DNA from: Streptomycetaceae bacterium MP113-05
GTDB taxonomy: Bacteria; Actinomycetota; Actinomycetes; Streptomycetales; Streptomycetaceae
Reading direction: 5' to 3'
Length of the DNA: 35,449 nucleotides
Assembly (NCBI GenBank): GCA_000497405.1
Contig: KI547039.1
Location: 44,006 to 79,454 of the forward strand
The first letter of the stretch is position 1. The number at the start of each line of letters is the position of its first letter. The notes under the pieces were generated by a model. It saw only the letters and a list, made by a program, of their open reading frames with translations, ran no database searches and was not told the origin of the DNA. Positions 1 through 35,449 of the stretch are shown piece by piece. The position numbers and the translations under genes were made by a program.

Positions 1-150
1 GATGCATCCCGCAGTCCCCAGGACCGGCGGGAGTGCGAGCCCCGCGAGGAGCGCGCGCCGGGACGGCCCCCCGCTCCACGCCGCCCGGGCCGCCGCGCCG
101 GACGGCGCCGGGGCACGGTCCGTGCGGGGTGGACGGCTGGTAGGAGGCAC
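1..150 (-). CDS. N-terminus of a probable Tat-exported lipoprotein (partial, runs off left edge)
   Basis: From a GTG at 150 the minus strand is open to the window edge for 50 codons. The translation has a polar N-terminus, then SRRALLAGLALPPVLGTAGC. This reads as a twin-arginine motif (SRRALL), a short hydrophobic stretch and a lipobox-like TAGC with the cysteine at residue 49. That layout is typical of Streptomyces Tat lipoproteins such as binding proteins or peroxidases. The mature part lies outside the window, so the function cannot be named. The ribosome binding site is weak and the start could differ. The -3 lipobox residue is Thr rather than Leu, so the lipid anchor is an inference. Confidence 0.5.
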   Translation of the reverse strand, partial: MPPTSRPPRTDRAPAPSGAAARAAWSGGPSRRALLAGLALPPVLGTAGCI

Positions 151-344
151 CACGCGCGGATCGTATCCCCGGTCCGCGCCCGCCGACCCGGTCGATGTGA
201 CCCACCTCACACCCACTGGGCGCGCCGCTCACCAGTAGCGCTGCAGTACACCGGTCCTCTGCAGCTCCTCAATGTCCGCGAACGGGTGGCCAGCGACGGG
301 GACCCCGTGGTCGGGAGGCCGCCCGTCGTAGCGCGCGCTCCGCG

Positions 345-946
345 CTCGGAAAGGGCGTCGAGCAGTACAAGCCCATCAACTGGCCCTACCGCTTCCCGGA
401 GGTGTGGCAACAGGGCGGCTTCGACACGGTCATCGGCAACCCGCCGTTCCTGGGCGGCCAGAAGCTTGCCGGAATCTTGGCGAGGCCTACCGGGAAACCT
501 GATTCAACCTCAACTACTCACCATCCGACGTGTTCGAGACGTTCGCCCGCCCTAGCCTCACGCCAGCGCTCCAGCAACTGGGCGAACTCCTCGATCGGCG
601 ACGCCGCGAGATCACGCTGGAGCGGGGCGGTGGGCTCACCACGACCTACAACCGCGCCTACGGCTGGGACGACCTACTCGCTCAGCCCGGCGGTCTCGAC
701 CACGGGTTCCACGACACTCGCCAGGGCCGCCGCTACACCGTGGGTCCGGCCGTCCGTCAGGAGATACTCGACCGGCTGCTGGAGCTCAACCAGAACCGTC
801 ACGCGGCGGAAGCAGCGGCCCGACCCGCAGGACCGGAACCGCTGCCTGTCGCACCCACCCGATCAGGGCTCCGCTACGCATACGCCGCCAGGGGACCATC
901 CAGTGTCCACACCGTCGCCGCGACGCCGGACGTGCGTGCCAGGTAG
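345..946 (+). pseudogene. Decayed type II restriction-modification DNA methyltransferase fragment
   Basis: Pieces of one large N6-adenine methyltransferase family (Eco57I/type IIL-like, class I SAM-dependent) lie in order but in different frames. The first piece, 351-470, carries WPYRFPEVW and GNPPFLGGQKL, where NPPF is the catalytic motif IV. The second, 479-830, starts GEAYRET, then meets an in-frame TGA at 500-502, then NLNYSPSDVFETF, LTTTYNR, YGWDDL, and HGFHDTRQG..YTV..A.RQEILDRLLELN, the usual C-terminus of these proteins. Most of the middle is missing: NPPF is followed almost at once by the late NLNY motif, and TYNR is joined directly to AYGW. The frame change, stop codon and at least two internal deletions make this a pseudogene. 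The 5' SAM-binding part is not present. Its 3' end overlaps the convergent PIN gene. Confidence 0.8.
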
Positions 947-1347
947 CGGTCGCGTTCGACGAGGATGTTCAGGTCCCCGCAGCCCAGCTGATTACTCGCG
1001 TGTTCGACGAGGCTGCTACCGGTCTCGCCACCCGCTATCAGCGTGCGGAGGTGCGCCGCGTTCCATTCCACTTCGTTGAGCACCCAGGGCGCCTTGCCCT
1101 CCACCACCATGCGCAGAATCCCGGCGAACTGCCCGGCGCACTTACGCCGGTAGTGCCCGTTGGGGAGCTGCGCGATGTGGTTGCCCGTCTCGATGACCGC
1201 CGTCACGGGCAGCAGGAGGTGGCAGTCCCAGGCTTCGCGCTTCTCCTGCAATTCCCTGACCACCCGCTCGCGGTCCTGGCACTTGCCGGGCACCGCCAGC
1301 AGGTTACAGAGGATCGACGTGTCGACGAATTCAACCCTGCGCGCCAC
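874..1347 (-). CDS. PIN-like nuclease, partner of the AAA ATPase
   Basis: This 157-aa protein starts at a GTG at 1347, only 3 nt after the ATPase stop (1351-1353), so the two are almost certainly translated together. Visible PIN-type acidic residues are D9 in VEFVDTSIL, E53 in AVIETGNH, D125 in CGDLNILVERD and D150 in VWTLDGP. Their order and spacing fit the metal-binding site of PIN nucleases, which mostly cleave RNA. The size suits a single-domain effector. There is no adjacent small antitoxin; the neighbour is an SMC/OLD-like ATPase. By analogy with ATPase-nuclease pairs such as PARIS and Septu, I infer that it is the toxic effector of a defence module. The fold is called from motifs only. 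The gene ends convergently inside the remains of the methyltransferase. Confidence 0.7.
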   Translation of the reverse strand: MARRVEFVDTSILCNLLAVPGKCQDRERVVRELQEKREAWDCHLLLPVTAVIETGNHIAQLPNGHYRRKCAGQFAGILRMVVEGKAPWVLNEVEWNAAHLRTLIAGGETGSSLVEHASNQLGCGDLNILVERDRYLARTSGVAATVWTLDGPLAAYA

Positions 1348-1350
1348 GTG

Positions 1351-2661
1351 TCACCCGATTCCCAGCATGCGGTCGAACTCCGAGTAGTCACGGTCCCGTC
1401 GAGCCCGGTCGGAGAGGCGCCCCTGCGTGATCACCTCGCCGAGTGTTCCGGCGGCCATGGCCGCCGGGTAACCGTCGAGTTCGGTGAGGCGGGTGAGTCG
1501 GCTCGCTCCGGATGCTCGGTCCCGCCAGCAGACGACGACGCCTTCGTGGTCCGCACTGTCGAGAGCGGAGAGCAGCGCCGGGCTGTGAGTGGTGATCAAC
1601 ACCTGTGTACGGTTCTCCGCGCCCGCCTCCCTGACGAGTTGGAGGACTTCGGACGCCTGCGAGGGGTGCAGGCCGTTCTCCAGTTCCTCCACCACCAGCA
1701 TCAGCGAACGCTCGGTGGGCCGCATGCTCGACGTCCCGAGGTCGAGGCCGCCTCCGCCGGTGAGGAGTGACGTGGTGACCGCGAGGAACCGCAGCATGCC
1801 GTCGCTCATCTCGCGGGCCGGGGTGAGCCCCAGGGAGCCTTCGTCGAGAGCAAGCATCACGTCGCCGAGTTCGGAGCTGGTGACCGCGAGCGTCTCGATG
1901 TCGTGGTCGGCGAGACCTCGCAGCAGCGAGACGAGGCGGTCGAAGAGGGCTGGGTCGGTGCGCTGAAGACTTCCGATCGCGGCGGAGAGATTCTCGGCGG
2001 TGCGCCGGAGGTGGGTGTCCCGGGAGGGCACGTACTGCCGCATCAGGTGCGGCACCGGATCGAGGTGAAAGGCGCCGGCCAGCGCGGAGAGCAGCGTCTC
2101 CGCGCACCAGACGCTCTCCGTCTCGCCCTCGGTGTCACCGCTGACGCGCAGCGGCAGCTGGGACGTGAGCAGCCGCGTGCTGCGGAACGCGCCGCGCGGG
2201 TTGCGGCCGGGCCTGCCGTTGTGCCAGGCGGCCTGGATATCGCCCATGCCCGCGCTGGGCTCGCCGCTGACGAGAATGTCCCGTTGCCCTGCGACTGTGG
2301 GCCCGGTCAGGCGTTCCTCGACGATCTGCACCTCGGGCTCCACCTGGACCGTCACGTCGAGATGGATCGGCCCGTCCTCCGACTGCACGGTGCACCCGAG
2401 GGCGAACCGGTCGGAGCCGTGCGGCACGCAGCCGGCGAGCCCTCCGCGTACGGGCCCGTCCGGGCCGCGCCGGGATTCCAGCGCCTCGGCAATGTCCTCA
2501 CCTCGCGCGAGCCGGGACAACACCTCCAGGCCGTCCAGCGCGTTGGACTTCCCACTGCTGTTGCGGCCGATGAGCACCGTCAGCGGAGCGAGGCGGAACG
2601 CCTCGCCGCGGAAGCTCTTGAACGCGGTCAGGCGGACCTCTGCGATGGCCGGGGCAGTCAC
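1351..2661 (-). CDS. AAA family ATPase (AAA_15/AAA_21, OLD/SMC-like), putative defence sensor
   Basis: 436 aa from a GTG at 2661, chosen because homology begins at once with EVRLTAFKSFRGEAF, the usual N-terminus of this ATPase class, and because the GTG overlaps the upstream stop as GTGA. Motifs: Walker A GRNSSGKS at residues 32-39; an ABC-like signature MSDGMLRFLA; Walker B LMLVVEELENGLHPSQ, with EE in place of the usual DEPE; and the H-loop ITTHSPALL. The C-terminus (about 400-436) is polar and ends in EFDRMLGIG. Such ATPases power many phage-defence systems (AriA of PARIS, PtuA of Septu, OLD). Here the following gene is a PIN-like nuclease, so a two-gene sensor-effector module is inferred. 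An open frame continues upstream to 3150, but that part belongs to another, decayed gene. Confidence 0.85.
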   Translation of the reverse strand: MTAPAIAEVRLTAFKSFRGEAFRLAPLTVLIGRNSSGKSNALDGLEVLSRLARGEDIAEALESRRGPDGPVRGGLAGCVPHGSDRFALGCTVQSEDGPIHLDVTVQVEPEVQIVEERLTGPTVAGQRDILVSGEPSAGMGDIQAAWHNGRPGRNPRGAFRSTRLLTSQLPLRVSGDTEGETESVWCAETLLSALAGAFHLDPVPHLMRQYVPSRDTHLRRTAENLSAAIGSLQRTDPALFDRLVSLLRGLADHDIETLAVTSSELGDVMLALDEGSLGLTPAREMSDGMLRFLAVTTSLLTGGGGLDLGTSSMRPTERSLMLVVEELENGLHPSQASEVLQLVREAGAENRTQVLITTHSPALLSALDSADHEGVVVCWRDRASGASRLTRLTELDGYPAAMAAGTLGEVITQGRLSDRARRDRDYSEFDRMLGIG

Positions 2662-3137
2662 ACCAGCCAAGTTACCCCAGCGAATGCGCCAGGGTCCGGA
2701 CTGTTCGGGCCCGGTCTGGGGCCCGAACGATCGGCCACTCCTCCGGCGGCCTCCAATTCCTCGGCCTCCTCGACCTGGCAGTCGGCACACAGGACCTTCC
2801 CTTCCGGCTCGCGGGTGCGGACGGCGCGCTCGCAGCGGCGGCACGAGACGAGCGGCACCGAGACGGGACGCGGGCGTGGGCGGCCGGTTCCGCTGCGACA
2901 GACAGCGGGGCGGGAGGTGGGTGGTGAGGCGGTGCTCGAGAAAGCGGGCTGGGTGGTGGATCGGCACGAGCTCGGACGGCAGGTTCGCGGTCGAGGTGCG
3001 GGTGACCTGTTCGGGGGTCGCGGATCGCGACAGCCAGGTGTCGACGGACGGCGAGAGGCGCGCGATGTCGCGGGCTGAGAGCAGGAGCCGGGGTCGGCTA
3101 GGCGCAGACGGGCGAGGTCGGTGGTCGGCGATGTCAT
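2658..3137 (-). pseudogene. Frameshifted helix-turn-helix/zinc-ribbon type protein, C-terminal part
   Basis: Three segments recall the C-terminal half of a common Streptomyces HTH-type protein. LARLRLADP (from the ATG at 3137) continues in a second frame as RLLLSARDIARLSPSVDTWL, with AT PEQVTR, HHPARFLEHRLTTHLPP further on. It then returns to the first frame as SCRRCERAV and LCADCQ, a CxxC...CxxC zinc ribbon. Two single-base shifts of opposite sign, near about 3090 and 2880, are needed, so it is called a pseudogene; sequencing error is the alternative. A plausible ribosome binding site (GGAGAG) precedes the ATG at 3137. The expected winged-helix N-terminus is absent. The final TGA (2658-2660) overlaps the GTG of the ATPase, so this gene once led the same operon. 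Confidence 0.55.
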
Positions 3138-3322
3138 CGGCTCTCCGCACTCCTCACACCGCCCCGGTCAAGGCGAATCCGTCAAACCCAGCTATTCAAA
3201 CATGCGCGAAACGAGGCCGAACAATCCCCGTACTCCACGCGTAAACCACATGTCCCGCACATGATGCACCCATGCCACCGCACCCACTCTGGCACCGGTC
3301 GGCGCGGCTAGTGCAGGTTTGG

Positions 3323-4513
3323 TCACAGCACGTCAAAACCTGTCAGCCTGGTCAGCTCGTGATAATTGCCGCGTCGGGCGAGGTCCCCTTCGAATCTGAC
3401 GTCGCGCCGCGTCCGGTGAGCATCGGTCGCCCGGTCATAGTCCTCCTCGGTCAGGTAGAGGTGGATCTGACGCTGCTGGCCGGTCAGGTCCCCGTTCTCC
3501 TTCATCAGCCGGGCTTCGACCGTCACCTTCCCGGGGCCGACATCGGCCGCCCGCTGGAGCCTGACCAGGCGCCCGACCACCGTCACGCCCCTATCCGGTT
3601 CGTTGCTCCGCAGTTCCTGTGCCACTTCCCTCAGCACCGGAACCAGTCCGTGGGGAAAACTCGCGACCGCGCTCCGGTACGGCACGGGCCACCGCGGCGA
3701 CCACGCGAAGCCGACGGAGAAGCCATGGCCCGTTCTCCGATCCCGGCCGTCACTGCCGTCATGTCCGCCGATCCCGGCCAGTGCCTCACACAGATCTGCA
3801 GAGACACCGTGAGCGGCGGATCGGTTCAGGACAGTGGAATCGTCGGTGGCCGCAACCCTCCCGGCGACCTCACGCGCCTCCGAAACCGCTTCGTACAACC
3901 TTCGCGACACTTTCCGCTCGAACGGCTCCGGAGCCATGTCCAGTTCGGGGGTCTCCTCGAAGAGCGAGCCGTCCGAGGAGGCCTGAGGCAGCGGCACCTG
4001 CACTGTGAACACGTAGCTGCCCGGCTCGGTGGGACCAAAGCGGGCACTGCCGACGAAGTCCTTCGCGCGTTGAGGCTTGCGACGTGGCTGCACCAGCCGG
4101 GTCTCACCGGCCACGGTGTCACACGCCGCGGCCATGAGCAGGTCACGCGCACTCGTCACCGCGAGCACCCCGTCCTCCACCGGGATGGAACCTGACGGCG
4201 TGCGGGGCTTCGTGCGAATGTGCTGCACGTCGAGGCCGGCCAACGTCAGATCCCGGTGGACCGCCGCCGGGGGACGCCCCTCGATCTCGGCAAGGGCGGC
4301 GAGCAGGTCGGCCATCCGGTCCGCATAGTCCGCGAGTCCGCTGTCCAGGGGTAGCAGCACGCGACGATGCTGCCCCTCCCACTCCCGCTCCCAACGAACG
4401 CTGTAGCGGACCCGGCGACCCGGCTCCCACCCCCTGCTGTGAAGGTACTGCGCCACGTCACGCGGGCGCAGCCGCTCCAGTTCGTGCTCGGCGATACCGA
4501 CTGTGGTCGTCAT
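3323..4513 (-). CDS. Protein of unknown function, coupled to the DUF4365 gene
   Basis: 396 aa. I do not recognise a named domain. The ATG at 4513 overlaps the stop of the DUF4365 gene as ATGA (4510-4513), so the two are cotranslated. The N-terminus has amphipathic, arginine-rich stretches (HELERLRPRDVAQYL, VRWEREWEG). The middle has an acidic/charged helical stretch with LLMAAACDT, and the C-terminal third looks beta-rich (GVTVVGRLVRLQR, KVTVEARLM, IHLYLTEEDYDRATDAH). There is no signal peptide, membrane segment, Walker motif or clear nuclease motif. Genes like this next to DUF4365 suggest a two-gene unit in a defence island, but that is context only. Base composition and codon use match the neighbours, and the frame is intact although its partner is broken. 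Confidence 0.75.
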   Translation of the reverse strand: MTTTVGIAEHELERLRPRDVAQYLHSRGWEPGRRVRYSVRWEREWEGQHRRVLLPLDSGLADYADRMADLLAALAEIEGRPPAAVHRDLTLAGLDVQHIRTKPRTPSGSIPVEDGVLAVTSARDLLMAAACDTVAGETRLVQPRRKPQRAKDFVGSARFGPTEPGSYVFTVQVPLPQASSDGSLFEETPELDMAPEPFERKVSRRLYEAVSEAREVAGRVAATDDSTVLNRSAAHGVSADLCEALAGIGGHDGSDGRDRRTGHGFSVGFAWSPRWPVPYRSAVASFPHGLVPVLREVAQELRSNEPDRGVTVVGRLVRLQRAADVGPGKVTVEARLMKENGDLTGQQRQIHLYLTEEDYDRATDAHRTRRDVRFEGDLARRGNYHELTRLTGFDVL

Positions 4514-4858
4514 GCGGGCACTTCCTCACACGCTCGACCGAAGAGCTTGTGCAGAACGTCGATCGTGAGCAGATTGTCCCGTGGCACAGTGACAGTCACG
4601 CTCTTCTGCCCCTGCTGGACCGGCACGTGCTGCTCCAGCGACAGCCAGTACGCCGAGTGGCGCAGAATCAGGGCCTGCTCCTCGACTCGGGCGAAGTCCC
4701 TCGGGTCCGGCGGCACCACCACCATCACCAGGTAGCACGGCACCTGGCGCCGGCCACGCAGTCGCCGGTACTGCTCGACCGACAGCGAGACCGGGAAGCC
4801 CGCGCCGGTGGCGCTCGGGTTATCCACCCGGCGGGACTTCACCTGGAGCGAGATCTGC

Positions 4859-5010
4859 ACGTCGAGCTCCGGCACCTCGTGACTCCTCCACCCCGTAAAC
4901 GGGGTGGCTTCTCGCTATGCCTGGTTGGCGTCGCGACGGACCAGCCCGGCCCGTAGAACGTTGGTTGCTCCAACGACGTCGGCGTGTGCAACGAGGCCGC
5001 ACGCCGTACA
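4859..5010 (-). ncRNA. Predicted omega-RNA (reRNA) of TnpB, covering the tnpB 3' end, element end and guide
   Basis: In characterised IS200/IS605 elements the TnpB guide RNA overlaps the 3' end of tnpB, includes the end hairpin, and finishes with roughly 16-20 nt of flanking DNA as guide. Here that places the scaffold across about 5010-4879, including the perfect hairpin at 4888-4907 and the ...GGAGTCAC end. The present guide would be the flank at 4878-4859, inside the DUF4365 gene. The 5' limit is a guess; only the hairpin and the element end are visible. Confidence 0.4.
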
Positions 5011-6129
5011 TCTGAACTTCTCCTGGGTGGGCCGGTTCTCCTTCGCAGTGTGCCCGCATTCGGGGCAGGTGCGGGAGGTGTTGCGGGGGTCCACGGCGAT
5101 CACTTCCCGCCCGGCGCTTTCAGCCTTGGAGTTCAGGATCGCGAGGAACACCCCCCAACCGGCGTCGGCGATCGAACGGTTCAGCCCGGCCTTACTCGCG
5201 GCCCCGTTGGGCAAGAAGCTGCCCGGCTGCTCGGGGTCCGGCTTGGGCGCGGGGGCCTTGCTCATGTTGCGGATCTTGAGATCTTCGTGTGCGATGACGT
5301 CGTGCCTGCGGACCAGGGTGAGCGCGGTCTTGTGCGCGTGGTCGAGCCGCTGACGCCGCACCTTGCCGTGCAGAGCCGCGACCCGTTCCACGGCCCGCTG
5401 ATGATTGGCGGTGCGGTTCTTGGCCTTGCGGCGCGGGTAGCGGCTCAGCGCCCGTTGCGCGGCCTCGAGTTTCGCGGCGGCCCTGCGGGCGCGGCGCGGG
5501 TTGGGGACGTGCTCACCGCCCGAGGTGGTGAGGAACGAAGCGATGCCGAGGTCGACACCGACCACGCTGCCCGCCTTGGGTAGCGGCTCGGGCTGGGTCT
5601 GCTCGGCGGTCAGCACGACGAACCACTTGCGGCCCTCGCGCTTCACCGAGACAGTCTTGACCTTGCCGACCACGGCGCGGTGCTGGTTGACCTTGACGTG
5701 CCCGACACCCTGGAAGCGGACACGGGTGACAGGGTCGTGAGGGGTGGAGTCCCACCGGCAGCCGTCGCCGTCTTTCGGGAAGTTCACCGTGTCGAACCAG
5801 TTCACCCCCCGAAACCTCGGGTAGCCCGGAGCCTCACCGGCCTTGACCCGTCGGAAGAATGCCTGAAACGCCTTGTCCAGCCGCCTAAGCGTGGCCTGCT
5901 GGCTGGAGAAGGACCAGCGGCCCTGCCGTTCGGGGTCGAAGGCCCGGATGTCCTTGAGCTGTCCGGACTGCTGCCCGTACTTCACGCTCGTCTTCGAGGG
6001 GTGCCGCCAGGCTTCGCGGCGTTCCTGCAAGGCCCCGTTGTAGAGGGAGCAGTGATCGCGCAGCATCTCGCCCAGCGCGGCTTGCTGGCCCACGGTGGGC
6101 CGCATGAGGAACTTGTATGCACGGATCAT
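4915..6129 (-). CDS. tnpB: TnpB, RNA-guided RuvC-like nuclease of the IS200/IS605 element
   Basis: 404 aa from the ATG at 6129 (MIRAYKFLMRPT, the standard TnpB opening), preceded by AAGGGGG. An in-frame frame-opening further upstream adds 24 unrelated residues and was rejected. Order of parts: N-terminal OTF_HTH/wedge region (QQATLRRLDKAFQAFF, GYPRFRG), RuvC I GVDLGIASF with D193, RuvC II AHEDLKIRNM with E282, a four-cysteine zinc finger (CPECGH ... CTACG, residues 355-377), and RuvC III HADVVGATNVLRAG with D384. All three catalytic acids are present and length is normal. TnpB uses an RNA made from the element end to cut DNA beside a TAM, which helps retain the element after transposition. 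Confidence 0.95.
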   Translation of the reverse strand: MIRAYKFLMRPTVGQQAALGEMLRDHCSLYNGALQERREAWRHPSKTSVKYGQQSGQLKDIRAFDPERQGRWSFSSQQATLRRLDKAFQAFFRRVKAGEAPGYPRFRGVNWFDTVNFPKDGDGCRWDSTPHDPVTRVRFQGVGHVKVNQHRAVVGKVKTVSVKREGRKWFVVLTAEQTQPEPLPKAGSVVGVDLGIASFLTTSGGEHVPNPRRARRAAAKLEAAQRALSRYPRRKAKNRTANHQRAVERVAALHGKVRRQRLDHAHKTALTLVRRHDVIAHEDLKIRNMSKAPAPKPDPEQPGSFLPNGAASKAGLNRSIADAGWGVFLAILNSKAESAGREVIAVDPRNTSRTCPECGHTAKENRPTQEKFRCTACGLVAHADVVGATNVLRAGLVRRDANQA

Positions 6130-6179
6130 CCAGCCCACCCCCTTCGGGTCGAGTTCCTCGATCCTACTGCATTTGGTGT

Positions 6180-6599
6180 ATGTCACCACGTTGGGAACCA
6201 AATACCGATATCCGCCGGGGTCGTCACGTCGTCTACGACCTGCATGCGCATTTGGTATTCGTGACCAAGTACCGGCGTGGAGTCTTCGACGACGACATGC
6301 TGACGCGCTGCGAAGAGATCATGCGGAACGTCTGCACCGATTTCGGTGCCGAGCTGATCGAGTTCAACGGCGAAGAGGATCACGTACACCTCCTGGTGCA
6401 CTACCCGCCGAAGGTCGCCCTGTCGGCCCTGGTGAAGGGCGTGTCCTCCCGCTACCTGCGGAAGGAGTTCACCGGCCGCGTCAACCGCTTCATCATGCAC
6501 GGCCGGTTCTGGTCCGGCTCCTACTTCGCCGGATCATGCGGCGGGGCACCGCTGTCGATCGTCCGCCACTACATCGAGCAGCAGAAACACCCGTCGTAG
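6180..6599 (+). CDS. tnpA: TnpA, HUH (Y1) transposase of the IS200/IS605 element
   Basis: 140 aa from the ATG at 6180; an ATG further upstream at 6117 would overlap tnpB's start and adds non-homologous residues. Family landmarks: LHAHLVFVTKYRRGVF near the N-terminus, the HUH metal-binding pair in EEDHVHLLV, LSALVKGVSSRYLRKEF, FWSGSYFAGSCGGAPL, and the catalytic tyrosine in IVRHYIEQQ near the C-terminus. TnpA excises and inserts the element as single-stranded DNA using the end hairpins. Length and motifs are those of an intact enzyme. It is divergent from tnpB, an arrangement seen in part of the family. Confidence 0.95.
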   Translation: MSPRWEPNTDIRRGRHVVYDLHAHLVFVTKYRRGVFDDDMLTRCEEIMRNVCTDFGAELIEFNGEEDHVHLLVHYPPKVALSALVKGVSSRYLRKEFTGRVNRFIMHGRFWSGSYFAGSCGGAPLSIVRHYIEQQKHPS

Positions 6600-6881
6600 C
6601 CTGCGGGTCAGAGCAGTCCTGAGATCGGATTCCCTCCCCGCCTGAAGGCGGGGATTCCCTCCGAAGAGAGGGATGGACCCGGCCCAGGATCAGGTCCTTG
6701 CCGGTGTCCGGACGGCACGGAGACCTGAAAACCCGCAGCCGCAGCGATGGCGGCAACGAAGGTCTCCCCGTACCAGCCCTGGTGGTTGTTGTGCTCCATG
6801 CGCCCCCGTGCCCCGGTCGCGGGTCACCCGCCAGCACTCGGGCCCGGAGTGACGTCTCGATCGCTGTGCGCGCAGGCTACC

Positions 6882-6900
6882 CAAGGGAAGATCTTCCTTG
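6882..6900. repeat. Near-perfect palindrome between the GmrSD and DUF4365 genes
   Basis: CAAGGGAAGATCTTCCTTG is palindromic around GAAGATCTTC with one bulged base. It lies 12 nt beyond the stop of the GmrSD-type gene and 83 nt before the DUF4365 start, in a 112-bp gap between two genes on the same strand. It could be a weak terminator stem or an operator; no T tract follows on the minus strand. Confidence 0.35.
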
Positions 6901-6911
6901 AAGATCGGGAT

Positions 6912-9506
6912 TCAGCCAGCTTCGCGACTCGCTTCGGCCTGAGCTTCGTCTTCCGGACGCCGGGCTTCTGCGAGGGCGACCGTGTGGACGAACCACTCCA
7001 GGACCGCGCAGATCTCCTCGCCATGCCCGGAGAAGACTTCCACGGGGAAGGACGGACGCAGGTCCAGCTTGGCCTCGGCGAGCTCGAGGCCGTCGATCTC
7101 GTTGAGCCTGGACATCAGCTCACGGCGCAGCGGTTCATCGTCGAAGGGCGGCCGGCGCTTGAGGTACTGGAAGACGACTTCGACCGTGCCGGATGCCGGG
7201 TAGACCGCGATCGGCCACACAGAACGCGGCCGCAGAACGCTGCCCAGGTGGAGGATGGGAGACCAGCTCGTCTCAGTAGCCCCGCCGTATACCTGTCCGC
7301 CGCCCTGGTGCTCCCAGAAGCGCCGCGCGGCCAGCACCCCCTCGACGGTCTCGGAGGTCTGGTTCTCCCGCAGGAGCGTTTCGAAGCGCGCACCGGCTGA
7401 GGGCTGCTCATCGGCCTGACGCTCTGGCATAAGGACGTCTTCGGCCGCGTCCTTGCCCAGAAGCGTCGCCAGATCGGCGGTGGTGAGCCGGTGGGAGCGG
7501 CGCGCCCTCGTGCCGTCGAACGGCACGCCTTCTGCCGTGAGCAGAGCCTGTGGGGATTCGCGGCACTGACCGCCATCAGGCCACTGGAAATGGTCCGAGA
7601 TGCGCCCGTCCGCCGTCAAGACACGATACGCACCGTGCAGGCCGGGGTTCGACGCGAGGTGCGCGCCCACGGCAACGGCATGAGTGCCGATGAGGGCCGC
7701 GATGTCACCGTAGGTGGTCCATGTTCCCGTTGGTAGGGCCATGAGGGCCGCGCGCAGCTCCTGCCAGCCGACCCACTCGTCGGCGCGCAGCAAGCCGTCG
7801 ACCGGCCCGGGCCACAACTCGACGGCTCGCTCCCCAAGGTCGTCGGCCCGTGCAAGGATCTCCGCCCGCCCCCAACGCTGTTGGCCGGCGATCTGCTGGT
7901 TCATCCGGAGGGCGCTGGAGTCGAGGATCTCCTGCTTGCGCCGGAAGGGGTGATTCGAAAGCCGTGCGTTGTCCGCGGACAGAGTGAGGTTGCCCAGGGT
8001 GTGCACGAGCATCGCGTGCAGCTCGTCGGGGCCCTGACCGTCGTCCGCCTCTTCCGCCAGGAGATCGAACCACTGCTGCGCGGGACGCTGCGGCAGCACA
8101 TGCTCCACGGTCAGGCGGGCCCTGGCGTAGTCGACAGGTTCGCTCGCGCGGTAGCTCTCCTCCAGCCTGCGCAGCACCTGCAACCGCTGCGTGCTCCGGC
8201 CGGTCTTGTAGAAGGGACGGGTGCGGATCGCCTCACGGATATCGTCGTCGCCGGGCCAGACCCGCGCACCCGTCTTGTTCCGTGATAGGAGGCGGCGTAC
8301 GGCCTCCGCCGGCGATTCCTCCTTCGCCAGCTCTCTGGGCAGCTCCATGAAGACCCGGTTGTTGCCCGTCGTGGACAGTCCGGCCAGGAGTCGGCGCACC
8401 ATGTAACTCTCGGCGTAGGAGAGCGCCGTTGCGGCGTCGCGCGCGGACGTCTGGCCGCCGTCAACCAGGTTGAGCAGGTGGAGCGCGAGCGGGTAGTGGG
8501 TCTGGCCGCCCCAGCGCGACAGCCTGGCAAGGACCTCGCGCAGGTCGGGGTCCGTCTCGCGCCCGGGCTCCAGGATGCGCATCAGACGGTCGGCCTGTTC
8601 GGCGAGCAGGGCGATCTCCGCCTCGAGCACCGCCTCGTCCCCGCTCAACGGCTCGAGACGCCTCTTCTGATCGCGGTAGATCTCGCTCTGCTTGGCCCTG
8701 TTGTTGCCGTTCACTACCAGGTCGAGCCATACGAGGAGTTCGAGGTTGGCGGGGCCGAGCAGGTCCTGCATCGGGAGCCACAACGTGCGGTACACGGCCT
8801 CGCCGCGGGTGGGGAGGCACATGAAGAGGTAGTTCCGGAGCAGGTCGCTCTGGCTGAGGCCGACGCCCGTGTTGTTGATCGACTCGAAGATCCGGTAGAC
8901 GTTGTCGCCTTCCGCAGCGGTGATCTCTACGATGGACAACAGCCCGCCGAGCACCGTCTCCACGGCGTCCGTCCAAGTTTCGCCGACGGTCTGTTCGCCC
9001 TCCGTCAGCTTGCTCAGGAAGAAGCGGTAGGCGGCTCCCACATTGCCGGAGCCGCCCGCCTTGGGCGAGCCCTCGACGCAGGAGGTGAAGGCGTCCCGGT
9101 CCGCCTGCGTCGGCAGCAGACGGTACCGGTCGTCGCCCTCCCGATAGGTGTTCACCAGGTGCAGGTCGCGGATCCGAGCTGCCTTCATGTCGGAACCGCG
9201 TTCTTGGTGGCGCTCTCGAAGTGCTGTGAAGGCGAGCATCAGCGTCGTGAGTCGCTGCTGGCCGTCGACGACGAGCCAGCGCTGCATGCCGCCCGCACTG
9301 ATCCTGCCCGGCGCCAGCACGACGGAGCCCAGGAAGTGCGCGTTCAGCGGCCTCCCCTCCAGCTTGTCCTCGACCAACTCCACGACGTCGTCCCAGAGCT
9401 GCTGCAACTCCGGCCGTTCCCAGCTGTACGTTCGTTGGTAGAGCGGCACTTGGAACTGCTTCTCGCCCTGCACGAGTTGGCTGAACGTGGTCTCCTGAGC
9501 GTGCAC
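6912..9506 (-). CDS. GmrSD-type (DUF262 + HNH) restriction protein fused to an alkyltransferase-like domain
   Basis: 864 aa from a GTG at 9506 (GAGAGGA upstream). Residues 1-230 are the DUF262/GmrS-type NTP-binding domain: VPLYQRTYSWE (20-30), DGQQRLTT (81-88), FESINNTGVGLS (207-218) and DLLRNYLF. Residues about 440-530 carry the DUF1524/GmrD-type HNH: VEHVLPQ (467-473) and GNLTLSADNARLSNHPF (505-521). Residues about 587-690 match the DNA-binding domain of O6-alkylguanine transferases (GTWTTYGDIAALIG, VGAHLASNP), but the PCHR active site reads GAYR (625-628). So the domain can bind DNA but not accept alkyl groups. A C-terminal part (700-864) of unknown fold follows. GmrSD enzymes are type IV restriction systems that cut modified phage DNA. 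The gene is divergent from the helicase at 9607, sharing a 100-bp upstream region. Confidence 0.9.
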   Translation of the reverse strand: MHAQETTFSQLVQGEKQFQVPLYQRTYSWERPELQQLWDDVVELVEDKLEGRPLNAHFLGSVVLAPGRISAGGMQRWLVVDGQQRLTTLMLAFTALRERHQERGSDMKAARIRDLHLVNTYREGDDRYRLLPTQADRDAFTSCVEGSPKAGGSGNVGAAYRFFLSKLTEGEQTVGETWTDAVETVLGGLLSIVEITAAEGDNVYRIFESINNTGVGLSQSDLLRNYLFMCLPTRGEAVYRTLWLPMQDLLGPANLELLVWLDLVVNGNNRAKQSEIYRDQKRRLEPLSGDEAVLEAEIALLAEQADRLMRILEPGRETDPDLREVLARLSRWGGQTHYPLALHLLNLVDGGQTSARDAATALSYAESYMVRRLLAGLSTTGNNRVFMELPRELAKEESPAEAVRRLLSRNKTGARVWPGDDDIREAIRTRPFYKTGRSTQRLQVLRRLEESYRASEPVDYARARLTVEHVLPQRPAQQWFDLLAEEADDGQGPDELHAMLVHTLGNLTLSADNARLSNHPFRRKQEILDSSALRMNQQIAGQQRWGRAEILARADDLGERAVELWPGPVDGLLRADEWVGWQELRAALMALPTGTWTTYGDIAALIGTHAVAVGAHLASNPGLHGAYRVLTADGRISDHFQWPDGGQCRESPQALLTAEGVPFDGTRARRSHRLTTADLATLLGKDAAEDVLMPERQADEQPSAGARFETLLRENQTSETVEGVLAARRFWEHQGGGQVYGGATETSWSPILHLGSVLRPRSVWPIAVYPASGTVEVVFQYLKRRPPFDDEPLRRELMSRLNEIDGLELAEAKLDLRPSFPVEVFSGHGEEICAVLEWFVHTVALAEARRPEDEAQAEASREAG

Positions 9507-9606
9507 GCGCGTCCTCTCCGACGGTGTTTCCGGAACGGCACGACATTGTTCCTCATCCGGGTACGGTGATCAGCAGAACCGACCGACTGTGAGGGTGAGG
9601 GCACGG

Positions 9607-11778
9607 ATGGCGAACCTGGGAATCCACAAGGACTTCCTGATGGAGTTCGCCAAGCTGGAGAAACCGGTCCAGAAGCGCGTGCAGGAGGTGTTCGACAAGT
9701 TCCGGGAGCACCGGCATGCGGGCCTGCACCTGGAGAAGCTCGCGAACGCGCGGGACCCTCGCATCCGCACCATCCGGATCAACCAGTTCATGCGCGGCGT
9801 CGTGCTGGCTCCGGAGTCCGGGGACAGCTTTCTGCTGCTCAAGGTCCTCCCCCACGACGACGCGATAGCCTGGGCGGGCAAACACCGGGCCACCGTCAAC
9901 TCCGCCACGCAGGGGATCGAGTTGCGGAACGATGTCGCCCTGGAACGTGCGACAGCGGGTGTTCGGCAGCTCGCAACGACGGACACCCGGCGACTGTTCG
10001 CACACGTCTCCGACAAGGATCTGGTGCGGCTGGGCGTGGAAGCCGACCTGCTCCCGCTCGTGCGCCATCTCAGCGACGAAGCACACCTCGACGCCCTGCA
10101 CACCGTCCTCCCTGAGCAGCAGTACGACGTCCTGGCCGGGCTGGCCGCTGGAATGGAACCGGAGGACGTCTGGCGCGAGGTCGTCCAACTGCAACTCGAC
10201 CAGAGCCCGGCGACCAGCGCTCCGCCGAGCCCGACAGCCGTCGATGCGGACGAGCCGGCATTGACCGACCCGCTCTCCGCCGCCATGGCCCGTTCACAGG
10301 GCCGCATCGCGTTGGTCTCCGGTCCCGAGGAGCTCACAGAGATTCTCGAACGTCCCTTCGACGTCTGGCGCGTGTTCCTCCACCCCAGCCAGCGCTGGGT
10401 CGCCTACCGGACCTCCTACAAGGGCCCCGCCCGTGTCTCCGGAGGCCCGGGGACCGGGAAGACGGTCGTCGCCCTCCATCGGGCGCTCCATCTGGCCAGA
10501 CAGCTCCCCGTCGACGCACCCCCCGAGTCGATCCTCCTCACCACCTTCACCCGGGACCTGGCCACCGACCTCGGGCGCAACCTCGAACTCCTCATTCCGG
10601 ACCCGCAGCTGCGCGGCAAGATCCGCGTCGTCAACGTCGATGCACTCGCCAACCAAATCGTGCGCGATGACCGTGGCTCGGTGCTGTCCCTCCTGACCAG
10701 GCACAAGGACATCACCTCACGCTGGGGACGCATCGCAGAACGCCTGGAGATCGAGTTCAGCGATGTGTTCCTCGACCAGGAGTGGAGGCAGGTCGTCCTC
10801 GCCCAGGACCTGCGATCTCCCGAGGAGTACCTCAAGGCCTCACGTGCCGGGCGCGGCACGTCGCTGGGGCCGTTGAAGCGGGCACAGATATGGCGGGCCG
10901 TCGAAGCGTTCACGAAGGAACTGCGCAAGAACGAGGAGTGGACCTTCCTCCAGGTGTGCGCGGAAGCCACCCGACTCCTGGAAGGCAGGGAACAGCGGCC
11001 CTACCGGCATGTGGTGATCGACGAGGCACAGGACCTCCACCCGGCTCAGTGGCGGCTGCTGCGAGCCCTGGTGACATCGGGGCCCGACGATCTCTTCATC
11101 GCGGGCGACACATACCAGAGGATCTACGGGAACAAGGTTTCCCTGCGGAGTCTCGGCATCACGGTAACGGGGCGATCCACCAGACTCCGCATCAACTACC
11201 GGACGACCAAGGAGATCCTTGTTTGGTCCACCCGACTCCTGACCGGGGAGCAGGTCGACGACATGAACGGTGGGAACGACTCGCTCACCGGCTATCGCTC
11301 CGCTCTTCGCGGCGGGCAGCCGCAGACTCAGGGCTTCACAAGCAAGGCCGAAGAGCTCTCCGGCCTCGTCACCCAAGTAGGAGAGTGGATCGCTTCAGGC
11401 GTCGCACCACAGGAAATCGGCGTGGCCGTGCGCTTCGTCCAGCTGGGCAAGGACGCCGCGCACGCGCTGCGTCAGGCGGGGCTGCCTGCCGTCGCGCTCG
11501 GTGGAGCCTCGGCCCCCGAGGCCGGTGTCCGCATCGGGACCATGCACCGCATGAAGGGACTGGAGTTCCGCTGCGTGGCCGTCGTCGGCGCCGGCGAGGG
11601 AGTGGTGCCGATGCCCGGCGCGGTGACGGCGGAAGAGGTGGACGCCCAGCAGTATCGCGAGGACGTACTGAGCGAGCTCAGCCTGCTGTTCGTCGCCTGT
11701 ACCCGGGCCCGCGATGCGTTGCAGGTCTCCTGGTACGGCTCTCCGAGCCGCTTCCTCGTCGAAGCGGGAGCAGTCTGA
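9607..11778 (+). CDS. Superfamily 1 (UvrD/Rep-like) helicase with RelE/ParE-like N-terminal domain
   Basis: 723 aa from the ATG at 9607 (GAGGG 5 nt upstream). Residues 1-95 (IHKDFLMEFAKLEKPVQKRV ... LLLKVLPHDDAIAWA) resemble the RelE/ParE toxin fold in length and in the LLLKV-type final strand with following helix. Helicase motifs follow: Walker A SGGPGTGKTVVALHRA (about 278), Walker B VVIDEAQDLHPAQW (about 470), motif III/IV AGDTYQRIYGN and LRINYRTT, motif V GTMHRMKGLEFR, motif VI LLFVACTRARDAL. It should be an ATP-driven 3'-5' DNA or RNA translocase. Family members with this N-terminus are usually annotated simply as UvrD-type helicases. Its position back to back with the GmrSD-type gene suggests joint function in defence; this is inference. 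Confidence 0.9.
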   Translation: MANLGIHKDFLMEFAKLEKPVQKRVQEVFDKFREHRHAGLHLEKLANARDPRIRTIRINQFMRGVVLAPESGDSFLLLKVLPHDDAIAWAGKHRATVNSATQGIELRNDVALERATAGVRQLATTDTRRLFAHVSDKDLVRLGVEADLLPLVRHLSDEAHLDALHTVLPEQQYDVLAGLAAGMEPEDVWREVVQLQLDQSPATSAPPSPTAVDADEPALTDPLSAAMARSQGRIALVSGPEELTEILERPFDVWRVFLHPSQRWVAYRTSYKGPARVSGGPGTGKTVVALHRALHLARQLPVDAPPESILLTTFTRDLATDLGRNLELLIPDPQLRGKIRVVNVDALANQIVRDDRGSVLSLLTRHKDITSRWGRIAERLEIEFSDVFLDQEWRQVVLAQDLRSPEEYLKASRAGRGTSLGPLKRAQIWRAVEAFTKELRKNEEWTFLQVCAEATRLLEGREQRPYRHVVIDEAQDLHPAQWRLLRALVTSGPDDLFIAGDTYQRIYGNKVSLRSLGITVTGRSTRLRINYRTTKEILVWSTRLLTGEQVDDMNGGNDSLTGYRSALRGGQPQTQGFTSKAEELSGLVTQVGEWIASGVAPQEIGVAVRFVQLGKDAAHALRQAGLPAVALGGASAPEAGVRIGTMHRMKGLEFRCVAVVGAGEGVVPMPGAVTAEEVDAQQYREDVLSELSLLFVACTRARDALQVSWYGSPSRFLVEAGAV

Positions 11779-11823
11779 GCGGTGGCCCGGCGGAAGGGGT
11801 TCCGCCGGGCCACCGCTCAGACT
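11772..11823 (+). terminator. Perfect 23-bp hairpin at the end of the helicase gene
   Basis: Positions 11772-11794 pair without mismatch with 11801-11823 around a 6-nt loop (AGGGGT). The stem includes the helicase stop codon (TGA 11776-11778). There is no T tract, which is normal for Streptomyces terminators. It can act in both directions and so also closes the small minus-strand gene that ends at 11867. Confidence 0.75.
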
Positions 11824-11866
11824 CTGATGGGGGGTGCTCCTCTGCCGGGATCCAAGGCGTGGGGCG

Positions 11867-12058
11867 TCACTTGCGGAACGCCTCCCGGGCCCGGAGGGCG
11901 ACGCGGCGTACGTCGCCTGCCGCCGACGTCCGGGTGCGGACGCCCCGGGGGGTGGTCGTACGTCCGCTGCCGCGGGCGGTGCGGGCCTGGCGCAGGGTGC
12001 TCTCCAGCAGACCCCGCGCCTTGTGCGCCTTGGCCGAAAGCTTGCTGTGCGGTGCCAT
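11867..12058 (-). CDS. Small basic protein of unknown function
   Basis: 63 aa from the ATG at 12058, with AGGGAG 8 nt upstream; an opening further upstream lacks a binding site. The protein is rich in Arg, Lys and Ala (MAPHSKLSAKAHKARGLLES, then TLRQARTARGS), with no Cys, signal peptide or membrane segment. It looks like a short nucleic-acid-associated basic protein, but no family is recognised. It is convergent with the helicase and separated from it by the strong hairpin. Confidence 0.55.
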   Translation of the reverse strand: MAPHSKLSAKAHKARGLLESTLRQARTARGSGRTTTPRGVRTRTSAAGDVRRVALRAREAFRK

Positions 12059-12140
12059 GGGTCGCGCTCCCTGAGTTCGTGAGCCGTTTCCTTGACAGAA
12101 GTTCAGGTGCCCGGCTCGCCGGAGGGTAAACACGGCGTCG

Positions 12141-13346
12141 TCAACGGCCGGTGTGCGTCACACGGAAGCGGAGGCCGGCGCGGGTGAGGCGGTCGGTGAG
12201 GGCGGGGCCCATGGCGACGGCGGTGGTCAGCTGGCCGGAGAGTGCGGGCAGTTCGTCGTGGGCGAGGCACAGGGCGGACTCGGCGAGCATCTTGGCGGTC
12301 TCGTCGTAGCCGGGGTCGCCGCCGGAGACCTCGGTGGCGACGCGGCGCGGCCCCCGGTCGGTGAGCGCCTCGGCGAGGAAGCGGAGAGAGAAGGTGCTGC
12401 GGGCACGGCGCTCTTCGGAGGGGCCCTCCCCGGAGCTGAGGCGGGAGGTCAGAGCACGGCGGAAGGCGGGGAGTTGGGCGGCGGCCACCAGGCCGGCCAT
12501 CCCGGCCACGCCGCCGAAGGCGACAGGGAGGTGGCGGACGGCGGCGGCGTGGCGGTAGCGGAAGTCGGGGCCGTAGCGGTCCAGCGCGGCGGCGGAACGG
12601 GCGACGACCTGCGGGTCGATGGTGGGCAACGGCACGGCCCAGCAGTCGAGAAGGGGGACGCGGCGGATGCCGCCGGTCGGGGTGGACACGCGGCGGTCGG
12701 CGGGCCACGGCTCGACGCGGCGGCGTTCGCGGGCAGCGTGGAGCATCTGCGGGGCGCGGGCGAAGGCGTCGAGGGCGGAGGCGAGGGTGCCGCCGGAGAA
12801 GCGGGCGTCGGTGGTCACGTGGCCGTCGATGCGCAGGGGCGCGCCTTCGGGGAGCAGGCCGACGGTGTACTGGACACCGAGGTCGTGCGGGACGGAGTCG
12901 AATCCGCAGGCGTGGACGAGGCGGGCTCCGGTGCGGCGGGCGGTGGCGTGGTGGCGGACGTAGGTGCGGTCGACGAACTCGGGCTCACCGGTGAGGTCGG
13001 TGTAGTCGGTGCCGGCCTCGGCGCAGGCGGCGACGAGTTCCTCGCCGTAGCGCAGGTAGGGGCCGACGGTGGTGACAACGACGCGGGTGGAGGCAGCGAG
13101 GCGGTGCAGGGAGGCCGGGTCCTCGATGTCGGCGTCCAGGAGGGGGAGTTCGGTCCACGCCGGTCGGATGACGGCGAGTTCGGCGCGTACGGCTGCGAGC
13201 TTGTCGCGGTTGCGGCCGGCGAGGGCCACGCGGCAGTCGGTGGGTGCGTGCGCGGCGAGGTAACGGGCGGTGAGGCGCCCCGCGAAGCCGGTGGCGCCGA
13301 ACAGGACGAGGTCGTGGGGGCGTTCGGGATGGCGGTTGTCGGGCAC
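12141..13346 (-). CDS. Saccharopine dehydrogenase-like NAD(P)-binding oxidoreductase (trans-acting enoyl reductase type)
   Basis: 401 aa from a GTG at 13346 (GGGAGC upstream). The N-terminus has a Rossmann motif LVLFGATGFAGRLTARYL, followed by VALAGRNRDKL, VVVTTVGPYLRYGEELVAAC and YTDLTGEPEFVD. These are the landmarks of the saccharopine dehydrogenase/trans-acting enoyl reductase family. HACGFDSVPHDLGV and FSGGTLAS follow. These soluble enzymes reduce or isomerise lipid or small-molecule substrates in actinobacteria; the substrate here is not evident. The gene stands alone: 53 bp separate it from the lipoprotein gene upstream in transcription order. Length is normal for the family. Confidence 0.85.
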   Translation of the reverse strand: MPDNRHPERPHDLVLFGATGFAGRLTARYLAAHAPTDCRVALAGRNRDKLAAVRAELAVIRPAWTELPLLDADIEDPASLHRLAASTRVVVTTVGPYLRYGEELVAACAEAGTDYTDLTGEPEFVDRTYVRHHATARRTGARLVHACGFDSVPHDLGVQYTVGLLPEGAPLRIDGHVTTDARFSGGTLASALDAFARAPQMLHAARERRRVEPWPADRRVSTPTGGIRRVPLLDCWAVPLPTIDPQVVARSAAALDRYGPDFRYRHAAAVRHLPVAFGGVAGMAGLVAAAQLPAFRRALTSRLSSGEGPSEERRARSTFSLRFLAEALTDRGPRRVATEVSGGDPGYDETAKMLAESALCLAHDELPALSGQLTTAVAMGPALTDRLTRAGLRFRVTHTGR

Positions 13347-13399
13347 GGCGGCTGCTCCCTGGGTGGGTGGCTCGGCTTCCGGGGGCAGCCTAAGGCTTG

Positions 13400-14029
13400 T
13401 TACCTTTCGGTACGGTGCCAGGGCGTGGTGCCGAGCCGACCCGTGTTGCCGAGGTCGAGGCCGCCGTCGATCTCGACCACCTGCGCGGGCTCGCCGGGTG
13501 CCGGGGCGACGGACAGGGTGACGGTGTTGCGCCAGGCGATGCCGGTCTCGGCGGCTTCGCCGGGAGCCAGGGTGACCGGTACGGGCTTCTTGGGGCCGCT
13601 GAGGCCGGCGGTGATGCCCTTGGTGCCCTGGAGGACCTCGACGTCCAGCGGCCGATGGTCCTCGTCGAGGACGGTGAGAGAGGGATAGCCGTTCAGTTTC
13701 TGCGGTGTGTCGCCGCAGTTGGTGAGAGTCACACTGGTGGCACGCTGGCCCATCGCGGCAGAGACGAAGCCCGTGGTGGCGCGCAGCCCGGACTCGGGAC
13801 AGGCCGTCGGAAGGGCCTGCGGGGGCGGCGCGAGGGAGGGCGCCGTGGACGGGCCGGGGCCCGGCACGGTCGTGGTCGCGCCGGGTCCGGGGGTGCGCGC
13901 GGGGTTCGCCTCGCGTTCGAGTTCGGCGCCGAGGCCGCAGCCGGTGGTGAGGGCGGCGAGGAGGAGAACCGCGACGGCGGGACGGGCAGCGGGACGGGCG
14001 ACGCGGCGGGCAGCACGAGGAACGGTCAC
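13400..14029 (-). CDS. DUF4232 lipoprotein
   Basis: 209 aa from a GTG at 14029; an ATG 12 nt upstream is closed by a stop after four codons. The N-terminus is Arg-rich, then AVAVLLLAALTTGCGLGAE: a signal peptide with a lipobox ending in Cys, so the protein is anchored outside the membrane. A Pro/Thr/Gly-rich linker (ARTPGPGATTTVPGPG) leads to the DUF4232 domain: CPESGLRATTGFVSAAMG, VTLTNCGDTPQKLNGYPSL, VTLAPGEAAETGIAW. DUF4232 lipoproteins are abundant in Streptomyces and of unknown function. It lies downstream of the secreted HNH nuclease gene on the same strand, with a terminator between. Confidence 0.85.
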   Translation of the reverse strand: MTVPRAARRVARPAARPAVAVLLLAALTTGCGLGAELEREANPARTPGPGATTTVPGPGPSTAPSLAPPPQALPTACPESGLRATTGFVSAAMGQRATSVTLTNCGDTPQKLNGYPSLTVLDEDHRPLDVEVLQGTKGITAGLSGPKKPVPVTLAPGEAAETGIAWRNTVTLSVAPAPGEPAQVVEIDGGLDLGNTGRLGTTPWHRTER

Positions 14030-14045
14030 TGCCCGATCATCGCAC

Positions 14046-14081
14046 CGCAGCACCGGCCCTGGATGCCGGGCCGGTGCTGCG
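14046..14081 (-). terminator. Terminator of the secreted HNH nuclease gene
   Basis: A perfect 14-bp stem (14046-14059 with 14068-14081) around an 8-nt loop lies 26 nt after the stop of the HNH gene and 17 nt before the start of the DUF4232 gene. It implies separate transcription, or attenuated read-through, of the two. Confidence 0.75.
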
Positions 14082-14106
14082 TGACGTGCGGGGAAGTCCG
14101 AGCGGC

Positions 14107-14781
14107 TCAGCAGCCGTTGAGGATGCCGCTGAGGGCGCTCTTCTCGGCGCTGTCGACCGTCATGTTCCAGTCGTGCTTCACCCATACCCACATGCGCGCG
14201 TACATGCAGTGGTAGCTGCTGCGCGGCGGCAGCCACTCGGCGGGGTCCCGGTCGCTCTTGGACTGGTTGGAGTTGTCCGTGACGGCGATCAGCTGGGAGA
14301 TGGAGAGGTCGTTGGCCAGCGCTTCGCGGGTGGAGTCGGACCAGCCGCTTGCCCCGGAGCGCCAGGCCTCGGCGAGCGGCACCACGTGGTCGATGTCGAT
14401 GTCGCTGGGGGCGTAGGACCAGACACCGTCGTAGACGGAGTACCAGCTGCCGCTCGTGGGGTAGCAGTCGCTGCCGGTGCTGACGCCCGAGCCGTCGCGC
14501 TTGAGGACGGTCTCGCGGGTGTTGCAGTTGTTGCCCTGGCTCGACCAGTGCGGGAACTTGTCGCGGTCGTAGCCGCTCATCGAGCCTTCGCTGCTCACGG
14601 TGAGGCCGGCGAGGTAGCTGCGGGCGGTGGCGGCGCTGGGCGGGGCGGGGGGATAGGCGTGGGCGGGCGGGCCGACGAGGAGGTTCGCGAACGTCAGCAG
14701 TCCGACGAGGGCTGCGAGCGTGGCAACGTGTCGACGCGCGTTGAACACACGGCGCGCGAGGGGTATGCGCGTGGTGGACAT
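14107..14781 (-). CDS. Secreted HNH-family nuclease (DUF1524)
   Basis: 224 aa from the ATG at 14781 (GGGAG upstream). A Sec signal peptide is clear: RR-rich start, hydrophobic ATLAALVGLLTFANLLV, cleavage likely after PAHA. The mature protein carries the DUF1524-type HNH: DIDIDHVVPLAEAWRSG (metal and catalytic His), LANDLSISQLIAVTDNSNQSK and DPAEWLPP, then a conserved cysteine-containing C-terminus (YHCMYARMWVWVK, ILNGC). Such enzymes are extracellular DNases/RNases, common in Streptomyces, probably for nutrient recovery or competition. Several cysteines (CNT, DCY, HC, GC) suggest disulfides. The length is that of the family. Confidence 0.9.
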   Translation of the reverse strand: MSTTRIPLARRVFNARRHVATLAALVGLLTFANLLVGPPAHAYPPAPPSAATARSYLAGLTVSSEGSMSGYDRDKFPHWSSQGNNCNTRETVLKRDGSGVSTGSDCYPTSGSWYSVYDGVWSYAPSDIDIDHVVPLAEAWRSGASGWSDSTREALANDLSISQLIAVTDNSNQSKSDRDPAEWLPPRSSYHCMYARMWVWVKHDWNMTVDSAEKSALSGILNGC

Positions 14782-15120
14782 GGCACTCCCGGATGGCGAG
14801 TTGGGGGGAACGGAAGGAGACGGCGCAGCTCCGGGAGTTACCGGAGCTCCACCTTCCGGCTGCTTGCCTCGCGCAACAGAGTGACGGCATGCGCATGCCA
14901 TAGCAAGGGTCGGCGCACGGCTGGTGGGTGAACTCCCTGTGGATTCCGGGCCCCCAGACCTGTGCGCACCAGGCACGACGAAGCACCGCCGAACGGGAGG
15001 AAGCGCACGGCTGTTCCGTGCGGAGGCGATGAACTCGTCGTGGACACGTAGACTCCAGTGCCGCCCACGGCGACCCGGGGGTGGTGGCCGGAAGTCCCTG
15101 ACCTGAAGGAACGCTGCACG
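14782..15120. other. 339-bp divergent intergenic region
   Basis: This lies between the HNH gene (minus) and the 56-aa gene (plus) and must hold both promoters. It includes a perfect 14-bp palindrome at 14886-14899. TAGACT at 15049-15054 could be a -10 box for the plus-strand gene, but no good -35 box is seen at 16-19 nt upstream. No coding sequence was found. Confidence 0.5.
14886..14899. promoter_or_regulatory. Perfect palindrome GGCATGCGCATGCC, possible operator
   Basis: The 14-nt sequence is fully self-complementary. It lies about 105 bp upstream of the HNH start and 222 bp upstream of the 56-aa gene. A dimeric regulator could bind it; no regulator is assigned. Confidence 0.3.
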
Positions 15121-15291
15121 ATGAGCATCGCGGAACGCGCGGACGCGCCGATCTACGCCAGTCTCGTCCGGGAACACGGCGACGTACTCAGCGAGGCCCG
15201 GCGAGTCGCCGAGCAGGCCCAGCGGGAGGTCTCCGAGGTGCTGGACTTCAGCCGGATGACGTCCCTTTCGGGGGGCCCCGCGGCGCGGTAG
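15121..15291 (+). CDS. Small conserved-looking Streptomyces protein, 56 aa
   Basis: From the ATG at 15121 with GAAGGAA 8 nt upstream; an earlier GTG would add 21 residues without a binding site. The translation (MSIAERADAPIYASLVREHG..., with EARRVAEQAQREVSEVLDF) is a charged, helix-forming peptide with no signal or membrane segment. I recall similar short proteins beside XRE-type regulators in Streptomyces but cannot name a function. The following regulator gene is separated from it by a terminator, so they are neighbours rather than one operon. Confidence 0.65.
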   Translation: MSIAERADAPIYASLVREHGDVLSEARRVAEQAQREVSEVLDFSRMTSLSGGPAAR

Positions 15292-15359
15292 GAGCGGAGC
15301 GCCGGAGCTGGGGACGGCGGCGGGCACCCCGCGGGAGACCCGCGGTGCACGCAGTTCCA

Positions 15360-15402
15360 GTCCAGGGGTCTGCACCCCCGTGTCAGACCCCTGGACCTGT
15401 TT
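15360..15402 (+). terminator. Rho-independent terminator after the 56-aa gene
   Basis: Positions 15360-15372 pair with 15384-15396 (13 bp, 11-nt loop), followed by CTGTTTT. It is the only hairpin in the window with a clear T tract. It lies about 70 nt after the stop. Confidence 0.8.
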
Positions 15403-15525
15403 TCCCGAGTAAACAGTGACGCAGAGTGTATGCGCAAGGCACGGTTCGGCGTCACGTGGGTGTGTGGGCCGTGAAGCTTTGGATACGGTGGTACATGCAG
15501 GCATACGGCGGACTGGGGGCTGCGG

Positions 15526-16080
15526 ATGAGTGGCGCGGGCATACCCGGCGAGGAGCAGCTGCAGACCCTCGCGCAGAAGATCACCTGGCTGCTGCACAAC
15601 GCCTTCCCCTCCGACGGGAGTCCGGCCGACGGCGTGCCGTCCGACCGCCAGGTGGTACGCGCCGTCAATGAACGCGCAGGCCGCCACGTCATCGGCCACA
15701 CCACCTTCTGGAAGCTGCGCACGGGAAAGATCAACCCGGAGACCGGGACCGCCTGCACCGCCTCCGAGGACATGCTGGAGGGCATCGCCGCCTTCTTCGA
15801 CGTCGACCCGAGGTTCTTCAAGTCCCGCAACGAGGTCGTGGGCCAGGTCGTGGAGTCACTGCGCTTCCTGCGCTCGGTGCACAACGGCGACATCACCGGC
15901 ATCGCCGGACGAGGACTGGGCGAAGAGGGTCTGAGCCACGAACTGATGGCCTTCATGAACGACGTGCTCGCAGAGTCACGGCAGCACGACGGGCCGTCCG
16001 GCGCCGGCAGTCGGGGTGCCCACGCAGGCGAGACCCACCGGGGCGGAGCCGGGGAAGTGGGGCCCGACGCGCCCGGCTGA
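15526..16080 (+). CDS. XRE-family transcriptional regulator (EspR-like)
   Basis: 184 aa from the ATG at 15526. The N-terminal half is a helix-turn-helix of the type found in mycobacterial EspR and its Streptomyces relatives: LAQKITWLLHNAFP, SDRQVVRAVNERAG, HTTFWKLRTGKINPETG, MLEGIAAFFDVDPRFF. A second helical part (VVESLRFLRSVHNGDITGIAGRG, then ELMAFMNDVL) probably dimerises. The last 35 residues are Gly/Arg/Ser-rich and look disordered. In the family these proteins bind DNA as dimers, often at distant sites. No target is visible here. The following genes are on the other strand, so it is monocistronic. Confidence 0.8.
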   Translation: MSGAGIPGEEQLQTLAQKITWLLHNAFPSDGSPADGVPSDRQVVRAVNERAGRHVIGHTTFWKLRTGKINPETGTACTASEDMLEGIAAFFDVDPRFFKSRNEVVGQVVESLRFLRSVHNGDITGIAGRGLGEEGLSHELMAFMNDVLAESRQHDGPSGAGSRGAHAGETHRGGAGEVGPDAPG

Positions 16081-16158
16081 GGGATTTCCGCCCTCCCGTA
16101 GTCAGAATCCGGCCACCCCCTGGCGTTCGGCTCGCGGATAGGGCAAGATCGGATTCAC

Positions 16159-16198
16159 GGCCCGCCCGGTGTGCATCCCCCGTCGCACCGGGCGGGCC
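16159..16198. terminator. Bidirectional terminator between the XRE and USP genes
   Basis: A 13-bp perfect stem (16159-16171 with 16186-16198) with a 14-nt loop is followed by TTC. It lies between two converging genes, 79 nt after the XRE stop and 55 nt after the USP stop. Confidence 0.75.
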
Positions 16199-16252
16199 TT
16201 CGCGTACCCGCTCGTCGGCCCGGTCCGGCGCCGCCACCCCGTCCGGGGGCCG

Positions 16253-17233
16253 CTAGTCGTGCGGGACGACCGCGACGGGGCAGGCCGCGTGGTGGACGGC
16301 GGCATGTGCCACCGGCCCGATGCGCGGGCCCAGCCCCGTGCGGTGCCTGCGACAGCGGCCGACCACCAGCAGGTCCGACCCCTCGGCTTCGTGTACGACC
16401 GCCTCTGCCGTGCCCTCCAGCCGCAGCGCGGCACGCAGCTCGACGTCCGGGTAGCGCTCGGCCCACGGCCGCACCATCTCCCGTACCTCCTCCTCCACCT
16501 CTCTGCGGTGCTGGGCGGCGATGTGCGGCACCACCGGGCCGCCGGGCACGTACACATGGGAGGGAAGCTTGATCGCATGCACCGCGTGCAGCGGCAGACC
16601 GTTGGCCTGGGCGGTGTCGAAGGCGAAACGCAGCAGGTTCTCGTAGGCGTGGTCCAGGCCGAGCGCCACCACCACCCGCGGTCCGTGGGGGTGCACCTCC
16701 GCCTGCTCCGGCTCGTCGGCCGTGCCCGCCTCCCGAGCCTCGGGGTCCTCCTCGGCACGCACCAGTACCACCGGTTGCTCGGCGCGGGCCACCGTGGCGA
16801 GACTGACGCTGCCCAGGAAGAAGCTGGGCAGCCGCCGGATGCCGTACGAGCCGAGCACCAGCATCTGCGACTGGGCGGATACCTCCAGCAACGCCTCCTC
16901 GGGGTCCCCGGCGATCACCTCCGCGTCCACCCGCAGTCCGGGGCGGCGGAGCAGCACGTCCTCGCGCGCGGCATCCACGATCCGCCGGCCGGTCAGGATC
17001 TGCTGCTCCTCCACCCCGTCCGCGTGGTCCGGCGCAGGCATCGGTTCCCTGGCGTGGACCAGGCGCAGCGGCGCACCCCGCAGCTCGGCCTCCGCCGCCG
17101 CCCAGTGCAACGCCGCCGAGGCGGCGGGCGAGCCGTCGAGTCCGACGGCGACGGTCCCCCGAGGGCGTGGGGGCCGGGCGTCCCGTACCGGCGGCTGGCG
17201 CTGCTCTTCCGGCTGTCCCGGCTGTTCCGTCAC
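16253..17233 (-). CDS. Tandem-domain universal stress protein
   Basis: 326 aa from a GTG at 17233, with GAGGAGG 10 nt upstream; the open frame continues upstream without a binding site. Two UspA domains are separated by an acidic linker (AEEDPEAREAGTADEPEQ). Domain 1 (GTVAVGLDGSPAASAAL ... LVLGSYGIRRLPSFFLGSVS) has the ATP-binding G-x2-G-x9-G-S motif intact. Domain 2 (RVVVALGLDHAYENLLR ... LLVVGRCRRHRTGLGPRIGPVAHA) has lost that motif, since Arg replaces the second Gly and the G-S is G-P. So only one nucleotide site is expected. Such proteins are cytoplasmic and are induced by stress or hypoxia in actinobacteria; the role of this one is not shown. Confidence 0.9.
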   Translation of the reverse strand: MTEQPGQPEEQRQPPVRDARPPRPRGTVAVGLDGSPAASAALHWAAAEAELRGAPLRLVHAREPMPAPDHADGVEEQQILTGRRIVDAAREDVLLRRPGLRVDAEVIAGDPEEALLEVSAQSQMLVLGSYGIRRLPSFFLGSVSLATVARAEQPVVLVRAEEDPEAREAGTADEPEQAEVHPHGPRVVVALGLDHAYENLLRFAFDTAQANGLPLHAVHAIKLPSHVYVPGGPVVPHIAAQHRREVEEEVREMVRPWAERYPDVELRAALRLEGTAEAVVHEAEGSDLLVVGRCRRHRTGLGPRIGPVAHAAVHHAACPVAVVPHD

Positions 17234-17424
17234 GGCACCGAGCCTCCTCACAGGCGGCAGAGGGACACCTGTCCGCGCGGCTCCCGCCACGGGGCGGCCC
17301 CCCGAGTACCCCCCGGACGACTGCCGTACCGGACCGTTGCGCATCGGGGCAGCGCCCCGGGGCGTCACCCGAACGGGCGCGCCAATCCGTGCGCGGTTGC
17401 TCCGGGAGGAGCACCTTGGGGCGT

Positions 17425-18150
17425 ATGTGGCGGCCCAGGCTCGTGCTCGCCGTGGTGTGTCTACCGCTGGCGGCGCTGATGAAGTGGAGCTCCCCGGCGG
17501 GAGACCCCGGGGCGGCCTCCCGGGCGGCCGATCCCGCGGGGAGGCCGGCGGCGCCCCGACCGTACGTGGTCCCGCGCGGGGTGTGGGGCGCGGACGAGGA
17601 GATGGTGCGAGAGGCCCCCGTACGGGTGGACCGGGTGCGTGCTGTCTTCGTGCACCATACCGACCACGCCAACGGCTACGACTGTGCCGACGTCCCGACG
17701 ATGCTGCGGGGCCTCCAGCGGGACCACGTCCTCGCCGAGGGATGGGACGACGTCGGCTACAACTACGTCGTGGACCGCTGCGGCACCATCTACGAGGGCC
17801 GCGGCGGTGACGGCGTGCACGCCGTGCGCGGGGCCCACACCAGGGGGTTCAACAAGCAGAGTGTCGGCATCGCGGCGCTCGGCACCTTCGACGCGGGCAC
17901 GTACGTGCCGCGGGCCATGCTGGACGCGATCGCGGCGGTGGCCGCCTGGCAGCTCACCCCCGGATCCGACCCGCACGGGCGGGTGCGTCTCACCTCGACG
18001 AACGACGCGAGCCGCTATCCGAAGGGGACGACCGCGACCTTCGAGGTGATCTCCGGGCACCGGGCCGGCTTCGAGACGGACTGCCCCGGGGACGCGCTGC
18101 AGGCGAAACTCCCCGCGATTCGCGACGAAGCGGAACGGCGGCGCGACTAG
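17425..18150 (+). CDS. Secreted N-acetylmuramoyl-L-alanine amidase (PGRP domain)
   Basis: 241 aa from the ATG at 17425. A TTG at 17416 in the same frame sits better (6 nt) behind GGGAGG and may be the true start. The N-terminus (RPRLVLAVVCLPLAALM) is a signal peptide or anchor. A peptidoglycan-recognition amidase domain follows: VVPRGVWGADE, VFVHHTDHANGYDC (zinc His), GYNYVVDRCGTIYEGRGG, FNKQSVGIAALGTF, and VISGHRAGFETDCPGD (zinc His and Cys). It should cleave the lactyl-amide bond of peptidoglycan stem peptides outside the cell. The stop codon is the TAG inside the CTAG where the IS982-like element landed; the C-terminus ends RRRD and looks intact. Confidence 0.9.
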   Translation: MWRPRLVLAVVCLPLAALMKWSSPAGDPGAASRAADPAGRPAAPRPYVVPRGVWGADEEMVREAPVRVDRVRAVFVHHTDHANGYDCADVPTMLRGLQRDHVLAEGWDDVGYNYVVDRCGTIYEGRGGDGVHAVRGAHTRGFNKQSVGIAALGTFDAGTYVPRAMLDAIAAVAAWQLTPGSDPHGRVRLTSTNDASRYPKGTTATFEVISGHRAGFETDCPGDALQAKLPAIRDEAERRRD

Positions 18151-19120
18151 ACGAGTAGTTCCGATGTTCCGGCCCGTGAACGGGGCGAGGGTGTCCAAGA
18201 TCAGTTTGTGACGACCGACCTGGACACCCTCATCACCGGACTGTACGTGAAGGTCGACGACGAGATCGGAGGTATGCGATGGCTGGGCAGGCCACCTCGG
18301 CTGAGCGACTCCGAGCTGGTGTGTCTGGCTGTTGCTCAGGCACTGCTGGGGTTCACCTCCGAGGCACGCTGGCTGCGCTTCGCCCGCAAGAACCTGAGCC
18401 CGATGTTCCCGTACCTGCCCAAACGACCCGGGTACAACAAGCGGCTGCGGGCCGCGTTGCCCCTGGTCAAACAGGCGATACGACTGCTGGCGACGGACAC
18501 CGACTTCTGGTTCGACAACCACTGGATCGTCGATTCCACGCCGGTGCCGTGCGGGATGTCGCGGCCGACGGTGAAGCGGTCGGAGCTGGCCGGCTGGGCC
18601 GGATACGGGTACTGCGCCTCCCACTCACGGTTCTACTGGGGCCTGCGGTTGTTCCTGGTCTGCACCCCGACGGGCATGCCCATCACCTGGGCCCTGGCCA
18701 GCCCGAAGATCGACGAGCGGGAGGTGCTGGCCGCGATGCTGGATCGCGAACCGCACCTGGCCGTCGACCGGCCCGGGCTGCTGATGATCGCCGACAAAGG
18801 TTTCGCCTCCAAGGAGTTCGAGACCGACCTCGCCTTCCAGGGCATCGAGTTGCTTCGTCCATCCTTCAAACGAGAGAAACCCCGCAGGGGCGAGTCGCTG
18901 CTGAAGTCGGTGCGTCAGCTGATCGAGTCGGTCAACGACACGCTCAAGGGCCAGCTCGACCTCGAAGAACACGGCGGACGGTCTTTCGAAGGCGTCGCCG
19001 TCCGCGTCGCCCAGCGGATCCTCGCGATGGCCTCGGCCATCTGGCACAACCACAAGACCGGGGCCACAGTGCTGCGGTCGCTGACCGCATTCGATCACTG
19101 AGCACATCGGAACTACTCGT
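18151..19120 (+). mobile_element. IS982-family insertion sequence (970 bp)
   Basis: Inverted repeats of 17 bp match perfectly: ACGAGTAGTTCCGATGT at 18151-18167 and its complement at 19104-19120. A CTAG flanks both sides (18147-18150 and 19121-19124), read as a 4-bp target duplication. Ends beginning with AC and the size fit IS982. The right CTAG overlaps the left TA and first base of the adjoining IS630 element, so the two elements abut. Confidence 0.85.
18208..19101 (+). CDS. IS982-family DDE transposase
   Basis: 297 aa from a GTG at 18208. The sequence has the usual opening of Streptomyces IS982 transposases (DLDTLITGLYVKVDDEIGG, RPPRLSDSELVCLAVAQALLG). The catalytic region has D in HWIVDSTPVPCG, D in LLMIADKGFASKEFE and E in IESVNDTLKGQLDLE. 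KRSELAGWAGYGYCASHSRF is also characteristic. No stop or frameshift is seen, and the length is that of a complete enzyme. It is contained within the inverted repeats. An IS5-like assignment was considered because of the 4-bp CTAG duplication, but the protein fits IS982 better. Confidence 0.9.
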   Translation: MTTDLDTLITGLYVKVDDEIGGMRWLGRPPRLSDSELVCLAVAQALLGFTSEARWLRFARKNLSPMFPYLPKRPGYNKRLRAALPLVKQAIRLLATDTDFWFDNHWIVDSTPVPCGMSRPTVKRSELAGWAGYGYCASHSRFYWGLRLFLVCTPTGMPITWALASPKIDEREVLAAMLDREPHLAVDRPGLLMIADKGFASKEFETDLAFQGIELLRPSFKREKPRRGESLLKSVRQLIESVNDTLKGQLDLEEHGGRSFEGVAVRVAQRILAMASAIWHNHKTGATVLRSLTAFDH

Positions 19121-19123
19121 CTA

Positions 19124-20294
19124 GTGTCGCGTGATTCCGTTAGCGTTATTTGATTCTCTGTGGCAGGGTCTCTTGGTGTGGAGCTCTCCGTGGAACAGAC
19201 CGCCGAGTTGCGGGAGTTGGTGAACAGCCGGGACGCACCCGCCGACATGGCGACGCGGGGCCGGATCGTGCTGTGGTCGGGCGAAGGCCGTCGGCGTAAG
19301 GACATTGCCGAGCTGCTTGGTGTATCGCTTCCGACGGTGGACCGCTGGAAGCGGCGTTATGCCGAGCTCGGACTGGCGGGCCTGGAAGGCGACCGGCCCG
19401 GCGGCGCACGGGAACAGGTGCCGGCGCGGGTGCGGGCCCGGGTGATCGCGCTGACGCGCATGACGCCGCCGGACGGCACGGGGCTTTCGCACTGGTCCAC
19501 ACGCGAGTTGGCGAAGTACCTGAAGCGGGTCGAGAACATCACGGTGTCCTGGCACTACATCGCGCGGATCTGGCGGGAGGAGGGTCTGAAGCCGCACCGG
19601 TCCGGCACCTTCAAGATTTCGAAGGATCCGGCCTTCGCGGAGAAGGTGACTGATGTGATCGGCCTGTATCTGGACCCGCCGGGTGGCGCGGTGGTCCTCT
19701 CGATCGACGAGAAGACGCAGATCCAGGCGCTGGACCGGACGCAGCCGGTGCTGCCGGTCGCCTTCGGGGCGAGCGAGAAGCGCACCGCCGACTACGTGCG
19801 GCACGGCACCACGAACCTGTTCGCCGCCCTGAACGTGACCACCGGTGAAGTGCTCGGTGAGTGCAAGCCGTCCCGGAACGGCAAGGACTTCCTGGCCTTC
19901 CTCAAGAAGGCGGTGAAACCGCACGCGGGGAAGGACATCCATGTTGTCCTCGACAACCTCTCGACGCACACCACCCCCGAAGTCAAGGAGTGGCTGGCGA
20001 AGAACCCACACGTCCACTTCCACTTCACCCCCGTCGGCTCCTCGTGGCTGAACCAGATCGAGATCTGGTTCGGACTCCTGACCCGTCAGTCCATCCGGCG
20101 CGGAACGTTCGCCAGCGTCAACGTCTTGATCAAACAGATCCGTGACTACATCAACACCTGGAACACGACTGCGAAACCGTTCACCTGGACCGCGACCGCC
20201 GGCGACGTCCTCGCAAAGGTTCGCCTCGTCGCGACTAACGCGAAGAAACTCGTCAATAACAACGCGAACTGACATAAACAGGATCACGAGACAC
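19124..20294 (+). mobile_element. IS630-family insertion sequence (about 1.17 kb)
   Basis: It is flanked by TA on both sides (19122-19123 and 20295-20296), the fixed target of IS630/mariner elements. The terminal repeats GTGTCGCGTGAT (19124-19135) and ATCACGAGACAC (20283-20294) match at 11 of 12 positions. Removing it and the neighbouring IS982-like element restores an unbroken ...GCGCGACTAGGTCCTG... after the amidase gene. Confidence 0.85.
19160..20272 (+). CDS. IS630-family transposase
   Basis: 370 aa from a GTG at 19160. The N-terminal half has helix-turn-helix regions (RRRKDIAELLGVSLPTVDRW, then the winged ELAKYLKRV...WHYIARIWREEGL). The C-terminal DDE domain has D in VVLSIDEKTQIQAL, D in IHVVLDNLSTH and E in SSWLNQIEIWFG, the DDE triad of IS630/mariner transposases. 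A single uninterrupted frame encodes it, without the programmed frameshift used by some IS630 members. The C-terminus is Lys/Asn-rich and lies just inside the right repeat. It appears intact. Confidence 0.95.
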   Translation: MAGSLGVELSVEQTAELRELVNSRDAPADMATRGRIVLWSGEGRRRKDIAELLGVSLPTVDRWKRRYAELGLAGLEGDRPGGAREQVPARVRARVIALTRMTPPDGTGLSHWSTRELAKYLKRVENITVSWHYIARIWREEGLKPHRSGTFKISKDPAFAEKVTDVIGLYLDPPGGAVVLSIDEKTQIQALDRTQPVLPVAFGASEKRTADYVRHGTTNLFAALNVTTGEVLGECKPSRNGKDFLAFLKKAVKPHAGKDIHVVLDNLSTHTTPEVKEWLAKNPHVHFHFTPVGSSWLNQIEIWFGLLTRQSIRRGTFASVNVLIKQIRDYINTWNTTAKPFTWTATAGDVLAKVRLVATNAKKLVNNNAN

Positions 20295-20402
20295 TAGGTC
20301 CTGCTTCACCGGCTCCGGTCCGGGTGCCTTGCGGCGGTCCGGGTACCCGTGCGGTCCGCGGCGGCCCCGAGTCGCCGCACGAGCCCGGAGAAAGGGAGTG
20401 CG

Positions 20403-21092
20403 ATGAGCGCAGCGGGGGGAGCCGGTCCGCAGGCGGTGCTGTTCGACGTGGACGGCACCCTCGTGGACACCAACTATCTGCATGCCGTGACGTGGTGGGA
20501 GGCCTTCCGGCAGGCGGGGCACGCCGTGCCGATGCCGGACATCCACCGGGCGGTGGGGATGGGAGGGGACCGGCTGATCGGACACCTGCTCGGCGACGGA
20601 CGGGACCGCTCGCGGGACGAGGGGATCAGCACCGCGCACAAGGTGCTGTACGCCGAGTACTTCCCCAAGCTGGCGGCACTCCCCGGTGCGGCGGACCTGC
20701 TCCGGGCGGTGGACCGTGCCGGAAGGCGTTCGGTGCTGGCCAGTTCTGCGGGCGACGAGGAGCTCACCGCGATGCGGGCCGCGCTGGACGCGGACGACGC
20801 GATCCACGCCGCGACGAGCGCGGACGACGTCGACGCGACGAAGCCCGCCGCGGATCTGGTCGAGCAGGCGCTGCGGCGGGCGGAGACGGGTGCGGACGAG
20901 GCGGTGTTCGTCGGGGACACCGTCTGGGACATGAAGGCGTGCAGCAGGGCCGGCGTGGTGGGGGTCGCGGTGCTGTCGGGAGGGATCTCCCGGGAGGAAC
21001 TCCTCGGCGCCGGGGCCGCGGCGGTGTATGAGGGGCCGGCGGATCTCCTGGCGAAGCTGGGCGAGAGCCCACTGTTCGGGCGCGCCGTCTAG
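20403..21092 (+). CDS. HAD-superfamily hydrolase (phosphatase/phosphoglycolate-like)
   Basis: 229 aa from the ATG at 20403, with AAAGGGAG 6 nt upstream. HAD motif I is VLFDVDGTLVDTN (nucleophile D15, acid D17). Motif II is the Ser in VLASSAGDEEL, motif III the Lys in DATKPAADLVEQAL, and motif IV VFVGDTVWDMKAC. The helical cap between residues 25 and 90 (HAVTWWEAFRQAGH, RLIGHLLGD) is of the beta-phosphoglucomutase/phosphoglycolate phosphatase type. It is a cytoplasmic small-molecule phosphatase; the substrate is unknown. It converges on the hydrolase gene at 21166 and is transcribed away from the insertion sequences just upstream. Confidence 0.9.
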   Translation: MSAAGGAGPQAVLFDVDGTLVDTNYLHAVTWWEAFRQAGHAVPMPDIHRAVGMGGDRLIGHLLGDGRDRSRDEGISTAHKVLYAEYFPKLAALPGAADLLRAVDRAGRRSVLASSAGDEELTAMRAALDADDAIHAATSADDVDATKPAADLVEQALRRAETGADEAVFVGDTVWDMKACSRAGVVGVAVLSGGISREELLGAGAAAVYEGPADLLAKLGESPLFGRAV

Positions 21093-21165
21093 GGGCACCC
21101 GGCCGTGTCCGCCGGGGCCGGGGCTTCGCCCGCACGTCCTCCGGCTCCGGACGGCCCGGACGAGG

Positions 21166-21858
21166 TCACGGTCCTGTCCTCCGGTGGCGGGCGAAGAAGT
21201 CGCGGGCCGACGCGGCGGCGTCCTCCAGGGTTCCGGGCTCCTCGAAGAGGTGGCCGGCACCGGGCACGACGTGCAGGGTGCAGGGCGCGGCCAGCGCGTC
21301 CGCGGCCTGTTCGTTGAGGTGCAGCACCTGGTGGTCGAGGCCTCCGACGACAAGCAGCACCGGGGCGCGGACCTCCCTCAGCGCCTCTCCTGCGAGGTCG
21401 GGGCGTCCGCCCCGGGAGACCACGGCGCAGACCTCGTCGGGCCGTTCGGCGGCGGCGGCCAGCGCTGCTGCGGCGCCCGTGCTGGCGCCGAACAGCCCGA
21501 GGGGGAGCCGGGCGGTGTCCGGACGTCCGGTGAGGAGGTCCACGGCGGCGATCAGCCGCCGGGTCAGGAACGGAACGTCGAAGCGGAGTTCCGTGGTGAC
21601 CGCGTCGACTCGTTCCTCGTCCTCGGTGAGCAGGTCGAACAGCAGGGTGCCGTGGCCCGCGCACTGGAGGACGCGGGCCACGGCACGGTTGCGGGGGCTG
21701 TGCCGCGAGCTTCCGCTGCCGTGCGCGAAGACGACGACGCTCTGTGCCTGCCCGGGCAGGACGAGGTCACCGGTGAGGACGGCGCCGTCGCCCACTTCGA
21801 TGTGCACGGGTTCGGCCGGAGGTCCGGCGGATCCGTCCGGGCGGTCGGGTGCGGTCAC
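21166..21858 (-). CDS. Alpha/beta hydrolase (dienelactone-hydrolase-like), last gene of the betB-like operon
   Basis: 230 aa from a GTG at 21858 that overlaps the permease stop as GTGA. Features: VVVFAHGSGSSRHSPRN (oxyanion region), nucleophile Ser in LGLFGASTGAAAAL, Asp in LLVVGGLDHQVL, His in VPGAGHLFEEPG. This is the short hydrolase type often fused to, or found beside, phosphoribosyltransferases in actinobacteria. No signal peptide, so cytoplasmic. The reaction is unknown. Its 4-nt overlap with the permease gene places it in the operon of the aldehyde dehydrogenase and GMC oxidoreductase, an unusual member for a choline pathway. Confidence 0.85.
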   Translation of the reverse strand: MTAPDRPDGSAGPPAEPVHIEVGDGAVLTGDLVLPGQAQSVVVFAHGSGSSRHSPRNRAVARVLQCAGHGTLLFDLLTEDEERVDAVTTELRFDVPFLTRRLIAAVDLLTGRPDTARLPLGLFGASTGAAAALAAAAERPDEVCAVVSRGGRPDLAGEALREVRAPVLLVVGGLDHQVLHLNEQAADALAAPCTLHVVPGAGHLFEEPGTLEDAAASARDFFARHRRTGP

Positions 21859-23366
21859 TCGCTTCCCCCCGGCGAGGGCCGGGGCGGCACGTCGGCGGAC
21901 GGTTTCACCGGTACGGCGACGCCGGCCGGTGCGTCGCTGCGGCCGTAGTGGTGGGTGGTGAACATGTAGAGCAGTCCCGTGCCCACCACGATGCCCGCAC
22001 CGAGCAACACCACGTAGTTGTCGTACCAGGGCGCCTCGGGAGTGCGCGGCCAGGAGATGTTGACGATGGCGAAGATCCCGTAGGCGAGCGCCCCGGCGTT
22101 CACCAGCAGCCCCCAGCGGCCGAGGCGGTACTCGCCGGCCGGTTTCCAGCCCTTCAGCCGGGCCCGCAGGGCGGCGAGGACGACCATCTGGAAGCAGCCG
22201 TAGATGCCGATGATCGCGAAGGAGACGATTTTGGTGAGGGCCCCGGTGGACAGCAGCGAGGCGACCGCGATCAGCGCCGGGACGACGGCGGAGACCATCA
22301 GGGCGTGGACGGGGACGGCGCGGGAGTGGGCGAAGCGGCGCAGGTACCGGTGGCCGACGATCATCTCGTCGCGGCCGTAGGAGTAGATGAGGCGTCCCGC
22401 TGCGGCCTGGAGGCTGATGGTGCAGGAGAGGAAGGAGATGAGTACGACACCCATCACCACGCGGGCGCCGGTCTCGCCGAGGGCCCGGTACAGGGTCTCG
22501 ACCACGGGGTCGGCGACCTCGCCGGCGATGACGGCGCGGTAGTCGACGACGGCGAGCAGGAGGGTGAGGCAGGTGAAGGTGGCGGCGGCGCCGCCGACGT
22601 AGATGGTGCGGCGCATGGCGCGCGGGATGACGAGGCCCGGGTGCTTGACCTCCTCGGCGGTGTCACCGCACGCCTCGAAGCCGTAGTACTGGTAGAAGCC
22701 GATGATGGCGGCGGCGAGGAAGACCCAGATGTACGGGCCGTCGCCCGACCCGGCGCCGAAGTCGTCGAAGAGGACGCCGAGTCCGTGGTGGCGTTCGGTG
22801 GTCAGCAGGATGACGCCGACGACGAGCGCCCCGATCAGCTCGGCGCTGAATCCGATGAGCGCCGCCTGCGAGAGGGCCGCGGTGCCCAGGTAGTTGATGA
22901 GTACGGCGACGATGATGAGGACGACGGTGCAGGCCACGGTCGTGTGCACGGTGGGTTCGAAGCCGAAGAGGATCGCGATGTACGGGCCCGCGCCGTAGGC
23001 GACGGCGGTGATGGTGACCAGCAGGGCCCACATGTAGACCCACCCGGTCATCCAGGCCCAGCGCTTGCCCCACAGCCGTCGTGCCCACGGGTAGACGCCG
23101 CCGGCGACCGGGTACTGGGCGACGACCTCGCCGAAGACGAGGGCGACCAGGAACTGACCCGCGCCGGCCAGCAGGAACGCCCAGATCATCGGCGGTCCGC
23201 CTTCGGCGAGGGCGGCGCCGAAGAGGGTGTAGGTGCTGACCACGGGCGAGAGGTAGGTGAAGCCGAGGGCGAAGTTCGCCCACGGGCCCATGTCCTTGCG
23301 GAACTCCGAGCCGTCCTCAGCGCCCCCCTCCCCCGGCCGTGGTGCGGGTGCGGTCGCCTCGCTCAC
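21855..23366 (-). CDS. APC-superfamily amino acid/amine permease
   Basis: 503 aa from a GTG at 23366, which overlaps the GMC oxidoreductase stop as GTGA. After a short polar N-terminus (FRKDMGPWANFALGFTYLSP) there are about 12 hydrophobic segments. Examples are AFLLAGAGQFLVALVFGEVV with YPVAGGVYPWARRLWG (typical APC helix 2-3 region), GPYIWVFLAAAIIGFYQYYGFEACGDTAEEVKHP, and a C-terminal LLGAGIVVGTGLLYMF. GFEACGDTAEEVKHP is a conserved APC helix 6-7 loop seen in amine and amino-acid permeases. The permease sits in the cytoplasmic membrane. Given its neighbours, choline or a related amino alcohol or amine is the likely substrate, by inference. Confidence 0.85.
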   Translation of the reverse strand: MSEATAPAPRPGEGGAEDGSEFRKDMGPWANFALGFTYLSPVVSTYTLFGAALAEGGPPMIWAFLLAGAGQFLVALVFGEVVAQYPVAGGVYPWARRLWGKRWAWMTGWVYMWALLVTITAVAYGAGPYIAILFGFEPTVHTTVACTVVLIIVAVLINYLGTAALSQAALIGFSAELIGALVVGVILLTTERHHGLGVLFDDFGAGSGDGPYIWVFLAAAIIGFYQYYGFEACGDTAEEVKHPGLVIPRAMRRTIYVGGAAATFTCLTLLLAVVDYRAVIAGEVADPVVETLYRALGETGARVVMGVVLISFLSCTISLQAAAGRLIYSYGRDEMIVGHRYLRRFAHSRAVPVHALMVSAVVPALIAVASLLSTGALTKIVSFAIIGIYGCFQMVVLAALRARLKGWKPAGEYRLGRWGLLVNAGALAYGIFAIVNISWPRTPEAPWYDNYVVLLGAGIVVGTGLLYMFTTHHYGRSDAPAGVAVPVKPSADVPPRPSPGGSE

Positions 23367-24928
23367 CGGCCGGCTCCTTCCGCTGCGGCGGAGATGACCA
23401 GGTCCGCCGCACGTTCGGCGACCAGCAGTACCGTCACCATCGGGTTGGCCGTGGGCATGGTGGGGAACACCGAGGCATCCACCACACGCAGCCCGCCGAT
23501 GCCACGGACCCGCAGTTGCGGGTCGAGGACGGCGAGGGGGTCGTCCGGGGCGCCCATCCGGCAGGTTCCGGCGGGGTGATAGACGGTGTGCGCTGCGCGC
23601 CTGCCGTAGTCGGACAACTCCCGGTCGGTCTCTGCCTCCGTTCCGGGCGCGACCTCGCGGACCAGCCAGGACTTGAGCGGTTCGGTGGCGGCGACGCGCC
23701 GGGCGAGGCGCAGCCCGTCCACGATGGTGCGCTCGTCGTAGCCCTCGGGATCGGTGAAGTAGCGGAAGTCCAAGGCGGGTTTGTCTCCGGGGTCGGAACT
23801 GCGCAGCCACAAGCGGCCGACGGAACGGGCGCGGGGCACGTTGGGCGTCATGCACACGCCGTACGGGGGAACGGGGTAGCCGAGGCGTTCGGTGTTGACG
23901 GTGAACGGCACCTGGTAGAAGTGGAACATCAGGTCCGGCCGGTCGGCGCCGGGCTCGCGGCGCAGGAAGAGTCCGGCGTCCGAGTCCATCGCCGAGTTGG
24001 GCGGCAGCGGACCCCGGGTCTCCCAGATGATCACCGACTCGGGATGGTCGAGCAGGTTCTCCCCCACCCCGGGCAGGTCGGCGACGACATCGATGCCGTG
24101 CCGTCGCAGTTCCTGCGCAGGTCCGACGCCCGAGAGCATCAGGAGCCGCGGGGTGTCGATCGCACCGGCGCACAGCAGGAGCTCCCGTTCGGCTCGCAGC
24201 ACCTCGGTGGTGCCGTCGTCGTGCCGCACGCGGACCCGGGTGAGCCGCCCGGCGGCGTCGGGCAGCAGGCGGTACGCCCAGGTCTCCAGCATCAGGTGCA
24301 GGTTGGGCCGGTCGAGGACGGGGTGCAGGTACGCCACCGAGGCGGAGGACCGGTTGCCGGTAGCCGGGTCGTAGGCGACGGAGAAGAAGCCGGCGCCCTC
24401 GGTGAACGGCTGCGCGTTGAAGTCGTCGACGACCGGCACGCCCAGGGCCTCGGCCGCGGCGGTGACGAAGTCCTTCGCGGCGGGGTTCCGGTCCGCTTCG
24501 GCCACGGGGACGATGGTGTTGCGCAGCCGGTCGCGGTAGGGCAGCAGGGTGTCCGGGCCCCATCCGGCGCAGCCGCGCGCCACCCATTCGTCGAGATCCT
24601 GCGGCAGCGGAAGGAAGCTGATCAGGGTGTTGTGCGAGGAGCAGCCGCCGAGGACGCGGGCGCGCGAGTGCAGGATGTGCGAGTTGCCGCGGGGCTGTTC
24701 CTCGGTGGTGTAGCCGTAGTCGAACTCGCCTCCGAGCAGGTTGATCCAGTTCCGCAGCTTGAGGATGCGGTCGTCGCCGACGTCGCTGGGGCCGCCCTCG
24801 ACGACGCACACGGTCACGTCGGGGTCCTCGGTGAGGCGGGCGGCGAGGACCGAGCCGGCGGTGCCGCCGCCGACGATCACGTAGTCGAAGGCGCCGCCGG
24901 GGGTGGCCGGGCCGCTCACGGCGCTCAC
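23363..24928 (-). CDS. GMC-family FAD oxidoreductase, choline-dehydrogenase-like
   Basis: 521 aa from a GTG at 24928, which overlaps the aldehyde dehydrogenase stop as GTGA; a second GTG at 24919 is possible. FAD-binding motif YVIVGGGTAGSVLAARL near the N-terminus, VLGGCSSHN (GMC signature 1 region), LLLCAGAIDTPRLLMLSGVGP (signature 2), and the C-terminal catalytic region HTVYHPAGTCRMG and VDASVFPTMPTANPMVTVLLVAERAADLI-like end. GMC enzymes oxidise alcohols to aldehydes; beside a betaine-aldehyde-type dehydrogenase, choline to betaine aldehyde is likeliest. BetA proper is only one branch, so the symbol is withheld. No signal peptide. Confidence 0.9.
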   Translation of the reverse strand: MSAVSGPATPGGAFDYVIVGGGTAGSVLAARLTEDPDVTVCVVEGGPSDVGDDRILKLRNWINLLGGEFDYGYTTEEQPRGNSHILHSRARVLGGCSSHNTLISFLPLPQDLDEWVARGCAGWGPDTLLPYRDRLRNTIVPVAEADRNPAAKDFVTAAAEALGVPVVDDFNAQPFTEGAGFFSVAYDPATGNRSSASVAYLHPVLDRPNLHLMLETWAYRLLPDAAGRLTRVRVRHDDGTTEVLRAERELLLCAGAIDTPRLLMLSGVGPAQELRRHGIDVVADLPGVGENLLDHPESVIIWETRGPLPPNSAMDSDAGLFLRREPGADRPDLMFHFYQVPFTVNTERLGYPVPPYGVCMTPNVPRARSVGRLWLRSSDPGDKPALDFRYFTDPEGYDERTIVDGLRLARRVAATEPLKSWLVREVAPGTEAETDRELSDYGRRAAHTVYHPAGTCRMGAPDDPLAVLDPQLRVRGIGGLRVVDASVFPTMPTANPMVTVLLVAERAADLVISAAAEGAGR

Positions 24929-26391
24929 CCCTTGAACCAGCGGGACGGGGCCGGGGCGAGGTTCTGGTAGATGTGCTTGGTCTCCTGGTACTCGCGGAGC
25001 CCGGCGGCGCCGAGCTCGCGGCCGACTCCGGAGCGGCCGAAGCCACCCCATTCGGCCTGCGGCACATAGGGGTGGAAGTCGTTGATCCAGACCGTGCCGT
25101 GCCGCAGCGCGTTCGCGACCCGCTGCGCGCGGCTCGCCTCGGACGTCCACACGCCACCGGCGAGGCCGTAGCGGGTGTCGTTGGCGAGTTCGACGGCCTC
25201 CGCCTCGGTGCGGAACCGCTCAACGGTGACGACGGGCCCGAAGATCTCCTCCTGCACGATGCGCATCGACCGGTCGCAGCCGGCGAAGACGGCCGGCTGG
25301 AGGAAGAAGCCGCGGCTCAGTTCGGGCGCGTCGGGCCGGCGTCCACCGGTGACGAGCTTGGCGCCCTCGGACCGGCCGGTCTGCAGGTACTCCTCGACCT
25401 TCGCCCGGTGTGCGGCTGAGCTCAGCGGCCCGCTCTCGGTCTCCGGCAGCAGGCCGTCGCCGAGGCGGATGCGAGAGGCACGCTCGGCGAGGCGCTTCAC
25501 GAACCGGTCGTGGATGGTGTCCTGGACGAGGAGTCGCGACCCGGCCGAGCAGACCTGGCCGGAGTGCAGGAACGCGCCGTCCAGGGCGTAGTCGAGAGCC
25601 GCGTCGGCGTCGCAGTCGTCGAAGACGACGTTGGGGTTCTTGCCGCCGAGCTCCAACGCCACGGTCTTCACACCGTCGGCGGCGGAGGCCATGATGCGGC
25701 GGCCGGTGGCCAGGCCACCAGTGAAGGAGACCAGGTCGACCTCGGGGTGGGCGGTCATGGCGGCGCCGACGACGTCGCCGGGTCCGAGTACGAGGTTGGC
25801 CACTCCGGGCGGCGCGCCGGCCTCGACGATGAGCCGGATCATGCGGACGGTACTCAGCGGGGTGGTCTCGCTGGGCTTGAGGACGAAGGTGTTGCCCGCG
25901 GCGAGCGCCGGCGCGACCTTCCACGACGCCTGGAGCAGCGGATAGTTCCAGGGCGCGATGAGCGCGCAGACGCCCACGGGTTCGTGCACCACACGGCTGA
26001 GGACCTCGTTGCCGACGTCCAGCACCCGGCCGCCGTCCTTGTCGGCGATCTCGGCGAAGTAGCGGAAGGCGTTCGCGACGTCCTCGACGTCGATGCGGGC
26101 CTCGGCGAGGGTCTTGCCGGTGTCGAGGGTCTCGGTGCGGGCGATCTCCTCCTTGTCCCGCAGCAGGTAGCGGTGCACCCGGTAGAGGACGTCGGCCCTG
26201 GCGCGGGTGGGGAGGCCGGACCACTCGCCGGAGTCGAAGGCGCGGCGGGCGGCGCGCACGGCGCGGTCGACGTCCGTCCCGTCGGCGTCGTCCACCGTGG
26301 TCAGCACGGTGGCGTCGAACGGGTTGACGACGTCGCGCCGTCCGCCGGCCACCGCCGGGACCCACTCCCCGTCGATGAATAGTTCGGGCAC
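24925..26391 (-). CDS. Aldehyde dehydrogenase, betaine-aldehyde type, first gene of the operon
   Basis: 488 aa from a GTG at 26391, with GGAGGGAAGG upstream; an open frame continues far upstream but has no homology. ALDH landmarks: [20 protein letters not shown] (Asn of the active site), [10 protein letters not shown], the NAD-binding [12 protein letters not shown], catalytic Glu in [14 protein letters not shown] and catalytic Cys in [11 protein letters not shown], then EEIFGPVV and the C-terminal [13 protein letters not shown]. The GQVCSAGSR context is that of betaine aldehyde dehydrogenases, which make glycine betaine, an osmoprotectant. Its order in an operon with a GMC oxidoreductase and APC permease supports that. 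The enzyme is cytoplasmic and tetrameric in characterised relatives. Confidence 0.9.
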
Positions 26392-26667
26392 GTGACCTTC
26401 CCTCCGGTGGCTGCTGCTCCCGCCCAGCCTGGTGCCGGCCCGCGGGCCGGACCACACGGCGGGGGCCGACCGGGGGAACACCGTCACCAGCGGCGGACCC
26501 GCGGGGGGGAGCCACTCCCGAGTGGGGTGGCGGCGGCGGAAGCCAGTCGGGTGCCTCGTCGGCGTGGCTGCCGCCCGCACGCCCCACCCGCTGGTCACCA
26601 TCGCGGTGGCGGCGCGCCGCACGGTGCGGCGGCGTCCCGGCCGGTTTCGGCGGCTCGGAGGATCTGC
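26392..26667. other. Divergent intergenic region between the betB-like operon and ctaD
   Basis: 276 bp with no gene, so the promoters of both units must be here. It holds an inverted repeat CCACTCCCGAGTGG at 26512-26525 (6-bp arms, 2-nt spacer), 121 bp from the aldehyde dehydrogenase start and 143 bp from ctaD. The repeat is a possible operator shared by the two units. No convincing -10/-35 pair was identified. Confidence 0.4.
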
Positions 26668-28437
26668 ATGGACGCAAGCCGGGAGGAGGTATCGGCCCCG
26701 GAAGCGACTCCCGCGAACCCGGAGCGGAGGCCGCGTCCCGGCCGCCGGGTCCTCGGCTGGACCGGGACCACCGACCACAAGGTGATCGGCAACCTGTACC
26801 TGGTGACCTCGTTCGCCTTCTTCCTGGCCGCCGGGCTCATGGCGATGCTGATGCGCGCCGAACTGGCGCGGCCCGGCATGCAGGTGATGGACCACGGCCG
26901 GTACGACCAGCTGTTCACCATCCACGGCACGATCATGATGCTGCTGTTCGCGACGCCGACCTTCGCCGGTTTCGCCAACGCGATCATGCCGCTGCAGATC
27001 GGCGCACCGGATGTGGCGTTCCCCCGGCTGAACGCGCTCACCTACTGGCTGTTCCTGTTCGGCGGCCTGATGGTGGTCGGTGGCTTCCTGACGACGGGCG
27101 GCTCCGCGCCGTTCGGCTGGTTCGCGTACGCGCCGCTGCACAACGCGACGTACTCTCCCGGTGCGGGCGGCAGCCTGTGGGCGATGGGCCTGATCGTCGC
27201 CGGCCTGTCCACCATCCTGGGATCGGTCAACTTCATCACCACGATCATCTGCCTGCGCTGCCCGGGGATGACGCTGTTCCGGATGCCGATGTTCACCTGG
27301 AACGTGCTGTTCACCTCGATCCTGGCGCTGCTGGCGTTCCCGGTGCTGAGCGCGGCGCTGTTCGCGATGATCGCCGACCGCGAGTTCGGCGCACACATCT
27401 ACGACTCGGCGAACGGCGGCGCGATCCTGTGGCAGCACCTGTTCTGGTTCTTCGGGCACCCCGAGGTCTACATCGTGGCGCTGCCGTTCTTCGGGATCGT
27501 CACCGAGATCATCCCGGTGTTCAGCCGTAAACCGCTGTTCGGGTACGTCAGCCTGATCGGGGCGACCATCGCCATCACCGGACTGTCGGCGACGGTGTGG
27601 GCACACCACATGTTCGCCACGGGCGCGGTGCTGCTGCCGTTCTTCTCGCTGCTGTCGTTCCTGATCGCCGTGCCGACGGGGGTGAAGTTCTTCAACTGGA
27701 CCGGCACCATGCTGCGCGGTTCGCTGTCGTTCGAGACGCCGATGCTGTGGACGGTCGGATTCCTCGTCACCTTCCTCTTCGGCGGTCTGACGGGCGTGCT
27801 GCTGGCCTCACCGCCGATCGACTTCCACGTCACGGACACCTACTTCGTCGTGGCGCACCTGCACTACGTGCTGTTCGGGACGATCGTGTTCGCGACGTTC
27901 GCCGGCTTCTACTTCTGGTGGCCGAAGTTCACCGGCCGGCTGCTGGACGAACGGCTGGGGAAGATCCACTTCTGGACGTTGTTCGCCGGGTTCCACACCA
28001 CGTTCCTGGTGCATCACTGGCTGGGAGCGCAGGGCATGCCGCGACGGTACGCGGACTATTTGGCGGCCGACGGCTTCACGGCGCTCAACACGGTCTCCAG
28101 CATCGGCGCGTTCCTGCTGGGGCTGTCCACGCTGCCGTTCCTCTACAACGTGTGGAAGACCTCGCGCTCCGGCCGCAAGGTGACCGTCGACGACCCGTGG
28201 GGGTGGGGGCGTTCACTGGAGTGGGCGACGAGCTGCCCACCGCCGCGGCACAACTTCCTCGCGCTGCCGCGCATCCGCTCCGAGTCGCCCGCTTTCGACC
28301 TGCACCATCCGGAGGTCGGCCCGTGGGGCGTGCTGACGGGCGGCCGCTCGCCGGACGCGGTACCGACGGTGGCGCGCATCGCCGACCAGGAACACGACGC
28401 GCCCGAACGCGACGACGCACGGAGGGACGACCGGTGA
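26668..28437 (+). CDS. ctaD: Cytochrome c oxidase subunit I (aa3 type), second-copy type
   Basis: 589 aa from the ATG at 26668, with GGAGG 6 nt upstream. Conserved parts: [16 protein letters not shown], heme a ligand His in [31 protein letters not shown] (D-pathway region), [18 protein letters not shown] (CuB His and the His-Tyr cross-link), [10 protein letters not shown] (two CuB His), and [18 protein letters not shown] (heme ligands). [14 protein letters not shown] continues the fold. All metal ligands are present, so it should bind heme a, a3 and CuB and pump protons. The gene overlaps ctaF (GTGA). The usual primary locus has ctaC-ctaD-ctaF and ctaE-qcrCAB; here only three genes are found, which marks a secondary set. 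Confidence 0.93.
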
Positions 28438-28826
28438 AGGCGGAGGCGTACCTGTTCACGGGTGTTGCGGCGTTCTTCGCCGTCACCGGGCTCGGCTACG
28501 CGTTCTGGAGCACCTTCGAACCCGTGGGGACGACCGCGCTGGCGGTGGCGTTCCTGATGTCCTCGCTGGTCGCCTTCTTCTGCGGGCGCCAGTACCGGGT
28601 CAAGGGTCGGCGGCTGCAGGACCAAAGGTGCGCAGAGATCCACGAGGGCGCCGGACCGCTGGACTTCTTCCCCGCCCACAGCTACGCCCCCGTGGTCACC
28701 GCGCTCGGCGCGACGGTGCTGGGCGCCGGGATCGTGTACGGCGTCTGGCTCGCCCTCATCGGCGTCGGCGTGCTGGCACCGGGCGTGGCGGGGTTCGTGT
28801 TCGAGAACAACGACCGCGCGGCCTGA
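28434..28826 (+). CDS. ctaF: Cytochrome c oxidase subunit IV (actinobacterial CtaF type)
   Basis: 130 aa from a GTG at 28434 that overlaps the ctaD stop. GGAGGG lies 8 nt upstream. It has four hydrophobic segments: [59 protein letters not shown] and [16 protein letters not shown]. Between the second and third lies the polar loop [13 protein letters not shown] with [10 protein letters not shown], which is characteristic of the actinobacterial subunit IV (CtaF). It is a membrane subunit of the oxidase encoded by ctaD just upstream. It has no metal ligands of its own. Confidence 0.88.
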
Positions 28827-28857
28827 GCCGGCGCGGACGAGCGTGCGGAGGAGAGTG

Positions 28858-30558
28858 GTGACGTTGTTCCCGGGCAGAAGGCGCCGGTCGCCCTCGTCGC
28901 CCTCGAAGACCGCCCGCGCGGCCGAGGACGGCTACCGCTACCTCGACGGGCGTCTGCCGGTGTCCGAGGCCGGCGGGCTACTGCGCAAGGCATTCCCCGA
29001 CCACTGGTCTTTCCTGCTCGGCGAGATCGCGCTGTACAGCCTCGTCGTCCTGCTGCTGACCGGCGTCTACCTGACCCTGTTCTTCGACCCGAGTATGACC
29101 GAGGTCGTCTACGACGGCTCCTACGAGCCGCTCCGGGGCGTGCGCATGTCGCAGGCCTACGCCTCCACCGTGGACATCAGTTTCGACGTACGGGGCGGAC
29201 TGCTCACCCGGCAACTGCACCACTGGGCGGCCCTGGTGTTCGTCGGCGCGATCGGCACGCACCTGCTGCGGATCTTCTTCACCGGCGCCTTCCGGAAGCC
29301 CCGCGAGGGCAACTGGGTGATCGGCGTGACCCTGTTCATGCTGGCGCTGCTGGAGGGCTTCTGCGGCTACTCGCTGCCGGACGACCTGCTCTCCGGCACC
29401 GGACTGCGCATCGCCCAGGGCATCATCACCTCCATTCCCGTGATCGGCACCTACCTGGCCTTCTTCGCCTTCGGCGGCCAGTATCCGGGGCACGACATCA
29501 TCCCGCGCCTGTACGTCACCCACGTGCTGCTGGTGCCGGGCATCCTGGTGGCACTGGTCGTCGTACACCTCGCTCTGGTCGTCTACCTCAAGCACACCCA
29601 GTGGGCCGGGCCGCGCAGGACGAACCGGAACGCCGTCGGGCTGCCGATGGTGCCGCACTTCGCCGCCCGGTCGACCGGCCTGTTCTTCCTGATCGCCGGC
29701 ACGCTCACGGCGATGGCGGGGGCCGCGCAGGTCAATCCGGTCTACGGCTACGGCCCGTACGACCCGTCGCAGGTGTCCACCGCCTCCCAGCCCGACTGGT
29801 ACGTCGGTTTCCTGGAGGGTTCGCTGCGGCTGATGCCGCCGTTCGAGACCACGTTCTGGGGCGTCACCGTGATGTGGAACGTGTTCGTGCCGGCGGTGGC
29901 GCTTCCCGGGCTCTTCTTCCTGGTGCTGTACGCCTACCCGTTCCTCGAACGGTGGGTGACGGGAGACGACGGGGAGCACCACCTGTGCGACCGACCGCGC
30001 AACCGCCCCACCCGTACGGGGCTGGGAGTCGCGGGCATCGTGTTCTACGCGGTGCTGCTGCTGGCGGGCGGCAACGACGTGCTGGCGCTGGAGTTCGACG
30101 TCTCCCTGAACCTGCTGACCTGGGTGTTCCGGGTGTCTCTGGTGGCCGCGCCGGTGCTGGCTCACCTGCTGACGAAGCGGATGTGCCTGGCGCTGCAGGA
30201 CCAGGACCGCGCCCGGCTCGCCGAGGGCGTGGAGACCGGGCAGGTGCGGCAGGGCGTGGAGGGCGGCATGGAGCCGGGTCACCGGCCGTTGCCGGGCAAG
30301 GAGGCGCACGTACTGCTGGTGCGGGAGACCCCGGTACCACTGCGGATCGAGGACGTCACCCCGTCCGGCCGGAAGGCGGGGCGCGGTGCACACGTCCGGG
30401 TACTGCTCAGCCGGTGGTTCTACCGGGACAGCGTCGACTTCCGTGCCTCCGCGACGTACGGACGCCAGGTCGCCGAGCGCCTCGCCGGCCCTCGGCACGC
30501 CGCCGAACTGGACGAGGGGGCGGGCGAGAGCGCCGGGGAGCCCGACGAGTCCCGGTAG
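28858..30558 (+). CDS. qcrB: Cytochrome b of the bc1 complex, QcrB type, second copy
   Basis: 566 aa from a GTG at 28858 behind GGAGGAGA; GTGs at 28843 and 28855 are also in frame. The four heme b ligands are visible in two pairs: the His pair in RQLHHWAALVFVGAIGTHLLR, and that in YVTHVLLVPGILVALVVVHLAL. The Qo-site motif PEWY reads PDWY (SQPDWYVGFLEGSLRLMPPFE), as is normal in actinobacteria. The family's long C-terminal extension is present but degenerate-looking (EGVETGQVRQGVEGG). In actinobacteria QcrB works with QcrC, QcrA and the aa3 oxidase as one supercomplex. Here it follows ctaD-ctaF, with no qcrA or qcrC, so its partners must come from elsewhere. Confidence 0.9.
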   Translation: MTLFPGRRRRSPSSPSKTARAAEDGYRYLDGRLPVSEAGGLLRKAFPDHWSFLLGEIALYSLVVLLLTGVYLTLFFDPSMTEVVYDGSYEPLRGVRMSQAYASTVDISFDVRGGLLTRQLHHWAALVFVGAIGTHLLRIFFTGAFRKPREGNWVIGVTLFMLALLEGFCGYSLPDDLLSGTGLRIAQGIITSIPVIGTYLAFFAFGGQYPGHDIIPRLYVTHVLLVPGILVALVVVHLALVVYLKHTQWAGPRRTNRNAVGLPMVPHFAARSTGLFFLIAGTLTAMAGAAQVNPVYGYGPYDPSQVSTASQPDWYVGFLEGSLRLMPPFETTFWGVTVMWNVFVPAVALPGLFFLVLYAYPFLERWVTGDDGEHHLCDRPRNRPTRTGLGVAGIVFYAVLLLAGGNDVLALEFDVSLNLLTWVFRVSLVAAPVLAHLLTKRMCLALQDQDRARLAEGVETGQVRQGVEGGMEPGHRPLPGKEAHVLLVRETPVPLRIEDVTPSGRKAGRGAHVRVLLSRWFYRDSVDFRASATYGRQVAERLAGPRHAAELDEGAGESAGEPDESR

Positions 30559-30704
30559 AGATCAACGAGTCCTTGCGGGATGTTTGCCCCATTATGCGGA
30601 GTGAGACGCGTGCGGGTGGAGACCCCCTCGGCGTCACGGCGCGTCCCGTCGACCGCCGGCACCACACGACACCCACGGCGTTCGCCTGCACGAGGAGCGG
30701 AACC

Positions 30705-30905
30705 ATGCTGATGGCACACCCGGCGTTTCTACGGGAACTGGTGCAGCGCTACGAGGCGCTGACGAGCGAGGGCGCCACGGCGCCACGGCACCAGCACCAG
30801 CGGGAGCTCGAGGACGTCTCGTACACGCTGTGCGTGTCCACCGGCACCCGGTCCGTGGAGCAGGCGCTGACCCTGGCCCGGGAACGCATCACTGCCGCCA
30901 CCTGA
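30705..30905 (+). CDS. DUF5133 domain protein
   Basis: 66 aa from the ATG at 30705, with GAGGAG upstream. The sequence is the usual DUF5133 pattern: MLMAHPAFLRELVQRYEAL, then a charged linker, then LEDVSYTLCVSTGTRSVEQAL. This short family is common and multicopy in Streptomyces and has no known function. Members often end in a longer tail; this one stops soon after the conserved core (ARERITAAT). It lies 146 bp after qcrB, so it probably has its own promoter. It is likely cytoplasmic. Confidence 0.85.
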   Translation: MLMAHPAFLRELVQRYEALTSEGATAPRHQHQRELEDVSYTLCVSTGTRSVEQALTLARERITAAT

Positions 30906-31082
30906 ACCGGACGCCCCCGCAGCCGCCGACGACGTTCCTCTCTCACGACGCGGCCCGCGGGCCCCTGCGCCCCGGCGCCTTCCCCGACTGGGCCATCCGG
31001 AGGGGGACCCGCTCCGAAGTGCATCCGAAGGGGCATCGTGGAGCGAAGGGTCCTCGGGACCTGTCCAGGGAAGAGGTGGCGG

Positions 31083-31478
31083 ATGCGCGTCGGGCTGTTG
31101 CGGACCGTGGGAGCGGCGACCGCGGTGTACGGGGCTGCGGTGGCGGCCTGGCCGGATCTACTGGCCCGCCCCTCCGGGCTGGTGGGCGAAGACGGCAGAC
31201 CGGCCACGGACACACGGGTGTCGCTGCGCCCGCTGGGCTGGCGGGACGCGGCGAGCGGCCTCGCCCTGGCCGCAGCACCGGAGGGGGCCGCGCTGCGCAC
31301 CGCCGCACTGGTGCGCCTCGCGGCCGACTGGGGCGACGCACTACTGCTGGGCCTGACCCTCCCGGAGCCCGACAAGCGGCTGAAGGCGGTTGCGGTGTCC
31401 GTGGGCTGGGGCGCGCTCTCCGCCTACGGATTGCTCGGCGGCCGGTCCGAGGAACGTGGTGACCGTGACCGTGGATGA
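31083..31478 (+). CDS. Small membrane-associated protein of unknown function
   Basis: 131 aa from the ATG at 31083 with GAAGAGG upstream. Hydrophobic segments occur at the N-terminus (TVGAATAVYGAAVAAWPDLLA), the middle (DAASGLALAAAPEGAALRT, ADWGDALLLGLTL) and the C-terminus (AVAVSVGWGALSAYGLLGG). This suggests three or four membrane helices, as in the small DUF4267-like membrane proteins of actinobacteria; the assignment is tentative. The gene overlaps the following hydrolase by 20 nt, so they are cotranscribed. Confidence 0.7.
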   Translation: MRVGLLRTVGAATAVYGAAVAAWPDLLARPSGLVGEDGRPATDTRVSLRPLGWRDAASGLALAAAPEGAALRTAALVRLAADWGDALLLGLTLPEPDKRLKAVAVSVGWGALSAYGLLGGRSEERGDRDRG

Positions 31479-32187
31479 GACCGCGGTACACCCGGACGCG
31501 CTGATACTCCACCGCTCCGCGGCCTCGCCGGAGGCCGCGGTGCTGGTGCTGCACGGCGGACGGGCGGACGGACTGGACGCTCCCCCGCCGTGGAATCTGC
31601 CCGGGGCCCGGATGCGCCCCTACCTGCGTGCCGTGGCCCGGGCCACCGAAGGCCGGAACGTGGTGGTGGGCGCCGTGCGCTACCGGCACCGTGGCTGGAA
31701 CGGGCCGCGCGGAGACGCAGCGCGGGATGCGGAGCGGGCGCTCCAGGAACTGCACCTGCTGGCAGGCGCGGTGCCCGTGGTGCTGGTGGGCCACTCGATG
31801 GGCGGGCGGGCGGCGCTACGGGTCGCCGGGGACGACCTGGTGACGGGGGTCGTGGGTCTGGCACCGTGGTGCCCGCCGGGCGAGCCGGTGGAGCACCTGC
31901 GGGACCGGCGCCTGGTGCTGCTGCACGGTGACCGCGACCGCATGACCGATCCGCGCGGGTCGTGGGACCTGGCGGTGCGGGCGCGGGCTGCGGGCGCGCG
32001 CAGTTGCCACCTGACTGTTGCCGGCGGGGACCACGCGATGATTCGGCGGGCCGGCCTCTGGCACACCCGAACAGCGGAATCCGTACGAGGGCTCCTCGGC
32101 CACGGGCCGCTGCCGGACATGGCCGCGCGAGCTCTGACCCGGGACCACGTACCGCCGCCCGGGAGCCCGGAAACGCTTCTTCGCTAG
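31459..32187 (+). CDS. Alpha/beta hydrolase
   Basis: 242 aa from the GTG at 31459 (GAGGAA just upstream; a GTG at 31456 is equally placed). VLVLHGGRADG carries the oxyanion-hole glycine, the nucleophile is in VVLVGHSMGGRAALRV, the acid is probably in VLLHGDRDRMTDP, and the base is in GGDHAMIRR. No signal peptide, so cytoplasmic. It lacks a recognisable lid domain. Substrate unknown. It overlaps the membrane-protein gene upstream and ends at the hairpin at 32232. Confidence 0.85.
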   Translation: MTVTVDETAVHPDALILHRSAASPEAAVLVLHGGRADGLDAPPPWNLPGARMRPYLRAVARATEGRNVVVGAVRYRHRGWNGPRGDAARDAERALQELHLLAGAVPVVLVGHSMGGRAALRVAGDDLVTGVVGLAPWCPPGEPVEHLRDRRLVLLHGDRDRMTDPRGSWDLAVRARAAGARSCHLTVAGGDHAMIRRAGLWHTRTAESVRGLLGHGPLPDMAARALTRDHVPPPGSPETLLR

Positions 32188-32231
32188 GCCCGTCGGACAC
32201 TCGTGGGCCCCGGAGGCGGGCCGCTCGGCGC

Positions 32232-32247
32232 CCACCCGGTCGGGTGG
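32232..32247 (+). terminator. Short hairpin after the hydrolase gene
   Basis: CCACCCG (32232-32238) pairs with CGGGTGG (32241-32247) across a 2-nt gap. It lies 45 nt after the stop. There is no T tract, so this is a weak candidate. Confidence 0.4.
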
Positions 32248-32394
32248 TGTTGCGGACAGTGACGAGTTGCGACCACAAAGTGGGGCATTTAGCGTCTTTG
32301 ATGTGCGAACGTGACCGCCATTGCACGGTTCGTGATCGCGTCCCATCCCGCGGCCCCGAGTGTCCAGGGGCCCCGACCTCCACAGGAGGGCACA

Positions 32395-32799
32395 GTGCTT
32401 CAGTCCACGATCAGCAAGGTCGCCATGGTCGCCGCCGGCGGCGCCGTCGCCGCGATGACCGCGGCAGGTCCCGCTACCGCCGTCGAGTCGTCACCCCCGG
32501 CCGCGCCGGCCAAGTCCACCCTGGAGAGCCCGCTGCCGCAGCTCGGCACCCAGAGCCGGGTCTACTGGGGCAAGGTCATCGCCCGCACCGGCCTGAAGGT
32601 CCGCACCGGCCCCAGCCAGAACTACAAGTGGGTCGGCACCCTGCACTACGGCGAGAAGGTCAAGATCCGCTGCAAGGTCAACGGCCAGTGGATCGACGGC
32701 AACCCGCGCTGGTACAAGCTGTACGACGGCAACTACATGTGGGCGTCCGCCCGCTACATCGAGAACGTCGGCCCGGCCCCGCACTTCTGCAACCACTGA
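32395..32799 (+). CDS. Secreted SH3-domain protein
   Basis: 134 aa from a GTG at 32395, with GGAGGG 5 nt upstream. A signal peptide is clear: ISKVAMVAAGGAVAAMTAAG with cleavage probably after PATA. After a Pro/Ser linker comes a bacterial SH3 domain: GLKVRTGPSQNYKWVGTLHYG, EKVKIRCKVNGQWIDGNPRW, YKLYDGNYMWASARYIENVG. Two cysteines may form a disulfide. SH3_3 domains bind cell-wall peptidoglycan, so an extracellular, wall-associated role is likely. Such proteins are common in Streptomyces and uncharacterised. The 207 bp upstream probably holds its own promoter. Confidence 0.9.
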   Translation: MLQSTISKVAMVAAGGAVAAMTAAGPATAVESSPPAAPAKSTLESPLPQLGTQSRVYWGKVIARTGLKVRTGPSQNYKWVGTLHYGEKVKIRCKVNGQWIDGNPRWYKLYDGNYMWASARYIENVGPAPHFCNH

Positions 32800-32851
32800 C
32801 CCGGCGGGCGAACCCGGCCGTCGAGGCGACCGGCACCGACCCCACCGAGCC

Positions 32852-32892
32852 CACCGTGCCCCCAGCTGCCCGAGCGGCCTGGGGGCACGGTG
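32852..32892 (+). terminator. Terminator of the SH3 protein gene
   Basis: A perfect 14-bp stem (32852-32865 with 32879-32892) around a 13-nt loop, 53 nt after the stop. Lacks a T tract, as is common here. Confidence 0.75.
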
Positions 32893-33033
32893 ATGTCCGG
32901 CCCCGGACCGTGCCGTACAGGGTCGACGTGAAAGTCCGGCACAGGGGATTGACGAGCTTACTGACACGCAGTCTCATAAGAGGCGACCGCGGTGTGTGAC
33001 CGTCGGTAACCCCTGTGAGGTGACCCCTTCGCC

Positions 33034-33975
33034 ATGACGACTCCGACCCCCGGCGAGACCGGGACCGCGCTGCTCCGCGACGCTCTCGGGCGGCTCAAGG
33101 ACCGCGAACACGTGGCCGAGAGACTCCTGGACTCTTCCCGCCGGCACTCGTTCGACCCGGACGAGGAGCTCGACTGGGACGCACCGTTCGAGGACGGCAA
33201 GTGGTTCTGGCCACCGGAGCTGGTGTCGCTCTACGACACCCCGATGTGGCGGCGGATGTCCGGCGACCAGCGGCACGCGCTGGCACGTCACGAGGCGGCG
33301 TCGCTCGCGTCGCTCGGCATCTGGTTCGAGGTCATCCTCATGCAGCTGCTGGCCCGGCACATCTACGACAAGCCCCTGACCAGCGCGCACGTCCGATACG
33401 CACTGACGGAGATCGCCGACGAGTGCCGGCATTCCATGATGTTCGCCCGTCTGATCACCAAGGGCGGCGTCCCCGCGTACCCCGTCAGCAGGCTGCACCA
33501 CAACATGGCGAGGGTGCTCAAGACGGTCTCCACCACTCCGGGCTCGTTCACCGCCACCCTGCTGGGCGAGGAGATCCTGGACTGGATGCAGCGGCTGACC
33601 TTTCCGGACGAGCGGGTCCAGCCGCTGGTCCGCGGCGTGACCCGGATCCACGTCGTGGAGGAGGCCCGCCACGTCCGGTACGCGCGGGAGGAGCTGCGCC
33701 GCCAGATGGTGAGCTGCCCGCGCTGGGAGGCCGGACTCACCCGCATCAGCTCCGGCGAGGCCGCACGCATCTTCTCCGTCTCCTTCGTCAACCCGCAGGT
33801 GTACACGGATGTCGGACTGGACCGCCGGGAAGCCGTCGCCCAGGTGAAGGCGAGCCCTCACCGTCGCGAGGTGATGCAGCAGGGCGCGAAGCGACTGACG
33901 GACTTCCTCGACGAGATCGGGGTGATGCGGGGCGTGGGCCGACGCCTGTGGCGGAGCTCCGGCCTCCTCGCCTGA
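33034..33975 (+). CDS. AurF-like diiron oxygenase
   Basis: 313 aa from the ATG at 33034 (GTGAGGTGA upstream). The non-heme diiron ligand set of the AurF family is visible: Glu in ALARHEAASLASLGIW, the EIADECRHSMMF motif (Glu and His), Glu in ATLLGEEILDW, and HVVEEARHVRYAREE (Glu, His). The protein is largely helical with no signal peptide. AurF itself oxidises aryl amines to nitro compounds; relatives act on other amines or on fatty acids. Here the following gene is soxR, so a redox-related role is possible. Substrate not known. Confidence 0.85.
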   Translation: MTTPTPGETGTALLRDALGRLKDREHVAERLLDSSRRHSFDPDEELDWDAPFEDGKWFWPPELVSLYDTPMWRRMSGDQRHALARHEAASLASLGIWFEVILMQLLARHIYDKPLTSAHVRYALTEIADECRHSMMFARLITKGGVPAYPVSRLHHNMARVLKTVSTTPGSFTATLLGEEILDWMQRLTFPDERVQPLVRGVTRIHVVEEARHVRYAREELRRQMVSCPRWEAGLTRISSGEAARIFSVSFVNPQVYTDVGLDRREAVAQVKASPHRREVMQQGAKRLTDFLDEIGVMRGVGRRLWRSSGLLA

Positions 33976-33980
33976 AGCGG

Positions 33981-34018
33981 GCTGACCGCAGGCCCGGGCC
34001 TGCGGGCCCGGGGTCAGC
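33981..34018. terminator. Imperfect hairpin between the AurF-like gene and soxR
   Basis: The outer arms GCTGACC (33981-33987) and GGTCAGC (34012-34018) pair, with a GC-rich near-palindromic core between. It begins 6 nt after the AurF-like gene's stop, which favours separate transcription of soxR. Confidence 0.55.
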
Positions 34019-34035
34019 AGATAGCTGAACCGCTC

Positions 34036-34073
34036 TTGAACATCGCGGCGGCCCGGCGGCTAGGCTGGTCGCA
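34036..34073 (+). promoter_or_regulatory. Putative soxR promoter giving a leaderless transcript
   Basis: A -35-like TTGAAC (34036-34041) and a -10 TAGGCT (34061-34066) are separated by 19 nt. That is longer than usual and typical of promoters controlled by MerR-family regulators. Six bases separate the -10 box from the ATG at 34073, so transcription would start at about the A of the start codon. No ribosome binding site is present. Confidence 0.5.
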
Positions 34074-34555
34074 TGTCCACGCATCTGTCCTGGAAGGCCA
34101 AGGAGGCCACGGTCGGCGAACTCGCCGAACGCGCCGGGGTCGCCACCTCGGCGCTGCGCTTCTACGAACGCGAAGGGCTCATCCAGAGCCGGCGGACCAC
34201 CGGCAACCAGCGCCGGTACGGCCGCGACACCCTTCGGCGAGTGGCGTTCATCCGCGCCTCGCAGCGGCTGGGCATGCCACTGGCCGCCGTCCGCGAGGTG
34301 CTCGGTCTACTGCCGGACAACCGCACGCCGACGCGGGAGGATTGGGCGCGGGTCTCCGCGTGCTGGCGCCAGGACCTCGACGAACGCATCCGGCTGATGC
34401 AGCAGCTGCGGGACGACCTCACCGACTGCATCGGCTGCGGATGCCTGTCCATCGGCGTCTGCGCGCTGGCCAATCCGTACGACCGGCTCGGCGACGAGGG
34501 CCCGGGCGCCCGTCGCCTCGCGCAGCCGCCTGCTTGCCCGGGCGGGGGGTGCTGA
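34073..34555 (+). CDS. soxR: Redox-sensing transcriptional activator SoxR (MerR family)
   Basis: 160 aa from the ATG at 34073. A MerR-type winged helix-turn-helix is at residues 11-75 ([39 protein letters not shown]). A coiled dimerisation helix follows ([20 protein letters not shown]). The SoxR [2Fe-2S] motif [12 protein letters not shown] at residues 119-130 supplies C119, C122, C124 and C130. In Streptomyces SoxR responds to redox-active compounds such as the organism's own quinone antibiotics and activates a small set of oxidoreductase and transporter genes. The AurF-like oxygenase gene just upstream could be a target. The start has no ribosome binding site, in keeping with a leaderless message. 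Confidence 0.95.
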
Positions 34556-34560
34556 GCCGC

Positions 34561-34839
34561 GTGCGCAGCGAAAACACGGTGTTCGTGGGCGGTCCGCTGG
34601 ACGGGCGGATACTCCCCGTGCTGACCGGGATGACCGGCCGGCCGCCGAAGACGTACGAAGTGCCGGTGCCGCGTCCGGAGGAGGACGGCGGCGGCAGGAC
34701 GGTGTACGGGTACCGGCTGGAACCGGCATCCGTCACGCGTCGGCTGGGGCTGCCGCGCGGATGGAAGTACGTGCACGCGCCGGAGGCACGCGCGGGTGAG
34801 AACCGGCCGAAGTGGCCTTGGCGCTCCTCCCGGAGTTAG
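34561..34839 (+). CDS. Small protein of unknown function downstream of soxR
   Basis: 92 aa from a GTG at 34561, 5 nt after the soxR stop; a GTG at 34549 that overlaps soxR is the alternative. The protein has [17 protein letters not shown], then [36 protein letters not shown], and a polar tail. I recall similar short Streptomyces proteins without a name. There is no signal or membrane segment. The close spacing suggests it is cotranscribed with soxR. Confidence 0.65.
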
Positions 34840-35395
34840 CGCCGGCCGAGCTCCGGAATCCCCGGCACGAGGGGCTTGCGAAGACATCACGCAGGTCTGG
34901 CGGTCGGTGGCGTCGACGGTGGCCTGCGGCCGGGAGACGTGCTGCCGGCCGCCGACCGCCCCCGGGTCGTCGACTACGGGATGGGCACGCGACGGCCGGA
35001 CCTGGAGGACGGACGGGACCCGCTTCCCCCTGACGACGCTTTCAGCGCCCGGCGTGGTCCTCACCTACGCGGCGTCCGTACCGCTGCCCTTCGCCGACCC
35101 GCCGCAACCGGGCCCGCTGTCCCGCACACTCGACCCGGCCGACGAGGCCTCGCCCCTCCGGGAACCGTCTGCCCGGTCCGTGGACGCGCGAGGTCGCCGC
35201 GACGGCGGACCGGCTCGGCGGCCGCGGCCTGCTCCGGCGGTGAACCTCCGTCGCCACCCGGGCAAGGGGGCGCGCCGGAGGACGCGGACGTGTGAACACC
35301 TTCGAGTGAGCCGGGCGCGCAATGCGCGCAACCCAGCGCGCGCGGCCGGCTGACGGATGTTCACCATCGCTTACAGACACCGGAGGTGAGTGAGC
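34840..35395. other. 556-bp region with no supported gene
   Basis: Several overlapping frames are open but none has a binding site, a recognised motif or consistent codon bias. One stretch (VVDYGMGTRRPDLEDGRDPL at about 34972-35030) and another in a different frame (VVLTYAASVPLPF at about 35056) look protein-like, so this may be a decayed gene. Near 35300-35350 there are GCGCGC-rich short inverted repeats. The promoter of the gene starting at 35396 is expected here. Confidence 0.4.
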
Positions 35396-35449
35396 GTGAC
35401 CCCAGCACGGCCCGTACGGTTCGCCGCAGCGGCGATGGCCACCCCCCGC
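35396..35449 (+). CDS. Start of an unidentified gene (partial, runs off right edge)
   Basis: A GTG at 35396 follows a very good ribosome binding site, GGAGGTGA (35382-35389), with 6-nt spacing. The 18 visible codons give TPARPVRFAAAAMATP, an Arg/Ala-rich start that could be the beginning of a signal peptide. Nothing more can be said about its product from this window. Confidence 0.55.
   Translation, partial: MTPARPVRFAAAAMATPR

What the first reader, a model, noticed from the sequence alone, without database searches (positions are those of the whole stretch)
4510..6799. IS200/IS605 element lands between the catalytic elements of a DUF4365 nuclease-like gene
Joining 6673 to 4878 restores the reading frame exactly (TGKDLILGRVH to EVPELDVQISLQVKS) and puts back the D...QxK spacing of a restriction-fold core. 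This gives the element limits to within a few bases, the empty target site and a candidate TAM (TCCAT). An extra base further upstream is a separate lesion, so the nuclease was hit twice.
Basis: seen in the sequence. Interest (0 to 1): 0.55.

Follow-up and report, generated by a model that had tools for sequence, protein, structure and literature searches.

The report
Jumping gene broke a defence nuclease
A common type of bacterial jumping gene has landed inside a nuclease gene that related soil bacteria carry, intact, within an anti-phage gene cluster; here that cluster has also lost its core genes, so this is mostly the ordinary decay of a defence island.

Summary
Window 4879-6672 is an IS605-type insertion with divergent tnpA and tnpB. 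It splits a DUF4365 gene (6799 down to 4510) between the conserved Asp codon (6694-6696) and the QxK codons (4837-4845). Six further copies in the genome fix its ends, and four uninterrupted relatives have the length that the 6673/4878 junction predicts.

Three details change. The upstream frameshift is not an extra base: the gene is two bases short of 4 of 4 relatives at about 6712-6714. The candidate TAM is CCAT (11 of 12 left ends scored; TCCAT in 7). The joined text has Val where 4 of 4 relatives have Asp.

The gene is PDC-M02A, partnered by PDC-M02B (3323-4513). Of 30 other genomes found with PDC-M02B, the 11 most similar carry a DrmD-type helicase within about 16 kb, and 10 of these DrmMI; DrmA lies in the same island in 6 of 6 tested. 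This genome has no DrmD or DrmA match, only DrmMI-like fragments, and a deletion scar of about 9.6 kb.

Verdict: an ordinary insertion in a decaying DISARM-type island; the DISARM linkage of a DUF4365 pair is the interesting part.

The parts
4879..6672 (-). IS605-type insertion sequence, 1794 bp, left end at 6672, right end at 4879
   Evidence: Seven copies in the genome; shared ends
6673..6676 (-). CCAT, target-site motif / candidate TAM left of the element (TCCAT if 6677 is counted)
   Evidence: CCAT next to 11 of 12 left ends scored: 7 of 7 in this genome, 4 of 5 in other species
4915..6129 (-). tnpB, 404 aa from the ATG at 6129 (start inferred; the open frame reaches a TTG at 6201)
6180..6599 (+). 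tnpA, Y1 transposase, about 139 aa from the ATG at 6180 (start inferred); lacks three residues (NSL) found in 23 of 25 scored copies
4879..4923 (-). right end with covarying terminal hairpin, probable 3' part of the reRNA/omega RNA scaffold
   Evidence: 29 related sequences; four inner stem pairs formed in 26-28 of 29, with 3 to 5 pair types each; no shuffle control run
4859..4878 (-). sequence just past the right end, predicted TnpB guide; it belongs to the interrupted gene
   Evidence: Position only, by analogy with ISDra2 reRNA (PMC8612924, passages); in this genome no match of the 20-base empty-site text with fewer than 2 mismatches and none that starts with CCAT
6674..6799 (-). N-terminal part of the broken DUF4365 / PDC-M02A gene
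   Evidence: PDC-M02A 1.3e-13; no Pfam match for this short piece alone
6712..6714 (-). frame lesion: two bases fewer than in 4 of 4 relatives
6694..6696 (-). codon of the conserved catalytic-type Asp (read in the frame that follows the lesion)
   Evidence: D36 of L039 is invariant in the 16 proteins aligned
4510..4878 (-). C-terminal part of the DUF4365 / PDC-M02A gene
   Evidence: DUF4365 3.4e-10; PDC-M02A 2e-33
4837..4845 (-). QVK codons, second half of the catalytic motif
   Evidence: Counted by hand
3323..4513 (-). PDC-M02B, intact partner gene, start overlaps the end of PDC-M02A
   Evidence: 6e-126
3105..3213 (-). stub of the upstream region and first codons of drmD, then a deletion junction at about 3105-3117
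   Evidence: matches L086 7810-7917, then L086 17539-17792; DrmD residues 14-33 at 80% identity
360..959 (+). fragments of a DrmMI-like methyltransferase, closest to the second one of G122
   Evidence: 54-64% identity; the only DrmMI matches in the genome
6912..9506 (-). GmrSD/DUF262 gene, intact, conserved neighbour
9589..11778 (+). UvrD-type helicase, intact, conserved neighbour
874..2655 (-). PDC-M07A (matched part, from about 2655) and PDC-M07B, retained island genes
   Evidence: 4.1e-195 and 3.8e-55

Best explanation
A multicopy IS605-type element inserted, by the single-strand Y1 mechanism, 3' of a CCAT motif inside a DUF4365 (PD-(D/E)XK-type) nuclease gene, and separated its catalytic Asp from its QxK. 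Shown: element, ends, target motif, uninterrupted relatives, an open tnpB frame, and a separate two-base shortfall upstream (as assembled). Also shown: the nuclease gene is PDC-M02A, next to PDC-M02B, in an island that in close relatives is a DISARM-type locus (DrmD, DrmMI, DrmA), while this genome has no DrmD or DrmA match and keeps only DrmMI-like fragments. Inferred: the nuclease is dead; TnpB with its right-end RNA would cut the empty allele and so hold the insertion in place; the loss of the nuclease is part of the decay of the whole island.
For: Domain matches; seven copies with common ends; 4 of 4 relatives with an uninterrupted site of the predicted length; a second copy (L004) whose site is uninterrupted, with the same length rule, in the 3 relatives examined of 4 found; CCAT at 11 of 12 left ends; covarying right-end hairpin; window copy 100% identical to the L002 copy over 1799 bp; dN/dS of the C-terminal piece 0.30-0.39 against relatives, within the 0.26-0.47 of intact pairs, so the break looks recent; relatives' islands and this genome's losses.
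Against: No reads, no second strain, no expression or activity data. The nearest uninterrupted relatives are about 67% identical at most in the C-terminal piece, so one junction base stays ambiguous, and dS is high (0.65-0.74), so the dN/dS test is blunt. The fold could not be predicted (mean pLDDT 36.7), and neither profile search found a DUF4365 structure in the PDB. TnpB and guide function are by analogy only. The left-end motif fails in 1 of 12 (L054).
Confidence: 0.88

Rival explanations
1. Selected inactivation: once the DISARM methyltransferase and core were lost, the orphan DUF4365 nuclease became costly, and its breakage by IS and frameshift was favoured.
For: Among 12 genomes (this one and the 11 with the most similar M02B) only this one has a broken M02A and only this one lacks DrmD. 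The DrmMI-like fragments are more diverged (54-64%) than the M02A C-terminal piece (67%), so the core may have gone first. Type II restriction enzymes without their methylase are toxic (PMC3488263, abstract).
Against: One event only. 19 of 30 PDC-M02B loci show no DrmD or DrmMI in the stretch fetched, and 17 of these 19 have an M02A open frame, so the pair need not depend on DrmMI. Order of events not shown. Neutral decay fits as well.
Confidence: 0.3
2. The two-base shortfall is an assembly or sequencing error, so the gene was hit once.
For: One draft assembly of 75 contigs, no reads available.
Against: The site is not in a homopolymer; 4 of 4 relatives agree with each other in length against the window.
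Confidence: 0.15
3. A reversible switch: the element excises and restores the nuclease when needed.
For: Y1 elements excise precisely (ISDra2, PMC2806898, passages) and the junction is in frame.
Against: The separate frame lesion would keep the gene broken; tnpA of this copy lacks residues present in 23 of 25 scored copies; none of the 4 close relatives carries an element at this site.
Confidence: 0.03
4. IS605 elements of this group are aimed at defence genes.
For: This one copy.
Against: Pfam on ten flank frames of the other six copies gives HATPase, Glyoxalase, ArsR-type HTH, TerD, Endonuclease I, aminotransferase, CbiX and MFS matches, one sub-threshold match (PrmC_N) and one blank. I recognise no defence cluster there, but PADLOC was not run on these flanks.
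Confidence: 0.03

Closest known systems
IS605 / IS608 / ISDra2 (IS200/IS605 family)
   Same: Y1 TnpA, TnpB, no target duplication, insertion 3' of a fixed short motif, right-end hairpin followed by flank that would serve as guide
   Different: Motif CCAT on the left instead of TTGAT (ISDra2) or TTAC (IS608) (PMC8612924, passages); ISfinder name not determined
DREN/DUF4365 nuclease domain of SPARDA short Argonaute systems
   Same: DUF4365, Asp-Gln spacing of 19 residues and QxK (PMC12205087, passages)
   Different: In relatives a stand-alone protein of about 167 aa, without APAZ; partner is PDC-M02B, not an Argonaute
PADLOC candidate PDC-M02 (A+B)
   Same: Both genes adjacent, strong matches
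   Different: A is broken here; in the most similar genomes the pair sits in DISARM-type islands
DISARM, DrmD-containing type (class 1; class label recalled)
   Same: Relatives carry DrmD, DrmMI and DrmA in the same island
   Different: This genome has no DrmD or DrmA match and only methylase fragments

Membership tests
IS200/IS605 insertion sequence | Y1 (HUH) transposase TnpA | tested here: met
   PF01797 7.4e-38
IS200/IS605 insertion sequence | TnpB | tested here: met
   PF01385 1.9e-21 and PF07282 5.8e-21
IS200/IS605 insertion sequence | Insertion 3' of a fixed short motif without target duplication | tested here: met
   CCAT at 11 of 12 left ends; no duplication in this site or in the L004 site, the two sites compared with relatives
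IS200/IS605 insertion sequence | Subterminal hairpins | tested here: met
   Right end: covariation in 29 sequences. Left end: inverted repeats seen by eye in the sequence only
IS200/IS605 insertion sequence | Transposition activity | not testable with these tools
   Near-identical copies at different sites suggest recent movement
DUF4365 nuclease | Profile match above cut-off | tested here: met
   40.5 bits against 24.3 for the C-terminal piece; 47.8 for the intact relative L039
DUF4365 nuclease | Catalytic Asp and QxK at DREN spacing | tested here: met
   Distance 19 in window pieces and close relatives, 20 in L095, counted by hand; Asp invariant in the 16 proteins aligned
DUF4365 nuclease | PD-(D/E)XK fold | tested here: inconclusive
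   Single-sequence model of the relative had mean pLDDT 36.7
PDC-M02 | A and B genes adjacent | tested here: met
   A is interrupted
DISARM (this genome) | DrmD, DrmMI and DrmA present | tested here: not met
   DrmD and DrmA no match while control genomes matched; DrmMI fragments only
DISARM (relatives' islands) | DrmD, DrmMI and DrmA present | tested here: met
   DrmD in 11 of 30 and DrmMI in 10 of 30 M02B loci; DrmA in the same island in 6 of 6 genomes tested, one of them the source of the query
DISARM (relatives' islands) | DrmB and DrmC present | tested here: inconclusive
   DrmB seen in G029 only, among 9 proteins scanned from six genomes, five of which matched nothing; DrmC not seen in the PADLOC scans run, and not sought by itself

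The most novel reading that the evidence does not exclude
PDC-M02A/B is the nuclease arm of a DISARM variant of this genus: a DUF4365 enzyme encoded between GmrSD and DrmD that does the cutting that DrmC does not account for. When the methylase and helicase core is lost, the nuclease is purged, and this window catches that purge with TnpB guarding the insertion.
Probability: 0.2. Interest if true: 0.6.

Novelty: new member of a known kind. Interest (0 to 1): 0.32.

Why it matters
The insertion is ordinary, but it is exactly bounded and gives a CCAT candidate TAM and reRNA right end for a high-GC TnpB. More useful is the context: a DUF4365 nuclease pair sits inside DISARM-type islands in the genomes most like this one. 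A DISARM structure paper says that the candidate nuclease DrmC is dispensable and often missing, that how the DNA is degraded has remained a mystery, and proposes that another PLD-type nuclease is recruited (PMC9142583, passages). The pair is a testable alternative candidate, and this genome is a natural case in which core and nuclease are both gone.

Tried and rejected
Single-sequence structure prediction of the intact relative (L039) failed (mean pLDDT 36.7), so no fold search was run. PDB profile searches gave only weak unrelated hits (best E 1.4, 0.37). A viral-contig scan with the M02A alignment matched 24 stretches by pattern, none a relative. Rfam gave nothing in the window, and no tRNA was found. 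The flank of copy L005 was also sought in relatives, but matches began 251 bases or more from the junction, so it says nothing about the joint; of the four relatives found for L004, one match (G012) began 155 bases in and was left out. The idea that the element prefers defence genes was dropped. Reading the DrmMI fragments as remains of the operon's own DrmMI was dropped: they match the second, convergent methylase of G122 better. A general dependence of PDC-M02 on DISARM was dropped: 19 of 30 loci show neither DrmD nor DrmMI in the fetched stretch. The left-end comparison covered 5 of the 29 other-species loci; in the other 24 the match began beyond position 15 of the element. The MAFFT alignment A3 shifts the QxK of the close relatives by a few columns, so that spacing was counted by hand. 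In one search one second-round profile could not be built (error printed; apparently M07B, which has no row in the table), so that family was searched with its seed model only. One PADLOC model labelled DrmA (PDLC02572) also hit the DrmD protein; DrmA rests on other models. Search tallies are lower bounds where only a few candidates per genome were scored (2, 4, 9). Papers: 'PDC-M02' is in no paper of the held library; 10 papers hold DUF4365, of which I saw passages of two and the listing of the rest; the 10 papers listed (of 432) have no DUF4365; some searches were seen as listings, from which PMC8612924 and PMC2806898 (passages) and PMC3488263 (abstract and outline) were opened. Collections of phages, plasmids and E. 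coli genomes were not searched.
Full report
WHAT WAS CLAIMED.

THE ELEMENT. tnpB (minus, frame 4915-6201, likely start 6129) matches OrfB_IS605 and the Cas12f1-like TNB domain; tnpA (plus, likely 6180-6599) matches Y1_Tnp. The genome (5.96 Mb, 75 contigs) holds six more copies at 99-100% identity. Aligned, 7 of 7 share the left boundary after CCAT, and 6 of 6 with a contiguous right end stop at GGAGTCAC and then diverge. The seventh, L007, has its right end split off by about 1.5 kb of other sequence that holds a 447-aa open frame resembling an ISL3-type transposase (the ISL3 label is recalled). Close homologues (E <= 1e-200, two candidates scored per genome) occur in 36 of 295 genomes of the genus, this one included. 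In 29 sequences (window plus 28 others) the right-end hairpin shows compensatory change: the four inner pairs form in 26 to 28 of 29 with 3 to 5 pair types each; the sequences are related and no shuffle control was run. 28 of the 29 end in TCAC and one in TCAG (L074). L081, whose match did not reach the right end, was left out.

TARGET MOTIF. Of 12 left ends that could be scored (7 here; 5 of 29 elsewhere), 11 have CCAT and 7 of these TCCAT; 3 have GCCAT, 1 ACCAT, and 1 end (L054) has no CCAT. A second copy, L004, interrupts a TerD-domain gene. The three relatives examined, of four found, carry that gene uninterrupted with the same length rule. CCAT is therefore the candidate TAM by analogy with ISDra2, where the target motif and the TAM are the same (PMC8612924, passages). 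The last base of the junction could be the T of CCAT or the C of TCAC; relatives are too distant to decide, and both encode His.

THE GENE. The C-terminal piece (4510-4875) matches DUF4365 at 40.5 bits (cut-off 24.3) and PDC-M02A at 2e-33; the N-terminal piece (6674-6799) matches PDC-M02A at 1.3e-13 (it has no Pfam match of its own); the overlapping next gene is PDC-M02B at 6e-126. They read through the junction without gain or loss of length. The conserved Asp is invariant in the 16 proteins aligned and lies 19 residues before the Gln of QxK, the spacing of D41 and Q60 in the solved DREN domain, which is DUF4365 and has a PD-(D/E)XK fold (PMC12205087, passages). So the element does separate the two halves of the likely active site. 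The fold itself could not be confirmed.

THE SECOND LESION. Against 4 of 4 relatives the window is two bases short at about 6712-6714. That gives the same frame as one extra base, but it is a loss. It is not in a homopolymer, but no reads are at hand. The joined text also has Val where 4 of 4 relatives have Asp. The C-terminal piece looks recently broken: its dN/dS against relatives is 0.30-0.39, and intact pairs give 0.26-0.47; with dS of 0.65-0.74 this mostly reflects the time before the break.

TNPA OF THIS COPY. The window copy and L002 are identical over 1799 bp and lack three TnpA residues (NSL) present in 23 of 25 copies in which the motif could be scored; 10 of the 35 sequences scanned gave no motif match and were not counted. 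Since both copies share the deletion, the shortened element probably moved at least once, by its own TnpA or by that of another copy (inference).

THE ISLAND. In G122, G039, G015 and G234 the order is UvrD (opposite strand), GmrSD, M02A, M02B, DrmD, DrmMI, with a match to M07A or to the sequence upstream of it beyond; DrmD and DrmMI of G122 match PADLOC with E-values of 0. PDC-M02B was then sought in 392 genomes of the genus: 31 have it at 1e-15, this one included, and flanks were fetched for the other 30. DrmD-type helicases lie within about 16 kb of it in 11 of 30 and DrmMI in 10 of 30; the eleventh (G278) has an HmaB-type adenine methylase instead. These 11 are the 11 most similar to the window's M02B by E-value, and all 11 have an open M02A frame. 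The other 19 show neither gene in the fetched stretch, mostly about 9 kb on each side; 17 of these 19 have an M02A match. The search was not even: four of the 11 had been extended by 10 kb, and in two of them (G029, G140) DrmD was seen only in that extension. Two of the 19 were looked at further, and one (G303) lies beside pPIWI-RE genes. DrmA was found in the same island in 6 of 6 relatives tested (one of them the source of the query) and not in this genome; DrmB was seen in G029 only. In this genome DrmD has no match while five of five control genomes do, and DrmMI matches are fragments only, at window 360-959, closest to a second, convergent methylase next to M07B in G122. A scar at about 3105-3117 joins the first codons of drmD to the region upstream of M07A; about 9.6 kb present in L086 and about 9.9 kb present in L093 are missing.

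MECHANISM. Most likely the element, mobilised by Y1 transposition, landed by chance at a CCAT in a gene of an already decaying DISARM-type island. Its TnpB, if active, would cut empty alleles through a guide made of the gene's own sequence, and so keep the insertion. No unoccupied site was found in the genome: up to 3 mismatches, the 20-base empty-site text has four matches, the best two with two mismatches, one of them the element's own right junction; the reversed control pattern gave nine. Whether the nuclease was lost because its methylase was lost is a real possibility (about 0.3), not a result: one event, order unproven, and many PDC-M02 pairs were seen without DrmMI nearby.

NOVELTY. 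The insertion is a new member of a known kind. The DISARM linkage of a DUF4365 pair was not found in print within the limits.

Noticed in passing
L083:1959-3302 (G000:C6): Another copy of the IS (L007) has about 1.5 kb with an ISL3-like transposase frame (label recalled) inserted near its right end.
   Followed up: partly
window 18208-20272: Two adjacent DDE transposase genes (DDE_Tnp_1 and DDE_3).
   Followed up: no
window 360-959: Fragments of a DrmMI-like methyltransferase next to PDC-M07B, more diverged (54-64%) than the intact island genes compared (67-83%).
   Followed up: partly
window 6912-9506: GmrSD/DUF262 protein carries an alkyltransferase-like DNA-binding domain (PF01035, 3e-9).
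   Followed up: no
L143 (G303): A distant PDC-M02A/B pair lies near a pPIWI-RE and PprDinG pair.
   Followed up: no
L129 (G278): PDC-M02A/B lies directly upstream of a DrmD/HmaA-type helicase and an HmaB methylase.
   Followed up: partly
window 6180-6599 and L002: Two identical IS copies share a 9-bp in-frame deletion in tnpA, a natural test of whether TnpA without these residues still works.
   Followed up: partly
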